This document shows positions 1 to 64,000 of a stretch of DNA of 64,000 bases, piece by piece. The notes below the pieces were generated by a model. It did no database searches. It was not told the origin of the DNA and saw nothing but the letters and a program-made list of their open reading frames with translations. The DNA comes from Desulfurispora thermophila DSM 16022 (GTDB lineage Bacteria > Bacillota > Desulfotomaculia > Desulfotomaculales > Desulfurisporaceae), in contig NZ_AQWN01000001.1 in the NCBI RefSeq assembly GCF_000376385.1, positions 1-64,000 of the forward strand. Reading direction: 5' to 3'. The stretch's first letter is position 1. The number at the start of each line of letters is the position of its first letter. Made by a program: the position numbers and the translations under genes.

Positions 1-1251
1 ACCGCCATTGAAATCGACGTGCCCATCACCGTGGGCCCCGCCTTTGAAGGCGAGTCCATTCGCAAGAAAGACATGTACGTCGAATTCGGCGGTACCAAGA
101 CACCGGGCTTCGAACTGGTGCGCATGGTGGGCGAAGACGAAATCGAAGACGGCAAGATCACGGTCGTCGGCCCCGACATCGACACCGTGGAGCCCGGCGG
201 CCGCATGCCCCTGGGCATCGTGGTGGACGTCTACGGCCGCAAAATGCAGGAAGACTTCGAACCCGTGCTGGAGCGGCGCATCCACTACTTCACCAACTAC
301 GGTGAAGGCCTGTGGCACGTGGCCCAGCGTGACATCATGTGGGTGCGCATCTCCAAAGACGCCTATGCCAAAGGCTTCAGGCTGGAACACATCGGCAAAA
401 TCCTCTACGCCAAATTCAAGAGCGAATTTGCCTCCATCCTGGACCGCGTCCAGATCACCATCTACACCGACGAAGCCAAAGTGCTGGAGATGCGCGAAAT
501 AGCGCGCCAGTACTACAAAAAGCGGGACGACCGCTTAAAGCAGCTGCGGGACGAAACCGTGGACACCTTCTACTCCTGCACCCTGTGCCAGTCCTTCGCC
601 CCCACCCACGTCTGTGTCATCGCCCCCGAGCGCGTGGGACTGTGCGGTGCCGTGAGCTGGCTGGACGCCAAAGCGGCCTATGAAATCAACCCGCACGGCT
701 CCAACCAGCCCATCCCCAAACAGGGTGTCATTGACGAAGTCAAAGGGCAGTGGGAGTCCTTCAACGAATTCGTCTTCAACAACTCGCAGCGCACCATCAC
801 CAACGTCAACTTCTACACCATCATGGAATACCCCATGACCTCCTGCGGCTGCTTCGAGTGCATCCTGGCCATGGTGCCCGAATGCAACGGCTTCATGGTG
901 GTCAACCGCGAGCACAGCGGTATGACCCCGTCCGGCATGACCTTCTCCACCCTGGCCGGTACCATTGGCGCCGGTGCCCAGATGCCCGGCTTCATGGGCT
1001 GCGGTAAATCTTACCTCAGCTCGCGCAAGTTCGTACCGGCCGACGGCGGTCTGGCCCGGCTGATCTGGATGCCCAGGGCGCTGAAGGAAGAACTGCGCCC
1101 GCAGCTGGAAGAAGCCGCGGAAGAGGCCGGTCTGGGTCGCGATTTTGTGGACAAGATTGCCGACGAAACCGTGGGCGTAAGCGGCGACGAGATCCTGCCC
1201 TTCCTGGAGGAGAAGGGGCATCCGGCGCTCACTCTGCCGCCGCTGCTGTAG
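1..1251 (+). CDS. acsB: Acetyl-CoA synthase catalytic (beta) subunit, 5'-truncated by the window edge
   Basis: This is the C-terminal ~416 residues of the CO dehydrogenase/acetyl-CoA synthase beta subunit, which joins CO, a corrinoid-bound methyl group and CoA into acetyl-CoA in the Wood-Ljungdahl pathway. The reading frame is open from base 1, so the true start lies upstream; the GTG at 19 is internal. The A-cluster ligands are visible: CTLC and the following Cys residues around codons 189-212, then the Cys-Gly-Cys of SCGCFEC near codon 277 that binds the distal nickel. The family is about 730 residues long, so the N-terminal CODH-contacting domain is outside the window. No other Wood-Ljungdahl gene follows; a terminator lies 190 bp downstream, so acsB seems to end its operon. 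Confidence 0.95.
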   Translation, partial: TAIEIDVPITVGPAFEGESIRKKDMYVEFGGTKTPGFELVRMVGEDEIEDGKITVVGPDIDTVEPGGRMPLGIVVDVYGRKMQEDFEPVLERRIHYFTNYGEGLWHVAQRDIMWVRISKDAYAKGFRLEHIGKILYAKFKSEFASILDRVQITIYTDEAKVLEMREIARQYYKKRDDRLKQLRDETVDTFYSCTLCQSFAPTHVCVIAPERVGLCGAVSWLDAKAAYEINPHGSNQPIPKQGVIDEVKGQWESFNEFVFNNSQRTITNVNFYTIMEYPMTSCGCFECILAMVPECNGFMVVNREHSGMTPSGMTFSTLAGTIGAGAQMPGFMGCGKSYLSSRKFVPADGGLARLIWMPRALKEELRPQLEEAAEEAGLGRDFVDKIADETVGVSGDEILPFLEEKGHPALTLPPLL

Positions 1252-1440
1252 TTTAGCTTTTCACCTTACCTGCTTTCTGATGTTGACCTCAATAGAAGGC
1301 CGGTAGCCGGTAAAGGACAAATATATACCAACAAAGCTGGGGAAGCTCCTTGGCAGAGCTTTAACCTCCGGTAAAGGGCCGCGCCGGGCGACGGGAAACG
1401 GGCAATCCTGCCGCCGGGCGGGTAACCAGCCGGCTAAAGA
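1252..1440. other. Intergenic stretch after acsB, no gene recognised
   Basis: GC-rich spacer with several short inverted repeats (for example AAAGCT...AGCTTT near 1337-1363) but no plausible ORF with a ribosome binding site and no riboswitch class I can name. It is probably the 3' untranslated part of the acsB transcript. Confidence 0.4.
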
Positions 1441-1488
1441 GCCGCTGCGGGCAGAAAAACGGGCATTTTTCTGTCGCAGCGGTTTTTT
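1441..1488 (+). terminator. Rho-independent terminator of the acsB operon
   Basis: A near-perfect stem of about 17 bp (GCCGCTGCG...CGCAGCGG continued by CAGAAAAA/TTTTTCTG) closes on a short loop and is followed by a run of T. Confidence 0.85.
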
Positions 1489-1510
1489 AGTGGTTCGGGA
1501 TTGTTGTTCA

Positions 1511-1539
1511 TTGACAGGTTCTGTCCATTGTGTTATAGT
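1511..1539 (+). promoter_or_regulatory. SigmaA-type promoter for the TerC-family gene
   Basis: TTGACA (1511-1516), a 17-bp spacer and TATAGT (1534-1539) match the housekeeping consensus closely. Transcription would start near 1546, just before the riboswitch. Confidence 0.8.
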
Positions 1540-1548
1540 AAAGGCGTT

Positions 1549-1698
1549 AAAAGGGAGTAGCGGGCATGTTATGCAGGTGCAGCCAACAGCCCCGGCCTTA
1601 AAAGCCTGGTTGCGCCACCGGTGGAAAGACCGGTCAGCGAGACTTTTAACACCATCTCTGTTGCGATAGAGATAGTGTTAAGAGTCTCGTTTTATTTT
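1549..1698 (+). promoter_or_regulatory. yybP-ykoY (Mn2+) riboswitch with terminator expression platform
   Basis: The 5' part has the AGGGAGTAGC start typical of yybP-ykoY RNAs, and later GGAAAGACC and GCGAGAC segments. It is followed at 1638-1698 by a long hairpin (CGAGACTTTTAACAC pairing with GTGTTAAGAGTCTCG) and a T-rich tract, which would be the terminator arm. The family responds to Mn2+ and often precedes TerC-type membrane proteins, as here. I judged this from motif order and gene context; a covariance-model search would settle the class. Confidence 0.72.
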
Positions 1699-1779
1699 CC
1701 CGTTCTAAAGACAGGCCCGGGGATACAGCCTGGTCTTTTGAGGTAAGTTATATGATAGTTGTTACAGGAGGCGTTTTCT

Positions 1780-2463
1780 ATGGAGTACCTTTTTTCTTTG
1801 TTGAGCATTATCCTCATTGACATTGTACTGGGGGGCGACAATGCCGTGGTCATTGCCATGGCCAGCAAATCGCTGCCACCGGAGCAGCGCAGGAAAGCCA
1901 TACTGCTGGGTACGGCGGGGGCCATTGCGGTGCGGGTATTGCTGACCGCCTTTGCCATTTACCTGCTGGGCATTCCCTTTTTACAATTTATTGGCGGCCT
2001 GCTGCTGGTCTGGATTGCCATCAAGCTGTTGACGGACAGCAAGCAGGAGGAAATGGCCTGCCGTTCGGGCAAAGGCCTGTGGGATGCGGTGAAAATTATT
2101 ATTATGGCCGACCTGATCATGGGCGTGGACAATATTCTGGCCATTGCCGGGGCGGCCCGCGGTCATGTAGGTTTGGTGCTTTTTGGACTGGCCTTCAGCA
2201 TACCGCTGATTGTCTGGGGCAGCACATTCCTGGCCCGTTTGATGGATCGTTTTCCCGCCGTTACCTATGTGGGGGCGGGGGTTATAGCCTGGGCGGCCGG
2301 CCATATGATTGCCGCCGATCCCATTGTGGCCGGTCGGGTAATCCCTGTTTTGCCTCATTTTGAATATTTGGCACCGCTGTTTTGCATTGTGCTGGTTATT
2401 GGCATAGGTGTGTACAGAAACCGTGCTGCCGGGCAGTCCTGCAAAGTCAAGGAAAATGCCTAA
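1780..2463 (+). CDS. TerC-family integral membrane protein (putative Mn2+ exporter)
   Basis: A 227-residue hydrophobic protein with about seven membrane segments. It carries the two family signatures GGDNAVVIA (near residue 20) and MGVDNILAIAG (near residue 115), whose acidic/Asn pairs lie in the membrane and probably contact the metal. The ATG at 1780 is preceded by CAGGAGGCG at good spacing; an upstream in-frame TTG at 1759 lacks such a site. YkoY/YceF-type TerC relatives export or deliver Mn2+, and the riboswitch upstream fits induction by manganese. The specific substrate is inferred. Confidence 0.85.
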   Translation: MEYLFSLLSIILIDIVLGGDNAVVIAMASKSLPPEQRRKAILLGTAGAIAVRVLLTAFAIYLLGIPFLQFIGGLLLVWIAIKLLTDSKQEEMACRSGKGLWDAVKIIIMADLIMGVDNILAIAGAARGHVGLVLFGLAFSIPLIVWGSTFLARLMDRFPAVTYVGAGVIAWAAGHMIAADPIVAGRVIPVLPHFEYLAPLFCIVLVIGIGVYRNRAAGQSCKVKENA

Positions 2464-2494
2464 AAGCCTGAAATATTAAAATATATTTTAGTTT

Positions 2495-2537
2495 GACGGG
2501 CACGGCGGGTAAAGCAAGCCGGTCCGTCTTTTGTTTT
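2495..2537 (+). terminator. Terminator after the TerC gene
   Basis: GACGGGCACGGC and GCCGGTCCGTC form an imperfect stem followed by TTTTGTTTTT. Confidence 0.7.
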
Positions 2538-2665
2538 TATTCGGGGTGGGTTGACCGGGTGTGAACAAACAGCAGGAATTTATCTGCCAGGTGGCGTAAT
2601 ATACAAATATTTATTATACTTTTTTATAATGTTTTGCAGACATACCGGGCAGGAGTGATTGGATT

Positions 2666-3262
2666 TTGAAATGGCAGGCGTGCCAGAAGGCGTTTAATGA
2701 AATCCCCGGCTTTGCGGAGCAGGTGCACAGCCTGCTGCAGGAGGCCGTGCAAAACGGCCGGGAGAGCTACTATTACAATATCATGAAATATATCCAGTTG
2801 CTTTACGGGGAGCCGGTAGCCCGTTTTGTGCACTATCTGACCAGGGCCAGTCTGGCCGAAGTGATGGACTACCTGCAAAAAGAGGGCTGCGTGGATCGCC
2901 CCTTTATATCCTTTGCCGTGGACATCACCCGGCTGTACAAACCCCGGCTGGATGTCTTTCTGGAGGATCCCCAGGACTGGCGCACCCTGAAGTACTCGGT
3001 AACCACACATCATTCGGGGAAGGTTACAGTGAATTTTACCATTGTCAAGAACAATGGTGAGGAGGCCGAGATTGTTACGCAACCCCATTCGGCTTTGCAC
3101 CTGTGCTATTTGATGCTCAATGCCATGCAGTTGCTGGGTGACAACCACGGTCTGCAGAAGGAATTCTTGCAGGAAGTGAAAAATGAGATTGACAGCGTCT
3201 TCATGGAATTGCTGATGACGGCCCGGCCGGCGGAAGAAGAAGGACCGCCCACTATAAACTGA
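2666..3262 (+). CDS. Hypothetical protein, 198 residues
   Basis: I do not recognise this family. It is a soluble, mainly helical-looking protein without signal peptide, membrane segment or Cys cluster. The TTG at 2666 follows CAGGAGTGA at 8-nt spacing and no better start is visible. It stands alone between two terminators, so it is probably a single-gene transcript. Codon use is like its neighbours, with no sign of recent transfer. Confidence 0.7.
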   Translation: MKWQACQKAFNEIPGFAEQVHSLLQEAVQNGRESYYYNIMKYIQLLYGEPVARFVHYLTRASLAEVMDYLQKEGCVDRPFISFAVDITRLYKPRLDVFLEDPQDWRTLKYSVTTHHSGKVTVNFTIVKNNGEEAEIVTQPHSALHLCYLMLNAMQLLGDNHGLQKEFLQEVKNEIDSVFMELLMTARPAEEEGPPTIN

Positions 3263-3298
3263 ATGGTTTGGCAAAACAGCTGACGGTATCTTTACCGG

Positions 3299-3325
3299 CA
3301 CCCCCTGGAGCAGGGGGTGTTTTTT
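3299..3325 (+). terminator. Terminator after the 198-residue hypothetical gene
   Basis: Perfect 9-bp stem CACCCCCTG / CAGGGGGTG with a GAG loop and a run of T. Confidence 0.9.
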
Positions 3326-3350
3326 AATGTGAAAATATGTCATTAACCAG

Positions 3351-3379
3351 TTGTCTTTCAATACAATAAATGTTAAAAT
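3351..3379 (+). promoter_or_regulatory. SigmaA-type promoter for the riboswitch-controlled aminomutase
   Basis: TTGTCT (3351-3356), a 17-bp spacer and TAAAAT (3374-3379), placing the start about 30 nt before the riboswitch core. Confidence 0.65.
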
Positions 3380-3412
3380 ATTAAAGACAACTCGGTATAG
3401 ATATAGGGTTGT

Positions 3413-3545
3413 CGGAGGCTTAATCCCTGCAGATAGGGAGCGGGGGAACCAGTTTTCGGGGTGAATCCGCCGGGGTAGTAAAATGATACCGGTGGTAGGA
3501 TGCTTATCCTTTCAATCCGAACCCGTCAGCTAACCTCGTCTGCCC
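3413..3545 (+). promoter_or_regulatory. Cyclic di-AMP (ydaO-yuaA) riboswitch
   Basis: The conserved blocks of the ydaO class occur in order: GGCTTAAT, GCGGGGGAACC, GGGGTGAATCC and, near the 3' end, the hallmark AACCCGTCAGCTAACCTCGT (about 3521-3540). The class binds c-di-AMP and usually turns genes off when the nucleotide is high. The element ends about 10 nt before the SD sequence of the aminomutase gene and no separate terminator is visible, so control may act on translation or on a terminator I could not see. Confidence 0.92.
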
Positions 3546-3563
3546 AAAGAAAGGAGTGGCATT

Positions 3564-4820
3564 ATGCAATACTTGTCCCAGACCTGCCCGGACGAAAACC
3601 ACAAGATCCGGGTGGCCCGGGAGCGGGCGGCCGAACTGAAAGGGGCTATTGCCGATTATTTGGAGGCCAGGGCCGGCATACCCACCGGCCTGGAGCTGGA
3701 GGAGAAGTACCTGGCGGCCAAAAGCAAAATCATGGCCAGTTTTCAGGCTACCGTGGAGGACTGGCAGGACTGGCACTGGCAGATGGCCCGGCGGATCAGC
3801 AATGTAGAACAGCTGGCCGAACTGGTGGAGTTGAGTGAGCAGGAGAGGGCCGATATAGCAGCGGTGGGTAGCCAGTTCCGCTGGGCGGTATCCCCCTATT
3901 ATCTGGCCATAACCCTGGCCTGTGGCAAGCATGGTGCGCTGTGGAAGCAATCCATCCCCGCTCGCGAGGAAATTACCGACCGGCGGGGGGTGCTGGACCC
4001 CATGGCGGAAGAATTCACTTCGCCGGCTCCCGGCATCACCCGGCGTTATCCCGATCGGCTGATCATCAATGTGACCAACCAGTGCGCCATGTACTGCCGG
4101 CATTGCCAGCGCCGGCGCAACATCGGGGAGGTGGACAGGCACCGGTCGCGCCGGTTGCTGGAGCAGGCCCTGCAGTACGTGGCCGAGAACCCGGAAATCC
4201 GCGATGTGTTGATCACGGGCGGCGATGCGCTGCTGCTGCCCGACAGCACCATAGAGTGGCTGCTTTCCCGCCTGCACAGCATTCCCCATGTGGAGATCAA
4301 ACGTCTGGGTACCCGCACGCCGGTTACCCTGCCCCAGCGCATCACCCCGCGCCTGTGCGCCATTTTGAAAAAATATCCTCCCATATATATCAACACCCAG
4401 TTCAACCACCCGGCGGAAATTACGGCCGAAGCCAAAGCGGCCTGCGACCGGCTGGTGGAAGCGGGCGTGGTGCTGGGCAATCAGGCCGTGCTGCTCAAGG
4501 GAGTGAACAACCATCCCTTTGTGATGCGCCGTTTGAATCAGGCCCTGCTGACCATCCGGGTGCGCCCCTATTACATCTTTCACGCCAAGCCCGTGCAGGG
4601 GACGCATCACTTCATCACCACTGTTGATGAGGGCCTGGAGATCATGGAGAAATTGCGCGGTTATACTTCGGGGCTGGCCGTGCCCACCTATATCATCAAT
4701 GCCCCCAACGGTTACGGCAAAACGCCGCTTTTGCCCGCCTATGTGCAGGAGCGCCGGGAGAACAAAATTGTGCTGCGTACCTGGGAAAAGAGAATTATAC
4801 CCTACCATGTGATGATGTAG
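3564..4820 (+). CDS. eam: Glutamate 2,3-aminomutase-type radical SAM enzyme (KamA family)
   Basis: A 418-residue member of the KamA family, PLP- and SAM-dependent enzymes that move an amino group from C2 to C3. The radical SAM cluster motif is C174-x3-C178-x2-C181 (CAMYCRHC). In lysine 2,3-aminomutase two Asp residues bind the substrate amino group. Here the equivalent positions read HAKPVQG (Lys342) and NAPNGYGK (Asn379), the substitutions I recall from glutamate 2,3-aminomutase. The expected product is beta-glutamate, a compatible solute. Start ATG follows AAAGGAGTGGC. The upstream c-di-AMP riboswitch ties the gene to osmotic control. Substrate choice rests on two residues, so lysine is unlikely but not excluded. 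Confidence 0.82.
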   Translation: MQYLSQTCPDENHKIRVARERAAELKGAIADYLEARAGIPTGLELEEKYLAAKSKIMASFQATVEDWQDWHWQMARRISNVEQLAELVELSEQERADIAAVGSQFRWAVSPYYLAITLACGKHGALWKQSIPAREEITDRRGVLDPMAEEFTSPAPGITRRYPDRLIINVTNQCAMYCRHCQRRRNIGEVDRHRSRRLLEQALQYVAENPEIRDVLITGGDALLLPDSTIEWLLSRLHSIPHVEIKRLGTRTPVTLPQRITPRLCAILKKYPPIYINTQFNHPAEITAEAKAACDRLVEAGVVLGNQAVLLKGVNNHPFVMRRLNQALLTIRVRPYYIFHAKPVQGTHHFITTVDEGLEIMEKLRGYTSGLAVPTYIINAPNGYGKTPLLPAYVQERRENKIVLRTWEKRIIPYHVMM

Positions 4821-4830
4821 GGCTACAGAA

Positions 4831-4860
4831 AAGCCCGTCCGGACATACCGGGCGGGCCTT
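4831..4860. terminator. Hairpin between convergent genes (eam and the RACo-like gene)
   Basis: GCCCGTCCGG and CCGGGCGGGC form a 10-bp stem (one G-T pair) with A/T-rich flanks on both sides, so it could terminate both strands. Confidence 0.7.
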
Positions 4861-4866
4861 AATCTT

Positions 4867-6471
4867 TTATTCGGCGAGCAGACCCCGCCGGGCCAGTTTT
4901 TCCCGCACGGTGGGATAGTATTCCAGGTGCGTGTGGGGCAGGAAGCGGCTGCCTACGAACTTGTTCATAAAAACCTGGTTGGCGTTGAGTTCAAAGTAGG
5001 TGATACTGGCGGCAATTTGTCGCGCCTGCTGGCGGGCCTGGCGGGAAAGGAGGGCCAGGCGTGCGCCGGCGCCGGCGCTGTTGCCCAGGCGGACGATTTT
5101 TTCCCGGGGCAGGTCGGGGTACAGGCCGATGGTCACGGCCGACTCCACGTCGAGGTAGTGGCCGAAAGCGCCGGCGGCATAGAACAGTTCTATATCGGAC
5201 ATGGTCAGCCCCACGCTTTCCAGGAGCAGTTCCACCGCTGCATTGACCGCTCCCTTGGTGCGCAGCAGGTTGTTGATGTCGGTCTGGGTGATCACTATAT
5301 CCTGTCCGGTGGCTGACTGGGCCGCCGGCACCAGCACGAACTTGTCCCGGCCGTCCTTGAATTTGCCGGCCCGGTTGATGATCCCGGCCAGCAGCAGCTG
5401 GGCGATGCAGTCCACCAGTCCGGAGCCGCAAATGCCCAGGGGAGGCAGGTTATCAATGGTACTGTATTCCACAGACCCGGTTGCCGGGTCGATCAGCACT
5501 TTTTCAATGGCGCCCGGCTCGGCGCGCATGCCACTTTGCACCACACCGCCCTCCAGGGCCGGTCCGGCGGCGCCGGCGCAGGCCACCAGCCAGTCCTGGT
5601 TGCCCAGCACAATTTCCCCGTTGGTGCCGATGTCCACAAACAGGGACACCTCGGGCCTTTGATGCAGTCCGCTGGCCAGAATGCCGGCAATAATGTCGCC
5701 GCCCACATAGCTGCCCACCGCCGGGAAGATGTAGACCGGCGCCCGGGGATGGACCGGCAGCCCGATCTCGGCCGCGCTGTGCAGATCGGGCCGGCTGGTG
5801 ACCGGAATGTACGGGGCCAGGCAGATGCGGGAGGGATCCAGACCCAGCAGCAGGTGCACCATGGTGGTATTGGCCGCGATGGATACAGCCTTTATTTGCG
5901 TTTCTGGAATTCCCGCTTCCTGAGCCAGGCGCTCCGCCAGCCGGTGCAGTGTCATCAGAATGGCCTGTTGCAGTTCCTGGAGTCCGGAGGGATTGGCGGC
6001 ATGGCCGATGCGGGTGAGAATATCTTCCCCCATGGCTATTTGCCGGTTGTAGTCGGCCGCGGTTGCTTTGACCCGGCCGTCGATCAAGGATACCAGGTAG
6101 GCCACCACTGTGGTGGTGCCGATATCCACGGCCATGCCCCACAGGGCAGCCGTGGTATCGCCCGGTTCCACATCCATCAGTTGCAGGGGGGCGCTTTCCG
6201 CCAGGTCAAAGGAAAGAGTGGCTGTAACCCGCCATTCGGCGTGGCGCAGCTGTTCGGCCAGTGGGCCACGCAAAAGTGACAGGGGTATATGTACATCGCC
6301 TGGCCAGTGCCGGGTGACGGCCTGGCGCAATCTTTCCGCATCCGCCCGGTTGTCCTCCAGAGCGGGAGGCTCCAGTTCCAGGTAGATTTTTTTTACCGGC
6401 GGATCCAGGGGCAGACTGTCCGCCTGCCCCTGCCAGAGGATGAGTGTCCGGTTTGATGCCAGTTTAACCAC
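4867..6471 (-). CDS. RACo-like ASKHA ATPase (DUF4445), lacking the [2Fe-2S] domain
   Basis: About 534 residues. RACo proteins use ATP to reactivate corrinoid proteins whose cobalt has oxidised to Co(II). The sequence begins with the linker domain (KIYLELEPPALED) and continues with the actin-like ATPase fold: MAVDIGTTTVVAYL, FVDIGTNGEIVLG and GICGSGLVD. Family members normally carry an N-terminal plant-type [2Fe-2S] ferredoxin domain, which is absent. A longer open frame to 6714 exists, but it overlaps the PAS-GGDEF gene and its translation is shadow-like, so I place the start at the GTG at 6471, 18 nt after that gene's stop. It may activate a corrinoid methyltransferase with help from a separate electron donor. 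Confidence 0.75.
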   Translation of the reverse strand: MVKLASNRTLILWQGQADSLPLDPPVKKIYLELEPPALEDNRADAERLRQAVTRHWPGDVHIPLSLLRGPLAEQLRHAEWRVTATLSFDLAESAPLQLMDVEPGDTTAALWGMAVDIGTTTVVAYLVSLIDGRVKATAADYNRQIAMGEDILTRIGHAANPSGLQELQQAILMTLHRLAERLAQEAGIPETQIKAVSIAANTTMVHLLLGLDPSRICLAPYIPVTSRPDLHSAAEIGLPVHPRAPVYIFPAVGSYVGGDIIAGILASGLHQRPEVSLFVDIGTNGEIVLGNQDWLVACAGAAGPALEGGVVQSGMRAEPGAIEKVLIDPATGSVEYSTIDNLPPLGICGSGLVDCIAQLLLAGIINRAGKFKDGRDKFVLVPAAQSATGQDIVITQTDINNLLRTKGAVNAAVELLLESVGLTMSDIELFYAAGAFGHYLDVESAVTIGLYPDLPREKIVRLGNSAGAGARLALLSRQARQQARQIAASITYFELNANQVFMNKFVGSRFLPHTHLEYYPTVREKLARRGLLAE

Positions 6472-6488
6472 CTTCTTGTTTGGTGTTC

Positions 6489-8189
6489 TTAAATTTCCAC
6501 CCTGTTGCGGCCGTTGTGCTTGGCCCGGTAAAGGGCGCTGTCGGCGGCCGCAATCAGCTCTGTGGGCGGGCTGGTTTCGCGGGGCATGAGGGTGGCCGCT
6601 CCCAGACTGACGGTGACACAGGGGCCCACCGGAGAGGCGGCGTGGGGTATGGCCAGGCTCATTACAGCCTGGCGGATATTTTCCGCAATCTGCCGGGCCG
6701 TATCCAGATCGCATCCGGGCAGGAGAACCACGAATTCCTCGCCTCCATAACGGGCGGCCATTTCGCCGGGCCGGTAGAGCAACTGGCTTAGAATGCCGGC
6801 CACCTTTTTCAGACAGTCGTCACCCTGCAGGTGTCCATAAGTGTCATTATATGCTTTGAAATGGTCGATATCGCACATGATCAGGGAAACCGGCACGGCC
6901 AGCCGGGCGTTTTTCTCCCATTCCCCGGCCAGCCTGCTGTCGAAATAACGCCGGTTGGCCAGCCCGGTCAGACCATCCAGGTTGGATAAGGTTTTTAGCA
7001 GCATTTCGGTTTTTTGGCGTTCGGTAATGTCATTGCCAATGGCGATGATCACCGGCTGGGCAGTGTGCTGATCGCGGATGATGGTATTTTTCCAGGAAAT
7101 AATCCGCTCCTCGCCACTGCGGGTGATAATGGGGTTTTCAAACTCACTGTTGTCGGCCTGTTCCAGCAATTTGTTAAAAATATTGCCGGCGGCCGGCTGG
7201 TAAGCTGGAGGCACAAACAGGGTAAACCAGTCCCGGCCCAGAACCTCCGGGCTGCTCCAACCGGTGATTTGTTCACAGTATTTGTTGAACAGGACAATCT
7301 TGCCGTTCTGGCTCAGACCCACAATCAAGGCCCGGGCGTTATTGACCACTTTTTCAAAGTATTCCTTGGACTGCTGCAGCGCTTCCCGGGCCAGTCTGGC
7401 TTCATGGATGTTTTCCAGCATGGCGATGATAAAACGCGCCTGATTGCCCGGGCTACAATGCCGGGCCAGGGAAAAGCGTCCCCAGCGGGGCTGCCCCATT
7501 TTGTTCAGATAGCGTTTTTCTATTTGAAAAGAGGTCTGTTCACCGGTCAGCGCCCGCTGAAACAAGTCGTTCAGCTCTGATCTGTCATCCGGATGGATGA
7601 ACTGGATGGGGGACTGTAGAATGATTTCGTCGTAGTTGTATCCCAGCATACTGCGCAGGGCGTAATTGGTTTCGATGATTTTGCCCGATGTGTTCAATAT
7701 GGCCATGCCGATGGGCGCATTGTAGAATACCGCCTTGAAGCGGGATTCGCTTTCCTGCAGGCGGGCGGCTGCTTGCAGGCGCCCGCTGATGTCCCGGATC
7801 ACCAGCACGTAACCTCTGGACCGGCCTTTGCCGCTAATACAGCTCAGACTGATCTCAACCGGGATTTGCCGGCCGCTGCTGTGGATGAGCAGCAATTCGC
7901 TGTTTTCCACAGGCAGCTGTTCGCTCTTTAATAAATGCCAGAGCGGTTGCAGGGTATGCGGGCAGATGATGTTAACCACATCGGTCAGTTTTTTCTGCCG
8001 GATGTCTTCCGGCGGCCAGCCCAGCAATTGACTGGCTGCCGGGTTGCTGATCATAATCAACTGATCGGGATTGGTGACCAGCACGGCATCGCTGATGCTG
8101 TGCAGGATGCTGCACAGCCAGGTGTTTTGACGGATAAGGTGTCGCCTGGTATGTTGGCGTCGTATGCAGGTGCTGTTTCTGATGCCCAT
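6489..8189 (-). CDS. PAS-PAS-PAS-GGDEF diguanylate cyclase
   Basis: A 566-residue signalling protein without membrane segments. Three PAS-like modules (about residues 25-140, 145-265 and 270-390) precede a GGDEF domain. The active-site loop is intact (RYGGEEF), so c-di-GMP synthesis is likely. The usual inhibitory I-site RxxD reads RPGE, a conservative change that may weaken feedback inhibition. The ATG at 8189 follows GGAAGGGTGATGG. The RACo-like gene starts 18 nt downstream, so the two may be co-transcribed, although no functional link is obvious. The PAS ligands cannot be predicted from sequence. Confidence 0.88.
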   Translation of the reverse strand: MGIRNSTCIRRQHTRRHLIRQNTWLCSILHSISDAVLVTNPDQLIMISNPAASQLLGWPPEDIRQKKLTDVVNIICPHTLQPLWHLLKSEQLPVENSELLLIHSSGRQIPVEISLSCISGKGRSRGYVLVIRDISGRLQAAARLQESESRFKAVFYNAPIGMAILNTSGKIIETNYALRSMLGYNYDEIILQSPIQFIHPDDRSELNDLFQRALTGEQTSFQIEKRYLNKMGQPRWGRFSLARHCSPGNQARFIIAMLENIHEARLAREALQQSKEYFEKVVNNARALIVGLSQNGKIVLFNKYCEQITGWSSPEVLGRDWFTLFVPPAYQPAAGNIFNKLLEQADNSEFENPIITRSGEERIISWKNTIIRDQHTAQPVIIAIGNDITERQKTEMLLKTLSNLDGLTGLANRRYFDSRLAGEWEKNARLAVPVSLIMCDIDHFKAYNDTYGHLQGDDCLKKVAGILSQLLYRPGEMAARYGGEEFVVLLPGCDLDTARQIAENIRQAVMSLAIPHAASPVGPCVTVSLGAATLMPRETSPPTELIAAADSALYRAKHNGRNRVEI

Positions 8190-8439
8190 GATCCATCACC
8201 CTTCCTCTGTCAGACGGGCAGTCTTCTCTTCCAGTAATATTTGCCGCAGGATATAATAATTGGCAGGATGATTGCTCACAATTTAATTCTATGGAATAAC
8301 GCCCGGGGGTGTGCATGCCAAGGGTGATGTTTCCAAACCGGATGCGATTGGCAATGTGCGGACTTACTCTGTAGCAAAATTTTAAACTATTTTGTCACTG
8401 TTTGACAATAAGTGTGAAAAATAAAGCGGGTGGTAGAGG

Positions 8440-8805
8440 ATGGGGCGAGCAGGCAAGAGTGACCGGTGTGATATTTTCTGTGTGGATCAGGAAAAGGTGT
8501 CGTTACTGCGCCAGCAGGTGCAAACTGCCGCCGGGCTGGCCAATTTTTTCAAGTTGCTGGCCGATGAAACCAGGCTGAAAATTGCCTACGCTTTAAGCCG
8601 GGAGGAACTCTGTGTATGCGATGTGGCAGCCATTGTGGGTATATCGGTGGCGGCAGCCTCACATCATTTGAGACTACTGAAAAATTCCGGGCTGGCCAGA
8701 CAGCGGCGGCAGGGCAAAATGGTCTTTTATACTTTGCAGGATCAATGTGTGCGCCTGATCATTGAGACCGCGCTGAATCACCAGCAGGATCGCCAGCATA
8801 TATAG
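8440..8805 (+). CDS. cadC: CadC-type ArsR/SmtB metal-sensing repressor
   Basis: A 121-residue winged-helix repressor. The N-terminal CDIFC segment and ELCVCD in helix 3 give the four-cysteine site that binds Cd(II), Pb(II) or Zn(II) in CadC; metal binding releases the operator. The recognition helix lies around AAASHHLRLLKNSG. The cadA ATPase gene follows in the same direction, separated by 306 bp that contain a promoter overlapping a palindrome, the likely CadC operator. The repressor therefore seems to be transcribed separately from its target. The ATG start has a weak SD (GGTAGAGG). Confidence 0.88.
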   Translation: MGRAGKSDRCDIFCVDQEKVSLLRQQVQTAAGLANFFKLLADETRLKIAYALSREELCVCDVAAIVGISVAAASHHLRLLKNSGLARQRRQGKMVFYTLQDQCVRLIIETALNHQQDRQHI

Positions 8806-8843
8806 CTCATGAACGGCTGAATGCGGGTTTGGGTATTTAGTTA

Positions 8844-8896
8844 TTGACAGCCGGTGAGGGTTGCTGTACGATAACATTCAAACAATTAATTGAATG
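8844..8896 (+). promoter_or_regulatory. cadA promoter with overlapping CadC-like operator
   Basis: TTGACA (8844-8849), 17 bp, TACGAT (8867-8872), then an inverted repeat CATTCAA (8875-8881) / TTGAATG (8890-8896) across the expected start point. The position and symmetry fit an ArsR/CadC operator. The 5' untranslated region would be about 230 nt. Confidence 0.65.
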
Positions 8897-9111
8897 ATAA
8901 AATGAATTTGGCGTTTGCTGTTTTAGCAGATTGACCCCTGGCGGGAAGGGAGGCGCCGGTAATGGCAGCACAGGTGAGGAGAAAAGAGCCGTACAATAAG
9001 AAGGGAGGGTGAGGCTGCGGCGGTTGCGCGGCAGTTGCCGCGCCCCAAATACAGGAGCGGCCTTCCGGACGCGGGGACGGCTATGCCGGTCAGGAGGCAC
9101 CCGGAGCAGCT

Positions 9112-10968
9112 TTGAGCAGTTCCCGGTGGTTGCTCTGGCTCAATGGTCTTTTTTTGGTAACAGCATATATGATCGGATGGCTGTCTGGTCCATCCCGGGC
9201 CGGTCAGCTGTTGTACCTGCTGGTCATGGTCAGCGGTGGCTGGCCGGTATTTGCCGGGGCCTGCAGCGCCCTGAAAGAACGCCGGGTGGACATGCATGTG
9301 CTGATGGCTGTGGCGCTGACCGGGGCGCTGGTTATCGGAGAGTGGGCGGAAGGCGCGGTGCTGGTCTTCCTCTTTGCATTAGGCAACTGGTTGCAGCTGT
9401 ACACCACCCGCCGCACCAGGAATTCCCTGCGGGAACTGCTGGATCTGCGACCGTCCCGGGCGCTGGTGCGGCGCCAGGGGCGGGAGGTACTTCTGCCGGT
9501 GGAACAGTTGCGGGTGGGCGATACAGTGCTGGTGCGTCCGGGGGAGAAAATTGCGGTGGACGGCATTGTTCTGAGCGGGGAAAGTGATGTAAACCAGTCC
9601 CCGGTGACCGGTGAAGCCTTGCCGGCATACAAGCGGCCGGGTGACCAGGTTTTTGCCGGCACGATCAATGGTGGGGGGGTGCTCACAGTGCAGGCCACCT
9701 GTCTGGTTGAGGACAGCCTGCTGGCCCGCATGATCCGGCTGGTGGAGCAGGCCGAGAGAAGCAAAGCCCCGCAACAGCAGTTTGTGGATGTTTTTGCCCG
9801 CTACTACACGCCGCTGGTGGTGGGGGGAGCGGTGCTGCTGGCGGTGGTACCCTGGCTACTGGGGCAGCCCTTTGTGCCCTGGCTGAAGCGGGCGCTGATT
9901 CTGCTGGTCATCTCCTGCCCCTGCGCTCTGGTCATCTCCACCCCGGTGGCCATAGTTTCCGCCATAGGAACGGCGGCACGCCACGGTGTGCTGATCAAAG
10001 GAGGTGCCGTGCTGGAAATGGCCGGGCAGATCAGAGCAATGGCTTTTGACAAGACCGGTACCCTGACCACCGGCAGGCCCCGGGTGGTGCAGGTGCTGGA
10101 CACTTCGGGCGGTGAGACGGGCCAGTGGCTGTCCGTGGCCGCCGCGCTGGAGAGCCGTCTCACCCACCCCCTGGCCGGGGCAATTATGCAGTATGTGCGG
10201 CAGGAAGGAATTTTGCCCGCTGCGGGCAGCGATTACGAGTTTTATCCCGGCCGGGGCGGCCGGGTGGTTGTGGGCGGCTTGGTATATTACATCGGCAGCC
10301 CGCGCCTGCTGGAGGAAAAGGGAGTGCAGCTCAAGGCCTGGCAGCAGGAAATAAGCGCTCTGGAAGCAAGGGGTTGTTCGCTGGTGCTGGTGGGCTGTGG
10401 GAGCGAGCTGCAGGGGATCATCGCTGTGGCCGATCAGCCCCGGGAAGAAGCTGCGGCAATGTTGCATTACCTGCGCCGATCCGGCATGCATACCATGATG
10501 CTGACCGGTGATCACCCGGCCGCGGCGGCAGCGGTGGCCGGGCAGCTGGGGCTGGATGAATTCCGGGCCAGCCTGCTGCCGGAAGAAAAACTGCAGGCGC
10601 TGGCCCGGCTGCGGCAGGATTACAGCAAAGTGGCCATGCTGGGGGACGGGGTTAATGACGCCCCGGCGCTGGCGGCCGCCGACCTGGGCATCGCCATGGG
10701 GGCGGCGGGGAGCGATGTGGCGCTGGAAACGGCCGGGGTGGTCCTTTTATCCGACGACCTGGGCAAACTGCCTTATCTGGTGAATTTGAGCCGCCGTGCC
10801 GGGCGGGTAATCCGGCAGAACATTGCCTTTGCCCTGCTGATCAAACTGGTCTTTATTGCGGCCACCCTGCTGGGTATGGCCAACCTGTGGCTGGCCGTGC
10901 TGGCCGACAGCGGAGCGGCCGTGCTGGTAACGCTCAACGCTCTGCGCCTGGTGCGGGTACGGGCGTAG
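9112..10968 (+). CDS. cadA: P1B-type Cd2+/Zn2+/Pb2+-exporting ATPase
   Basis: A 618-residue heavy-metal ATPase that pumps soft divalent metals out of the cell. Visible motifs are PVTGEALP (actuator), SCPCALVIS (metal-binding membrane helix), DKTGTLTTG (phosphorylated Asp), MLTGDHP and GDGVNDAPALAAADLG, plus the conserved Asp in LADSGAAVL of the last helices, which points to the Zn/Cd subgroup. It has no N-terminal heavy-metal-associated domain and begins almost directly with the first membrane helix. The TTG start at 9112 overlaps the stop of a possible 10-codon leader ORF (9083-9115). The neighbouring cadC and operator support metal-induced expression. Confidence 0.92.
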   Translation: MSSSRWLLWLNGLFLVTAYMIGWLSGPSRAGQLLYLLVMVSGGWPVFAGACSALKERRVDMHVLMAVALTGALVIGEWAEGAVLVFLFALGNWLQLYTTRRTRNSLRELLDLRPSRALVRRQGREVLLPVEQLRVGDTVLVRPGEKIAVDGIVLSGESDVNQSPVTGEALPAYKRPGDQVFAGTINGGGVLTVQATCLVEDSLLARMIRLVEQAERSKAPQQQFVDVFARYYTPLVVGGAVLLAVVPWLLGQPFVPWLKRALILLVISCPCALVISTPVAIVSAIGTAARHGVLIKGGAVLEMAGQIRAMAFDKTGTLTTGRPRVVQVLDTSGGETGQWLSVAAALESRLTHPLAGAIMQYVRQEGILPAAGSDYEFYPGRGGRVVVGGLVYYIGSPRLLEEKGVQLKAWQQEISALEARGCSLVLVGCGSELQGIIAVADQPREEAAAMLHYLRRSGMHTMMLTGDHPAAAAAVAGQLGLDEFRASLLPEEKLQALARLRQDYSKVAMLGDGVNDAPALAAADLGIAMGAAGSDVALETAGVVLLSDDLGKLPYLVNLSRRAGRVIRQNIAFALLIKLVFIAATLLGMANLWLAVLADSGAAVLVTLNALRLVRVRA

Positions 10969-10972
10969 CCAT

Positions 10973-11003
10973 AACTGCCTGTAACCGATACAGGCAGTTT
11001 TTT
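10973..11003 (+). terminator. Terminator after cadA
   Basis: AACTGCCTGTA / TACAGGCAGTT, an 11-bp perfect stem with a 5-nt loop and a run of T. Confidence 0.92.
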
Positions 11004-11073
11004 GTTGCCTGCTAAAATACGGGGAGGGTGTAAAAGCTGCCGGTCGGTAAATAATAAAGGCGAGGTGAAGAAA

Positions 11074-11934
11074 ATGGCTGAAAATAATTGCCGTCCGGAC
11101 GGTTTTTCCCCCGACATTGAACCATCGCCGGGCATCGATCCGCCAGCCCCCGACTATCCGCCCGGCGAGCCCGCTCCCGACCAGCCCGGGCAGCCGGAAG
11201 AGCCGGGAGAACCCGATGAGGGGGGAGCGCCCCGACCCCGCCGGGTGCGCGGACAGACCAAAAATACCATGGAATCGCTCAAGGAGCTGGGCGCCAGCCC
11301 CCTGCCCGAAATCAAGAGCAATATCCACTGTCTGACCATTGTGGGGCAGATTGAAGGACACCTGGTCCTGCCGCCCCAGAACAAAACCACCAAGTACGAG
11401 CACATCATCCCCCAGCTGGTGGCCCTGGAACAGGCACCGGAAATTGAAGGGGTTTTAATTATTCTCAACACGGTGGGGGGCGATGTGGAGGCCGGCCTGG
11501 CTATTGCCGAAATGATTGCCAGTCTCTCCAAGCCTACGGTTTCGGTGGTGCTGGGTGGCGGGCACAGCATCGGAGTGCCCATTGCGGTGGCGGCCGACTA
11601 CGGATTCATCGCCGAAACCGCCAGCATGACCATTCACCCCATTCGCCTGAACGGGCTGGTCATCGGTGTACCTCAGACCTATGAATATTTGGATAAAATG
11701 CAGGACCGGGTGGTGCGCTTTGTCATTCGCCATTCCCGCATTACCGAAAGCGCCTTTCGGGAGCTGATGTTCCGTACCGGGGAACTGGCCCGGGATATCG
11801 GCACGGTGCTCATCGGCCGGGAGGCGGTGGAAAAGGGCCTCATGGACGAGGTGGGGGGCATCAGCCAGGCGGTGCGCAAGCTGCAACAGATGATTGAAGA
11901 GAGAAAGCAACGCGGGGAGGTGCCGCTGCAGTGA
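11074..11934 (+). CDS. tepA: TepA-like ClpP-family protease
   Basis: A 286-residue protein of the ClpP/crotonase fold in the translocation-enhancing protein (TepA/YmfB) branch. A Pro-, Glu- and Asp-rich disordered leader of about 75 residues precedes the protease fold. The nucleophilic serine is in GGGHSIGVP and the likely histidine in MTIHPIRL. It is cytosolic, with no signal peptide. The ATG at 11074 follows GGCGAGGTGAAG. The next gene, ylzJ-like, overlaps its stop by 4 nt, the same pairing seen in other spore formers. Proteolytic substrates are unknown. Confidence 0.85.
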
Positions 11935-12143
11935 TTCTCTATACCCCCATGCAACTGGAACTGGTGCTGCAGGGTCTGGAGGACATGGCCGCTCCGCAGC
12001 TTGAGGAGATTTCCGTGGATGGTGTGCCCCTGCTGGCAGAGGTCACCGCACCGGGTCGGGCCAGGGTGGCCCGGCTGCTCAGTACCGACCCGCGGCATTA
12101 TTTGCAGGACAATTTATTGCCGGGAAGGGAGATCCTTTTGTAA
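11931..12143 (+). CDS. YlzJ-like small protein
   Basis: A 70-residue protein of the YlzJ-like family (N-terminus [12 protein letters not shown]), commonly encoded right after tepA in Firmicutes. Its GTG start overlaps the tepA stop (GTGA), indicating translational coupling. Function unknown; no catalytic motif is visible. Confidence 0.8.
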
Positions 12144-12170
12144 AAAAGCGCCGGATGATGGCGCTTTTTG
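12142..12170 (+). terminator. Terminator after tepA-ylzJ
   Basis: AAAAAGCGCC / GGCGCTTTTT stem with a 7-nt loop. Confidence 0.88.
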
Positions 12171-12288
12171 GTTTGGCGGGCGGATAATTCTTTTCCCTCT
12201 TTTTGCATATAATGTACTACTCATGCGCGGGCAGTGATCCATACCTTGTCGCTGATAGATATTTTTGCCTATGGAAGGAGTGGGCAGG

Positions 12289-14187
12289 ATGGATTTTTTG
12301 AAAAGGCTGGAAGAACACCGCTCTCTGGAAAAACAACTGGCCTGGGAAGGCACGTTTGAAGAATATCTGCAGATTGTGCGGAAAAGTCCCCATGTTTGCC
12401 AGCTGGCGCATTCGCGCATCTATGAAATGATCAGAGCGGCCGGTGTGGAAGAACTGGAGGGCGGCGTCAAAAGGTACAAATTTTTCGCCAATGAACTGTT
12501 TGGCATTGACCGGACGCTGGAAAAGCTGGTGGAGGAATATTTTCACCCGGCGGCCCGCCGTCTGGATGTGCGCAAGCGCATACTTTTGCTGATGGGTCCG
12601 GTGAGCGGGGGCAAGTCCACCCTGGTGGCTATGCTCAAGCGGGGTCTGGAGAAGTTTTCGCGCACCGATGCCGGTGCGCTGTACGGTATTAAGGGCTGCC
12701 CGATGCATGAAGAGCCTTTGCATTTAATACCCCGGGAATTGCGAGAAGATTTTCAAAAAGAATACGGCGTTTACATCGAGGGCGAACTTTGCCCGGCCTG
12801 CCGTCTGATGGTGGAAAGCGAATACGGCGGCCGCATTGAAAAGGTGCCTGTGGAGAGAGTCTTTCTCTCCGAAGAAAATCGCATCGGTATCGGTACCTTC
12901 ACGCCTTCCGATCCCAAGTCACAGGATATTGCCGACCTGACGGGCAGTGTGGATTTTTCCACCATTGCCGAATACGGTTCCGAGTCCGACCCGCGGGCCT
13001 ACCGCTTTGACGGCGAGCTGAACATTGCCAACCGGGGCATTATGGAATTCCAAGAAATGTTAAAATGTGATGAAAAATTCCTCTGGAATCTGCTTTCCCT
13101 GTCCCAGGAGGGCAACTTCAAGGCGGGCCGTTTTGCGCTGATCTATGCCGATGAAATGATTGTGGCCCACACCAATGAAAATGAGTACAAGGCCTTTATC
13201 GCCAACAAGAAGAACGAGGCGTTGCAGTCGCGGATCATTGTGATGAAAATACCTTACAACCTGCGAGTGAGCGATGAAGTCAAGATATATGATAAGTTAA
13301 TCAAGCAGAGCGATTTGAAAGACATTCACATTGCCCCCCATGCCCTGAAGGTGGCCAGCATCTTCTCGGTTCTCTCCCGCCTGAAGGAGAGCAAGAAGCA
13401 GGGCATGGATGTGCTCAAAAAGATGAAGCTGTACGACGGCGAGGATGTGGAAGGCTTCAAGCAAAAGGATTTAACCGAACTGCAAAATGAGCACCTGGAC
13501 GAGGGGATGAGCGGTGTGGACCCGCGCTATGTGATTAATCGCCTTTCCTCGGCCTTGATTCGCACCTCCACCAAGTGCATCAACCCGCTGGATGTGCTGC
13601 GTGCCCTCAAAGACGGCCTGGATCAGCATGCCTCCATTACCAGGGAGGAGCGGGACCGTTTGCTTAACTTCATCTCCATCGCCCGCAAGGAGTACGACGA
13701 ACTGGCCAAGAAGGAAGTGCAAAAGGCCTTTGTTTACTCCTTTGAAGAATCGGCCAGGGTGCTCTTCGACAACTATCTGGACAATGTGGAAGCCTACTGC
13801 AACGGCACCAAGCTCAAAGACCCCATTACCGACGAAGAAATGGAGCCTGATGAGAAGCTGATGCGCTCCATCGAGGAGCAAATCGGGGTTTCGGAAAACG
13901 CCAAGAAGGCCTTCCGGGAAGAGATACTAATCCGCCTGTCCAGCTACGCCCGCAAGGGCAAACGTTTCGACTACCGTTCCCACGAGCGGCTGCGGGAGGC
14001 CGTGGAGCGCAAGCTGTTTGCCGATTTGAAAGACGTGGTCAAGATCACTACTTCCACCAAGACTCCCGACAAGGAACAGCTGAAGCGCCTGAATGAAGTG
14101 AGCGCCCGCCTTATTGAGAGCCATGGTTACTGTCCCATTTGCGCCAATGAACTGCTCAAATACGTGGGCAGTTTGCTCAGCCGCTAG
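12289..14187 (+). CDS. prkA: PrkA serine protein kinase / AAA+ protein
   Basis: A 632-residue member of the PrkA family, which in Bacillus acts during sporulation and has kinase and possibly Lon-like protease activity. The Walker A site is MGPVSGGKSTLV near residue 100, followed by the AAA core and the C-terminal PrkA kinase-like domain; CPIC lies near the end. The ATG at 12289 follows AAGGAGTGGGCAGG; an earlier in-frame codon at 12265 lacks a proper SD. The next gene, yhbH, starts 24 nt after its stop, the usual prkA-yhbH pair. The third common partner, spoVR, is about 13 kb away on the other strand. Confidence 0.93.
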   Translation: MDFLKRLEEHRSLEKQLAWEGTFEEYLQIVRKSPHVCQLAHSRIYEMIRAAGVEELEGGVKRYKFFANELFGIDRTLEKLVEEYFHPAARRLDVRKRILLLMGPVSGGKSTLVAMLKRGLEKFSRTDAGALYGIKGCPMHEEPLHLIPRELREDFQKEYGVYIEGELCPACRLMVESEYGGRIEKVPVERVFLSEENRIGIGTFTPSDPKSQDIADLTGSVDFSTIAEYGSESDPRAYRFDGELNIANRGIMEFQEMLKCDEKFLWNLLSLSQEGNFKAGRFALIYADEMIVAHTNENEYKAFIANKKNEALQSRIIVMKIPYNLRVSDEVKIYDKLIKQSDLKDIHIAPHALKVASIFSVLSRLKESKKQGMDVLKKMKLYDGEDVEGFKQKDLTELQNEHLDEGMSGVDPRYVINRLSSALIRTSTKCINPLDVLRALKDGLDQHASITREERDRLLNFISIARKEYDELAKKEVQKAFVYSFEESARVLFDNYLDNVEAYCNGTKLKDPITDEEMEPDEKLMRSIEEQIGVSENAKKAFREEILIRLSSYARKGKRFDYRSHERLREAVERKLFADLKDVVKITTSTKTPDKEQLKRLNEVSARLIESHGYCPICANELLKYVGSLLSR

Positions 14188-14211
14188 GCGGAACCGGAGA
14201 AGGTGAGCGGG

Positions 14212-15363
14212 ATGTCCCGGTTCAGCATTACCAGGCAGGATTGGTCTTTGCACCGCAAGGGGGAAATTGACAAACAAAGGCACCAGGAAAAGGTGCGCGA
14301 GGCCATCAAGCGCAACCTGGCCGATATTGTCAGCGAGGAAAGTATCATCATGGGGGATGGGAAAAAGATAATTCGCATCCCCATCCGTTCGCTGGATGAG
14401 CCCCACTTTCGCTTCGATCAGGGCAAGAAAAAGCATGCCGGGCAGGGCAGTGGCAAAAGCAAAGTGGGTGACGTGCTGGGCAGCGACCCACAGCAGGCCG
14501 GGCCGGGCAAAGGCAAAGGGGCCGGTGAACAGCCGGGCATTGACTATTATGAAACCGATATTACCATTGATGAGCTGGCCCAGCTGATTTTCGAGGATCT
14601 GGGACTGCCCAACCTGGAGCAGAAGAAAAAACCCGAACTGGCCTCCGAAGCGGCCGAGTTCAAGGATGTGCGCAAGACCGGGCTGACGGGCAACATTGAC
14701 CGGCGGCGAACCATACTGGAGGCCATCAAGCGCAACGCGCTGGCCGGCAAACCGGGCGTCAGCCCCATCACCAAAGACGACCTGCGCTTTAAAACCTGGG
14801 ATGTCACCTACAAGTATGAGTCCAACGCCGTGGTGCTGGCCATGATGGATACCTCGGGCTCCATGGGCAACTACGAAAAATATATCGCTCGCAGCTTCTT
14901 TTTCTGGATGGTGCGTTTTTTGCGCACCAAGTACCAGAATGTGCAGATAGTGTTCCTGGCCCATCATGTGGATGCTAAAGAAACTACCGAGGAGGAATTT
15001 TTTACCAAGGGAGCCAGCGGCGGCACCAAGTGTTCCTCGGTGTACAAACTGGCGCTGGAGATCATTGAAAAGCGCTATCCACCCCAGGATTACAACATTT
15101 ATGCCTTCCACTTTTCCGATGGCGACAATTTGACCTCGGACAATGAACAGTGTGTAAAATTGATTCAGGAACTGCTCAAGCACTGCAATCTGGTGGGGTA
15201 CGGGGAAATCGAAGGGCCCTACTATTACACCAGCACCCTGCGCAATCATTACAAGAAAATCACCGACCCCAAGTTTACCTGTGTGGCCATCAAGGATAAA
15301 AGCGGAGTATATCCGGCGTTGAAAAAATTTTTCAGTCCGGCGCCGGAGAACCTGCGGGCCTAA
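14212..15363 (+). CDS. yhbH: YhbH sporulation protein (von Willebrand A-like)
   Basis: A 383-residue protein of the YhbH/DUF444 family. The C-terminal half is a VWA-like domain with a MIDAS motif (DTSGSMG near residue 215), so it probably binds a divalent metal and a protein partner. The N-terminal half is charged, with a low-complexity Gly/Lys/Gln stretch around residues 70-105. The ATG at 14212 has GGAGAAGG at 9-nt spacing; the in-frame GTG at 14203 abuts the SD and is less likely. Coupled to prkA; family members act with PrkA and SpoVR in sporulation and stress survival. Confidence 0.9.
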   Translation: MSRFSITRQDWSLHRKGEIDKQRHQEKVREAIKRNLADIVSEESIIMGDGKKIIRIPIRSLDEPHFRFDQGKKKHAGQGSGKSKVGDVLGSDPQQAGPGKGKGAGEQPGIDYYETDITIDELAQLIFEDLGLPNLEQKKKPELASEAAEFKDVRKTGLTGNIDRRRTILEAIKRNALAGKPGVSPITKDDLRFKTWDVTYKYESNAVVLAMMDTSGSMGNYEKYIARSFFFWMVRFLRTKYQNVQIVFLAHHVDAKETTEEEFFTKGASGGTKCSSVYKLALEIIEKRYPPQDYNIYAFHFSDGDNLTSDNEQCVKLIQELLKHCNLVGYGEIEGPYYYTSTLRNHYKKITDPKFTCVAIKDKSGVYPALKKFFSPAPENLRA

Positions 15364-15374
15364 GCCAAAATAAC

Positions 15375-15413
15375 AGCAGCCCGAACTGCTCGACCGGGCA
15401 GACGGGCTGCTTT
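15375..15413 (+). terminator. Terminator after prkA-yhbH
   Basis: GCAGCCCG pairs with CGGGCTGC around a second small hairpin; TTTAAATTTT follows. Confidence 0.75.
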
Positions 15414-15433
15414 AAATTTTAGCCGGGGACTAT

Positions 15434-15859
15434 TCAAACCAGCGGATTTAGAACCTTAACATTTAAATATACTTGTCCCGGGTTAAGATCTTCTGACCAA
15501 ATTACTTCACAACCCATGGCTGCAGCGCTGCGGATAACCATGGCATCCCAGAAGGACATGCCATATCTTTGTTGGATTTTGATTGCTTCCAGCACATCTC
15601 CGGCGCAAGGGGAATGTATGCGCCATTTTGACATGTGTTCAATTATAGAAGCTGCAGTTTGGGAAGCAAGCGGTTTCTGGACTTTACGGGTTACTGATAC
15701 ATAAAATTCCTGCAGTATCTGTACGCTTAAACAACCACTGCCGGAATGCCAGAGCCCTTCCAGGAGTGCCCTGGCGCGAGCATGCTTTTCTCCGGCCGAT
15801 CTATCGTGCGCATATACCAATATATTTGTGTCAACAAATTCCAATCTATTGCCGGACAT
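15434..15859 (-). CDS. vapC: VapC-like PIN-domain toxin
   Basis: A 141-residue PIN-domain ribonuclease with the acidic catalytic set in place: FVDTNILVYA, LQEFYVSV, SFWDAMVI and WSEDLN. PIN toxins of type II systems cleave RNA, often tRNA or rRNA. I start it at the ATG at 15859; the longer open frame to 15913 would read into the antitoxin. The start overlaps the end of the antitoxin gene by 14 nt, the usual coupling. The target is unknown. Confidence 0.87.
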   Translation of the reverse strand: MSGNRLEFVDTNILVYAHDRSAGEKHARARALLEGLWHSGSGCLSVQILQEFYVSVTRKVQKPLASQTAASIIEHMSKWRIHSPCAGDVLEAIKIQQRYGMSFWDAMVIRSAAAMGCEVIWSEDLNPGQVYLNVKVLNPLV

Positions 15860-16088
15860 GCAGGTCGCTCCTGGTCCAGCTGGTGTTTCCATGGGTACCC
15901 AGGTCCAGCTCACTCAGCATGGCAATATGGTACTCTTTAGACTTCTGGTATTCATCCTCCCGGCGGGTCATTTCTTCCAGCATTTGTGTGAGAAGACCGG
16001 AAAGCGAAACTCCTCTTTCAATGGCCATATGCTTGGCCCGGCGCAGCACTTCCCTGGGTATAGAAAGAGTGATATTTTGATATTCCAT
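15846..16088 (-). CDS. vapB: VapB-like ribbon-helix-helix antitoxin
   Basis: An 80-residue protein beginning YQNITLSIPREVL, typical of a ribbon-helix-helix DNA-binding N-terminus, with a charged C-terminal tail that would wrap the toxin. The ATG at 16088 follows GGAGGGAAAGCGT. Together with the downstream PIN-domain gene it forms a toxin-antitoxin pair that should repress its own promoter. Confidence 0.83.
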   Translation of the reverse strand: MEYQNITLSIPREVLRRAKHMAIERGVSLSGLLTQMLEEMTRREDEYQKSKEYHIAMLSELDLGTHGNTSWTRSDLHVRQ

Positions 16089-16174
16089 ACGCTTTCCCTC
16101 CACGTTAACAAGTATATCACATGTTTACGTGAAAAGAAACATTTGACGCTCCAAATATGCCTCGGCAATAGGAG

Positions 16175-16315
16175 TTAGCTGCGCGGCCAGTACATGATCA
16201 CCAGCACGCCCAGCAGGCAGATGGCTTCGCCAATCGGATCAAAACGGTCGGGGGCGATTTTGTCCACTTTCCAGCCCCAGATGATGGTGAGAAGAATTAT
16301 GTATCCTGCGGGTTG
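16175..16315 (-). pseudogene. C-terminal remnant of a YnfA-family small membrane protein
   Basis: Reading the minus strand, 46 codons before the stop at 16175 translate to the C-terminal third of the YnfA/UPF0060 family (WGWKVDKIAPDRFDPIGEA, then a hydrophobic helix and WPRS). An in-frame TGA lies immediately upstream at 16316-16318. The first two or so membrane helices are missing and there is no start codon with an SD. The 5' part overlaps the end of the CopZ-like gene in another frame, so an insertion or deletion at that junction probably removed the rest. Confidence 0.65.
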
Positions 16316-16794
16316 TCAGGAAGCAGACTTTTGATCAGATCCTGGATCACCGGGCCGCAGCAGCGGCCGGTGGGATTGTTGAGCTCACAGCGGGCGTTCT
16401 GCATGGCTCCGGTGAGCCGGGCAACTTCTTTCACTGTCCGGGCTCCCCGGCTGATGACCGCCTCGCTGATTTGTTTCCGGGTCACCCGGTTGCAGTAGCA
16501 AATATACTGGGGACAGGCCCCGGTTTTGTACCAGACCGGCACCTGGAGCTGTGATTGAAGGATGGTTTGCCCGTTCTCACTGAAATATACCACCGGGCAT
16601 GCGGGATTGCGGCAGAGGTGGTACGTCGCATCGCCCACCGGGCCGGAGAATTCCGGTCGGACCAGGTTTTGCACAGTGATAGCTTTTACACTTTCCCCCG
16701 GTTGGTGGCATGTGGGGCAGGGTAATTCGGCAACTGCCGCCCGGGCAGTGGGTGCTGTGCCGGTTCAGCAATTCGGTTTATTAATTGAAGTCAA
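16297..16794 (-). CDS. CopZ-type [2Fe-2S]/Zn metallochaperone, candidate selenoprotein with in-frame UGA
   Basis: The 125 residues from the GTG at 16674 match the [2Fe-2S] half of CopZ-like copper chaperones: CRNPACPVVYF, ICYCNRVT and NPTGRCC. The family's zinc-binding CPTC and following residues are also encoded in frame, upstream of that GTG, where no ATG, GTG or TTG exists until a TGA at 16767-16765 is crossed. Beyond it lies TTG at 16794, with GAGGTGA 7 nt upstream, overlapping the stop of the preceding gene. The full frame gives 165 residues with the N-terminus TSINKPNC-(UGA)-TGT, so the UGA sits beside a Cys where relatives, as I recall them, have Cys-rich N-termini. A hairpin suited to a bacterial SECIS follows. 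Selenocysteine insertion is an inference; sequencing error or decay of the 5' end are alternatives. Confidence 0.65.
16728..16762 (-). promoter_or_regulatory. SECIS-like hairpin after the in-frame UGA
   Basis: Starting 2 nt after the UGA, CGGCA pairs with TGCCG at the base. After an 8-nt one-sided bulge, ACTGCC pairs with GGCAGT around the 5-nt loop CGGGC. The loop begins 21 nt after the UGA and has G at its second position, within the geometry reported for bacterial SECIS elements. Confidence 0.5.
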
Positions 16795-17150
16795 CTGTTT
16801 TCACCTCGCATCTGGCTGGTAGATGGCTCTGTCTCATGGATTGCATTAAGCTTATGGGCAGGAGTATTTGGGGTATCGCACAGCTGTTGTAATTGATTTT
16901 TTAGCTTTATGTTTTCACTCTCTAAATTGCGTATGTAAATAAAACGCTTAAATTGCCACCAAATTCCCAGTAACAAGGTGGTTAAAGCTCCGGCCAGGGC
17001 CGACAACAAAATAAGCAATACTATAGAAAAACCTTCAATATGCCAAAAAAGGAGGTTAATACTAACTGGCACGGCATTTTGCAGGGCGAAAATTGTTACC
17101 ATTGCCGACAAGATTAGGGCGAAAAAGAAAAATAACTGTCCCTTACTCAA
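16791..17150 (-). CDS. LapA/YciS-like small membrane protein
   Basis: A 119-residue protein with two hydrophobic helices separated by a short loop (FALQNAVPVSIN, then IVLLILLSALAGALTTLLLG) and a charged coiled C-terminus, the pattern of the LapA (DUF1049) family linked in other bacteria to lipopolysaccharide assembly; the role in a Gram-positive is unknown. The TTG at 17150 follows GGGGAGGTG at 7-nt spacing. The longer frame to 17375 would run into the tRNA gene and is rejected. Its stop overlaps the start of the CopZ-like gene. Confidence 0.72.
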   Translation of the reverse strand: MSKGQLFFFFALILSAMVTIFALQNAVPVSINLLFWHIEGFSIVLLILLSALAGALTTLLLGIWWQFKRFIYIRNLESENIKLKNQLQQLCDTPNTPAHKLNAIHETEPSTSQMRGENS

Positions 17151-17230
17151 ACCTGAGCACCTCCCCAATGCTTTTTTATTAAGTGTAACACAATTTTTAA
17201 TATATTTTATGAGTTCTAGAAAAATAGTGT

Positions 17231-17266
17231 TGAAAAAATTAAAGAGAACGGGGGTTTGCCGTTCTC
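17231..17266 (-). terminator. Terminator of the tRNA transcript
   Basis: On the minus strand GAGAACG / CGTTCTC forms a stem just downstream of the tRNA and is followed by TTTAATTTTTTC. Confidence 0.8.
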
Positions 17267-17276
17267 CTGGTCTAAT

Positions 17277-17373
17277 TGGAGGGGAGAAGTCGGAATCGAA
17301 CCGGACTCCCACCTGGATCGCAGGCAGGCCAGCGGGTTTGCAGCCCGTGGGGGGAACCATCCCCTTTCTCCCC
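17277..17373 (-). tRNA. Non-canonical tRNA-Cys (anticodon GCA) with long variable arm
   Basis: 97 nt including an encoded CCA. Anticodon loop CTGCAAA gives GCA (complement at 17339-17341), and U at the discriminator position (base 17280) is the cysteine identity base. The architecture is odd: an 8-bp acceptor stem (GGGGAGAA/TTCTCCCC), a 5-bp D-stem GGGGA/TCCCC with a 4-nt loop TGGT, a 25-nt variable region able to form a hairpin, and a T-stem GTCCGG/CCGAC that pairs only if one C is bulged. The T-loop TTCGATT is normal. The long arm and 8-bp acceptor recall tRNA-Sec, but the anticodon is not UCA. It looks like one of the minor cysteine tRNAs reported in surveys of tRNAs with extended acceptor stems. 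Confidence 0.85.
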
Positions 17374-17593
17374 AACAGGTATTATACAGGGCAATCAATC
17401 TAATATAAATAATCTATAAGCATTATAAAAAATTTTTATATAACTATGATCCGCAATTAAATATTTATATATTTTCACGGTGCTGTACCAGGTGGCCTGG
17501 GTGGCGCCTGCGCCAGTTCTGCCAGATCCAGTTGCCTGGCGGGTTTGGTTTTGTTAAGCTGAAAGTACAGGCATGGCAGAGAGGAGAACTGGT

Positions 17594-19414
17594 TTGGACC
17601 GGGAAATTTATGGACACATCAAGGGTCTGAGCAGGAGCGATCTGGAAACGCTGCGCGGCCTTTATGCTCTGGCGGTGGACCGCGCACAGCTGGTGAGTGA
17701 GGATATTATTTGCGTGCTGGTATCGCTGACCGAAAAAATGCGGCGGGAAATAGCGGTGTTTCTCGACCGGCACGGCCGGGTGGTCAGTGTGGGCGTGGGT
17801 GATGCCGGTACGGCGCCGCTTTTGGCCAGGAGCCGCCGGCGGAGCGATTTTCGCCTGTCCGGTCTGCGCTGCGTGCATACCCATCCCGGCGGCAGCGGTA
17901 TGCTCAGTTCGGTGGATATGGCCGCGCTGCTGAGCATGCGGCTGGACGCCATGGTGGCTCTGGGGGTGCGGGATGGCCGCCTGCGGGAAGCCTTTGTGGC
18001 CATACCCGATGTCCGACAGGGTCGGCTGGCGGATGGTGGGCGAACCTATGGCCCAATGACCGCAAGGGAACTGGAAAGGTTTGATTGGCGGCGAGCGGTG
18101 GATGAGGTGGAAAAACAGCTGGGCAGAACCCCGGCGGATTTCAGGACAGGGGAACAACCGGAGAAAGCGCTGCTGGTTTCCACTGACAGTGAGGAATCGT
18201 TGGACGAACTGGCCCGGCTGGCCGAAGCGGCCGGTGCCATGGTTTTGCACAAAGTCTTGCAAAGACGGGCCAGCCCCGATGCCGCCTTCGCTATTGGCCG
18301 GGGCAAGGTACGGGAACTGGCCCTGTTGCGCCAGAGCCTGGGGGCCGATCTGGTAATATTTGATGATGAACTTACGCCCGTGCAGGCCAGGAATTTGCAA
18401 AGGGAACTGGGCTGCCGGGTGATTGACCGCACGGCGCTGATTCTGGATATTTTCGCCCGGCGGGCCCGCACCCGGGAGGGACAACTGCAGGTGGAACTGG
18501 CCCAATTGCGCTATCTGCTGCCCCGCCTGACCGGGCAGGGGGAGGCTCTCTCCCGGCTGGGTGGCGGTATCGGCACCCGGGGGCCGGGGGAGACCAAGCT
18601 GGAAACCGACCGGCGGCACATCAGGGGGCGCATTGAGGATCTGCGCCGGGAGTTGGAGGATGTGCGCCGGCACAGGCAGCAACACCGCCGCCAGAGGCAG
18701 CAGGCGGACATCCCCGTGGTGGCCCTGGTGGGCTATACCAATGCCGGGAAAAGCACTTTGCTCAACGCTTTAACCGGGGCTGATGTGCTGGTGGCCGACC
18801 AGCTTTTCGCCACGCTGGACCCCACCACCCGCCGGCTGGTGTTGCCCGAAAAACAGCAGGTTTTGCTTACCGATACGGTGGGGTTTGTGCGCAAGCTGCC
18901 CCACCAGCTGGTGGCCGCCTTTCGCGCCACCCTGGAAGAGGTGCAGCAAGCCGACCTGTTGCTGCATGTGGTGGATGCCAGCAGTGCGGATATGATGGGA
19001 CAGATGGCGGCTGTGGACAATGTGCTGCGGGAGCTTAATGCACATAACAAGAAAACCGTACTGGTTTTGAATAAAATGGATTGTCCGGTGCAGCCTGACC
19101 TGCTGGAGCAGGTGCGGGTTTCCTTTGCCGGTCCGGTGGTGGAAGTTTCGGCCCGCACCGGCTACGGTTTGGAGCAGTTGAAACAGGAAATAGCCCGGCA
19201 GCTGGATCTGAGGGGATGGCTTTTTCAAGGCGTGATCCCTTACAACCGGGCCGATTTGCTGGCTCTGGTGCACCGCACGGGCCAGGTGGAGCGGGAGGAG
19301 TACCTGCCCGAGGGGATAAGGGTGGTGGCCCGTTTGGGTGGTCGACCCGACCCGCGTATAAGACATTATCAGGACAATACCGGGTTTACCGCCGGAGCTA
19401 CAGAATCTGATTGA
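17594..19414 (+). CDS. hflX: GTPase HflX with N-terminal JAMM-like domain
   Basis: About 606 residues, clearly longer than the 400-430 usual for HflX, a ribosome-associated GTPase that splits stalled or stressed ribosomes. From about residue 200 the HflX domain is standard (GRGKVRELALL, GIGTRGPGETKLETDRR), with Walker A GYTNAGKSTLL near residue 380, DTVGFVRKLP and NKMD. The extra N-terminus carries a JAMM metalloprotease-like motif: E52, then H95-T-H97-P, S105 and D108 in exact HxH-x7-S-x2-D spacing. I prefer the TTG at 17594 (SD AGAGGAG, 8 nt) to the ATG at 17573, which has no SD. The substrate of the N-domain is unknown. Confidence 0.9.
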   Translation: MDREIYGHIKGLSRSDLETLRGLYALAVDRAQLVSEDIICVLVSLTEKMRREIAVFLDRHGRVVSVGVGDAGTAPLLARSRRRSDFRLSGLRCVHTHPGGSGMLSSVDMAALLSMRLDAMVALGVRDGRLREAFVAIPDVRQGRLADGGRTYGPMTARELERFDWRRAVDEVEKQLGRTPADFRTGEQPEKALLVSTDSEESLDELARLAEAAGAMVLHKVLQRRASPDAAFAIGRGKVRELALLRQSLGADLVIFDDELTPVQARNLQRELGCRVIDRTALILDIFARRARTREGQLQVELAQLRYLLPRLTGQGEALSRLGGGIGTRGPGETKLETDRRHIRGRIEDLRRELEDVRRHRQQHRRQRQQADIPVVALVGYTNAGKSTLLNALTGADVLVADQLFATLDPTTRRLVLPEKQQVLLTDTVGFVRKLPHQLVAAFRATLEEVQQADLLLHVVDASSADMMGQMAAVDNVLRELNAHNKKTVLVLNKMDCPVQPDLLEQVRVSFAGPVVEVSARTGYGLEQLKQEIARQLDLRGWLFQGVIPYNRADLLALVHRTGQVEREEYLPEGIRVVARLGGRPDPRIRHYQDNTGFTAGATESD

Positions 19415-19484
19415 GTGCTATTATTGAAAGTATATGTTCCGCTCAGATAACCATAGGTTTAGAAGAATTGGAGGTGAATTATTA

Positions 19485-19767
19485 TTGATACCACCTGATT
19501 TAATTCAGGTTTTCCCTGATGACAAATACGACTACAGCATTATTTGTCAGTTTCGTGGATGGTAAAGTGACTCGCTATAAGATGGGAGATAAATTGTCGG
19601 GGGTATTTGAAGCTTTAAAAGACAGGCAAATTTTCCGCGATAAATTAACCATACTCAATGGCGCAGCGGCCTGGGATTTAACAGGTAAAAGAGATGAGAC
19701 TCAGTGTCTGGATCTTGATCCCTGGGTGCTCTACAATGCAGAAGACGTCACAGAAGAATTTATGTAA
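19485..19767 (+). pseudogene. Frameshifted DUF2442-like gene
   Basis: TTG at 19485 has a perfect SD (GGAGGTGAA) and opens a frame reading IPPDLIQVFPDDKYDYSIIC, which ends within 30 codons. The +1 frame then continues with VDGKVTRYKMGDKLSGVFEALKD up to 19767. Joined at about base 19550 the two parts look like one DUF2442 protein of about 93 residues (PDD-Y...F.dG.....D....GVFE.LKD). One extra base explains the break. It may be a decayed gene, a sequencing error or a programmed frameshift. DUF2442 genes often accompany toxin-antitoxin modules. Confidence 0.6.
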
Positions 19768-19865
19768 ACACTTTGTCTGATGAATTACTAGGAAACTAAC
19801 CATTGCTAGAACATGATTATCAGATTTCGCCATGGGAATATTTTTATTTTAAAGCTGGTGATAAT

Positions 19866-21089
19866 TTGCGCAATTTGCCCGCAATTGATGGAGGCAACCC
19901 GGTGCGCTCCGAGTTGCTCCCCTTTCAAAAGCCCTGGATCACTGAACAGGACATAGAAGCCGTAAAACAAACCCTGCAGGGAAGTACAGACCTGTCCGCC
20001 GGTCGGCTGGTCCGTTGCCTGGAGGAGAAGTTTGCCGCGCTGGTGGGCAGCCGCTTTGCCGTGGCCACATCCAGCGGTGCGGCCGGCTTGCATATCGCCC
20101 TCATGGCCGGCGGGATTGGTCCGCAGGAAGAGGTTATCGTTACCTCACTTACCCATCCGGCTACCACCAACTGCGTACTGTACCAAAAGGCCGTGCCCAT
20201 CTTTACCGATATTGACCCGCACACGGGCAATCTGGATCCGGCGGCGGTAGAGTGGCGCCTGACCGAAAGAGCACGGGCCATGATTGTTACCCATTACGGC
20301 GGTTTCCCCGCCCCGCTGCAGCCGCTCCTGGAAATAGCGAGGGCCAGGGATTTGCTGGTGGTGGAGGACTGTACCCGGGCGGCGGGAGCGCGCTATGACG
20401 GACAGGCGGTGGGCAGGGCCGGCGACATGGGCGTGTACAGCTTCTCTCCGGCCAATGGTGCTACCTGCGGGCAGGCCGGTATAGTGGTGACCGATGACGA
20501 GGAAACCTATAACTGGCTGGCCATGTTCCGCGACAACGGCCTGGTGCGGGAGAGCTCCCGTTTTACACAGAGGCGCGGACCCTGGCATGTGGCGGAAATG
20601 CAGGACCTGGGGTTTAACTACCGTTTGACCGAAGTGCAGGCCGCCCTGCTGATCAGCCAGCTGGACCGGTGGGAAGAAATGCGTGCTCGCCGGGAGAAGA
20701 TTGCTTCTGTATACAACCAGGCCCTGGCGGAGCGCCGGGATGTGGAACTGCCCCGCTGGCCGGCGAAAGGCGAGCCTGGCTGGAATTTTTACCCTGTCTT
20801 GCTTAATTTGGAACATTTAAACGTGAGCCGGGAGCATTTCATTGCCGCTTTAAGGGCGGAAAATATTGAGGCAGCAGTCAAGTACCTGCCGGTTTACCTG
20901 CAGCCCTACTACCTCTGGATCGGCCATCCCGATGTCTGCACCATTACGGACAGCCTGTGCCCGCGGGCCGAGGAATTTTTTGGCCGGGTGGTGTGCCTGC
21001 CCGTGTATCCGGCCATGACCGCACAGGATGCGGCCGATGTGGTGGCTGCGGTGGTTAAGTTGCTGGATTATTATGCAAAAGCTGCATAA
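19866..21089 (+). CDS. DegT/DnrJ/EryC1/StrS-family protein lacking the PLP lysine
   Basis: About 407 residues with the fold-type I aminotransferase pattern of sugar aminotransferases (SGAAGLHIAL, VEDCTRAAGA, FNYRLTEVQAAL, FYPVLL). In active members the PLP Schiff-base lysine sits in SFHPNKTITTGEGG. Here the segment reads SFSPANGATCGQAG, with Asn at the lysine position, so normal transamination is not expected. The Asp that contacts the pyridine nitrogen is kept (VEDC). The frame is open from a TTG at 19803, but homology starts at about 19866 and neither start has a strong SD. There is no polysaccharide cluster nearby to suggest a substrate. Confidence 0.75.
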   Translation: MRNLPAIDGGNPVRSELLPFQKPWITEQDIEAVKQTLQGSTDLSAGRLVRCLEEKFAALVGSRFAVATSSGAAGLHIALMAGGIGPQEEVIVTSLTHPATTNCVLYQKAVPIFTDIDPHTGNLDPAAVEWRLTERARAMIVTHYGGFPAPLQPLLEIARARDLLVVEDCTRAAGARYDGQAVGRAGDMGVYSFSPANGATCGQAGIVVTDDEETYNWLAMFRDNGLVRESSRFTQRRGPWHVAEMQDLGFNYRLTEVQAALLISQLDRWEEMRARREKIASVYNQALAERRDVELPRWPAKGEPGWNFYPVLLNLEHLNVSREHFIAALRAENIEAAVKYLPVYLQPYYLWIGHPDVCTITDSLCPRAEEFFGRVVCLPVYPAMTAQDAADVVAAVVKLLDYYAKAA

Positions 21090-21217
21090 TAAATCTGGCG
21101 GTGTGTCTTACCTGAGCGAGACTTGTAGTGTTCGGACTGCAACACCTTGTGCGGGTGCTGAACCGGACCGGTGGGCGCGGACACCCAAGCCTGCGCCAGG
21201 TCTGGCTTGTGAAGCGG
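21090..21217. other. Spacer between the DegT-like gene and the kor control region
   Basis: A perfect 8-bp inverted repeat ATTATGCA/TGCATAAT spans the end of the upstream gene (21069-21089) but lacks a T run. No ORF with an SD is seen in the rest. Confidence 0.4.
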
Positions 21218-21296
21218 TATCATATTGAGATTCCATCTCATATTGATATGGGGATGTGCCGGGCGGGCAGGTTTATTTGTATCATCTTGAGATGAT
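21218..21296 (+). promoter_or_regulatory. Putative enhancer sites (UAS) for the sigma-54 activator
   Basis: The motif TATCATATTGAGAT (21218-21231) is mirrored after 3 bp by ATCTCATATTGATA and recurs as TATCATCTTGAGAT (21280-21293), itself in the palindrome ATCATCTTGAGATGAT. The sites lie 85-160 bp upstream of a sigma-54 promoter, the normal range for an enhancer-binding protein; the candidate protein is encoded right after korC. Confidence 0.55.
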
Positions 21297-21378
21297 TGTT
21301 GCCCATGCGGATGGTCAGGTTTGAGCTGGAAGCGCCCTATATGTTGGCGGCCGGCTTTTTTCCAGGGAAATATTTTTC

Positions 21379-21394
21379 TGGCACGTATATTGCT
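21379..21394 (+). promoter_or_regulatory. Sigma-54 promoter of the kor operon
   Basis: TGGCACGTATATTGCT is an exact match to the -24/-12 consensus TGGCACG-N4-TTGCW, with GG and GC 12 bp apart. Transcription would begin near 21405, about 50 nt before korD. Confidence 0.85.
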
Positions 21395-21454
21395 AAGGGT
21401 TAAAGCAAAGAGCAAGAAACTTGCGTGCTAACCTGGAAAGGGCTGGTGATAGAT

Positions 21455-21667
21455 ATGGCAGTCAGGAAATTGGCTACAAAACCCGTTGTCAGCATAAATA
21501 AAGCCTGGTGCAAGGGCTGCGGCATCTGCGCCGCCCTGTGCCCGCAAAAGGTACTCACCCTGGACAGCCGCAAAAAGGCCGTGGTGGTGCGGGAGAACGC
21601 CTGCATCGGTTGCGGCAGCTGTGTGTGGCATTGTCCGGATATGGCCATTAGCCTGGAGAGAGAGTGA
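21455..21667 (+). CDS. korD: 2-oxoacid:ferredoxin oxidoreductase, delta (ferredoxin) subunit
   Basis: A 70-residue 2[4Fe-4S] ferredoxin-like subunit with CKGCGICAALCP and CIGCGSCVWHCP. It carries electrons from the catalytic subunits to free ferredoxin. It heads a tight four-gene operon D-A-B-C. The ATG at 21455 fits the family; an in-frame GTG at 21425 is less likely. Confidence 0.9.
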   Translation: MAVRKLATKPVVSINKAWCKGCGICAALCPQKVLTLDSRKKAVVVRENACIGCGSCVWHCPDMAISLERE

Positions 21668-21673
21668 AAAGAT

Positions 21674-22822
21674 ATGTCTGATCCTACCCCTCTGGCCAGC
21701 CTGATGCAGGGCAACGAAGCAGTAGCCAGAGCTGCCCTGGCGGCTGGCGTGTCTTTTTATGCCGGCTATCCCATCACGCCGTCCACCGAAATTGCCGAGT
21801 ACATGGCCAGGTACTTGCCGGAAGTGGGCGGCATCTTTATCCAGATGGAGGACGAAATTTCCTCCCTGGCCGCCGTTATTGGGGCTTCGGTAGCCGGTTC
21901 AAGAGCAATGACCGCCACCAGCGGACCGGGATTTTCGCTGATGCAGGAAAACCTGGGCTTTGCTGTAATGGCGGAAGTGCCGCTGTTGCTGGTTAACGTA
22001 ATGCGGCAGGGCCCTTCCACCGGTATGCCCACGGCGCCCGGACAGGGTGATGTGATGCAGGCCCGCTGGGGATCGCACGGCGACCGCCTGTTGCCGGTAT
22101 TCGTACCGGCTACGGTCAGTGAGGCTTACGATTTGACCATTACCGCTCTGCGCTGGTCGGAGGAGCTCAGCACGCCGGTTGTTCTTCTCATGGATGAGGT
22201 GGTCGGACACCTGCGGGAACGGGTGGTGCTGCCGCCCCAGCGACCGGCTTTGCCGGCCCGCAGACAGCCTGCCTGTCCGCCCGAGGAATATTTACCTTAC
22301 CGGACCGGGGAGGACGGCGTGCCCGTGCTGGCCACTTTTGGCAGCGAGTATCGCTATAACATCACCGGTCTGGTACATGACCAACGGGGCTTACCCAGCA
22401 ACAGCCCGCGGGTGGCGGAAGATCTCCTGCGGCGCCTGCGGAAAAAAATTGTGTACCGCATGGACGACTTCCCTCCGCCGGAAATGTACCAGAGCGAGGG
22501 AGCGGAGTATCTGGTCATAGCTTACGGCGGGGTGGCCCGGGCAGCGCGCCAGGCGGTGCGCCAGGCCCGCCAGGAGGGCCTGGCGGCTGGTATTTTCCGC
22601 CCGGTAACGCTGTGGCCTTTCCCGGGCGAGCAACTGGCCGCGGCGGCAGCCGGCAAAAAAGGTGTGGTAATTGCCGAAATGAACGACGGGCAGTTGGCGG
22701 TAGAGATAGAACGCTGGTTGCCGCCCGAGTGCCGGCGTGTTTACTGTTTAAAAAATTGCGGCGAGTTGATAGCCCCGACGGAAATCTTCAGTGCCCTGCG
22801 GGAGGTGGCCGGTCGTGTCTGA
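21674..22822 (+). CDS. korA: 2-oxoacid:ferredoxin oxidoreductase, alpha subunit
   Basis: A 382-residue alpha subunit (GNEAVARAALAAGV, YPITPSTEIAEY, MEDEISSLAAVIGAS, TATSGPGFSLM). With the beta subunit it forms the TPP-dependent enzyme that oxidises a 2-oxoacid with CoA to an acyl-CoA, CO2 and reduced ferredoxin. The four-subunit layout and sequence style favour 2-oxoglutarate or a branched/aryl 2-oxoacid; the exact substrate cannot be read from sequence. It starts 6 nt after korD, and korB overlaps its end. Confidence 0.9.
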   Translation: MSDPTPLASLMQGNEAVARAALAAGVSFYAGYPITPSTEIAEYMARYLPEVGGIFIQMEDEISSLAAVIGASVAGSRAMTATSGPGFSLMQENLGFAVMAEVPLLLVNVMRQGPSTGMPTAPGQGDVMQARWGSHGDRLLPVFVPATVSEAYDLTITALRWSEELSTPVVLLMDEVVGHLRERVVLPPQRPALPARRQPACPPEEYLPYRTGEDGVPVLATFGSEYRYNITGLVHDQRGLPSNSPRVAEDLLRRLRKKIVYRMDDFPPPEMYQSEGAEYLVIAYGGVARAARQAVRQARQEGLAAGIFRPVTLWPFPGEQLAAAAAGKKGVVIAEMNDGQLAVEIERWLPPECRRVYCLKNCGELIAPTEIFSALREVAGRV

Positions 22823-23636
22823 AAACTGGCTCTCTTACTTCCGGCCCAATACTCTGCCGCACATGTGGTGTCCCGGCTGTGGCAACGGCATAGCTGTGCA
22901 GGCCATGTTGCGCGCCATTGATAAACTGCAGCTGGACAGGAATAAAGTGGTGGTGGTGGGGGGTATTGGCTGTTCCTCCCGCGCTGTGAGCTATCTGGAC
23001 TTTCATACCCTGCACACCACGCACGGCCGGGCGGTGGCCTTTGCCACGGGTATAAAAATGGCCAACCCCGCCCTGACGGTCTTTGTGGTAATGGGTGACG
23101 GCGATGCCAGCGCCATTGGCGGCAACCATCTCATTCATGCGGCGCGACGCAATATTGATTTGAATTTGCTGGTCTTTAACAACAGCATATACGGCATGAC
23201 CGGTGGTCAGGTTTCGCCTCTGACGCCCGGCGGCAGCAAAACCACCACTTCGCCCTACGGTGCCATTGACCCGCCCTTCGACCTGGTTCAGCTCATGAAA
23301 GGGGCGGGAGCCACTTTTATCGCCCGCTCCACTACTTACCACGCCCGTCTGCTCAGTGAGCTGATTGTGCGGGCGGTGCAGCACAAGGGACTCAGCTTTG
23401 TCGAGGCTGTCACCCACTGCCCCACCTCATTTGGCCGGCGCAACAAAATGCCCGACCCGGTGCAGATGCTGGAGTGGCAAAAACAAAGCGGTGTGCTCAA
23501 AGAAAAGTATGAACAACTGGCGCCCGAAGAAAGGGTGGGCAAATATCCCATCGGTTTGCTGCACGTGGCGCAGGCACCGGAATATTGTGAGACCTATGCC
23601 GCCCTGCTCAAGGCGCGGCAGCAAAAGCCGAGGTGA
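22815..23636 (+). CDS. korB: 2-oxoacid:ferredoxin oxidoreductase, beta (TPP-binding) subunit
   Basis: A 273-residue TPP-binding subunit. The N-terminal MWCPGCGNG and the TPP/Mg motif GDGDASAIGGNHLIHAARRN followed by NNSIYGMTGGQ are diagnostic. The GTG at 22815 overlaps the korA stop by 8 nt with GGGAGGTGG upstream, so the two chains are translationally coupled. Acts as a complex with KorA, KorC and KorD. Confidence 0.92.
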   Translation: MSENWLSYFRPNTLPHMWCPGCGNGIAVQAMLRAIDKLQLDRNKVVVVGGIGCSSRAVSYLDFHTLHTTHGRAVAFATGIKMANPALTVFVVMGDGDASAIGGNHLIHAARRNIDLNLLVFNNSIYGMTGGQVSPLTPGGSKTTTSPYGAIDPPFDLVQLMKGAGATFIARSTTYHARLLSELIVRAVQHKGLSFVEAVTHCPTSFGRRNKMPDPVQMLEWQKQSGVLKEKYEQLAPEERVGKYPIGLLHVAQAPEYCETYAALLKARQQKPR

Positions 23637-23643
23637 AAACGCG

Positions 23644-24180
23644 GTGAGTTACTACCGGGAGATTTGCCTGAGCGGTTCGGGCGGGCAGGGGATTATCCTG
23701 GCCGGCATTTTGCTCGCCGAGGCCGCAATTTTGGAGGGGCGCTACGCCCTGCAGACCCAGTCCTACGGGCCGGAAGCGCGCGGTGGGGCCAGCCGGGCCG
23801 AAGTGATCATCAGTGAGGAATTTGTGGATTATCCGCATGTGCAGCAGCCCGATGTGTTGCTGGCCATGAGCCAGGAAGCCTATGATAAATACGCGCCCGC
23901 TGTCAAACCGGGTGGTCTGGTACTGGTGGATGCCACCTTTGTGCGGCCCAGCGGAGCGGCGGGCTTCAGGCAGGTTTCCCTGCCCTTAACAGATACTGCC
24001 CGCAGTAAACTGGGCAAGGAGATCTCCGCCAACCTGGTAGCTTTGGGGGCGCTGGTGCGGTTGACCGGGCTGGTACAGCCCGAGAGCCTGCAGCAGGCCG
24101 TGGCCGGGCGGCTGGGAACCACCCCGGCCAATCTGGCGGCGCTGGAGGCCGGCCGGGAACTGGCGGAGAGTGTGGGATAA
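23644..24180 (+). CDS. korC: 2-oxoacid:ferredoxin oxidoreductase, gamma subunit
   Basis: A 178-residue gamma subunit with SGSGGQGIILAG at the N-terminus and QSYGPEARGGASRAEV, the two signatures of the domain that closes over CoA. GTG at 23644 with GAGGTGAAAA upstream, 7 nt after korB. It completes the korDABC operon, whose expression should depend on the sigma-54 activator encoded next. Confidence 0.9.
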   Translation: MSYYREICLSGSGGQGIILAGILLAEAAILEGRYALQTQSYGPEARGGASRAEVIISEEFVDYPHVQQPDVLLAMSQEAYDKYAPAVKPGGLVLVDATFVRPSGAAGFRQVSLPLTDTARSKLGKEISANLVALGALVRLTGLVQPESLQQAVAGRLGTTPANLAALEAGRELAESVG

Positions 24181-24274
24181 TGAATAATACGCTCTGCTCT
24201 GTTTGAAAGGCAGGGCGTTTCTTTTTGCTTCTGCCGGTGGTAGAATAATATGGACTACCGGAGGGGAAAATCTT

Positions 24275-26143
24275 ATGTCACCAAACAATTCTTTTTCCCG
24301 CCTTTCCCAGGTGCAGGGCAGCGGGCAAAAAATTGCTGCCGCCATGGCCAGTGTGCTGGGGGTGGAGGTGGAAATCATCGACACCAATCTGGTGCGGGTG
24401 GCGGCCACCGGCAGTGTGCGCAGCCAGGTGGGAGCGCGGCTGAAACACGGTTTTGTGAACAAATATGTCCTGGAACACGGTCAGCCCGTGTTCATCAACC
24501 AGGCCGGGCACCACTCCATTTGTACCGCCTGTCCTTTGCAGGGAGATTGCTTTTACCGGGCTTCCATTGTTTATCCCATTCGCGCCGCCGAGGCAGTGAT
24601 CGGCACCATCAGCCTTACAGCCTTTGACGAGGGGCAAAAAGAGAGGCTGACCACCAATACGGAGAATTTGCAGGAATTCATCGGTCACATGGCCGACCTG
24701 ATTGGCAGCAAAGTGCTGGAAATAGAGAGCTTTGCCGAAAAAAGCAAAGTGGCCGGTCAACTGGCCGCAGTGGTGGACGCGGTTTACGAGGGGCTGGTGG
24801 CGGTTGACCGGGAGGGCGTGATCACCCATTTCAACAGTTCGGCCGAACGTATCTTCAAGCTGTCCAAAGAAAAAGTACTGGGCAAGCACCTAAAACAGGT
24901 GCTTACCGGGGTACCCCTGCTGGAAGTGCTGCAGGACGGGCGGGGTTTTAGTTCGCGGGAAGTGTTTGTCAATGCGGGCGGCCGGCGCTTCCACCTGCTT
25001 TCCACGGCCCGCTCCATCAGGGGAGAAAACAACCTGGTGCTGGGGGCGGTGGCCTCTTTCCGGGACTTCCAGGAAGCCCAGAAGCTGGCTTATGAATATA
25101 TCAGCGCCGGGCAGGTAATCACTCTGGACCAGATCATCGGTGTCAGCCCGGCCATGCAGAAAGTCAAAGCCCAGGCCGAAAAAATTGCCCACGGTAACTC
25201 CACAGTGCTCATTTTGGGCGAAACCGGTACCGGTAAGGAGATCTTCGCCCGGGCCATTCACGCGGAAAGCCCTTTTGCCGGTAAACCTTTTGTGGCCATC
25301 AACTGCGGGGCCATCCCGGAAAGTCTGCTGGAAAGCGAGCTTTTCGGTTACGAAGAAGGTGCCTTCACCGGGGCGCGGCGGGGCGGCAAGCCGGGCAAAT
25401 TTGAACTGGCGGACGGCGGAACCATTTTTTTGGATGAAATTGGCAATATGTCGCTCTACCTGCAGGCCAAGCTGCTCAGGGTGCTGCAGGAACGCCAGGT
25501 GGAAAGGGTGGGCGGTACGCGGTTGATCCCGGTCAACATCCGGGTGATTGCCGCCACCAATGCCGACCTGCAGGAAATGGTGCAGAAGGGTACCTTCCGG
25601 GAGGACCTGTATTACCGGGTCAGTGTCATCCCGCTGGTTTTACCGCCGCTGCGGGAGCGCAAGGAAGACATCCCCCTGCTGCTGATGTACTACATGAAGC
25701 GTTTTGCCGACCTGTTGCACAAGGATGTGCGGGGGTTTACCGACGAAGCCATGCGGGCCTGTGTGAACTACCAGTGGCCGGGCAATGTGCGCGAGCTGAT
25801 CAATGTGGTGGAATACGCTGTGAACATTGAAGATGAGCAGCTCATATCCCTCTCCAGCCTGCCGGCCCGCCTCTGGCAAAAGGAACAGGTCGCTGATCAG
25901 GATGCCGCTACCACACCTATGCTTGCTGGCAACCGGGCTGGTCGTCAGCCTGTTGCCGGCGATGAGGAGGAAAATGCCGCCATTGTTCCTCTGGAAGAAA
26001 TGGAAAGGGTAGCTATCAAACTGGCTCTGGATCGCTTTGGCTGGCATGAGGAGGGTAAGCGGCGGGCAGCGGCCGCTCTGGGGATCAGCCGGGCCACCAT
26101 CTACCGCAAAATAGAAAAGTACCAGCTCAGGCCGGGAGGTTGA
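24275..26143 (+). CDS. Sigma-54-dependent transcriptional activator (sensor-PAS-AAA+-Fis)
   Basis: A 622-residue enhancer-binding protein. An N-terminal sensor of about 150 residues contains C83-x2-C86-x5-C92 ([10 protein letters not shown]) and leads into a PAS domain (about 175-280). The AAA+ domain has Walker A GETGTGKE near residue 315 and the sigma-54 contact loop GAFTGA near 362. A Fis-type helix-turn-helix ([15 protein letters not shown]) ends the protein. The ATG at 24275 follows GGAGGGGAAAATCTT. It lies directly downstream of korDABC, whose promoter is of sigma-54 type with repeated upstream sites, so kor is the likely target. The cysteine cluster could sense redox state or hold a metal or Fe-S cluster; the signal is unknown. 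Confidence 0.9.
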
Positions 26144-26236
26144 CTGGCCGGAGGGATGACGCGTCTGTAACCGGCTTGTCATAAGCGAGAAATTGTTGTA
26201 TTATTTTGGTAAATAAAAGACCGGGAGGCTTGTTAG

Positions 26237-26842
26237 ATGTGCGTTAAAGATGATTGGGAAAGATGTGTGGAATTTCACGGCCATGCCTGCCCGGGGCTGG
26301 CCATCGGCTACCGGGTGGCGCAGGTTGCTCTGGCGGAACTGGCCGCCCTGCGGGCGGCGGATGAGGAACTGGTGGCCATAGTGGAAAACGATGCCTGCGG
26401 GGTGGATGCCATCCAGGTTCTCACCGGTTGCAGCATAGGTAAAGGTAACCTGATATATCGCGATTACGGCAAACAGGTCTACACATTTGTCTGCCGCAAT
26501 AGCGGACAGGCGGTGCGCGTGGCCATCAAGGCGGCCAACTGGCGGGTAAATCCCGAAGTGGACGCTCTGCGCCAGAAGGTCTTTGCCGGTACGGCCACGG
26601 AAGATGAAAAAGCTGCTTTTCAGCGGCATCAACAGGAGCGTATCAACAATATTCTCTCCCAGCCGGTGGAACAACTGTGCGATGTGCGCTGCATTCAGAT
26701 CCAGCCGCCGGCCAAAGCGCGCATCTTCCCTTCGCATATTTGTGCGGTTTGCGGAGAATCGGTCATGGAACCCCGGGCCCGGGTGAAGCAGGGCCGGATT
26801 GTTTGTATCCCCTGCGCCGAGGAATACGGCCGCGGCTGGTAA
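26237..26842 (+). CDS. FmdE-family protein with C-terminal zinc ribbon
   Basis: A 201-residue FmdE-type protein, named after a gene product associated with formylmethanofuran dehydrogenase but widespread in anaerobes without it. Motifs are FHGHACPGLAIG and ENDACGVDAIQVLTGCS GKGN. The C-terminus has CAVCGES and CIPCAEEYG, a zinc-ribbon pair. GGGAGGC precedes the ATG at 26237. It is probably linked to molybdenum/tungsten enzymes, but the role is unproven and no such enzyme is in the window. Confidence 0.82.
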   Translation: MCVKDDWERCVEFHGHACPGLAIGYRVAQVALAELAALRAADEELVAIVENDACGVDAIQVLTGCSIGKGNLIYRDYGKQVYTFVCRNSGQAVRVAIKAANWRVNPEVDALRQKVFAGTATEDEKAAFQRHQQERINNILSQPVEQLCDVRCIQIQPPAKARIFPSHICAVCGESVMEPRARVKQGRIVCIPCAEEYGRGW

Positions 26843-26890
26843 GAGCGGGGATAGTGGGCTGAAGCGGCAGGCAATGAGTACAGCAAATAA

Positions 26891-26921
26891 AGAGACAGGG
26901 CCTTATAGTGCGGTCCTGTCT
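26891..26921. terminator. Hairpin between fmdE-like gene and the 130-residue hypothetical gene
   Basis: AGACAGGGCC / GGTCCTGTCT with a 9-nt loop and a short T run. It lies between convergent genes and may terminate the upstream one. Confidence 0.55.
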
Positions 26922-27002
26922 TTGATCATGTAAATCACACGGCTTGGCGATACAACCACCCGTGAAAATTAGGGTTTTTATTTTTGTGTTAGCGAAATCT
27001 GG

Positions 27003-27395
27003 TCAGATATGACCACCGTGTTTATTAATTATTTCCTCCGCTTGCCGCACCTTGCTTTCTTCTGTAACCAGAGTCAATAGGAAGGAACTGCCCCCGGCTA
27101 TCCCATAATCTTTGTTGGCAAAACCGCTGACCGAAGGGTCGGCGGCCAGCAGGACTCGCTCGGAATCGGTGAGATTATTGCCCGTACTGTCATTGTACAG
27201 TACGGGGCCGGTTGACGTGATGGCCCGGTTGATAGGGTTGTTGTACTCCTGATCAATATTTGTGCCGAAGCGCGATATCCGGTCGATATCTGTTACACTA
27301 TATCCGGCGGCCGCCAGTTCGCCGGCGGCGCGCCGGGCATCATCGCTGGTGGCAAAATAAGCCAGAATGGCTCTCTGGCCCGGTGGTAACTGCAT
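27003..27395 (-). CDS. Hypothetical protein, YflT/heat-induced-stress-like N-terminus
   Basis: A 130-residue protein starting ILAYFATSDDARRAAGELAAAGYS, which suggests a ferredoxin-like fold domain of the type used in general stress proteins that track a pair of helices and strands. The ATG at 27395 follows AGGAGGAAGCTGTAAA. No catalytic residues stand out. Located between fmdE and spoVR; a stress or sporulation role is only a guess. Confidence 0.6.
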   Translation of the reverse strand: MQLPPGQRAILAYFATSDDARRAAGELAAAGYSVTDIDRISRFGTNIDQEYNNPINRAITSTGPVLYNDSTGNNLTDSERVLLAADPSVSGFANKDYGIAGGSSFLLTLVTEESKVRQAEEIINKHGGHI

Positions 27396-27468
27396 TTTAC
27401 AGCTTCCTCCTGTTGGTGTGGTTTAGCTATATTATGGCTGCATCTGGCGGCTGTTAATGCATGTGGTA

Positions 27469-29010
27469 TTAGACGAATTTTTTGCTGCACTTTTCCCCGT
27501 TGTAGGAAAAGAGCACTTTTTTGTTATCCAGCACAGTTTCCAGGTGCACCTGGCGGCCCCAAATGTGGTAGACCATGGGCAGGGTTTTTTCCAGATAAAA
27601 AACATCCAGTTCTGTCCCCTCAAACTGGTGGCGCAGGTAAAGATCGCCCCGTTTGCCGTAGTCGCCGTCTTCCACCACAATATAAGGGTAACCGCAGTTG
27701 GTCATGCCGGCCACAATGTGGTCGCGCACCACTTCCCAATTCTTGTCGGTGATTTTCCAGTCGTAGCCTATTTTTTTAAACAGATAAAGATCCATTTCCT
27801 CAATCAGTTCTCTGGTCAAATAGTTGCGAATGAAAGAAATATCGTTTTCGGTTTCCCGCACTTCAAATATTTTTTCTCGCCCCTGGCCACCCGGCCGGCC
27901 GTACTTTTCCTTTTCCTCCTCGGAAGGATTATCCCAGCGCTTTTCTATATCCTCAAATATTTTTAGCCCCAGCAGGTAGGGGTTTAGTTGCATTTTGCTG
28001 GCCTGGATTACGCCGGCATGCATTTTGGCAAAGTCCAGCGCTTCGTTTTCCGGCAGGTCGATTTCTCGTATGATGCGCAGGTGCCAGTAGGTGGCCCAGC
28101 CTTCATTCATAATCTTGGTTTCCATCTGGGGCCAGAAATATAGCATTTCCTGCCGGATGACCGAGATAATGTCCTGCTGCCAGTCATCCAGATCCCGGGC
28201 GTGATGGAGGAGAAAAAGCAACAGGTCTTTCTCGGGCGTGGGGGGGATTTTCTTGGGCTTCTCTTCCTCCACCGGCAGGTCTGTTTTATCCAGGTTCCAC
28301 AGGTCGTCATAAGGGGTTTCCCGCAGCTGATTCTTTTTCCTTTTGCTCTTCCGGCCGGCAGTAGGCTGACCACCACAGCTGGCACCACCGGTCTGGCAGC
28401 CGCCGCTGCATGACCGGGCAGAGTCCGCCCGGTCGCCGTGGCATCCACCCCCGCAATAGCCGCATGTATCGTTTTCGTCGCCTCTCTCGTCAGCTTGGGC
28501 CTTGATGTAGCGGCGGGGATCAATGTGTTCCTGAATAGATATTACGGCATCGAGAAATTTTTCCACTTTTTCCCGCCCGTATTTGAACTCATAACTCCGG
28601 AAGCGCTCCGCCGCTGCCGCCATGCTTTCAATCATGTTTTTGGGGGTGGGCTTGAAGTAGGCGTTGTTTTTAAAAAAGTCGCTGTGTCCCAGCACATGGG
28701 CCATTACCAGCTTGTTCTGGACCAGGCTGTTCCCCTCCAGCAAAAACGCATAGCAGGGGTCGGTATTGATGACCAGCTCATAAATTCTGCTCAGGTTGTA
28801 ATCGTAGTGGGTTTTCATTTTCTGGTAGGCTTTGCCAAAGGTCCAGTGGGTGAAACGCGTGGGCATGCCGTAGGCACCTATGGTATAAATGACCTCTGCC
28901 GGACAGATTTCAAAATGCATATTGTAAAAGTCCAGGCCGAACTCCTGCGCTTTGGCGATAATTTTGCCTGCTGCTTCTTCTAGCAGTTTTGCCTCTTCTT
29001 GCGGGTGCAT
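27469..29010 (-). CDS. spoVR: SpoVR-family protein with a cysteine-rich insertion
   Basis: A 513-residue SpoVR homologue, needed for spore cortex formation in Bacillus and tied functionally to PrkA and YhbH. Conserved stretches include YEFKYGREKVEKF, MNEGWATYWH and NPYLLGLKIFEDIEKRW. The ATG at 29010 follows AAGGAGGGATTGGCTT. Between residues 183 and 212 lies an unusual segment with six Cys (DTCGYCGGGC, then CSGGC and SCGG) followed by a Lys/Arg-rich tail, which I do not associate with SpoVR. It could bind a metal. Encoded 13 kb from prkA-yhbH and on the other strand. Confidence 0.92.
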   Translation of the reverse strand: MHPQEEAKLLEEAAGKIIAKAQEFGLDFYNMHFEICPAEVIYTIGAYGMPTRFTHWTFGKAYQKMKTHYDYNLSRIYELVINTDPCYAFLLEGNSLVQNKLVMAHVLGHSDFFKNNAYFKPTPKNMIESMAAAAERFRSYEFKYGREKVEKFLDAVISIQEHIDPRRYIKAQADERGDENDTCGYCGGGCHGDRADSARSCSGGCQTGGASCGGQPTAGRKSKRKKNQLRETPYDDLWNLDKTDLPVEEEKPKKIPPTPEKDLLLFLLHHARDLDDWQQDIISVIRQEMLYFWPQMETKIMNEGWATYWHLRIIREIDLPENEALDFAKMHAGVIQASKMQLNPYLLGLKIFEDIEKRWDNPSEEEKEKYGRPGGQGREKIFEVRETENDISFIRNYLTRELIEEMDLYLFKKIGYDWKITDKNWEVVRDHIVAGMTNCGYPYIVVEDGDYGKRGDLYLRHQFEGTELDVFYLEKTLPMVYHIWGRQVHLETVLDNKKVLFSYNGEKCSKKFV

Positions 29011-29179
29011 AAGCCAATCCCTCCTTGGGATTAGCATATGCCGGGCGGGCGGAAATATTGTCATTATTAACAACGACTAGAGGTGGGCGGAGGATAATAT
29101 CATGGCAATTATTACCTGAAGTTTTTTTTGTATGTTCATGTATGAGCAAAGAAAAGCTGGCCATAATATAGACAACAGG

Positions 29180-29593
29180 GTTCGCAATGGCCGAGCCCAG
29201 ACTGCTGCAGGGTCCTGTCGGGGCTCTGTAGTAGTCGGCCAAAGATCAGTACCGGGTCAAAAGGCTCGATACTGGTCGGCGGGCAGAGCGGTACATGTTC
29301 CGGCAGGCTGTCCGGCAGTCCGAACGATTGCCGGATGGTCGTAAGGGATGTGTACCGGTCGAGCTAAGATTATTATGGGTGTCGAAATCCCCCTGTACAT
29401 CTTTAAAGGTTTTTTAAAGGTTTGGTGGAGCGGGGTTTGCAGCAGTCGAGAGATTGCTGCAGGCTCCTCAGATATCCATAATAGTCGAGCAAAGACTATT
29501 GCGGGTGTCGTAATGGTCTGCAGTAGCCGAAAGGTTGCTGCGGGCTACGTAGATACGCGCAGTGGTTGTAGCGTAGGTCATTGCGGGCTCTAA
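29180..29593 (+). repeat. Array of about nine degenerate ~41-bp hairpin-forming tandem repeats
   Basis: Between spoVR (divergent) and the DUF1992 gene, a unit resembling GCAGTAGTCGAGCAAAGATT followed by GCTGCGGGtgtCGTA recurs. Unit cores (GTCGAG-like) fall at about 29190, 29234, 29275, 29318, 29358, 29445, 29484, 29526 and 29565, with spacing 39-44 bp and one unit lost or degraded near 29400. Many units can fold: CCGGCAGTC/GATTGCCGG, GCAGCAGTC/GATTGCTGC, AATAGTC/GACTATT, GCAGTAGCC/GGTTGCTGC, CGCAGTG/CATTGCG, often around GAGA, GAAA or GAGCAA loops. Stems differ in sequence while keeping pairing, which suggests a structured RNA. A strong terminator follows. Confidence 0.75.
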
Positions 29594-29595
29594 AC

Positions 29596-29640
29596 AAGAA
29601 ACCCTCTATTCATCAAAAATGAATGGAGGGTTTCTTATTT
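29596..29640 (+). terminator. Terminator directly after the repeat array
   Basis: AAGAAACCCTC-ATTCAT and ATGAAT-GAGGGTTTCTT form a stem of about 17 bp followed by ATTT. Since no gene ends here, it probably terminates a transcript covering the repeats. Confidence 0.85.
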
Positions 29641-29716
29641 ATGCAAAGCAAGTTGACGCAGAAATGCCTGCAATTTATGATATATCATAAAAAGACATAA
29701 AAGCGGGTGGTGGGGC

Positions 29717-30085
29717 GTGGATATTGTGGCCGTCATCGCCGAGGGAAAAATTCGTGAGGCCATAGCCCGGGGGGAACTCAGCAACCTGGCCGGCAGCGGC
29801 CGGCCCCTGGAAATTGATGACCTTTCGCACGTGCCGGAGGAACTGCGGGCCGGCTATATCATGTTGCGCAACGCCGGTGTGTTGCCCGAGGAAATGCAAT
29901 TGAAAAAGGAAATTGTCACCCTGCAAAAGCTGATCGACTGCTGCGATGAAGATACGCAGCGTCAGTGCCTGGAGACAAAGCTCAATCAGAAAATCCTGCG
30001 CTTTAATATGCTCATGGAGGGACGCCGGGCCAGTGCCGCTTTGAGCCAGTACCGTGGCCAGCTGTACCGGCGCCTGGGAGGCTAG
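29717..30085 (+). CDS. DUF1992 (DnaJ homologue subfamily C member 28-like) protein
   Basis: A 122-residue protein of the DUF1992 family: VAEGKIREAIARGELSNLAGSGRPLEIDDLS near the N-terminus is the family signature, followed by coiled helices. The GTG at 29717 has a G-rich SD (GGTGGTGGGG). The family is widespread but uncharacterised; it lacks a J-domain despite its database name. Single-gene unit downstream of the repeat array and its terminator. Confidence 0.85.
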   Translation: MDIVAVIAEGKIREAIARGELSNLAGSGRPLEIDDLSHVPEELRAGYIMLRNAGVLPEEMQLKKEIVTLQKLIDCCDEDTQRQCLETKLNQKILRFNMLMEGRRASAALSQYRGQLYRRLGG

Positions 30086-30240
30086 TGGCAGGTGGTATGG
30101 GGTAGCACCTGCGGTTTGATCAATGGTGGGCAGGTTGCAGTCATCGCTCGCCGGACCGAGGTTTTATTTGACGGTGCAATAATTATTAGTATATAATTAT
30201 TTAAGTATAGTTATTTGCGTTTTGGCGGGGTGGGATGGAA

Positions 30241-30759
30241 ATGGCCGGTTGTTGCGATCCGCGCGCTCCCAAAGCAATTCCCCTGCTGGTTAACGGGCGG
30301 CAGGTGGGCATTGTGGGGTTGGAGCAGGCCGTACTAGAAGTGCAGAGCAAGGGCATGATTGATGAAGACCAGATTGCCGGGGAGTTACTCCGGCTGGTCA
30401 AGCAAAAAAACTATGTGCCGGAAAGTGCCGCTGAGCATTACCGGCAGGCTTTGCTGGCATATTACCGGCAATATGGGCAGAAAGTAAACATGCAAAACCA
30501 AGAAAGGAGCGCGGGCCAGATGCAAATAAAAGTGCTGGGACCAGGTTGTAAAAAATGTAAAGCCATGTACGAGGCGGTGCAAAAGGCGCTGGCGGCCACC
30601 GGGGTGGAGGCTGAAGTGATGAAAGTGGAAAATCCGGCCCAAATAGCCGAACACGGGGTGCTGCTGACACCGGGGCTAATGATCAACGGACAGCTGAAAG
30701 TTTCCGGCCGGGTGCCCGGACAGGCGGAAATAGAGAAGTGGATTAAAGAAGGCGTGTGA
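30241..30759 (+). CDS. Two-domain protein: uncharacterised N-domain fused to a thioredoxin-like (redox-active disulfide) domain
   Basis: 172 residues. The first ~80 start AGCCDPRAPKAIPLLVNG and form a small domain of unknown function. From the ATG at 30520 the sequence is a complete thioredoxin-like module (MQIKVLGPGCKKCKAMY) with a CxxC site, of the type found beside ArsR regulators. That internal ATG has its own SD, AAAGGAG at 9 nt, so the C-domain may also be made alone. ArsR follows with a 4-nt overlap. Role in metal/metalloid or thiol redox handling is inferred from the neighbour. Confidence 0.75.
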   Translation: MAGCCDPRAPKAIPLLVNGRQVGIVGLEQAVLEVQSKGMIDEDQIAGELLRLVKQKNYVPESAAEHYRQALLAYYRQYGQKVNMQNQERSAGQMQIKVLGPGCKKCKAMYEAVQKALAATGVEAEVMKVENPAQIAEHGVLLTPGLMINGQLKVSGRVPGQAEIEKWIKEGV

Positions 30760-31139
30760 GTGCTTTGGAACACTTTGTAAAAATATTTAAAGCGTTGGGC
30801 GAGCCCACCCGGCTGAAGATTTTGAAGCTGGTGGCGCTGCGGCCCATGTACGTTTGTGAGCTGGAGATGGTGCTGGGCATCAGCCAGCCGCGCATTTCCC
30901 AGCACCTGCGGGTGCTCAAGGAGGCGGGTTTGCTCAGCGAGAGCAAGGAGGCCCAGAAAACCTTTTATGCCTTAAAAAAGCAATTCCTGGAGGAAAATCT
31001 GGCTGCTTTCCACGCTTTTCTGGCGTCACCGTTGTCTGCCCTGCCCGACTTCGCCGCCGAAGCGGCCCGGCTGGCCGAAGCGGAGAGCCAGGGCTTGGCG
31101 GAAAAGTGCTGCCCGGCGGGTAGTTGTGGGCGTGATTGA
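30756..31139 (+). CDS. ArsR-family repressor with C-terminal Cys pair
   Basis: A 127-residue winged-helix regulator (GEPTRLKILKLV, SQPRISQHLRVLKEAGLL). It lacks the ELCVCD helix-3 site of classic ArsR/CadC, but has a C-terminal KCCPAGSC that could bind As(III) or another soft metal. The GTG at 30756 overlaps the stop of the thioredoxin-like gene, so the two are co-expressed. No arsenite permease or reductase is encoded in this window; a terminator closes the unit. Confidence 0.83.
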   Translation: MSALEHFVKIFKALGEPTRLKILKLVALRPMYVCELEMVLGISQPRISQHLRVLKEAGLLSESKEAQKTFYALKKQFLEENLAAFHAFLASPLSALPDFAAEAARLAEAESQGLAEKCCPAGSCGRD

Positions 31140-31193
31140 TGCTGCCTCTGATGAAGTTTGGTGAGTATATGGGGACTAAATCTGTTTATCGGC

Positions 31194-31222
31194 AATACCG
31201 GCAGACAATGCCGGTATTTTTT
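31194..31222 (+). terminator. Terminator after the thioredoxin-arsR pair
   Basis: AATACCGGCA / TGCCGGTATT perfect stem with GACAA loop and a run of T. Confidence 0.93.
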
Positions 31223-31367
31223 GTTATTATGGACATGATCGTTTTTATGTTTACTAGATAAAAGGATAAAACATTATCGTTGTATCGCTGTTGCGAAGCA
31301 TTGGAGCGGGTGCAGATTAATCTTCGCTGTAGATTTTAAAGTATTATCAAAAACGGGAAGTGATCAT

Positions 31368-34300
31368 GTGGGCATTTTGCGCCTGGTGGTGGGCCGGGCC
31401 GGCTATGGCAAGACCAGCCTCTGCCTGGAGGAAATTGCCGCAGAGGTGCGGCGGGAGGCCCTGGGCCGGCCGCTGCTGCTGCTCACGCCGCCCCAGTCCA
31501 CTTTCAACATGGAAAAGGAGCTGGCCGAGCGGGGCGGTAGCCTGCGCGCCCAGGTGTACAGTTTCCGCCGGCTGGCCTGGCGCGTGCTGCGCGAGACGGG
31601 CGGCCTGTCCGGTCGTCCGGTGGGCGATATGGGTCGCCAGATGCTTTTAAAAAGCATATTAATTGAAAAAAGAGACCAGCTCCATTTGCTGGGGAGCCAG
31701 CAAAACCAGCCCGGTTTTCTGGCCGCGCTGGCCGAGCTGATTGGCGAACTGAAAATGAGCTGTCTGGAAGCCGCAGATTTGGAGGTTGCCGCCGGCACCA
31801 GTCAGGATCTCTACCTGCGGCGCAAACTCATGGACCTGGCGCTGGTGCTGCGCGCGCTGGAGGAAAGGATGGCCGGCCGGCTGGTCGACCCGGACGATTA
31901 CTTAAACCTGCTGGCCCGGCAACTGCCGCACAGCCGGGCCTGGCGTGACTGCCAGGTCTGGGTGGACGGGTTTATCTCTTTTACACCGCAGGAACTGCGG
32001 GTGCTGGAAGTATTGCTGGGGCATTGTGCCCGGGTTACCGTCACCCTGTGCCTGGACCCGGTTTACCTGGCAGCACCGCCGCCACCGGCCGACCCCTTTT
32101 GCCGCCCCTGGCAAACCCTGCAGCAATTGCGCCGTCTGGCCCGGGCCTGCGGTGCACCGCTCGTCGAGCAAAAACTGCCAGGGGCGAGGCGTCGTTTGGC
32201 CCCTTACCCGGTCCGGGATTATCTGGAGCAGCACTTTTTTGCGCTTCACCCTCCCGCTTACCGGGGCCGGTTGGGCGATGAAATCCACATCCTGGCCGGT
32301 GCTAATCCGCGGGCCGAAGTGGAAGGGGTGGCGCGCGCCCTGCGCCGCCATATCCGGCGGGGGCTTTTGCGCCCGGGGCAGGCGGCCGTCCTGGTGCGCG
32401 ATGCGGAGACCTACCTGCCCCTTTTCCGGCAGATCCTGGCCGATTACGAGATTCCCTTTTTCATAGATCAGCCGCGCAGCGCCATGCATCATCCCCTGGT
32501 GGAGCTTTTGCGCTCGGCCCTGGAAGTATGGCAGAAAGAATGGGCTTACGACCCGCTGTTTCGCTATTTGAAGACCGGTCTGGCCGGCCTTACCCCGGAC
32601 GAGGTGGACCGGCTGGAAAACTACGTACTGGCGGCCGGGGTGCGCGGCAGCAGCTGGTACAGCGCCAAGGACTGGCAGTACGACCCTTTTCGGCCGGGCG
32701 AACCGGACGAGGCTGCAGCGGCCGGTCGGGCGCAGTACATGGCCGAAATAAATGACCTGCGCCGGCGCGCTGCCCGGCCTTTGCGCGCCGCCCAGCAATC
32801 CTGGCAGCGCCTGTTAAAGCAGCAGGGGGTGATCAGCGGCCGGCAGTGGGCGGGTATTGTGCTGAAACTCTGCCTGGACCTGAATCTGCCCCAGCAGCTC
32901 TACGCCATGCAGCAGGCCGCCCTGGATGCCGGTGATCCGGCCCTTTTTCACCAGCACCGCCAGGTCTGGCGGGCGGTGATGAACCTGCTGGACCAACTGG
33001 TGGAAGTGTTGGGCGATGTCCCGCTGCAGCTGGCCGAGGTGGCAGCGGTGCTGGATGCCGGCCTGGCCGCATTGCGCTACAGTCTGATTCCCCCGGGGTT
33101 GGACCAGGTGATTGTGGGAGATATGGAGCGGTCGCGGTTACCGCGGGGCATCCGGGCGCTCTTTTTATGCGGTCTGAATGAGGGCTGCCTGCCGGCTGCG
33201 GCAAAAAGCCAGGGCATATTAAACGCCGCGGAACGGGACAAACTGGCCGCCATCTGGCCGGACCGGCTGACCGCTACCAGTGTGTCCATGCAGTATGAGC
33301 AGTTTTTGCTTTATCGCCTGCTGGCGGAAAGCGCGGGGCAGCTCTGGTTTTGTTATCCTCTGGGCGATGCCGAAGGCAAGTCCCGCCTGCCGGCCCAGCC
33401 CCTGCGGCGGCTGCGGGAATTGCTCCCCGTGCGGGAAGAGGTGGTGCTGCCCGAGGTTGTGCCGGCCCGCCCGCCCTGGGAGCAGAACGAGCACCTGGGC
33501 CGCCTGCTGTCCGGTCTGACCGCGTGCTGGCAGACAGCGCGACGGGGCGGCTATGTGCATCCGGGCTGGTGGCAGGTCTACAATGTGATGTTGCAGAGCC
33601 CGGAATGGCGGTCGCGCCTGTCCTCTTTACGCCAGGGGTTGTGGGAAGTCAACCAGGAAAAACCACTGGGCGGACAGCTGGCGGCCCGGCTGTGGCTGAA
33701 AAAGCAGGGGGGACGGACGGTGCTTTACAGCAGTTCTTCCCGTCTGGAGAGGTTTGCCTCCTGTCCCTTTGCTCATTTCTTGTCTTATGGCCTGGGTCTG
33801 GTGGAACGCCAGCAGCACAAACTGGCTCCTCCCGACACCGGTCGCCTCTATCACACCGTCCTGCAAGATTTTGTGCAGTATGTGCAAAACCATGGCCTGG
33901 ACTGGGCACAAGTGGATGATGCTTTGATTCAGACTGTTTGCGGGCAGCTATTGGAAAAGCACGGCCGGCGATTGCAGAACGCTATTTTGTTCAGCAATGC
34001 CCGCCAGCGGGCCGTTTTGCGGCGTTTGCAAACCAATCTGGAACGGGCGCTGCGGGCGCTGGTCCGGCAGATGCGGCACAGCGCCTTTCGCCCCGCCGCC
34101 TGCGAGGTGCGTTTCGGTACGGGTGGGGCGACTCCTGTCCCCCACCTGGAGGTGCCCCTGTCCGGAGGGGCGCTTCTGGCCCTGACCGGGCAAATTGACC
34201 GCCTGGATCTGGCCAGCGGACCGGGTGGCGAGTTGTACTACCGGGTGGTGGACTACAAAACCGGCCCCAGCAGCCTTGCTTTACCCGAACTGCTGGCCGG

Positions 34301-34907
34301 AACCCAGTTGCAGTTGCTGGTGTATTTAAGCGCGGCCCGGCAGGTGCTGACAGCCGGAGCTGGGGGCGTGCCATTACCGGCCGGAGCTTTCTATATGCCG
34401 GTGCACAGTGCCCCGCTCAAACTGGATGAGCCACTGCCGCCGGACCGGCTGGCACTGGAACAGCTCAAGCAGTTCCGCCTGCAGGGGCTGGTGGTAAACC
34501 ATGGGGCCCGGTTCTGGCCGCTGCTGGATAGCCAACTGCGTGCCGGTGTTGTTTCGGTACTGGTACCGGTTTGTCTGACCAGGGAGGGGGATGTGCATAA
34601 AAATTACCTGGCCAGTATTTTCACCCGGGAGGAACTGGCAGTGTTGCAAAACAGCCTGCAGCAATTATTGCAAAGGCTGGGGCAGGATATTCTGGCCGGG
34701 CGAGTGGATATCGCCCCCCTGAAAGTGGGCGGGCGCAGCGCCTGCGATTACTGCCTTTATTACCCGGTCTGCCGTTTTGACCTGTGGCTGCCCGAGAACA
34801 GTTACCGGCTGCTGGGTGCCCGGACCAAACAGCTGCGCGAGCAGGTGTCCGGCCTGGCCGGCAGAAAGGGGGAAGAAACCATTGTCCTCTACCGTCTGGA
34901 CAGATGA
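31368..34907 (+). CDS. addB: ATP-dependent helicase/nuclease AddB
   Basis: 1179 residues. AddB is the second nuclease/helicase-like subunit of AddAB, which resects double-strand breaks to prepare recombination. The N-terminal Walker A is GRAGYGKTSL. The C-terminal nuclease domain has DYKTG, and the [4Fe-4S] cluster ligands are one Cys in FASCPFAHFLSYG plus three in CDYCLYYPVC. GTG at 31368 begins the family-typical GILRLVVGRAG. The addA start overlaps its end by 26 nt, showing the usual addB-addA operon. Confidence 0.93.
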   Translation: MGILRLVVGRAGYGKTSLCLEEIAAEVRREALGRPLLLLTPPQSTFNMEKELAERGGSLRAQVYSFRRLAWRVLRETGGLSGRPVGDMGRQMLLKSILIEKRDQLHLLGSQQNQPGFLAALAELIGELKMSCLEAADLEVAAGTSQDLYLRRKLMDLALVLRALEERMAGRLVDPDDYLNLLARQLPHSRAWRDCQVWVDGFISFTPQELRVLEVLLGHCARVTVTLCLDPVYLAAPPPPADPFCRPWQTLQQLRRLARACGAPLVEQKLPGARRRLAPYPVRDYLEQHFFALHPPAYRGRLGDEIHILAGANPRAEVEGVARALRRHIRRGLLRPGQAAVLVRDAETYLPLFRQILADYEIPFFIDQPRSAMHHPLVELLRSALEVWQKEWAYDPLFRYLKTGLAGLTPDEVDRLENYVLAAGVRGSSWYSAKDWQYDPFRPGEPDEAAAAGRAQYMAEINDLRRRAARPLRAAQQSWQRLLKQQGVISGRQWAGIVLKLCLDLNLPQQLYAMQQAALDAGDPALFHQHRQVWRAVMNLLDQLVEVLGDVPLQLAEVAAVLDAGLAALRYSLIPPGLDQVIVGDMERSRLPRGIRALFLCGLNEGCLPAAAKSQGILNAAERDKLAAIWPDRLTATSVSMQYEQFLLYRLLAESAGQLWFCYPLGDAEGKSRLPAQPLRRLRELLPVREEVVLPEVVPARPPWEQNEHLGRLLSGLTACWQTARRGGYVHPGWWQVYNVMLQSPEWRSRLSSLRQGLWEVNQEKPLGGQLAARLWLKKQGGRTVLYSSSSRLERFASCPFAHFLSYGLGLVERQQHKLAPPDTGRLYHTVLQDFVQYVQNHGLDWAQVDDALIQTVCGQLLEKHGRRLQNAILFSNARQRAVLRRLQTNLERALRALVRQMRHSAFRPAACEVRFGTGGATPVPHLEVPLSGGALLALTGQIDRLDLASGPGGELYYRVVDYKTGPSSLALPELLAGTQLQLLVYLSAARQVLTAGAGGVPLPAGAFYMPVHSAPLKLDEPLPPDRLALEQLKQFRLQGLVVNHGARFWPLLDSQLRAGVVSVLVPVCLTREGDVHKNYLASIFTREELAVLQNSLQQLLQRLGQDILAGRVDIAPLKVGGRSACDYCLYYPVCRFDLWLPENSYRLLGARTKQLREQVSGLAGRKGEETIVLYRLDR

Positions 34908-37900
34908 ACAAAGGGCGGCGATCCACCAGCATGGCCGCAACCTGCTGGTGGCTGCGGCGGCCGGGGCGGGCAAAACCGCCGTGCTGGTGGAAAGGGTAAT
35001 CCAAATGCTGCTGAACGAGTGCAGCCCGGTGGACCTGGACCGGTTGCTGGTGGTGACTTTTACCGAGGCGGCGGCCAGCGAAATGCGGCAGCGCATCGGG
35101 GCTGCTCTGCAGGAGCGCCTGCAGCGGGCCGGCGGGGCAAAGCAGCGCCTTTTAAACCAGCTCCTGCTGTTGCCCCGGGCCCTCATCGGCACGCTGCACA
35201 GTTTTTGCAGTGAGCTTTTGCGCCGGCATTTTTACCACCTGCAACTGGACCCCGCTTTCCGGATTATGGATGAAAACGAAGCCTTCTTTCTCCGCCAGGA
35301 GGTGCTGGAGGAGGTGCTGCAGGGCAAATATCAGGAACTGGAAGAAAGGCCGGACCAGCCCTTTTTCCAGCTCACCGCCCTGCTGGCCGGCCGGCACGGC
35401 GATGACCGGCGCCTTTACGATCTGGTCTGGCGGTTTTACAGTTTCGCTTTGAGTTTGCCCCGGCCGCGGGCCTGGTTGAACTGGTTGGTCGGTTCTCTGG
35501 AAAATGCCTCCGCGTGCTGGGAAGAACAGCCCTGGCTGGTCGCCTGGCAGGACGGGGTCTATTTGGAGCTCGGCGCGGCGGCCGAGAGCCTGGCCCTGGC
35601 CCTGGAACTGACCCGGCAGCCCGGCGGGCCGGCGGTTTATGAACCGCTGCTGGCACAGGAACTGGCGGCGGTGGAAAAATGCCTGGCGCTTTGCCGGGCC
35701 CCTTATGAGCAGTTAAAACAGTCCCTGCTGGAAGCGGCCACTTTTGGCCGGTTGCCTTCTTTGAAAAAGGGGGAGTTCCGGGAAGACTACCAGCAGCAAG
35801 TGAAAGATTTGCGCAATAAGGCCAAGGATGGGCTGAAAAAGCTCATCAAAACTTATTTCTCCCGCCCGGCCCTGGAAATGCTGGCCGATCTGCGGCAGGC
35901 GGCGCCGCTGCTGCGGGCGCTGGTGGAACTGGTACTGGACTTCGATCTGGCCTACCGGCGGGCCAAGCTGGACAGAGGGCTGCTGGATTTTTCCGACCTG
36001 GAGCATTATGCCCTGGCTCTGCTGGCGGAAAACGCCGAGCTTTCCCCCTGGTCGGTCGAGGCGCCGGATCAGCCGCAGGCGCCACTCCTTGCTTCACCGC
36101 TGGCCCGGGAGTACCGGCAGCAGTTTGCCGCCGTGCTGGTGGATGAGTACCAGGACATCAACGGAGTGCAGGAGGCTATCCTGGAACTGGTGTCCGCCGG
36201 GCACAACCGCTTTATGGTGGGCGATGTAAAGCAGAGTATTTACCGCTTTCGCCTGGCCGATCCCGGTCTGTTTTTGCAGCGTTACCAGGATTATGTGGCC
36301 TGGACCGAACTGCCCAAATTGGCTGACGGGCTGGTTCGCCATCTAGCGGATCAAGTGCCGGGCCTGCGCATTGATCTTACGGCCAATTTCCGCAGTATAC
36401 CCGGCATACTGGCAGCCGTTAATTTTCTCTGCGGCCGCATGATGAGCGCCCGGGTGGCCGAGATCGACTACGATGAGCGCGCCCGCCTGCGCAGCCCCCG
36501 GCCGGGGGAGGAAGAAAAGCCGCCCGGCGGCGAAGTGGAGATCCACCTGCTGGAATACCGGCCTCCCGCTGCCGGTACAGAACCGGAAGACCTGGAGAAT
36601 GGTGGGGAGATCGAAGAAGAAGGGGCCGGTGCACTCCCTGTTCGGGAAGAATTGGATCAGGTGCGCCTGGAAGCCCGCTATCTGGCTGGTTGGCTGAAAG
36701 AAACCCTGGCCCGGGGGCTGGAACTGCCCGATGGCGCGGGCGGCCAGCGCCGGGCCACCTGGCGTGATGTGGTGATCCTGCTGCGCTCGCTGCAGCATAC
36801 AGCCGGCATATACCTGGAAGAGTTTCGCCGGCAGGGCATCCCGGTTTATGCCGATGGCAGCGGGGGCTATTTTGCGGCCAGCGAAGTGCAGACCGTGCTG
36901 GCGCTCCTGCAGGTAATCGACAACCCGCGCCGCGACATTCCGCTGGCCGCCGTGCTGCGCTCCGGTTTCGTGGGGCTGAGCGCTGCGCACCTGGCCCGCC
37001 TGCGCCTGGCCTGTCCGCAGGGAGATTTTTACACGGCTGTGCAATATGCGTGGCAAAATCCGGCTGTGCTGGAGGACGACCGGGCGGCAGCCTCTTTGCT
37101 GGCCTTTCAGGAACGGCTCAAGGTGTGGCGGCAAATGGCCACGCAGGTGGAACCGGCCGAGTTGCTGGAGGAGATTTATCGCCGCACGGGGTTTTATGAC
37201 CTGGTGGGAGCGCTGCCCGGCGGCAGCCTGCGCCAGGCCAACCTGCGCCTGCTGGTGGACCGGGCCAGGCAGTTTGCCGGCACATCTTACCGCGGTCTGT
37301 TCCGTTTTTTGCGCTATATTGAACAGATGCAGGAACAGGGGCGGGATCTGGATACCGCACGCTCGCTGAGCGAGAGCGAGGACGTGGTGCGAATCATGAG
37401 CATTCACCGCAGCAAGGGCCTGCAATTTCCCGTGGTGATTGTGGCCGGTTTGGGGCGCCGTTTCAATATGAGAGATATCCAGAGCGATTGGCTGCTGCAC
37501 CGGCAGCTGGGCTGCGGCCCTCTGCTGTTTGACCCGCAGGACTATACCCGCCGGCCCACAGTTTTGCACCATTTGCTGCGGCAGCGGCTGCGCCTGGAGA
37601 GCCTGGCCGAGGAAATGCGCCTCTTTTATGTGGCGGTTACCCGCGCCCGCTACCGCCTGCTGCTAACCGCTACAGCGCGCCATTTGCCGGCCCTGATCCA
37701 AAACTGGCAGAGCTATGCCGGCCTGGTGGGCGACGGCCGTCCGCTGCCCGTTTCCCTGCTGGCCGGGGCAAACAGCTGTCTGGACTGGGTGGGACCGGCC
37801 CTGTTTACCGTTCCGGCCCTGGCCGGTCTGTCCTGGCCGGAAGATGCCCCGCTGGAGCTGCCCACTCCGGCCGGTCTTCTGTGCCTTAGACCGGCTGCCC

Positions 37901-38814
37901 GGCTGGCATCGCTCTGGCAGGCCGCCGGGGATGAGCAACCGGAGGATGTGCTCTGGCTGCAACGGCTCCGGGACCTCCAGCCTCTGCCCCGGTCCTGGCT
38001 GGAGGAGCAAGCGCCGGAGGGAGAAAAGCTGCCCGACGATGAGGAGTTGGCCGGGGCTCTCTTCTGGCGCTACCCGCGCGCTGCCCTGTCCGGCATTCCG
38101 GCCAAGCTGAGTGTGACCGAGTGGAGCAAACGGCAGGAGGAAGAAGCGGATTTGCCAGCTGGCGTAATGTTTGAAACTGCCGTTGTGGGTAATTTTGAGC
38201 CGGAGAATGTAGCTCTGCCGCCCGGTTTTGACCTGCCGGTTTTTCACAGTGGTGGCCATCATGCTGTCGAGCGCGGCCAGGCCATGCACCTGGCCATGCA
38301 ACATCTGGATCTGGAGTGGCTGGCCCGGACAACACCCGCCCGCCGGGAAATAATAGAGGAGATCGAGCGGCAACTGGCACGGATGGTGGAGCGGGGCGTT
38401 CTGGGGGCCGGGCAGCGGGAGCTGGTTAATGTGGAGCAGATCGCCGGTTTTGTGGACAGCCCGACCGGACGGCGGTTGCTGGTAGCCGCTGTAAGCGGCC
38501 AGGTCTGGCGGGAACTGCCCTTCACTGTGGCCCTGCCCTGCCGGGAGCTCTTTCCCGCCCTGGCGGTGGAGGGAGCGGAGGAAGAAAGTATAATCCTGCA
38601 GGGCATTATTGATTGCCTGTTGGGCGAGCCGGACGGTCTGGTGATCATTGACTACAAGTCCGACTACATCACCGCCGGGCAGGCGGCAGAATTTGTCCGC
38701 CGCCACAGCTCCCAGCTGGATCTCTATGCCCGGGCCGTGGAGCACATTACCGGCCGGATCGTAAAAGAAAAAATTCTCTATTCCTTCACACTGGGCCGGT
38801 CCTGGGTGGTATAA
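34882..38814 (+). CDS. addA: ATP-dependent helicase/nuclease AddA
   Basis: A 1310-residue UvrD-type helicase with C-terminal RecB-like nuclease. Walker A is AAAGAGKTAVLVERV near residue 30; later come VDEYQDING (motif II), GDVKQSIYRFR and IHRSKGLQFPVV, then VIIDYKSDY of the nuclease. Works with AddB in break repair. The start is the TTG at 34882, with GGGGGAAG upstream; the ORF can be extended to 34777 only by an unrelated-looking segment overlapping addB. Confidence 0.93.
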   Translation: MSSTVWTDEQRAAIHQHGRNLLVAAAAGAGKTAVLVERVIQMLLNECSPVDLDRLLVVTFTEAAASEMRQRIGAALQERLQRAGGAKQRLLNQLLLLPRALIGTLHSFCSELLRRHFYHLQLDPAFRIMDENEAFFLRQEVLEEVLQGKYQELEERPDQPFFQLTALLAGRHGDDRRLYDLVWRFYSFALSLPRPRAWLNWLVGSLENASACWEEQPWLVAWQDGVYLELGAAAESLALALELTRQPGGPAVYEPLLAQELAAVEKCLALCRAPYEQLKQSLLEAATFGRLPSLKKGEFREDYQQQVKDLRNKAKDGLKKLIKTYFSRPALEMLADLRQAAPLLRALVELVLDFDLAYRRAKLDRGLLDFSDLEHYALALLAENAELSPWSVEAPDQPQAPLLASPLAREYRQQFAAVLVDEYQDINGVQEAILELVSAGHNRFMVGDVKQSIYRFRLADPGLFLQRYQDYVAWTELPKLADGLVRHLADQVPGLRIDLTANFRSIPGILAAVNFLCGRMMSARVAEIDYDERARLRSPRPGEEEKPPGGEVEIHLLEYRPPAAGTEPEDLENGGEIEEEGAGALPVREELDQVRLEARYLAGWLKETLARGLELPDGAGGQRRATWRDVVILLRSLQHTAGIYLEEFRRQGIPVYADGSGGYFAASEVQTVLALLQVIDNPRRDIPLAAVLRSGFVGLSAAHLARLRLACPQGDFYTAVQYAWQNPAVLEDDRAAASLLAFQERLKVWRQMATQVEPAELLEEIYRRTGFYDLVGALPGGSLRQANLRLLVDRARQFAGTSYRGLFRFLRYIEQMQEQGRDLDTARSLSESEDVVRIMSIHRSKGLQFPVVIVAGLGRRFNMRDIQSDWLLHRQLGCGPLLFDPQDYTRRPTVLHHLLRQRLRLESLAEEMRLFYVAVTRARYRLLLTATARHLPALIQNWQSYAGLVGDGRPLPVSLLAGANSCLDWVGPALFTVPALAGLSWPEDAPLELPTPAGLLCLRPAARLASLWQAAGDEQPEDVLWLQRLRDLQPLPRSWLEEQAPEGEKLPDDEELAGALFWRYPRAALSGIPAKLSVTEWSKRQEEEADLPAGVMFETAVVGNFEPENVALPPGFDLPVFHSGGHHAVERGQAMHLAMQHLDLEWLARTTPARREIIEEIERQLARMVERGVLGAGQRELVNVEQIAGFVDSPTGRRLLVAAVSGQVWRELPFTVALPCRELFPALAVEGAEEESIILQGIIDCLLGEPDGLVIIDYKSDYITAGQAAEFVRRHSSQLDLYARAVEHITGRIVKEKILYSFTLGRSWVV

Positions 38815-38833
38815 TCCATTTTGAGGTGGTTTT

Positions 38834-40834
38834 ATGCCGGAGCGGGTGTTTGCCCTGGATATAGGTACCAGAACGGTAATTGGATCACTGGTAGAATTAA
38901 GAGACGGCAAAATGCAACTGCTGGCTCAGAAAATGACCGAACATGACAGCCGGGCGGTTTTCGACGGCCAGATTCATGATATTCCCCGGGTGGCGCGGGC
39001 TGTGCAAAAGGTCAAGCAGGAGCTGGAACAGGAACTGGGGGAAACGCTGTACGAAGTGGCGGTGGCGGCGGCCGGCCGCTCGCTGCAGACGCGGCGGGTG
39101 CTGGTGGAGCAGGAAACAAGTCCGGAGCGGGAGATTGACGCTCTGGTCTGCCGGGCGCTGGAGGGTGAGGGCATCCGCCTGGCCCACCAGCAGCTGCAAC
39201 AGGACAGTCCCGGCCTGGCGGGCGGGGAGGAGTTCTATTGTGTGGGTTATTCCGTGGTCAGCTATTACCTGAACGGTTACACCATTTCCAACCTGCTGGG
39301 CCACCGTGGCAAAAAGATCGGTGCTGAGGTGATCGCCACCTTTTTGCCTGCTTCCGTGGTCAACAGCATGTACGCCGTGCTTTCCCGGGTGGGTTTGGAG
39401 CCGGTTTGTTTGACACTGGAGCCCATCGCTGCTGCGGCGGTGGCCATACCGGAAAATTTCCGCCTGCTCAATCTGGCCCTGGTGGACATTGGCGCCGGTA
39501 CGTCCGATATCGCCATATCCCGGGACGGAACCATTGTAGCCTACGGCATGGTGCCGGTGGCCGGGGATGAGATAACCGAAATGGTGGCCGAGGTTTGTCT
39601 GGCCGATTTTCAGACCGCGGAAGAAATCAAACGCCGGCTGGCTGGCGGCGGGGAGATTGTCTACCAGGACATCATGGGTTTGGAGAACAGCATTCCGGCC
39701 GGGGAGCTGCTGGCCCAGATCGAGCCGGCACTGGACCGCCTGGCCGAGAAGATTGTGGCCGAGATCCTGGTTTTAAATAACAACCTGGCCCCCAAATCGG
39801 TATTTCTGGTGGGCGGGGGTGGACAGGTACCCGGACTGGCGGATAAAATCGCCGCCGGGCTGCAGATACCCCGTCAGCGCGTGGGCCTGCGGGAAAGAAA
39901 GCACCTCAGCGATGTGCAGGTAATTGCGGGCGATATTGCCGGTCCGGAGGGCGTGACGGTGCTGGGTATAGCCCGGGTGGCGTTGAGCAGAATGGGGCAT
40001 GATTTTATAAAGATCACTGTCAACGGGCGGGATTACCGCCTGCTCTGGTCCAGGCAACTGACCGTGGCTGACGCCCTGGGTCTGATTGAATATGACCTGC
40101 GTTCGCTTCTGGCCAAAAATGGTGCCGACCTGGTATTTTATGTTAATGGGGAGCGCCGGGTGGTTTTTGGTGAACTGGGTCAGCCCGCCACTATTGTGGT
40201 CAACGGGCAGGAAGCCAGTGTGAAAACAGCTATCAAAGACGGGGACTGGATTGAAGTGAGCCCGGCCCGGCCCGGTGCACCGGCCCGCCTGACGGTGCAG
40301 CAGTTTCTGGAGCAGAACTACCCCGGTCTGGACTGCCGGGTGGAAATCAATGGTCGTCCCGTCACCGACTGCCAGATAGAGATCCAAAGCGGTGACCATC
40401 TGGTGCTCGAGCTACCGGAAGGAGATTTGAACAGAGCCTCACTTTCCCCGGCGGAAACCGGAAAAGCTGCGCGCGATGGTGACACAGGGGGGGTTGTGTC
40501 GGAAGAACAGAGCGGCGCAGGGACAGGGGAGGGGAGTTCACCGGCTGATAATGAAGGCAACCGGAGCGGTGCTGCGGGGCGCCCGGGGCATGGCCCGGCT
40601 GCTCCGGTTGCGGGAGGCGGAAGAGAAGCGGCGCTGGTGGTGACGCTGAATGGTCGCCCGCTGGAACTGGTGGGGCCCAAGCAGCACCTGCTGGTGGACC
40701 TGCTGAACCACCTGCCGGCCGAATTTACTTTGCCCGTGCCGGGCCGGGTGCTGCGCTTTTATATCAACGGACGGGAGGCCGGTTACACAGCGCCCCTGCA
40801 GCCCGGCGATAGCGTGGAGGCGCGCTGGGAGTAG
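38834..40834 (+). CDS. FtsA-like actin-fold ATPase with C-terminal extension
   Basis: A 666-residue protein. Residues 1 to about 390 match the FtsA/PilM-type actin fold: FALDIGTRTVIGSL, VDIGAGTSDIAIS and FLVGGGGQVPGLADKIA. The last ~280 residues contain repeated small beta-rich segments (ITVNGRDYRL, VVVNGQEASV, VEINGRPVTD, VTLNGRPLEL), which look like tandem beta-grasp/ubiquitin-like modules, separated by a low-complexity Gly/Ser/Glu linker. It is unlikely to be the main divisome FtsA; such long homologues occur in clostridial genomes without a known role. Starts 20 nt after addA and is probably co-transcribed. Confidence 0.78.
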   Translation: MPERVFALDIGTRTVIGSLVELRDGKMQLLAQKMTEHDSRAVFDGQIHDIPRVARAVQKVKQELEQELGETLYEVAVAAAGRSLQTRRVLVEQETSPEREIDALVCRALEGEGIRLAHQQLQQDSPGLAGGEEFYCVGYSVVSYYLNGYTISNLLGHRGKKIGAEVIATFLPASVVNSMYAVLSRVGLEPVCLTLEPIAAAAVAIPENFRLLNLALVDIGAGTSDIAISRDGTIVAYGMVPVAGDEITEMVAEVCLADFQTAEEIKRRLAGGGEIVYQDIMGLENSIPAGELLAQIEPALDRLAEKIVAEILVLNNNLAPKSVFLVGGGGQVPGLADKIAAGLQIPRQRVGLRERKHLSDVQVIAGDIAGPEGVTVLGIARVALSRMGHDFIKITVNGRDYRLLWSRQLTVADALGLIEYDLRSLLAKNGADLVFYVNGERRVVFGELGQPATIVVNGQEASVKTAIKDGDWIEVSPARPGAPARLTVQQFLEQNYPGLDCRVEINGRPVTDCQIEIQSGDHLVLELPEGDLNRASLSPAETGKAARDGDTGGVVSEEQSGAGTGEGSSPADNEGNRSGAAGRPGHGPAAPVAGGGREAALVVTLNGRPLELVGPKQHLLVDLLNHLPAEFTLPVPGRVLRFYINGREAGYTAPLQPGDSVEARWE

Positions 40835-40867
40835 AGAATATTTATGCAAAAGGATGATGGTGGACTG

Positions 40868-41908
40868 ATGAACTACCTCTACTATTTACTGGTTGCCGTA
40901 CCTGTCGCCGTATATCTGGAACTGACCCACGCCAGCCCGTTGCTCATCTTTGTTTTTTCTTCGCTGGCCATCATACCTCTGGCCGGGCTGATGGGCAAGA
41001 GCACCGAGGAACTGGCCATTGTGGCCGGGCCGCGGGTGGGAGGGTTGTTAAACGCTACTTTCGGTAACGCCACCGAGCTGATCATCACCATATTTGCCCT
41101 CAAAGAAGGGCTCTTCGATGTGGTCAAGGCCAGCATTGCCGGCAGTATTTTGGGCAACATTCTGCTGGTGCTGGGTTTTGCCGCCTTTTTAGGTGGGATT
41201 AAAAACAAGACTTTGCAATTTAATTATCAGATTGCCAACCTGAACACCTCGCTGCTTTTTCTGGTGGTAGTGGCACTGATCATACCGGCCATGTTTTATC
41301 ACGCCGGCGACCTGGACAGCGCTGAAGCCCAGACCCTGTCGCTCATTACAGCCATTCTGCTGATCACAATTTACGTTACCAGTCTGTATTTTTCTTTCAA
41401 ATCACACCGCCACCTCTTTCACACTTCGCACAATGTGCTGGAAAAAGCCGAGTGGAACAAATATGTTTCTCTGGCCGTACTGGCCGGGTCGGTGGTGCTG
41501 GTGGCCCTGATGAGCGAATTTCTGGTGGGCTCCCTGGAGCACATGGTGCAGCAGGTGGGTGTGAGCGAAATTTTCATCGGCTTTATTCTCATTCCGATTA
41601 TCGGTAACGCAGCCGAACACAGCACTGCGGTCTTGATGGCCATCAAAAACCGCATGGATCTGGCGCTGGAAATTGCTGTGGGCAGCAGTACCCAGATCGC
41701 CTTGATGATCACGCCACTCCTGGTGTTTATCAGCTACCTGTTCGGCAAGCCCATGCACTTGATCTTTCACCAGCTGGAGCTTACCGGTATTGCCCTGGCC
41801 GTGCTGGTGGTCAATTTTGCCATTCGCGATGGAGAAACCAACTATCTGGAAGGATTGATCCTCTTATTCACATATGTAATTCTGGGCACTGCATTTTATT
41901 TCGTATAA
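40868..41908 (+). CDS. cax: CaX-type Ca2+/H+ (cation) antiporter
   Basis: About 346 residues with roughly eleven membrane helices. The two inverted alpha repeats typical of Ca2+/cation antiporters are GNATELIITIFALKEG and GNAAEHSTAVLMAIKNRMD, whose Glu residues move the ion. It should export Ca2+ in exchange for protons. The frame opens at ATG 40844; ATG 40868 has a better-placed GGTGG and matches the usual short N-terminus. A terminator follows. Confidence 0.88.
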   Translation: MNYLYYLLVAVPVAVYLELTHASPLLIFVFSSLAIIPLAGLMGKSTEELAIVAGPRVGGLLNATFGNATELIITIFALKEGLFDVVKASIAGSILGNILLVLGFAAFLGGIKNKTLQFNYQIANLNTSLLFLVVVALIIPAMFYHAGDLDSAEAQTLSLITAILLITIYVTSLYFSFKSHRHLFHTSHNVLEKAEWNKYVSLAVLAGSVVLVALMSEFLVGSLEHMVQQVGVSEIFIGFILIPIIGNAAEHSTAVLMAIKNRMDLALEIAVGSSTQIALMITPLLVFISYLFGKPMHLIFHQLELTGIALAVLVVNFAIRDGETNYLEGLILLFTYVILGTAFYFV

Positions 41909-41930
41909 TTTATCTGGGAAAGAGACAAGC

Positions 41931-41956
41931 CACCCGGGAATGTCCGGGTGTTTTTT
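41931..41956 (+). terminator. Terminator after cax
   Basis: CACCCGG / CCGGGTG stem with 6-nt loop and TTTTTT. Confidence 0.9.
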
Positions 41957-42175
41957 GTTTGCAAAAAAGAGCATTTATGAGAAAAACAACGGTTTTCCAT
42001 CTACCCTGGAGCATTTTGCCCGAAACAGGAATATTTGCAAACTATGAGTATTTTATGATTTTTCAGAAATAAAGTAATATTCATTATAGATAAATAAATT
42101 TAATCCAAGACAATAATAAAATGTTATTATAATAACCGTATTTTAAAAAGTATTTTTTATGGCAGGTGATGCGCC
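41957..42175. promoter_or_regulatory. AT-rich region upstream of the hydrogenase operon
   Basis: Markedly AT-rich for this genome, with several possible -10 boxes and AATAATAAAATGTTATTAT repeats around 42108-42135. It must hold the promoter of the following operon, but no single promoter stands out. Confidence 0.4.
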
Positions 42176-42517
42176 ATTAAACTTAAAGCCATTCAGGACC
42201 TGTTACGCGCCGAGGTGCTGTGGGGCAGGGAGCAAATGGACAGGGAAGTCAGCTGCGGTTTTGGTTGCGATTTGATCAGCGACTCGCTCAGTTTTGCCCG
42301 TCCCGGCTGTCTTTTGCTCACCGGCCTGACCAACGTGCAAATTGTACGACTGGCGGAAATGGTAGAAGCGCAGGCTATTGTCTTTGTGCGGGGCAAAAAG
42401 CCTGGAATGGAAGTAATCGAGTTGGCCTGTCAGAAAAACCTCCCGCTGCTCAGTACCCAGTTTTTCCTCTTTGAAAGCTGTGGCATACTTTACCAGGCGG
42501 GGCTGCGCAGCTTCTGA
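42176..42517 (+). CDS. DRTGG-domain regulatory protein (probable ATT start)
   Basis: A 113-residue DRTGG-domain protein; the domain is a small alpha/beta module found beside CBS domains and in hydrogenase operons, with a presumed sensing role. Relatives start M-K-L-K-x-I, and the same residues (KLKAIQDLL) are encoded here just after an ATT at 42176, which has AGGTGA 6 nt upstream. An in-frame TGA lies two codons further up and the next ordinary start, GTG 42215, would cut the first strand and helix. I therefore infer a rare ATT start. First gene of the hydrogenase-associated operon. Confidence 0.75.
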   Translation: MKLKAIQDLLRAEVLWGREQMDREVSCGFGCDLISDSLSFARPGCLLLTGLTNVQIVRLAEMVEAQAIVFVRGKKPGMEVIELACQKNLPLLSTQFFLFESCGILYQAGLRSF

Positions 42518-42535
42518 AAACAGAGGTGGTCAGCC

Positions 42536-42952
42536 TTGCAGCTAAAGTTTCATGTGCAGCGCAATGACTTCAGCCGGGCTGGTCAGGCTGCCGCCCGGAT
42601 AAAAAAAACGTTGCAACTGGCCGGGATAAAGCCGGCCATTATTCGCAAAGCGATTATTGTGGCTTACGAAGCCGAGTTGAATATAGTTATTCACGCCTAT
42701 CACGGTACTATTACAGCCAACATCAGCACCGGACAGATTGAGATACTGGCTCAGGATGAAGGGCCGGGGATTGTGGACATTGACCTGGCCATGCAGGAAG
42801 GCTACTCTACGGCACCCCCGCACATCAGAAAAATGGGTTTTGGAGCAGGCATGGGTCTGCCCAATATCAAGAAGAGTTCAGACAGCCTGGAAATATACTC
42901 CGCGGTGGGCCGGGGCACTTTGTTGCGGGCCACGATCGTTATCGGTGATTGA
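42536..42952 (+). CDS. Anti-sigma-factor-like ATPase (HATPase_c, RsbW/SpoIIAB type)
   Basis: A 138-residue GHKL-fold protein without a receiver or His-phosphorylation domain. N-box YEAELNIVIHAYHG, then DEGPGIVD and GAGMGLPNIKK form the ATP site. Such serine-kinase/anti-sigma-like proteins recur in clostridial [FeFe]-hydrogenase operons next to DRTGG proteins, probably as regulators. TTG at 42536 after GGTGGTCAGCC. No sigma factor or anti-anti-sigma gene is adjacent. Confidence 0.85.
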   Translation: MQLKFHVQRNDFSRAGQAAARIKKTLQLAGIKPAIIRKAIIVAYEAELNIVIHAYHGTITANISTGQIEILAQDEGPGIVDIDLAMQEGYSTAPPHIRKMGFGAGMGLPNIKKSSDSLEIYSAVGRGTLLRATIVIGD

Positions 42953-43038
42953 CATGATTCTGTTCCGGTAATGATGTTTCGCGTTGCAGGCGATCTGCAG
43001 TAAATTAACACTTCCACGCCAAAAGTGGTGAGCATTCA

Positions 43039-44379
43039 GTGTCGGAATACTTCCATTCGGTCCGTTTGGACGAAGAGAAATGCAAAGGGTGTACCAACTG
43101 TATCAAGCATTGCCCCACGGAAGCCATTCGGGTGCGCAAAGGTCGGGCTCGCATCATTGAGGAAAGGTGCATCGACTGCGGCGAATGTATTCGTGTTTGT
43201 CCCAACCAGGCCAAGGTAGCCATCACCGACGACCTGGATAGCATAAAAAAATACCGCTACAGCATAGCTTTGCCCGCCCCTTCCTTTTACGGGCAGTTTA
43301 AACCTGAACTGACACCGGAAATTGTCCATGCCGGCCTGATTGCCCTGGGGTTTGACAGTGTTTTTCCCGTTGCTCTGGCGGCCGAAGCTGTTTCCCGGGC
43401 CATCAGGAATTATCTGGAGCAGCAGCGGGAGAGACCGCGCCCTCTGATCTCATCGGCCTGCCCGGCGGTGGTCAGACTGGTGCAGGTACGTTTCCCCAGC
43501 CTGCTGGAGCATATTATTCCTCTGGTTTCTCCCATGGAAATTGCAGGACGGGTGGCCAGGGAGGCGGCACACCGGCAAACCGGCTTCGGACCGGAGGAAA
43601 TAGGCGTCTTTTTTCTGACACCCTGCCCGGCCAAAGTGACCGAGGTAAAACAACCGGCCGGGGACAGTTCCAGTGTGGATGGGGCCATTTCCATGTCTGT
43701 TGTTTATGGAAACCTGTTACGTATGATGGATAATTTGAACACGGCATCGCTTTCCCCTGTCGTGAGCGGGATTGGTATTGGCTGGGGCAGGGCGGGGGGG
43801 GAAAATGAGGCTATAAAAACCGGCTCTTTGTTAGCTGTGGATGGTATTCACTGTGTGATCAGCGTCCTGGAAGAGATTGAGCGGGGAGGACTGGAAGATA
43901 TAGATTACCTGGAGGCGCAGGCCTGTACAGGCGGGTGTATTGGCGGTTGTCTGGTGCCGCAAAACCCCTTTGTGGCCAGAGTGCGCATGGGTAACCTGGC
44001 CAGGTCCAGGCAAAGAGTGGAGTCTGGGCACATGTTTCCTGCCGAGTTGGATTACTACTGCCGGAAAAGTCCTGTGCCGGCAAGGCCTGCCCTCAAACTG
44101 GCCGACGATCCCGCGCTGGCTCTCATGCGTCTGGAAGAGGCGGAAAAAATTGTGGCCGAGTTGCCCGGTTTGGACTGCGGGTCCTGCGGTTCGCCCAGCT
44201 GCCGCGCTCTGGCTGAGGATATTGTGCAGGGGTATGCACGCCGCAGTTATTGTATTTTTGAGCTGCGCCGGCGTCTGCAGCAACTGGCGGAAGAAATTGT
44301 GGAGCTGGCCCAAAAGCAGCCACCGGCCATGGGCAGGGAGTGGTCTCCGGCCAGGGATGAAGGTGAGGAGCATGATTAG
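43039..44379 (+). CDS. Sensory-type (HydS-like) [FeFe]-hydrogenase homologue
   Basis: 446 residues. Two [4Fe-4S] motifs at the N-terminus (CKGCTNCIKHCP, CIDCGECIRVCP), an H-cluster domain, and a C-terminal DCGSCGSPSCRALAEDI iron-sulfur motif. In the H-cluster, L1 reads SSACPAV: the cluster-ligand Cys is kept, but the proton-relay Cys before it is Ala. L2 is LTPCPAK and L3 ACTGGCIGGC, so all four cluster cysteines remain. This pattern fits slow sensory or group D enzymes rather than a main catalytic hydrogenase. Surrounded by DRTGG and HATPase genes and upstream of hydCBA, it may sense H2 or redox state. Confidence 0.85.
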   Translation: MSEYFHSVRLDEEKCKGCTNCIKHCPTEAIRVRKGRARIIEERCIDCGECIRVCPNQAKVAITDDLDSIKKYRYSIALPAPSFYGQFKPELTPEIVHAGLIALGFDSVFPVALAAEAVSRAIRNYLEQQRERPRPLISSACPAVVRLVQVRFPSLLEHIIPLVSPMEIAGRVAREAAHRQTGFGPEEIGVFFLTPCPAKVTEVKQPAGDSSSVDGAISMSVVYGNLLRMMDNLNTASLSPVVSGIGIGWGRAGGENEAIKTGSLLAVDGIHCVISVLEEIERGGLEDIDYLEAQACTGGCIGGCLVPQNPFVARVRMGNLARSRQRVESGHMFPAELDYYCRKSPVPARPALKLADDPALALMRLEEAEKIVAELPGLDCGSCGSPSCRALAEDIVQGYARRSYCIFELRRRLQQLAEEIVELAQKQPPAMGREWSPARDEGEEHD

Positions 44380-44749
44380 CTGGCCAGAAGTGATTTTAAC
44401 TCTCGAGCTCACCCCCCACTGCCCCGGTATGGCCCAAATGCCTCCGATTAAAGGCTTTTACTGCGGCGATATGATGAGCGATGTGCTGGCCAGAGCATGC
44501 CGGGGAGATGTTTGGCTGACCATTCAGCGACATCAAAACGTTGTTGCCGTTGCTTCACTGGTGGGGATCAGCGGTGTAGTGATCACCGGCGGGCGGTCGC
44601 CGCTGCCCGAAACGGTTGATTTGGCTCTGCGCGAGGGGATCCCGCTGTTCTCCACTCATCTGGACAGTTTTCATGCTGCCGGCCGGGCCTACCGGTTGCT
44701 ATTAGCTGCCGGCTGGCCGGAGCGGAGGAGGGGAGGTGGTCAGTTTTAA
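44372..44749 (+). CDS. Second DRTGG-domain protein
   Basis: A 125-residue DRTGG-like protein (FYCGDMMSDVLARACRGDVWLTIQ, then VVITGGRSPLPETVDLA). ATG at 44372 with AGGTGAGGAG upstream, overlapping the sensory hydrogenase stop by 8 nt. With the first DRTGG gene and the HATPase it forms a regulatory block ahead of hydCBA. Ligand unknown. Confidence 0.8.
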   Translation: MISWPEVILTLELTPHCPGMAQMPPIKGFYCGDMMSDVLARACRGDVWLTIQRHQNVVAVASLVGISGVVITGGRSPLPETVDLALREGIPLFSTHLDSFHAAGRAYRLLLAAGWPERRRGGGQF

Positions 44750-44756
44750 ATGCACA

Positions 44757-44794
44757 GCGCGCCGTCGTGCTGTCGGCGCGCACTGACGGCGCGC
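44757..44794 (+). repeat. GC-rich inverted repeat before hydC
   Basis: GCGCGCCGTC / GACGGCGCGC, a perfect 10-bp stem with an 18-nt loop that itself contains GCGCGC. There is no T run, so it may be an mRNA stability or processing element rather than a terminator. Confidence 0.55.
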
Positions 44795-44901
44795 AGTTGC
44801 TTGTACCGGTGCGTTGGCGCGGACTATTCTTCATGTTTTAGAGAGTTAGTGAGGGTGCATTATAAGGAAATGCTTTGAGCAACGCAAGGGGGTTGGTGTA
44901 A

Positions 44902-45408
44902 ATGAGCACTGCCTGTCATTGTGGTGGTGAACTGACCGGCAAACTGAACAACCTGTTGGAAGAGCATCGTGGACAACCGGCGGCGCTGATCCAGGTGTTG
45001 CACCGTACGCAGCAGATCTATGGTTATTTGCCGCGGGAAGCGCTGAAAAAAATCTCCCTGGCCCTACATGTGCCGCTGAGCAAGGTTTACGGAGTGGTTT
45101 CGTTTTACTCGCTCTTCAGTATTTATCCCAAGGGTAAGCACCAAATCAGCGTCTGCAAGGGTACAGCCTGCTATGTACGCGGGGCGGGCCAGCTGCTCAG
45201 CCGCCTGAAAGAAGAGATGGGGTTGGAACCCGGCAAGACCACGCCCGACGGGGAGTTTTCTTTGGAAGTGGTGCGCTGTCTGGGGGCCTGCGGTCTGGCT
45301 CCGGCCGTGGTAGTGGACGGCGATGTTTACGCCCGGGTGATTCCGGAGAATATGTCCAACATTTTGGCAGCCTACCAGCGCAAAGCCGCTGCCGGAGGTG
45401 GCTACTGA
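44902..45408 (+). CDS. hydC: [FeFe]-hydrogenase gamma subunit, NuoE-like [2Fe-2S] protein
   Basis: A 168-residue NuoE-type thioredoxin-like ferredoxin. The [2Fe-2S] ligands are in VCKGTACYVRG and RCLGACGLAP. In bifurcating HydABC enzymes this subunit feeds electrons to the NAD-binding HydB. ATG at 44902 with GGGGGTTGGTG. An overlapping HATPase gene follows. Confidence 0.9.
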   Translation: MSTACHCGGELTGKLNNLLEEHRGQPAALIQVLHRTQQIYGYLPREALKKISLALHVPLSKVYGVVSFYSLFSIYPKGKHQISVCKGTACYVRGAGQLLSRLKEEMGLEPGKTTPDGEFSLEVVRCLGACGLAPAVVVDGDVYARVIPENMSNILAAYQRKAAAGGGY

Positions 45409-45983
45409 TGGAAGAGCTGTCCTGGCATATTATGGACATCGCCCGCAATTCCCTGGAAGCAGGGGCCACATACCTGAAGATTGTTGTTGATGAGCATACC
45501 GCGGACAATCAGCTGCGTTTCATGGTGCAGGACAATGGGCCGGGGATGCCCGATTATGTACAAAAACGCTTGCTGGACCCTTTTTTCACCACCAAGACCG
45601 GCAAAAAAGTGGGGCTGGGGTTGCCCTTGTTGCAGGCGGCGGTGGAACGCTGTGGTGGCAGCCTGGAAATTTGGAGCAGGCCGGGAACGGGAACAAGAGT
45701 AACGGCTGTCTTCCCGTATTTTTGTTGGGACCGTCCGCCTCTGGGCGATATACCCCGCACACTTACGGGGCTTTTAGCCGGGCAGGAGTCTTTGCACCTT
45801 TATTACCGGCAAACTTACGATGGGCGAGAATTTATATTTGATACTGCTGAAGTAAGGGCGTACTTGCAAGGTTTGCCTCTGGTAACGCCCGGGGTGCTGG
45901 TCTGGCTTAATCAGTATCTGGGCGAGGGAATCAATAGTCTGTATGGGGGTGGCAGGAATGAAATCGCTCGCCGAGCTGGATAA
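45408..45983 (+). CDS. Histidine-kinase-like ATPase (HATPase_c) in the hyd operon
   Basis: A 191-residue GHKL ATPase. The N-box is DIARNSLEAGA, with DNGPGMP, DPFFTTKTGKKVGLGLPLL and GTGTRV. Unlike a true kinase it has no DHp or sensor domain. This gene is typically placed between hydC and hydB in clostridial bifurcating-hydrogenase operons; function unproven. The start overlaps the hydC stop (TGATGG), and the next gene overlaps its end. Confidence 0.85.
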   Translation: MEELSWHIMDIARNSLEAGATYLKIVVDEHTADNQLRFMVQDNGPGMPDYVQKRLLDPFFTTKTGKKVGLGLPLLQAAVERCGGSLEIWSRPGTGTRVTAVFPYFCWDRPPLGDIPRTLTGLLAGQESLHLYYRQTYDGREFIFDTAEVRAYLQGLPLVTPGVLVWLNQYLGEGINSLYGGGRNEIARRAG

Positions 45984-46332
45984 GTTGAGGGAAGAAATTC
46001 AGCGGGAAATGGCCCTGCGGGAGAAAAAAGAAGGGATCAAAGTTGTGGTGAGCATGGGTACTTGCGGCATCGCCGCCGGAGCGCGCGATGTGATCGCCGT
46101 CCTGTTGGAGGAAATCAGCAGGCGCAATTTGCAGGACGTTGTGCTCACGCAAACCGGTTGTGCCGGCCTCTGCCATTGCGAACCGCTGGTACAGGTGGAG
46201 GGACCGGGGGGTGAAAAGGTCACCTACGGGCATGTGGATGAACAAAAAGCACGGGAAATTGTTGCGGCGCACCTGGTGAACGGTCAGGTGATCAAGGAGT
46301 GGACGGTCAAGGAGGAGGGCGAACGGGTATGA
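45958..46332 (+). CDS. Thioredoxin-like [2Fe-2S] ferredoxin in the hyd operon
   Basis: A 124-residue NuoE/HydB-type ferredoxin fold: [10 protein letters not shown] and [11 protein letters not shown] supply the four [2Fe-2S] ligands. It resembles the N-terminal domain of HydB as a free-standing protein and probably relays electrons within or around the hydrogenase. ATG 45958 follows GGGGGTGGCAGG and lies inside the end of the HATPase gene; an in-frame ATG at 45943 is an alternative. Confidence 0.87.
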
Positions 46333-48122
46333 GGCTGTACAGGGCGCATGTTCTGGTCTGCGCCGGGGCCGGGTGCATTTCCTCGGGCTGTCAGGCTGTA
46401 AAAAATGCCCTGCTGGAGAACATTGAAAGATTGGGCCTGCAGCAGGAAGTGAAAGTGGTGGAAACCGGCTGCATGGGGCCGTGCGACCTGGGACCGGTGA
46501 TTGTAGTCTACCCGGAAGGGGTGTTTTACCGCCAGTTAAAGCCATCCGACGCGGTGGAAATAGCGGAGGAACACCTGCTCAAAGGAAGGGTGGTCAGGCA
46601 CCTGCTTTACCAGCCGGCGGAAAGCGCAACACCGGCCACCACCTTTGAGCAAATTGATTTCTTTAAAAAACAAACCAGGATTGCCCTGCGCAATACGGGG
46701 ATCATAAATCCTGAATCAGTGGAAGAATACATTGCCCGGGACGGCTACCGGGCTCTGGGCAAGGCCCTGTCGGAAATGACTCCGGCCCAGGTGCTGGAAT
46801 GTATCAAGAGATCGGGGTTGCGCGGCCGGGGCGGGGCAGGCTTCCCCACCGGCCTGAAATGGGAATTCACGGCCCGGGCGCCGGGTGATACCAAGTATGT
46901 GGTTTGCAACGCCGATGAAGGTGACCCGGGTGCCTTCATGGATCGCAGCATCATTGAAGGGGATCCCCACACGGTGCTGGAGGGGATGGCCATTTGCGGC
47001 TACGCCATAGGTGCCAGGCAGGGATATGTCTATGTGCGGGCGGAGTACCCTCTGGCGGTAGAGCGCCTGGAGCTGGCCATTGCCCGGGCGCGCCGGTATG
47101 GTTTGCTGGGAGACAATATTTTCGGCACGGACTTTTCTTTTGATGTGGAAATCCGGGTGGGTGCCGGTGCTTTTGTCTGTGGTGAGGAAACCGCTCTGCT
47201 GGCTTCCATTGAAGGACGGCGGGGTGAGCCCCGGCCCAGGCCGCCGTTTCCCGCCGTGCAGGGCCTGTGGGGCAAGCCCACGGTGATTAACAACGTGGAA
47301 ACATGGGCCAACGTGCCACCGATAATATTAAACGGTGCCGACTGGTTTGCGTCTATCGGTACGGAGAAAAGCAAGGGAACCAAAGTATTCGCTCTGGCCG
47401 GCAAAGTCAACAACACCGGACTGGTGGAAGTGCCCATGGGGACAACCCTGCGGGAGATCATTTACGAGATTGGCGGCGGTATCCCCGGCGGCAAGCAGTT
47501 CAAGGCGGTGCAAACGGGTGGTCCGTCCGGCGGCTGTATTCCGGCCAGCCATCTGGACGTGCCGGTGGACTACGAGTCGCTGACCGGTCTGGGGGCGATC
47601 ATGGGGTCGGGCGGCATGATTGTGCTGGACGAGACCACCTGCATGGTGGATCTGGCCCGCTTTTTCCTGGAATTTGTCCAGGATGAATCCTGCGGCAAGT
47701 GTTCTCCCTGCCGGATTGGCACCCGGCGCATGCTGGAGATACTGGAACGCATCATCAAAGGGCAGGGTAGAGACGGGGATATTGAACTGCTGGAGGAACT
47801 GGGCCGGAACATCAAGTCCTCCGCCCTGTGCGGGCTGGGTCAGACCGCTCCCAACCCGGTGCTCAGCACTATCCGCCATTTCCGGGCGGAATATGCCGCC
47901 CACATCTACGATAAAAAGTGTCCGGCCGGTGTTTGCAAGGATTTAATTGTTTATACCATCAGTGAAGAAAAATGCAATGGTTGCGGTCGCTGTGCGCTGG
48001 TCTGCCCGGCCCGGGCCATTGTGGGAGAGAAAAAGAAAGCCCACCGGATAGATGTTGAGAAATGTATCCGGTGCGGCACATGTATGGAAAAATGCAAATT
48101 TATGGCTATTTATACCATGTAA
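46329..48122 (+). CDS. hydB: [FeFe]-hydrogenase beta subunit, NuoF-like NAD(P)H- and FMN-binding
   Basis: A 597-residue flavoprotein. An N-terminal [2Fe-2S] domain ([18 protein letters not shown]), then the NuoF core with [13 protein letters not shown] (NAD site) and [10 protein letters not shown] (FMN region), [11 protein letters not shown] for the N3-type [4Fe-4S], and two C-terminal [4Fe-4S] motifs ([23 protein letters not shown]). In HydABC it is the site of flavin/Fe-S electron bifurcation linking NAD(H), ferredoxin and H2. ATG 46329 follows GGAGGAGGGCG and overlaps the ferredoxin stop. Confidence 0.93.
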
Positions 48123-48138
48123 GGCGGGAGGGAAAAAA

Positions 48139-49863
48139 ATGTCCCTGGTGACATTAACCATAGACGGACAGGAAGTAAGAGTGCCGCCCGGCACTACCAT
48201 CCTCGCGGCGGCTAAAGAGGCCGGGGTTAAAATTCCCACCCTTTGCTACCTGGAAGAGATCAATGTCATTGGCGCCTGCCGCTTGTGCCTGGTTCAGGTG
48301 GAGGGGGCGCGTACGCTGGTGGCCTCCTGTGTGGCTCAGGTTAGCGAGGGTATGGTGGTACACACCAATACGCCGGAAGTGCGGCGGGCCCGGGCGATCA
48401 ATATGGAGTTGATCCTTTCCAATCACCCGCAGGACTGCCTGACCTGTACCCGCAGTACCAATTGCGAACTGCAGCAACTGGCAGCCGAACTGGGCGTGCG
48501 CGAAGTACGCTTTGCCGGAGCCCTGCCGCCCTATGAACCAGACGAGAGCAGCCTGTCCCTGGTACGCGATCCCAAAAAATGTGTCCTGTGCCGCCGCTGT
48601 GTGGCGGTATGCGACCGGGTGCAGGGAGTAAACGCCATTGACGTGCAGGAAAGAGGTTTTGCTACAGTGGTGGCCCCTGCTTTTCTGGCGCCTTTAGGCG
48701 ATGTGGCCTGTGTTAATTGTGGCCAGTGCTCGCTGGTGTGCCCCACGGCGGCCATTCGGGAAAAAGACCAGACGGCCGAGGTCTGGGCCGCTCTGAGCGA
48801 TCCGCAAAAACATGTGGTGGTGCAGACCGCGCCTGCTGTGCGCGTCAGTATTGGGGAAATGTTTGGCCTGCCGCCGGGCAGTATAGTCACCGGTAAACTG
48901 GTGGCCGCTTTACGACGCCTGGGCTTTGACCGGGTCTTTGATACTGATTTTACCGCAGATTTGACCATTATGGAAGAGGGAAGCGAATTCATCCACCGCT
49001 TGCAAAATGGCGGCACGCTGCCCCTGATCACTTCCTGCAGTCCGGGCTGGATCAAGTTTATAGAGCATTTTTACCCGGGACTGCTCCCCCATCTTTCCAC
49101 CTGCAAGTCGCCGCAGCAAATGTTCGGGGCACTGGCCAAGACGTACTACGCGCAAAAAGCGGGAATCGATCCGGCCAACATTTTTGTGGTCTCCATCATG
49201 CCCTGTACGGCCAAGAAATTTGAGGCGGCCCGTCCCGAAATGATGGCCAGCGGCTTTGCGGATGTGGATGTGGTGCTGACCACGCGGGAACTGGGCCGGA
49301 TGCTCAAACAGGCCGGTATCGATTTTGCAGCGCTGCCCGAGGAAGATTACGACGAGCCGCTGGGTATTTCCACCGGGGCGGCGGTAATCTTTGGTGCTAC
49401 CGGTGGCGTGATGGAGGCGGCCTTGCGCACGGCTTACGAACTGGTTACGGGCAGCACGCTGCTTTCTCTCGATTTCACCGAAGTGCGCGGCCTGCGGGGC
49501 ATCAAGGAAGCCAGTGTCAACATAGACGGCAGTGTAATTAACGTGGCGGTGGCCCATGGTCTGGGCAATGCCCGGGTACTGCTGGATAGCGTGGTACGGG
49601 GAGAAAAACAATATCATTTTATTGAAATCATGTGCTGTCCCGGTGGCTGCATCGGCGGTGGTGGACAGCCCATATCCAGTGACCCGGAGATCAGGGCAAA
49701 GCGCCTGGAAGCTATTTACCGGGCGGACCGCGAACTGCCGCTGCGCAAGTCGCACGAAAACCCGGCTGTACGGGCTCTTTATGAGGAATTCCTGGGGCAG
49801 CCCCTGGGGCATAAATCCCACCACTTGCTGCATACCAGCTATACAGCGCGGGAGCGCTTTTGA
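48139..49863 (+). CDS. hydA: [FeFe]-hydrogenase catalytic subunit
   Basis: 574 residues. The N-terminus has a [2Fe-2S] domain (CRLCLVQVEG), a His-Cys3 cluster (HPQDCLTCTRSTNC) and two [4Fe-4S] motifs (CVLCRRCVAVC, CVNCGQCSLVCP). The H-cluster signatures are complete: TSCSPGW, MPCTAKKFEA and MCCPGGCIGGGGQP. The proton-relay Cys of L1 is present, unlike in the sensory homologue upstream. It forms HydABC with the preceding genes and evolves or takes up H2. ATG 48139 has GGCGGGAGGG. Confidence 0.95.
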   Translation: MSLVTLTIDGQEVRVPPGTTILAAAKEAGVKIPTLCYLEEINVIGACRLCLVQVEGARTLVASCVAQVSEGMVVHTNTPEVRRARAINMELILSNHPQDCLTCTRSTNCELQQLAAELGVREVRFAGALPPYEPDESSLSLVRDPKKCVLCRRCVAVCDRVQGVNAIDVQERGFATVVAPAFLAPLGDVACVNCGQCSLVCPTAAIREKDQTAEVWAALSDPQKHVVVQTAPAVRVSIGEMFGLPPGSIVTGKLVAALRRLGFDRVFDTDFTADLTIMEEGSEFIHRLQNGGTLPLITSCSPGWIKFIEHFYPGLLPHLSTCKSPQQMFGALAKTYYAQKAGIDPANIFVVSIMPCTAKKFEAARPEMMASGFADVDVVLTTRELGRMLKQAGIDFAALPEEDYDEPLGISTGAAVIFGATGGVMEAALRTAYELVTGSTLLSLDFTEVRGLRGIKEASVNIDGSVINVAVAHGLGNARVLLDSVVRGEKQYHFIEIMCCPGGCIGGGGQPISSDPEIRAKRLEAIYRADRELPLRKSHENPAVRALYEEFLGQPLGHKSHHLLHTSYTARERF

Positions 49864-49910
49864 ATATGAGCATACGACAGGTCGTTTGTTAGCACTGCAG
49901 CTTTAACTTT

Positions 49911-49972
49911 AGCGGGTGTGCTGTTCCTGAACGAGCCCGGTCCTATTCGGGTCAGCGTCAAGCACACCCGCT
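49911..49972. terminator. Hairpin between hydA and the convergent LysR gene
   Basis: AGCGGGTGTGCT / AGCACACCCGCT, a 12-bp stem enclosing a smaller CCCG/CGGG hairpin; placed to end both convergent transcripts. Confidence 0.65.
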
Positions 49973-49992
49973 ATATTTACGCAGTAGTAGTA

Positions 49993-50907
49993 TTAGAATG
50001 CGGGCAGCAAACGGCGGCGGATATCCGGATCGCAGAGGAAATTTTTAAAGATGCTGGCCGAAAGCGTATCGCTACCCTGCCGCGGCCAGGCCAGATAGAT
50101 GTAATAGCGTATTTGCAAGCCAGGAATATTCAAAAGGCTCACTTTACCCGTCTCCAGCGCTTCCCGGGCGGCAATTCCGGAAAGGGCGCCGATGCCCAGG
50201 CCGCTTCTCACTGCCTGCACTATGGCCTGGTTGCTGCCCAGTTCCAGAAAAGTGGGGAAATAGTTTAGATCGATCTGGTGTTCAGCCAGCTTTTTTTCCA
50301 GCAACCGGCGGGTGCAGGAGCCGGTCTCGCGGGCAATCAGCGGCTCGCGCAGCAGTTCTTCTATTGTCATAGTGGAGCCGGTGTAGGGATGCCAGGTGGC
50401 GGCGATAAAAACCAGCTCGTCCTCCAGCCAGGGTTGTGTTTCTATAGCTTCCACGGGCGTACCCGCACCCAGGATACCCAGGTCGACTTCCCTTTCCTGC
50501 AACCACCTGGCTACCGCATTGCTGTTACCTACTTTCATGCTCACTTTCACCCCCGGATGTTTTTCCCGGAAACCGCCAATAAAGCAGGGCAGGAGAAATT
50601 CAGCCGTCGTACTGGTGGCTCCCAGCATAAGGTGGCCGCTTTTCAGCCCTTCCAGCTCGCTCACTATGGCCCTAATTTTCCGGTAGTGGCGCATGAGTTG
50701 TTTTACTTCCGGGTACAAAAGACGCCCGGTCTCGGTGAGCACGACCTTTTTGTCGTTGCGCTCCAGCAGCGTGGCTCCCAGTTCTTCTTCCAGTGACTTG
50801 ATTTGAAAGCTTACTGCCGGCTGACTCATGCCCAGTTGTCCGGCCGCCCGGGTGAAATTGCGCAGCTCGGCTACCAGCAGGAAGGTTTCCAGTTGTTTGA
50901 TGTTCAT
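49993..50907 (-). CDS. LysR-family transcriptional regulator
   Basis: A 304-residue LysR regulator of CysB/CbbR-like type. The N-terminal winged HTH is standard (LRNFTRAAGQLGMSQPAVSFQIKSLEEELG), followed by the two-lobed effector domain (GATSTTAEFLLPCFIGGF). ATG 50907 with GAGG at a suitable distance. Divergent from the thiamine pyrophosphokinase gene and convergent with hydA; its target and co-inducer are not evident. Confidence 0.9.
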   Translation of the reverse strand: MNIKQLETFLLVAELRNFTRAAGQLGMSQPAVSFQIKSLEEELGATLLERNDKKVVLTETGRLLYPEVKQLMRHYRKIRAIVSELEGLKSGHLMLGATSTTAEFLLPCFIGGFREKHPGVKVSMKVGNSNAVARWLQEREVDLGILGAGTPVEAIETQPWLEDELVFIAATWHPYTGSTMTIEELLREPLIARETGSCTRRLLEKKLAEHQIDLNYFPTFLELGSNQAIVQAVRSGLGIGALSGIAAREALETGKVSLLNIPGLQIRYYIYLAWPRQGSDTLSASIFKNFLCDPDIRRRLLPAF

Positions 50908-51099
50908 TTGGGGGTACCTCGCTTTAAAGTATATAAAAAAGTTCTCACTTCCTCATCTGGTCCATGTTAAAATAATATTGGTATAAGCCGTGTTGTTGCA
51001 ATACATTTCATATAATTTTTAAAATTAACAAATTCAGGGTGTGTGTTCATAAGCGTTAGTGGTACCTGGAGCAGATGCAGTAATGGGAAGGGATGTACA

Positions 51100-51750
51100 G
51101 TGCGCTGTATTATCATTGCCGGTGGGGAAATGGGCAATTATGCCGAGTACAGGCCGCTTTTCAGCGAGGAAACGCTGGTGATCTGTGCTGACAGTGGGTT
51201 GCGCCATGTTAGGGAAATGGGCATAGTTCCGTCACTCATTATAGGTGACATGGATTCGGTTTCGCCCGAACTGTTGGAATCTTACCGCCGGGCAGGTTGC
51301 CAGGTGCTGCGTTATCCCCGGGATAAGGATGAAATAGATACCGAGCTGGCCATAGAGCAGGCCCTGGCCCGCGGGGCCGGGGAGATTTTCTTGCTGGCCT
51401 GCACGGGAAGCCGTCTGGATCAGAGCCTGGCCGCTCTGCACTTGCTGGCCAGACTGGTGCAGCGGGGGGTAAAAGCGGTGCTCTGGGGCCCTGGCCATCG
51501 CGTTACTGTGGCCACACCGGATCATCCGGTCGTTTTACATTGTCGTCGCGGCAGCATTTTTTCTATACTACCGCTCACCGGAGTAGCCCGGGGAGTGACT
51601 GCTTGCGGACTGAAATGGCAATTGGAAAATGCCGAGCTGCGCCTGGGCCACCCGTTTACCGTGAGCAATGAAGTGTTGCAGGGAGAAGTGCGGGTGTCGG
51701 TGCAGGAAGGTGTTTTATTACTCATGGAAATTGAGGAAGGCCTGGATTAG
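51100..51750 (+). CDS. thiN: Thiamine pyrophosphokinase
   Basis: A 216-residue thiamine diphosphokinase that converts thiamine to TPP with ATP. Motifs are IIAGGEMGN, CADSGLRHV, GDMDSV and RYPRDKDEIDTELAI, followed by the C-terminal beta-sandwich (SNEV...GEVRVSVQEGVLLLM). GTG at 51100 follows AAGGGATG; the upstream 19 codons of open frame lack an SD. It stands before, and is not controlled by, the TPP riboswitch that follows. Confidence 0.9.
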   Translation: MRCIIIAGGEMGNYAEYRPLFSEETLVICADSGLRHVREMGIVPSLIIGDMDSVSPELLESYRRAGCQVLRYPRDKDEIDTELAIEQALARGAGEIFLLACTGSRLDQSLAALHLLARLVQRGVKAVLWGPGHRVTVATPDHPVVLHCRRGSIFSILPLTGVARGVTACGLKWQLENAELRLGHPFTVSNEVLQGEVRVSVQEGVLLLMEIEEGLD

Positions 51751-51782
51751 GCAAAATTTGCTTAAAAAGATAAAGTTCTGTT

Positions 51783-51811
51783 TTGTTTGCCTGCATTATT
51801 TATGATACAAT
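51783..51811 (+). promoter_or_regulatory. Promoter of the TPP-riboswitch operon
   Basis: TTGTTT (51783-51788), 17 bp, TACAAT (51806-51811), about 25 nt before the aptamer. Confidence 0.6.
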
Positions 51812-51835
51812 TGTAATACAACAAAATATTGCCGT

Positions 51836-51918
51836 CCGGGGGAGCGCCGGCAGGGCGCTGAGAAAGGCCAGAGCCTGACCCTTTGAACCTGATCCGGGTA
51901 ATGCCGGCGCAGGGAGTG
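51836..51918 (+). promoter_or_regulatory. TPP (THI-box) riboswitch aptamer
   Basis: Carries the class hallmarks in order: GGGGAGC, GGGCGCTGAGA, ACCCTTTGAACCTGATC and CGGGTAATGCCGGCGCAGGGA. Binding of TPP should favour the terminator that follows and shut off the thi operon. Confidence 0.96.
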
Positions 51919-51958
51919 AACTTGCCACACTTTGGGCAGCAGCCGTAATCAGGGCGCA

Positions 51959-52007
51959 AAGTGTACTTCCCCGGTATTTTCTTGCCAGGCAGGGAAGTGC
52001 ACTTTTT
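51959..52007 (+). terminator. Terminator arm of the TPP riboswitch
   Basis: AAGTGTACTTCCC / GGGAAGTGCACTT stem (13 bp, one mismatch-type pair) followed by TTTTTT, 40 nt after the aptamer and before the first gene. Confidence 0.85.
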
Positions 52008-52061
52008 TATCTTTGCCGGTAATTGAGATTGTTAACTTTGATACTTATGAGGAGTGGTTGG

Positions 52062-52697
52062 TTGGACTGGGTTATCTTCAGCGATTTCGACGGTACCATC
52101 ACCCTGGAAGATACCTGCAACATGCTCATGCACAGGTTTGGTTCGCCCCGCTCCTGGCAGTTCGCCCTGGCCTGGGAGAGGGGGGAAATAGATACCCGGC
52201 AGTGCACAGATTTAATCTTTCAGGATATGGGATTGACAGAGGAAAAAGTGGTCCGGGTGATTGCCGAAGCCCGGGTGGACCCGCACTTCGCCCCTTTTCT
52301 GGCCTGGTGCCGCGACAGAAATTTTCCGGTGTATATTCTCAGTGATGGTTTCGACTATATCATCAATGCCCTGCGGCAGCGGGAAGGGTGGCCGGTGCAG
52401 GTCTTTGCCAATAATTTATCCTTTTCATCCGGTTACCGGTTGGACTACCCGCACCACAATGCGCAGTGCGGACGCTGCGGCACCTGCAAGAGCTCGCTGG
52501 TGCAAAAGCTGGCCGGACCGGGCGTGAAGAAAATTTACATTGGCGACAGCACATCGGACTTTTGCCCGGTGAAGCATTGCGATGTAGTGCTGGCCAAGGG
52601 TAAACTGGCCGCCTACTGCCGGGAGAACGGCATCGCCCACCGGGCCATCCGCGGTTTTGCCGATGTGCTGGACTGGTTGGCCGAGCAGGAGGTGTAA
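52062..52697 (+). CDS. MtnX/SerB-like HAD phosphatase in the thiamine operon
   Basis: A 211-residue HAD-IB-type phosphatase: FSDFDGTIT (nucleophile Asp), ILSDGFD (Thr/Ser motif), and GDSTSDFCP for Mg2+. A CGRCGTCKS knuckle lies in the cap region. TTG 52062 has GAGGAG 7 nt upstream; other starts lie further up. As the first gene under the TPP riboswitch and ahead of thiSGHF it probably dephosphorylates a thiamine-pathway compound, such as thiamine phosphate or a pyrimidine/thiazole phosphate. That role is inferred from location only. Confidence 0.83.
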   Translation: MDWVIFSDFDGTITLEDTCNMLMHRFGSPRSWQFALAWERGEIDTRQCTDLIFQDMGLTEEKVVRVIAEARVDPHFAPFLAWCRDRNFPVYILSDGFDYIINALRQREGWPVQVFANNLSFSSGYRLDYPHHNAQCGRCGTCKSSLVQKLAGPGVKKIYIGDSTSDFCPVKHCDVVLAKGKLAAYCRENGIAHRAIRGFADVLDWLAEQEV

Positions 52698-52901
52698 ATG
52701 GTGAAGGTGCAGCTCAATGGCCGGGAGTTTGATCTGCCCGCCGGCCTTAATTTGCAGCAGTTGATTGAGCAAAAGGGGTACAACCCGGCCACGATCATTG
52801 TGGAGCACAACTACAACCTGGTGAAAAGAGAACAGTGGGCGGAAGTGGTCTTACAGGAAAATGACCATATCGAGATACTGCGCTTTGTAGGAGGTGGATG
52901 A
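52698..52901 (+). CDS. thiS: Sulfur carrier protein ThiS
   Basis: A 67-residue ubiquitin-fold protein ending in Gly-Gly-Gly (RFVGGG), whose C-terminus is adenylated by ThiF and converted to the thiocarboxylate that donates sulfur to ThiG. ATG 52698 starts right after the HAD gene stop; GGAGGTG serves it. Confidence 0.9.
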
Positions 52902-52902
52902 T

Positions 52903-53694
52903 ATGCCGCAAACAGAGTTAACCGACAAACTGGTGATAGGTGATAAAGAACTGAAGAGCCGCCTGTTCCTGGGTACGGGCAAGTTTGCGACCAACAAGTT
53001 GATCCCGCAGGTGATGGAGGCGTCTGGTTGCCAGGTGGTGACCGTGGCCGTGCGCCGGGTGGATCCGGACTTTGCGGAAGAAGACGTGCTCACTTATTTG
53101 TCGCCCGACTGTATTTTAATGCCCAACACTTCGGGGGCGCGCAATGCCCGGGAGGCTGTGCGCATTGCCCGGCTGGCCAGGGCGGCCGGTCTGGGCAACT
53201 GGGTGAAAATAGAGGTGATCACAGACAACAAATACCTGCTGCCCGATAACTACGAAACGCTCAAGGCCACCGAGATTTTGGCCGGGGAGGGTTTCGTGGT
53301 GCTGCCCTACATGAGCCCCGACCTGATGGTGGCCAAACAGCTGGTGGAGGCCGGTGCGGCGGCGGTCATGCCCCTGGGGGCCCCCATTGGCAGCAACCGG
53401 GGGCTGCGGACAAAGGAACTGATCAGGATTATGATTGAGGAAATTGACCGGCCCATCATAGTGGACGCCGGCATTGGTCGCCCTTCCGAAGCGGCCGAGG
53501 CCATGGAAATGGGTGCCGCCGCCGTGCTGGTCAACACGGCCATAGCTACGGCCGCCGATCCGGTGCGCATGGCCGCCGCCTTTGGCCAGGCCGTGCAGGC
53601 CGGCCGGCAGGCCTATCTGGCCGGTCTGGGCCCCACCCGGCTCTACGCCAGCGCTTCCTCTCCCCTGACTGGCTTTTTACGCGAGGGTGAATAA
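52903..53694 (+). CDS. thiG: Thiazole synthase ThiG
   Basis: A 263-residue TIM-barrel enzyme that forms the thiazole phosphate from 1-deoxyxylulose phosphate, dehydroglycine and ThiS thiocarboxylate. Signatures are [20 protein letters not shown], the Schiff-base Lys in [24 protein letters not shown] and [20 protein letters not shown] 52903 follows GGAGGTGG; a GTG at 52894 is in frame but overlaps that SD. Tightly packed with thiS and thiH. Confidence 0.95.
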
Positions 53695-53696
53695 TT

Positions 53697-54815
53697 ATGA
53701 GCTTTTACGACGAAGTTTACCAGCCCATCCGCCGGGAAATTGGCGAGGATTTCATGCACAGCGTCACTGCCGCCGATGTGCGGCGGGCCATCGGCAAGAC
53801 CTGGCTCAATGAGCGCGATTACCTGGTGCTCCTGTCCCCCCGGGCAGAGGACTTCCTGGAGGAGATGGCCTGGAAAGCGCACCGTTTGACTGTGCAGCAT
53901 TTCGGCCGGGTGATCCAGCTCTATACACCGCTCTATCTGGCCAATTACTGTGTGAACAAGTGTGCCTACTGTGGTTTCGGCGCCCACAACAAAATAAAGA
54001 GGGACCGGCTGACGCTGGCCGAAGTGGAAGACGAGGCGCGGGCCATAGCCGGCATGGGCTTCAAGCACATCCTGATTCTCACGGGCGAATCCCGGCACCA
54101 TTCTCCCGTCTCCTACATGCGGGACTGTGTGCAGGTGCTGAAAAAATATTTTTCCTCCATCAGCATTGAGGTTTACCCCCTGACCGAGGAGGAGTACCGG
54201 GAATTGATTTTTGCCGGAGTGGATGGCCTGACCATATACCAGGAAGTCTACGATGAAGCGGTTTACGACCGGGTACACCTGGCCGGGCCCAAAAAGGACT
54301 ATCATTTTCGCTTAAACGCGCCCGAGCGGGCCTGCCGGGCGGGCATGCGCACTGTGAACGTGGGGGCGCTGCTGGGTTTGCATGACTGGCGCAGTGAGGC
54401 TTTTGCCACGGGGCTACATGCCGCATATCTGCAGAAGAAATTCCCAGCCGTGGAGGTTAGCCTTTCTCCTCCCCGCCTGCGCCCCGAAGTAGGTGGTTTC
54501 GACCCGCCGGTGCGGGTGACCGATCAAAACCTGGTCCAGTACATTCTGGCCTTCCGCCTGTTTATGCCCCGGGCCGGCATTACCCTTTCCACCCGTGAAC
54601 CGGCCCGGTTGCGCGACCACCTGGTCAAGCTGGGGGTGACCAGAATGTCGGCCGCATCCTGCACCTCGGTGGGCGGACACAGTGAGACGGGACAGAAGAC
54701 CGAGGACCAGTTTGCCATTGCCGATGGCCGGGGTGTGGGCGAGATCATGGCCATGCTGTATGAGCAGGGCTACCAGCCGGTGTTCAAGGACTGGCAGCTG
54801 CTGGAGGCCAACTGA
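53697..54815 (+). CDS. thiH: 2-iminoacetate synthase ThiH (radical SAM)
   Basis: A 372-residue radical SAM tyrosine lyase that makes dehydroglycine for ThiG. The cluster motif is [10 protein letters not shown] (C-x3-C-x2-C), with LTGES and the C-terminal BATS domain ([11 protein letters not shown]). ATG 53697 starts 3 nt after thiG. Use of ThiH rather than ThiO fits an anaerobe. Confidence 0.95.
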
Positions 54816-54908
54816 GTCCCAACCCGTCCGGCGTGCGATCGACCGAATGCGCGCCAGGTGAACTGTCGACCGGGCCTGTTCCAGGGCGGATTTAAAGGAG
54901 GGTTTGCT

Positions 54909-55535
54909 TTGGAAGATATTTTGGCAGCCGCTCTGGCCGGGATGGTGGGCGAGGCCAATCTGGCAGTGGCCCGCCGGGTGAAAATCGGCATTGCCGGCGC
55001 GGGCGGCCTGGGCTCCAACTGTGCCCAGTTCCTGGTACGCAGCGGATTTACCCGCCTGAAAATAGTGGACTACGACCGGGTGGAGGTGAGCAACCTCAAC
55101 CGGCAGTTTTATTTCGCTCACCAGGTGGGCCGTCTGAAAGTGGAGGCACTGGGCGAAAATCTGGCCGCCATCAATCCCCACCTGCAGCTGGAGCTTTTGC
55201 CCGTAAAGATCCAGGAAAGCAATGTGGGAGAGCTGTTTGCCGACTGCGACGCCCTGGTGGAGGCGCTGGACCGGGCGGAAACCAAGCGTTTGCTGGTGGA
55301 GACCTACTGGAACACGGGCAAATTGCTGGTGGCGGCTTCCGGCCTGGCCGGCTGGGGGCGGGTCGATGCCATTGCCGTGCACAGGATCAAAGATAATTTT
55401 TTCCTGGTGGGAGACCGGTGTTCCGAGGTTTCGGCCCAGCTTCCCCCGGTGGCCCCGGCCGTGGTGACGGCGGCCGCCAAACAGGCCGATGTGGTTGTAA
55501 GTTATTTCTGGCGTGAAAAAAATAAAAATGGGTAG
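54909..55535 (+). CDS. thiF: ThiF-like adenylyltransferase
   Basis: A 208-residue E1-like enzyme, with the ATP-binding IAGAGGLGSNCAQFLVRSG and DYDRVEVSNLNRQ motifs. It should adenylate the ThiS C-terminus. It is shorter than canonical ThiF/MoeB (about 250) and lacks the CxxC zinc pair, as in the clostridial ThiF subfamily. TTG 54909 with AAAGGAGGG. Last gene of the thi operon. Confidence 0.9.
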   Translation: MEDILAAALAGMVGEANLAVARRVKIGIAGAGGLGSNCAQFLVRSGFTRLKIVDYDRVEVSNLNRQFYFAHQVGRLKVEALGENLAAINPHLQLELLPVKIQESNVGELFADCDALVEALDRAETKRLLVETYWNTGKLLVAASGLAGWGRVDAIAVHRIKDNFFLVGDRCSEVSAQLPPVAPAVVTAAAKQADVVVSYFWREKNKNG

Positions 55536-55556
55536 ACCCGCCCCGGGGCGGGTTTT
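55536..55556 (+). terminator. Terminator of the thi operon
   Basis: ACCCGCC / GGCGGGT with a CCGG loop and TTTTC. Confidence 0.82.
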
Positions 55557-55777
55557 CTGTTTTTATTATTTAGGATAGCTCGCAACAGTGAGGGTAAGTG
55601 CTGCTGGGGGGAAGTGCTTGCCTGGCGGGGGATTTGGTGTTATTTTTATAAAGCAGGTATTTTTCTGGCTATTGAAACGATAGTCTCCGTTGCTGCGGAC
55701 ACGTTGGCGCAGCGCGGTGAGACAGCCGTTGTTTTTGTTCAGTGATTGGAAAACCACCCTGTGAAGGGGGAATTGCT

Positions 55778-56341
55778 GTGCGGGTGCTTTTGGCCGAGGA
55801 TGATCCCATATTTCGCCTGGACCTGGCCCAGATGCTGAGCGAAATGGGTGCCAGTGAGGTTTGTCAGTGCCGCAACGGGGAACAGGCGCTGGCTATGCTG
55901 CAGGAGAAAAAATGGGACCTGGTGGTGCTGGATGTGGCCATGCCCGGTCTGGACGGATTGCATGTGGCGGGTGAAATCAGCCGCCGCCGGTTGGCCCCCG
56001 TGATACTGGTCACGGCCTACAGCGACGACCAGACCATCCAGCGGGCGCTGGACAACGGGGTGATGGCCTATCTGGTCAAACCGGTGGAAGAAGGCCGCTT
56101 GCGTGCAGCCGTGGAACTGGCCCGGGCCAGGTTTGCCGAAATGCTGCAGGTGCGGCGCGATGTGGTACGCCTGCGCGGCGAACTGGCCGACCGGGAGGCC
56201 CTGCAGCAGGCCAAGGAAAAGCTGCAGCGGGAGAAGGGGATGAGCGAAGAAGAAGCATACAGCTTCATTCGCCGCCAGAGCATGTTGCAGCAGCAAAAGA
56301 TGGGGCAGGTGGCCCGGCAGCTCCTGGAGGAGGACAAATAA
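55778..56341 (+). CDS. eutV: ANTAR-domain response regulator (EutV-like)
   Basis: 187 residues. Receiver domain with LLAEDDP, phospho-acceptor Asp in VVLDVAMPGLDG and LVKPVEEGRL. The C-terminal ANTAR domain (QAKEKLQREKGMSEEEAYSFIRRQSM) binds paired hexaloop hairpins in leader RNA to prevent termination. In enterococci and clostridia EutV/EutW do this for the eut genes in response to ethanolamine. GTG at 55778 follows GAAGGGGGAATTGCT. Faces a leader with a terminator just upstream of eutS, the probable target. Confidence 0.88.
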   Translation: MRVLLAEDDPIFRLDLAQMLSEMGASEVCQCRNGEQALAMLQEKKWDLVVLDVAMPGLDGLHVAGEISRRRLAPVILVTAYSDDQTIQRALDNGVMAYLVKPVEEGRLRAAVELARARFAEMLQVRRDVVRLRGELADREALQQAKEKLQREKGMSEEEAYSFIRRQSMLQQQKMGQVARQLLEEDK

Positions 56342-56411
56342 TTCCGCTTGCATTTTTCTGTCGAATAATGTAGTATGTTGTCAGGAAAGTTTAAGCTTAT
56401 TTTTAATTTTT

Positions 56412-56486
56412 TATAATAGCATAGCCAGGGTGCAGAAGCCTTCTGACTTGCGGGCAGTGACGCCGGCCGGGCAGAAGGCTTTTTTG
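56412..56486 (+). promoter_or_regulatory. Attenuator leader before eutS (probable ANTAR target)
   Basis: A TATAAT at 56412-56417 is followed by a terminator whose arms are AAGCCTTCTG (56436-56445) and CAGAAGGCTT (56472-56481) plus TTTTTT. Inside sits a small hairpin GGC-AGTGAC-GCC (56453-56464) with a six-base loop having A at position 1 and G at position 4, as ANTAR targets do. A clear partner hairpin on the 5' side could not be assigned with confidence. Confidence 0.6.
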
Positions 56487-56503
56487 GTGCAGGAGAGCTT
56501 GTT

Positions 56504-56839
56504 ATGGAGAAAACCAGGATTATTCAGGAATATGTGCCGGGTAAGCAGGTGACGCTGTGCCACCTGATTGCCCACCCCGATGGGGAAATATACAAAAAGC
56601 TGGGTGTAAAAGAAGCAGGGGCTATCGGTATTCTTACGCTCACCCCGGGCGAGACGGCGATCATTGCCGCCGATCTGGCCACCAAGGCGGCCGATGTATC
56701 CATAGGTTTTTTGGACCGGTTTACCGGTTCGCTGGTTGTCCTGGGCGATGTGGCCGGGGTGGAAACCGCCCTGCGTGAGGTAAACCGTATCCTGGCGGAA
56801 AACCTGGGCTTTACCCCCGCACGGGTGACCAAATCTTAA
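56504..56839 (+). CDS. eutS: EutS microcompartment shell protein
   Basis: A 111-residue circularly permuted BMC-domain protein of the EutS/PduU type ([17 protein letters not shown], then [24 protein letters not shown]). It forms hexameric facets of the ethanolamine microcompartment, which keeps acetaldehyde away from the cytosol. ATG 56504 with AGGAG. First structural eut gene after the attenuator. Confidence 0.93.
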
Positions 56840-56919
56840 GTGGGGCTGGTTCCGGCAATGATTGCCTTGTGTGTTACCCTCGGTTACGAAATGATCAGGT
56901 CCTCAGGAGGTGTGGGGTG

Positions 56920-57354
56920 GTGAGCAGGATTATGGTGATTGGGGCCAGTGAGGCTGGCAAAAGCACACTGCTGAACGTTTTGCACGGCCTGGGTCCGGTG
57001 AGCAGCAAGACGCAGGCTCTGGAGTTCGCCGCCCGCACTGTGGACACACCGGGCGAGTATGCGGAAAACCCCCGCTATTACCGGGCCTTGCTGGCCACGG
57101 CCATGGACGTGGATTATGTGCTCTTTGTGCAGGATGCTACGCGGGAAAACTGTATCTTTCCGCCCGGCATGGGACAGATTTTTCCCGGATATACTCTGGG
57201 TGTGGTGACCAAGACCGACCACCCGGCGGCCAGCGTCCTCCGGGCGGTGGAGATGCTGGAAACAGTGGCCTTAAAAGGCGATATTATTCCCGTCTCTGCC
57301 CTGACCGGGGTGGGGATTGATGAGCTAAAGCAAAAGATTAACTGGCCCGGTTGA
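56920..57354 (+). CDS. eutP: EutP-like GTPase/acetate kinase-type protein
   Basis: A 144-residue small P-loop protein of the EutP/PduV family: IGASEAGKSTLL (Walker A), DTPGEY, TKTDHP and SALTGVG. EutP homologues associate with the shell and have been reported to bind nucleotide; their exact role is disputed. GTG 56920 (or 56917) follows CAGGAGG. Overlaps the region just before the sensor kinase gene by close packing. Confidence 0.87.
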   Translation: MSRIMVIGASEAGKSTLLNVLHGLGPVSSKTQALEFAARTVDTPGEYAENPRYYRALLATAMDVDYVLFVQDATRENCIFPPGMGQIFPGYTLGVVTKTDHPAASVLRAVEMLETVALKGDIIPVSALTGVGIDELKQKINWPG

Positions 57355-57378
57355 AAAACAGGGGAGGGCTGGAGTGCG

Positions 57379-58824
57379 GTGGAAAAAAATTATCTGCCCG
57401 AGCTGGCTGCCCGGCTCTTGAGACGCAAGGCCTATACACTGGACGAACGGGTGCTGGAGCAGGATCTGAATATTATCAGTTCGCTGGCGGCAAACCTCCC
57501 CTACATCGCCGATCTGGCGGGGGCCGATGTGTTTATTGACATGTTTACCGAGGACCGGCGGGTAGCCATAGTGGTGGCCGAAGCCAGGCCGCGCACGGCG
57601 CCCTCTCTTTACAGCAGCACTGTACTGGGCCAGGCGGCCTACGCCGAGAATGAACCGGCCGTCTTTCAGGCCTTCAATACGGAGAAGCCGGCCTTGAATG
57701 TACGGGGCATCAGTCAGGAAGGCGTACCCATTGCGCAAACCGTGCTGCCGGTGCGGGGCGTAAGTGGCGAGGTCATTGCTGTGCTGATCATGGAAAGGGA
57801 CAACAGCAGCCAGGTGCAGCAGGAAAAATCCCTCAAACTGCTTTCGGAAACCGCCCAAAAACTTACCGATACGCTGTTTAACCAGGATTCCATGGGCAAT
57901 ATATTGCCCACTTTAATCCATGACGCCCTGCTGATCACCAACGAAAAATACGAAGTCGCCTACTTGAATAAGGTGGCGGAAAATCTTTTTACCGCTCTGT
58001 GCGGAACCTACTTTGTGCCACGTTCTCTGATTGAAATTGAACAGCGTTTACCCCAGCTCACGCCTATTTTTTCCAGTGAGTTGGACGTGGAAGAAGTACA
58101 GGTGGGGGGAAGGACACTGCTGGTGCGCTCTCTTTCTCTGCTGGATGGTAGCGTGTTGAAAGGCAGTGTATACTTGTTGCGCGACATCACTGAATTGCGC
58201 CAGAAGGAAAAACAATTGATTGCCAAGTCGGCGGTAATAAAAGAAATTCACCACCGTGTGAAAAATAATTTACAGACCATAGCCAGTTTGTTGCGCCTGC
58301 AGATGCGCCGGGTGGACGTGCCCGAGGTGCGGCAGGCTTTTCAGGAGAGCATCAACCGGATTAAGTGCATTGCCCTGGTACACGAGTTTTTCTCGCGAGA
58401 GAGCCCGGAAATTATTGAAATGAAAAGCTGTATTGAGAAAATTGCCGCCATGCTGCGGGAGAGCATGCTCACGGCCGACAGTGCCGTTTCTATTACTGTG
58501 CAGGGGGACAAGATATATCTTCCTTCGGAAAAAGCTACACCGGTGGCTATTATTGTGAACGAACTCCTGCAAAACGCCCTGGAGCACGGTATGGCCGGCC
58601 GGGAGACCGGGCAGATTACCGTGGATATTGTGGCCGGCCCCAATGTACTGATTAGTGTTACCGATGATGGTAAAGGTTTGCCCGCCAATTTTTCTCTGGA
58701 GAGCATGACCAACCTGGGCCTGCAAATAGCTGTGACCCTGGTGCGGGAAAACCTGGGAGGCGAATTGCGGGTAATGCCCCGGGAACGGGGAACGCGGGCG
58801 GAGCTCTCTTTCCCCTCGGCGTGA
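57379..58824 (+). CDS. eutW: EutW-like sensor histidine kinase
   Basis: A 481-residue soluble kinase. The N-terminal ~180 residues form a GAF-like sensor, then a PAS-like segment, and a HisKA_2-type dimerisation helix with the phospho-His in EIHHRVKNNLQTIASLL (near residue 289), as in EutW. The ATPase has NELLQNALEHGM and DDGKGLP. It should sense ethanolamine and phosphorylate the ANTAR regulator and/or the second receiver protein. GTG 57379 with GGAGTG upstream. Confidence 0.88.
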   Translation: MEKNYLPELAARLLRRKAYTLDERVLEQDLNIISSLAANLPYIADLAGADVFIDMFTEDRRVAIVVAEARPRTAPSLYSSTVLGQAAYAENEPAVFQAFNTEKPALNVRGISQEGVPIAQTVLPVRGVSGEVIAVLIMERDNSSQVQQEKSLKLLSETAQKLTDTLFNQDSMGNILPTLIHDALLITNEKYEVAYLNKVAENLFTALCGTYFVPRSLIEIEQRLPQLTPIFSSELDVEEVQVGGRTLLVRSLSLLDGSVLKGSVYLLRDITELRQKEKQLIAKSAVIKEIHHRVKNNLQTIASLLRLQMRRVDVPEVRQAFQESINRIKCIALVHEFFSRESPEIIEMKSCIEKIAAMLRESMLTADSAVSITVQGDKIYLPSEKATPVAIIVNELLQNALEHGMAGRETGQITVDIVAGPNVLISVTDDGKGLPANFSLESMTNLGLQIAVTLVRENLGGELRVMPRERGTRAELSFPSA

Positions 58825-58850
58825 ACTTTGGGTGAGAAAGGAAGCTAAAT

Positions 58851-59324
58851 ATGCAGGAAGAGAAATATCGCATTGTGCTGGCCGACGACGAAGCGCTCAC
58901 CCGTTTGGATTTAAAAGAAATGCTGGTCGAACTGGGACACCAGGTGGTGGGAGAAGCGCGCAACGGCCTGGAAGCGCTGGAACTGGCAGAAAAACTCAGG
59001 CCCGATTTGGTGATCATGGATGTGCGTATGCCCCGCATGGACGGGGTGAAAGCGGCCAAGTTGATGCATGGCCGCAAGCTGGCCCCGGTGCTGTTGCTGA
59101 CGGCCTACAGCGACAAAGACATCATCCGTCGTTCCGTAGAGGCCGGGGTGATGGGTTATCTGACCAAGCCCGTGCTGGAGAGGGACCTTTCCCCCGCGGT
59201 GCGGGTGGCGGTACAGCGGGCCAGAGAAATGGGGCGGCTCAAGCGCTACAAAGTGGTGCTGCAGCAAAATCTGCAGCAGGAGAGGCAGCAGAGGCTGCGC
59301 CGGGCGGGCAAAGCACTTGTCTGA
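58851..59324 (+). CDS. Receiver protein related to EutV but without an ANTAR domain
   Basis: A 157-residue response regulator: LADDEALTR, phospho-acceptor in VIMDVRMPRMDG and LTKPVLERDL. It aligns with the receiver and linker helix of EutV but stops before the ANTAR domain (ends QERQQRLRRAGKALV), and no ANTAR-like sequence is found in any frame downstream. It may compete for phosphate or bind the kinase, or be a remnant. ATG 58851 after AAAGGAAGC. Confidence 0.85.
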   Translation: MQEEKYRIVLADDEALTRLDLKEMLVELGHQVVGEARNGLEALELAEKLRPDLVIMDVRMPRMDGVKAAKLMHGRKLAPVLLLTAYSDKDIIRRSVEAGVMGYLTKPVLERDLSPAVRVAVQRAREMGRLKRYKVVLQQNLQQERQQRLRRAGKALV

Positions 59325-59355
59325 GCCGGCCCACAATAGAATATAGGGCGGTGTG

Positions 59356-59424
59356 GCCCTTTTTCAGCTGGCAAAGATGGCGGTTTGATTTGCCGTTTTT
59401 GCCGGCTGGGAAAGGGCTTTTTAT
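59356..59424 (+). promoter_or_regulatory. Long terminator hairpin in the leader of the ethanolamine permease gene
   Basis: GCCCTTTTTCAGCTGGCAAA (59356 on) pairs over 20 bp (with G-T pairs) with TTTGCCGGCTGGGAAAGGGC, followed by TTTTTATATTT. A smaller stem GGGC-GGTGTG-GCCC (59346-59359) shares the first arm and would exclude the terminator, the layout expected for an antiterminator. Confidence 0.6.
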
Positions 59425-59520
59425 ATTTCATCTGCGGGGGGGATGAGAAAAACAAAAAGGATGGAGTAAATGTGGCGACGCGCTGCCAGAATAACTAATC
59501 TAAGGAGGTATTGGACAAGT

Positions 59521-60942
59521 ATGCAGGATGCGCAAGTAAAAACTCATGCGGGAGCTGCCTGTGATCATGCAGAAACCGGGCAACTGAAAAGATTTGCCGG
59601 GCCGCTGCTTCTCTGGGGCCTGGGCGTCGGTTACGTTATCTCGGGTGACTATTTTGGCTGGAACTTTGGCATTGCCGCCGGTGGTTTCTGGGGTCTGTTC
59701 ATTGCCACCATCTTAATGGGAATTATGTATACTGCCATGTGTTTCACCATCTCCGAACTGGCCACGGCCATCCCCTTTACCGGTGGCGCCTATGCCTTCG
59801 CCCGTAAGGCCATGGGGCCCTGGGGCGGTTATCTGGCCGGTATCGGTGTGGTGCTGGAGTATGTGCTGGCTCCGGCTGTTATTGCCAACGGTATCGCCGG
59901 TTACATCACCTTCATTATGCCCGGGTTGCCCAAATGGGTGCTGGTGACGGGCGTGTTCATCATCTTCCTCGCTCTGAATACTTTTGGTGCCAAGACCACT
60001 CTTACCTTTGAGCTGGTAGTTACCAGTACCGCTTTGGTGGGTCTGGTGATCTTTGCTGCGCTGGCTGTGCCTCATTTTGATGCCAGTAAGTTGCTGGAAA
60101 TTGCTCCGACTGCCGGTAATAGCGAAACATTGCCCTTTGGCTTGTTGGGTATCTGGGCCGCCATTCCTTATGGCATCTGGTTCTACCTGGCCATTGAGGG
60201 TCTGCCGCTGGTTTCCGAGGAGTGCAAAGATCCGACCAAGGACATGCCCAAAGGTTTGATCAGCTCCATCGCTACGCTGTTGGTGGCCGCTTTTGTGGTG
60301 CTCTTCCTGGCCGCCGGTGTGGGCGGTGCGGAAATGATGAGCAAATCGGGCAGCCCGCTGCCCGAGGCGCTGGGTGCGGTTTACGGCAACGCCCACTGGG
60401 CCATCAAGGGTTTGGGCATCATCGGTCTGGCCGGCCTGATTGCCAGCTTCAACGGCATTATCTTCGGTGCCGGTCGTGCCGTGTTCGCTCTCTCCCGGGC
60501 CGGTTACCTGCCCCGTTTCCTGTCCGCGGTACATCCGCGCTTCCGCACTCCCTATGTGGCCATCCTGGTGGGCGGTGCCATTGGCATTGTCTCGGCCATT
60601 CTGGGCAATGGTGATGTGCTGATCCAGATTGCCGTGTTTGGTGCGGTGATTTCCTACATTATGATGATGCTCTCCGCGTTGGTGCTGCGGGTACGGGAAC
60701 CCCATCTGCACCGGCCTTACAAGGTGCCCGGTTATCCGCTTACGCCCATCATTGCTTTGGTGCTGGCCATAGTGGCTCTGTTTGCCGGCTTCTTCTACGC
60801 ACCCAAGGTGATCCTCTGGACCGCTCTGGTCTATCTGGTGTTTGTGCTTTACTTCTGGCTCTATAGCCGTCACCATCTGGTGGCCAGTGCGCCCGAGGAG
60901 GAATTTGCCATTCTGGCCAAAGCCGAGGCGGAACTTAACTAG
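59521..60942 (+). CDS. eat: Ethanolamine permease (APC family)
   Basis: A 473-residue, twelve-helix APC-superfamily transporter (SGDYFGWNFGIAAGGFWG, ELATAIPFTGGAYAFAR, GIWFYLAIEGLPLVSEE). It is close to the Eat ethanolamine permease family of other bacteria. The ATG at 59521 lies 12 nt after AAGGAGG, a long spacing, but no better start exists. It precedes eutB by 25 nt; its own attenuator leader suggests separate control from eutS. Confidence 0.9.
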   Translation: MQDAQVKTHAGAACDHAETGQLKRFAGPLLLWGLGVGYVISGDYFGWNFGIAAGGFWGLFIATILMGIMYTAMCFTISELATAIPFTGGAYAFARKAMGPWGGYLAGIGVVLEYVLAPAVIANGIAGYITFIMPGLPKWVLVTGVFIIFLALNTFGAKTTLTFELVVTSTALVGLVIFAALAVPHFDASKLLEIAPTAGNSETLPFGLLGIWAAIPYGIWFYLAIEGLPLVSEECKDPTKDMPKGLISSIATLLVAAFVVLFLAAGVGGAEMMSKSGSPLPEALGAVYGNAHWAIKGLGIIGLAGLIASFNGIIFGAGRAVFALSRAGYLPRFLSAVHPRFRTPYVAILVGGAIGIVSAILGNGDVLIQIAVFGAVISYIMMMLSALVLRVREPHLHRPYKVPGYPLTPIIALVLAIVALFAGFFYAPKVILWTALVYLVFVLYFWLYSRHHLVASAPEEEFAILAKAEAELN

Positions 60943-60967
60943 TTGAAGCAAAGGAGGTCGGAATGCG

Positions 60968-62344
60968 TTGAGGCTGAAGACCAGGCTGTTTGGCCGCACC
61001 TTCACATTCAAAGATGTGAAGGACGTACTGGCCAAAGCCAACGAGGAAAAGTCCGGGGACATCCTGGCCGGTATTGCGGCAGCTTCGGCGGAAGAAAGGG
61101 TTGCCGCCAAGGCTGTGCTGGCCGAGCTGACCCTGGAGGATCTGCGCCAAAACCCGGTCGTTCCTTATGAGATCGACGAGGTGACGCGCATCATTGACGA
61201 CAATGTTAACGAACCAATCTATCAGGAGATTAAAAACTGGACGGTGGCCCAGCTGCGGGAATACATTCTCAGCGACAGCACCACCGGAGCCGACATTCAG
61301 CGCATCAGCCGCGGTCTGACCAGTGAAATGGTGGCGGCGGTGGCCAAACTGATGACCAACCTGGATCTGATTTACGGTGCGCGCAAAATCAACATCACGG
61401 CGCGGGCCAACACCACCATTGGTGTACCCGGCTGCCTGGCCGTCCGCCTGCAGCCCAACCACCCCACCGACAACCCGGAAGGAATTTTGAGTTCCATCCG
61501 GGAGGGGCTGTCCTACGGCATTGGCGACGCCGTGATAGGCATCAACCCGGTGGAGGACAATGTGGCCGGCACCACCCGCCTGCTGGAAACCATGTACAAC
61601 TTCATCCAGGAATGGCAGGTGCCAACTCAGATCTGCGTCCTATCCCATGTCAGCACCCAGATGAAGGCCTTTCAGCAGGGGGCACCCGGTCATCTGATTT
61701 TCCAGAGCCTGGCCGGGACGCAGAAGGGTAACGAAGCTTTTGGGGTTAATGTGGCCATGCTGCAGGAAGCGCGGGAGATTGCCCTCAAATATGGCCGGGC
61801 CAGCGGCCCCAATGTCATGTACTTTGAAACCGGCCAGGGTTCCGAGCTCTCTTCCGATGCCCACCACGGTGCCGACCAGGTGACGCTGGAAGCCCGCTGC
61901 TACGGTCTGGCCAAGCAATTCTCTCCCTTCCTGGTGAACACTGTGGTCGGGTTTATCGGTCCGGAATATCTCTATGACAGTAAACAGGTGATCCGGGCCG
62001 GCCTGGAGGACCACTTCATGGGCAAGCTGACCGGCATCCCCATGGGTTGCGATGCTTGCTACACCAACCACATGAAGGCGGACCAGAACGACATTGAAAA
62101 TTTGGCCGTGCTCTTGACGGCGGCCGGCATCAACTACTTCATGGGTATCCCCATGGGTGACGACGTAATGCTCAACTACCAGTGCACCAGTTTCCACGAT
62201 ATTGCCGCTCTGCGCCAGTTGCTGGGGCTGACACCCCTGCCCGAGTTCACAGCCTGGCTGGAAAAAATGGGCCTGTGGGAAGACGGCCGTCTGACAGAGC
62301 GGGCCGGTGACGCTTCCATTTTTGCCGGGAAAGGAGGCTGCTAG
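60968..62344 (+). CDS. eutB: Ethanolamine ammonia-lyase large subunit
   Basis: A 458-residue catalytic subunit of the adenosylcobalamin-dependent lyase that splits ethanolamine into acetaldehyde and ammonia. Family stretches include GRTFTFKDVKDVLAKANEEKSG, FQSLAGTQKGNEAFGV, FETGQGSELSSDAHHGADQ and IPMGCDACYTNHMKADQND. TTG 60968 has AAAGGAGGTC; a nearer ATG at 60963 stops after two codons. Overlaps no gene; eutC follows 2 nt later. Confidence 0.96.
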   Translation: MRLKTRLFGRTFTFKDVKDVLAKANEEKSGDILAGIAAASAEERVAAKAVLAELTLEDLRQNPVVPYEIDEVTRIIDDNVNEPIYQEIKNWTVAQLREYILSDSTTGADIQRISRGLTSEMVAAVAKLMTNLDLIYGARKINITARANTTIGVPGCLAVRLQPNHPTDNPEGILSSIREGLSYGIGDAVIGINPVEDNVAGTTRLLETMYNFIQEWQVPTQICVLSHVSTQMKAFQQGAPGHLIFQSLAGTQKGNEAFGVNVAMLQEAREIALKYGRASGPNVMYFETGQGSELSSDAHHGADQVTLEARCYGLAKQFSPFLVNTVVGFIGPEYLYDSKQVIRAGLEDHFMGKLTGIPMGCDACYTNHMKADQNDIENLAVLLTAAGINYFMGIPMGDDVMLNYQCTSFHDIAALRQLLGLTPLPEFTAWLEKMGLWEDGRLTERAGDASIFAGKGGC

Positions 62345-62346
62345 GC

Positions 62347-63315
62347 ATGGTGGCAGACGAACAAATCAAACAGATTGTGCAGGCAGTGCTGTCCCAGCTG
62401 GCGGCCCGTCCGGCCGAGCCATCGCCAGTAGAAAATAACCAATTGTCAACCGCAGCGCCATTGAATGAAGCAAAGTCGCAGGCAGATGCCCGGCCGCAGG
62501 CGGGCGGGGCAGTGTGCGGCGGTTGTGCGTCCGGTTGCCTCACGGATGAAGATGCGGCACTGGAAGACCTGGCGCAGGTTGATATGCAAAAAGAGATTTT
62601 AGTACCCCGGCCCCAGGACCGGGCGGCGCTGGAATACTTCAAGTCCACGACGCCGGCCCGGATCGGGGTGTGGCGCAGCGGCCCCCGGCCCCTGACCAGG
62701 ACTGTGCTGCGCTTCCGCGCCGACCACGCTGTGGCCCAGGACGCGGTCTTCAGCGAGCTGGATGAGAGTCTGGCCGGGCAGTTTGATTTACTCCTGGTGG
62801 AGTCCCAGGTTACCAATAAAGATGAGTATCTCACCCGCCCCGATCTGGGTAAAAAGCTCTCGCCGCAGTCGGTGGAAAAAATCCGCCAGCATTGTCCTAC
62901 CGGTGTGGATGTGCAGCTGGTGGTGGCCGACGGGCTCAGTTCCCGGGCCATATCGGCCAACCTGCCGCATATCCTGCCGCCCCTGCTGGATGGGATCAAG
63001 GCCCAGGGTCTGACAGTGGGCAAAGGCGTGCTGGTACGCTACGGTCGGATGGAGATCATGGACCAGATTGGTATGCTGGTACAGGCCAAAGTAGTGGTGC
63101 TGCTGGTGGGCGAGCGGCCCGGTCTGGGTACGGCGGAAAGCATGAGTGCCTATCTGATTTACCAGCCCCATGCCGGGACACTGATTGCCGACCACACAGT
63201 GGTTTCCAACATTCACAAGGGCGGTACACCACCGGCCGAAGCCGGTGCCCACCTGGCCACGTTGGTGAAAAAGATTTACGATGCCAAGGCCAGCGGGGTT
63301 AACCTGCCTCTGTAG
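62347..63315 (+). CDS. eutC: Ethanolamine ammonia-lyase small subunit
   Basis: A 322-residue small subunit contributing to the cobalamin-binding site (TPARIGVWRSGPRPLT, VVADGLSSRAI, LLVGERPGLGTAESMSAYL, VSNIHKGGTPP). The N-terminal ~80 residues are a flexible arm in the family, often used for targeting to the microcompartment. Here it carries an unusual C57-x2-C60-x3-C64 (CGGCASGC). ATG 62347 with GGAGGCTGC. Tightly coupled to eutB. Confidence 0.95.
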   Translation: MVADEQIKQIVQAVLSQLAARPAEPSPVENNQLSTAAPLNEAKSQADARPQAGGAVCGGCASGCLTDEDAALEDLAQVDMQKEILVPRPQDRAALEYFKSTTPARIGVWRSGPRPLTRTVLRFRADHAVAQDAVFSELDESLAGQFDLLLVESQVTNKDEYLTRPDLGKKLSPQSVEKIRQHCPTGVDVQLVVADGLSSRAISANLPHILPPLLDGIKAQGLTVGKGVLVRYGRMEIMDQIGMLVQAKVVVLLVGERPGLGTAESMSAYLIYQPHAGTLIADHTVVSNIHKGGTPPAEAGAHLATLVKKIYDAKASGVNLPL

Positions 63316-63339
63316 CGGCGGGAAAAGTGGTGGAATAGC

Positions 63340-64000
63340 GTGGTCAAAAACGCCCAGGAAATTATCAGCGTGGGCATAGACGTGGGAACCACCACCACCC
63401 AGCTGGTGTTCAGCCGGTTGGTGGTGGCCAACACCGCGCCGGGTGCCAGTGTGCCCCGGCTGGAAATAGTGGAAAAGCAGATCATTTACCGCAGCGCGGT
63501 GCACTTTACGCCTCTGCTTTCCCCCGAACTGATTGATGCCCAGGCGGTGAGCGAGATCGTGGCCCGGGAATACCACACGGCCGGCATAGAACCCGGTTGT
63601 GTGGAGAGCGGGGCGGTGATCATCACCGGCGAGACCGCCAAAAAGGAAAACGCCCGCCAGTTGCTGGAGAGCCTGGCCGGCTATGCTGGCAACTTTGTGG
63701 TGGCCACGGCCGGGCCGCGCCTGGAATCCATTATTGCCGGGCGGGGGGCGGGAGCGGCGGCCTGGTCCCGCCAGACCCACCGCACGGTCTGCAACATAGA
63801 TGTGGGTGGTGGCACGGCCAACCTGGCCGTGTTTCAGGAAGGTAAGGCCATTGATGCGGCCTGTGTGAATATTGGCGGCCGGTTGCTGGTGCTCAAACCG
63901 GGCAGCGGTGAGATCCTTTACGTTTCCAAACCCGGGCGGGCTGCTCTGGACAGTGCCGGGCTGCCGGCCGGTGTGGGCGATGTATTGACACTGTCCGAAC
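63340..64000 (+). CDS. eutA: Ethanolamine ammonia-lyase reactivating factor EutA, 3'-truncated by the window edge
   Basis: The first ~220 residues of EutA, an actin-fold ATPase that exchanges damaged cobalamin in ethanolamine ammonia-lyase. Motifs are VGIDVGTTTTQLVF, ITGETAKKENA and CNIDVGGGTANLAVF. GTG 63340 follows a purine-rich AAAGTGGTGG. The frame stays open to the last base. Placed after eutC, as is common. Confidence 0.92.
   Translation, partial: MVKNAQEIISVGIDVGTTTTQLVFSRLVVANTAPGASVPRLEIVEKQIIYRSAVHFTPLLSPELIDAQAVSEIVAREYHTAGIEPGCVESGAVIITGETAKKENARQLLESLAGYAGNFVVATAGPRLESIIAGRGAGAAAWSRQTHRTVCNIDVGGGTANLAVFQEGKAIDAACVNIGGRLLVLKPGSGEILYVSKPGRAALDSAGLPAGVGDVLTLSE

What the first reader, a model, noticed from the sequence alone, without database searches (positions are those of the whole stretch)
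17277..17373. Unusual cysteine tRNA with 8-bp acceptor stem, bulged T-stem and long variable arm
Anticodon GCA and discriminator U mark it as cysteinyl, yet the body resembles tRNA-Sec: extended acceptor stem, 4-nt D-loop and a 25-nt variable arm. The T-stem pairs only with one C bulged. I recall a published survey describing minor Cys tRNAs of this modified type, so the class may be known, but its function is not. It sits about 480 bp from the candidate selenoprotein gene, which may or may not be chance.
Basis: partly seen in the sequence, partly recalled or inferred. Interest (0 to 1): 0.7.

Follow-up and report, generated by a model that had tools for sequence, protein, structure and literature searches.

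The report
Selenium-linked spare cysteine tRNA (selC*)
This is a real second cysteine tRNA built like the selenocysteine tRNA; the type is already known, most likely puts cysteine where selenocysteine is encoded (a backup when selenium is scarce), and in related bacteria its gene repeatedly sits directly in front of selenium-handling genes.

Summary
In detail: window 17373..17277 (-) encodes a 97-nt tRNA with GCA anticodon, U73, encoded CCA, an 8-bp acceptor, a long variable arm and one bulged C in the T-stem. It scores as tRNA-Sec, not as ordinary tRNA. The genome also has a canonical tRNA-Cys, a UCA tRNA-Sec, one SelB and one CysRS, so this is an extra Cys tRNA. It belongs to the published selC* tRNA-Cys class. 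New here: a covariation-supported model (62 double-change cells, 0/500 shuffles); 79 related loci in 71 of 113 genomes of the same order; all 15 out-of-order GCA carriers in a 399-genome phylum sample have SelB (66% background); and strong linkage to selenium genes. In 23 of 72 U73 loci it lies directly upstream of the predicted selenium transporter seleno_YedE; others lie in the Sao (seleno)protein operon or beside selenium LysR regulators. In one family the syntenic tRNA has switched to anticodon UCA with a non-U73 discriminator, which is unexplained. Verdict: new member of a known kind, with new support for the selenium-backup role.

The parts
17277..17373 (-). selC*-type tRNA-Cys(GCA), 97 nt including encoded CCA
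   Evidence: ARAGORN; RF01852 50.2 bits; model R1 115.6 bits (built partly from it)
17366..17373 (-). acceptor stem 5' strand GGGGAGAA (8 nt)
   Evidence: pairs with 17281-17288; 8/8 pairs, 100% of cells paired in 26 sequences, 5 pairs with double changes
17281..17288 (-). acceptor stem 3' strand UUCUCCCC
17351..17364 (-). D-arm, 5 bp with 4-nt loop UGGU
17329..17350 (-). anticodon arm, 7 pairs with one bulged nt on the 3' side; anticodon GCA at 17339-17341
17307..17328 (-). long variable arm (8 bp, 5-nt loop, plus one linker nt)
17289..17306 (-). T-arm; bulged C at 17304
   Evidence: bulged base is C in most relatives, A in L054/L055/L060, other or absent in some
17280..17280 (-). discriminator U73
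   Evidence: sequence; invariant in the 26 GCA sequences of A1
17381..17409 (-). sigma-70-type promoter-like site TTTATA-17-TATAAT; the -10 box ends 7 nt before G1
   Evidence: 10 of 12 matches; -10 box at 5-7 nt in 27 of 99 loci versus 8.3 in shuffles
17242..17268 (-). intrinsic-terminator-like hairpin just after the tRNA
   Evidence: 1.0 expected by chance in the region
16791..17159 (-). LapA-domain membrane protein (start codon uncertain)
   Evidence: Pfam PF06305, E 1.9e-12
16297..16794 (-). CopZ_Nterm_CU (Csac_0668 family) 2Fe-2S (seleno)protein, putative TTG start; in-frame TGA (Sec or Cys site) at 16765-16767
   Evidence: 26 of 30 family hits in the order carry an in-frame TGA
17573..19414 (+). 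hflX, divergent neighbour
   Evidence: TIGR03156 490.6 bits

Best explanation
A selC* tRNA-Cys. The cell's single ordinary CysRS charges it with cysteine by its U73 and GCA anticodon. Its long, bulged acceptor/T-arm and large variable arm keep it off EF-Tu, so SelB carries it. SelB brings Cys-tRNA to SECIS-marked UGA codons, where the GCA anticodon reads UGA with a third-position mismatch, and cysteine is inserted at selenocysteine positions. The likely benefit is a working Cys version of selenoproteins when selenium or Sec-tRNA is short. Shown here: the anatomy, co-existence with canonical tRNA-Cys, tRNA-Sec, SelB and one CysRS, co-occurrence with SelB, and linkage to selenium genes. Published for a relative: SelB-dependent Cys at UGA. 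Inferred: charging of this tRNA, its use in this organism, and the low-selenium role.
For: U73, GCA and tRNA-Sec-like body. Covariation-supported 8-bp acceptor and bulged T-stem. Canonical tRNA-Cys and UCA tRNA-Sec in the same genome, one SelB, one CysRS. In a phylum sample 263 of 399 genomes have SelB, and all 15 GCA-type carriers outside the order are among them. Selenium linkage: seleno_YedE directly downstream in 23 loci of 22 genomes and 6 families; YedF-like TusA next; selenium-associated LysR upstream in family f8 and in Nitrospirae; SaoC-tRNA-SaoX in f16. YedE and LysR_Se were predicted selenium genes independently (PMC5322559). Published function of a relative: PMC11415595, PMC7609411.
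Against: No direct test of charging or decoding here. The window copy is not beside YedE, and this genome has no YedE hit. SelB co-occurrence inside the order is uninformative, since almost every genome has SelB (109 of 113 over cut-off). The one carrier without a true SelB hit, G110, is only 57% complete. The out-of-order carriers come from about 9 families, so they are not 15 independent events. Seven related copies carry UCA and mostly A73, which does not fit simple Cys charging.
Confidence: 0.78

Rival explanations
1. An ordinary minor Cys isoacceptor: charged with Cys, carried by EF-Tu, used at normal UGC/UGU codons.
For: GCA anticodon and U73; encoded CCA.
Against: A canonical tRNA-Cys is present. 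Conserved tRNA-Sec-like architecture, linkage to selenium genes, and a published statement that the class member does not use EF-Tu.
Confidence: 0.08
2. A sense-codon selenocysteine tRNA: serylated, converted by SelA and used to put Sec at Cys codons followed by SECIS, as reported for GCA tRNA-Sec of Aeromonas salmonicida.
For: tRNA-Sec-like body and long variable arm that SerRS could bind; GCA-type tRNA-Sec is reported elsewhere.
Against: U73 is invariant in the 26 GCA sequences of A1, whereas the tRNA-Sec genes compared here carry G73. A normal UCA tRNA-Sec is present.
Confidence: 0.05
3. Chiefly a regulatory or leader RNA for selenium operons: the tRNA-like 5' end of the yedE-yedF mRNA senses Cys- or Sec-charging state, with a translational role secondary or absent.
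For: Directly upstream of YedE in 23 loci, often 20-100 nt away; -10 box 5-7 nt before G1 in many, so the tRNA would be the 5' end of the message.
Against: Most copies, including this one, are not in front of YedE. Here a terminator-like hairpin follows it. CCA, U73 and GCA are conserved in the U73 class, which a pure leader would not need.
Confidence: 0.06

Closest known systems
selC* tRNA-Cys (Mukai et al. 2017; reviewed in PMC7609411)
   Same: GCA anticodon, U73, 8-bp acceptor, bulged T-stem, long variable arm, anaerobic Firmicutes hosts, coexists with tRNA-Sec and SelB
   Different: Bulged base is C, not the described A51a; I count 5 T-stem pairs around the bulge although the class is called 8/4; no selB* or cysS* partner genes here (the review describes selB* in Syntrophobacterales and Desulfobacterales and cysS* in Desulfobacterales)
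D. nigrificans SelB-dependent tRNA-Cys(GCA) (Vargas-Rodriguez et al. 2018, cited in PMC11415595)
   Same: Same architecture class and same broad group of spore-forming sulfate reducers
Bacterial tRNA-Sec (RF01852)
   Same: Long variable arm, 4-nt D-loop, extended acceptor, T-loop UUCGAUU
   Different: GCA not UCA; U73 not G73; bulged T-stem; 50.2 bits versus 72 for the true tRNA-Sec of this genome
Allo-tRNA
   Same: Extended acceptor and long variable arm
   Different: Allo-tRNAs carry Ser identity; this has U73 and GCA

Membership tests
selC* tRNA-Cys | tRNA-Sec-like body with Cys identity (GCA or UCA anticodon, U73) | tested here: met
selC* tRNA-Cys | 8-bp acceptor stem | tested here: met
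   8 pairs, 100% of cells paired, 5 pairs with double changes
selC* tRNA-Cys | single bulged nucleotide in the T-stem | tested here: met
   bulge at alignment column 70. Descriptions name it A51a; here it is C. C and A both occur within genus g28 (L056-L058 versus L054/L055/L060), and the review calls the bulge dispensable for charging, so base identity is not treated as defining
selC* tRNA-Cys | extra to a canonical tRNA-Cys, in a Sec-using genome with SelB and tRNA-Sec | tested here: met
selC* tRNA-Cys | charged with Cys and delivered by SelB to UGA | not testable with these tools
   published for D. nigrificans
tRNA-Sec | UCA anticodon and G73 | tested here: not met
   GCA, U73; the genome's true tRNA-Sec is at C3:66629-66722
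canonical tRNA-Cys | 7-bp acceptor, short variable loop, scores with the general tRNA model | tested here: not met
   8-bp acceptor and long arm; absent from the RF00005 hits
allo-tRNA | Ser identity on an extended 8/4 or 9/3 acceptor domain | tested here: not met
   U73 and GCA

The most novel reading that the evidence does not exclude
The selC* tRNA is part of a regulated selenium-homeostasis unit: transcribed from a promoter at its own 5' end, often as the first part of a yedE-yedF (selenium transporter) transcript under a selenium LysR, so that low selenium raises both uptake and the Cys backup tRNA. In one family the same locus has evolved a UCA anticodon and a non-Cys discriminator, that is, a further UGA-reading tRNA of unknown amino acid.
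Probability: 0.35. Interest if true: 0.6.

Novelty: new member of a known kind. Interest (0 to 1): 0.38.

Why it matters
It is a natural case where a genome keeps two tRNAs, one for Sec and one for Cys, that may compete for the same recoded UGA. The selenium-operon linkage turns the proposed low-selenium backup role into a testable prediction: the tRNA should rise with yedE when selenium falls, and Cys should then appear at Sec sites. The UCA/A73 offshoot, if charged, would be a further reading of UGA.

Tried and rejected
The family-level genome search held only the window's own genome, because the family is a singleton. Association with the CopZ-like selenoprotein gene as a conserved pair was rejected: no other case seen. 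A SECIS hairpin after the UGA at 16767 folds only slightly better than shuffles (z -1.4): not used as evidence. A dedicated second CysRS or second SelB in this genome was rejected. A universal promoter at G1 was rejected: 27 of 99 loci, clear but not general. The primary papers (gkw898; RNA Biol 2018) are not held, so I could not check whether they already report the yedE linkage; the reviews and library searches available do not mention it.

Full report
What is there. The minus strand at 17373..17277 encodes a 97-nt tRNA with anticodon GCA, discriminator U73 and encoded CCA. It matches the Rfam selenocysteine-tRNA model at 50.2 bits (gathering score 47), and the general tRNA model does not report it among the genome's 46 tRNAs. 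The fold has an 8-bp acceptor, a 5-bp D-stem with loop UGGU, a 7-bp anticodon stem with one bulged nt, an 8-bp variable arm and a T-stem of five pairs around one bulged C. A sigma-70-like site with its -10 box 7 nt before G1, and a terminator-like hairpin after the CCA, frame it as its own transcription unit.

Is the structure real? A gapped class pattern has no hits in shuffled window sequence and occurs in 32 of 113 genomes of the order. Aligning 26 distinct copies and counting pairs for the named structure gives 98.6% paired cells, 18 pairs changed on both sides and 62 such cells; none of 500 shuffles reaches any of these, and sliding the partner by one column drops pairing to about 60%. 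The structure was derived from these sequences, which favours it, but the double changes in acceptor, D-stem, anticodon stem and variable arm are direct.

Distribution. A covariance model from these copies (R1) finds 79 loci above 64 bits in 71 of 113 genomes of the order, clearly apart from true tRNA-Sec, which scores 38-56 bits. Of these, 72 are of the U73 type; seven, all in family f16, have a UCA anticodon. Seven genomes carry two or three copies. Two copies have anticodon ACA (L119, L123). The bulged T-stem base is usually C, A in a few, other or absent in others. Named carriers from the public scan include Desulfotomaculum copahuensis, a Desulfovirgula sp., an Ammonifex sp., Carboxydothermus islandicus and several Nitrospirae, in line with the published host groups.

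Is it the main Cys tRNA? No. The genome (99.6% complete) has a canonical tRNA-Cys at C2:45069-45140 and a UCA tRNA-Sec at C3:66629-66722. It has one SelB and one CysRS. So there is no dedicated CysRS as described for Desulfobacterales (PMC7609411): the ordinary CysRS would have to charge it, which U73 and GCA allow (established identity elements, cited in the same review).

Link to selenium. In the order, SelB is nearly universal (109 of 113 over cut-off), so I tested a phylum sample: 263 of 399 genomes have SelB. All 15 genomes outside the order with a GCA-type copy are among them. Ignoring relatedness, chance would be about 0.002; by the roughly nine families involved it is nearer 0.02. The stronger evidence is gene order. 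In 23 of 72 loci (22 genomes, six families) the next gene on the same strand, mostly within 100 nt, is seleno_YedE (TIGR04112, 492 bits against a cut-off of 200 for the tested example), usually followed by a TusA/YedF-like gene. In family f8 a selenium-metabolism LysR (NF040786, 291.9 bits against a cut-off of 250) precedes it, giving LysR - tRNA - yedE - yedF; a LysR match also precedes Nitrospirae copies. In f16 the tRNA lies between SaoC and SaoX of the Sao operon, whose families are named (seleno)proteins. YedE and LysR_Se were independently proposed as selenium genes (PMC5322559). With one or two YedE genes per roughly 3-Mb genome, a random site would fall that close upstream about once in several thousand (inference, not a run test).

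The neighbour in this window. The gene about 480 bp away is a CopZ_Nterm_CU 2Fe-2S (seleno)protein with an in-frame TGA at 16765-16767. It scores just under the family cut-off, but 26 of 30 family hits in the order carry an in-frame TGA, so the selenoprotein reading is well supported. The pair with the tRNA was not seen in other genomes, so this particular neighbourhood may be coincidence. This genome has no YedE hit.

How it most likely works. Published work on the D. [quoted passage not shown] a low-selenium backup role was proposed for the related CysRS*/selC* system (PMC9437257). Everything found here fits: Cys identity, SelB-type body, SelB co-occurrence, selenium-operon linkage. Charging, SelB delivery and UGA reading of this tRNA are inferred.

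What does not fit or is new. Seven f16 copies have UCA, A73 in six (G in L135), and in three no encoded CCA. Five of them (L139, L143, L150, L151, L152) are syntenic, inside the Sao operon, with a GCA/U73 copy (L089). The acceptor pairs are kept, including a compensated change in L151. U73 is a main CysRS determinant, so what they carry, if anything, is open. Many class members have a -10 box ending 5-7 nt before G1 (27 of 99 versus 8.3 in shuffles, maximum 18), suggesting near-leaderless transcription. Some others have a sigma-H-like site (9 of 99 versus 0.4).

Verdict. It is a new member of a known kind, ordinary as a find, but the selenium linkage gives the class's proposed role independent support. 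I could not check whether the primary papers already report that linkage.

Noticed in passing
L135, L139, L140, L143, L150, L151, L152 (family f16); compare L089: selC*-like tRNAs with UCA anticodon and A73 (G in L135), CCA not encoded in three; five of them sit in the Sao operon in synteny with the GCA/U73 copy of L089. Amino acid unknown.
   Followed up: partly
L119:3001-3097(-), L123:3001-3096(+): selC* tRNA-Cys copies with anticodon ACA, both directly in front of seleno_YedE.
   Followed up: no
upstream of L047, L081, L117, L119, L132, L141: sigma-H-like promoter motif (AGG-N-GAAT) about 10 nt before G1; 9 of 99 loci against 0.4 in shuffles.
   Followed up: partly
window 16297-16794 (-): CopZ_Nterm_CU selenoprotein gene with in-frame TGA at 16765-16767; 26 of 30 family hits in the order also carry TGA.
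   Followed up: partly
L211, L224, L232, L249 (Bacillota MAGs): a separate GCA tRNA-Sec-like lineage (39-49 bits with R1) that may be another origin of Cys-identity tRNA-Sec bodies.
   Followed up: no
window 3407-3558 (+) and 51828-51933 (+): c-di-AMP and TPP riboswitches (Rfam, above gathering score).
   Followed up: no
G042, G090, G091, G099, G100: genomes of the order with two or more SelB genes over the cut-off; relation to selC* not examined.
   Followed up: no
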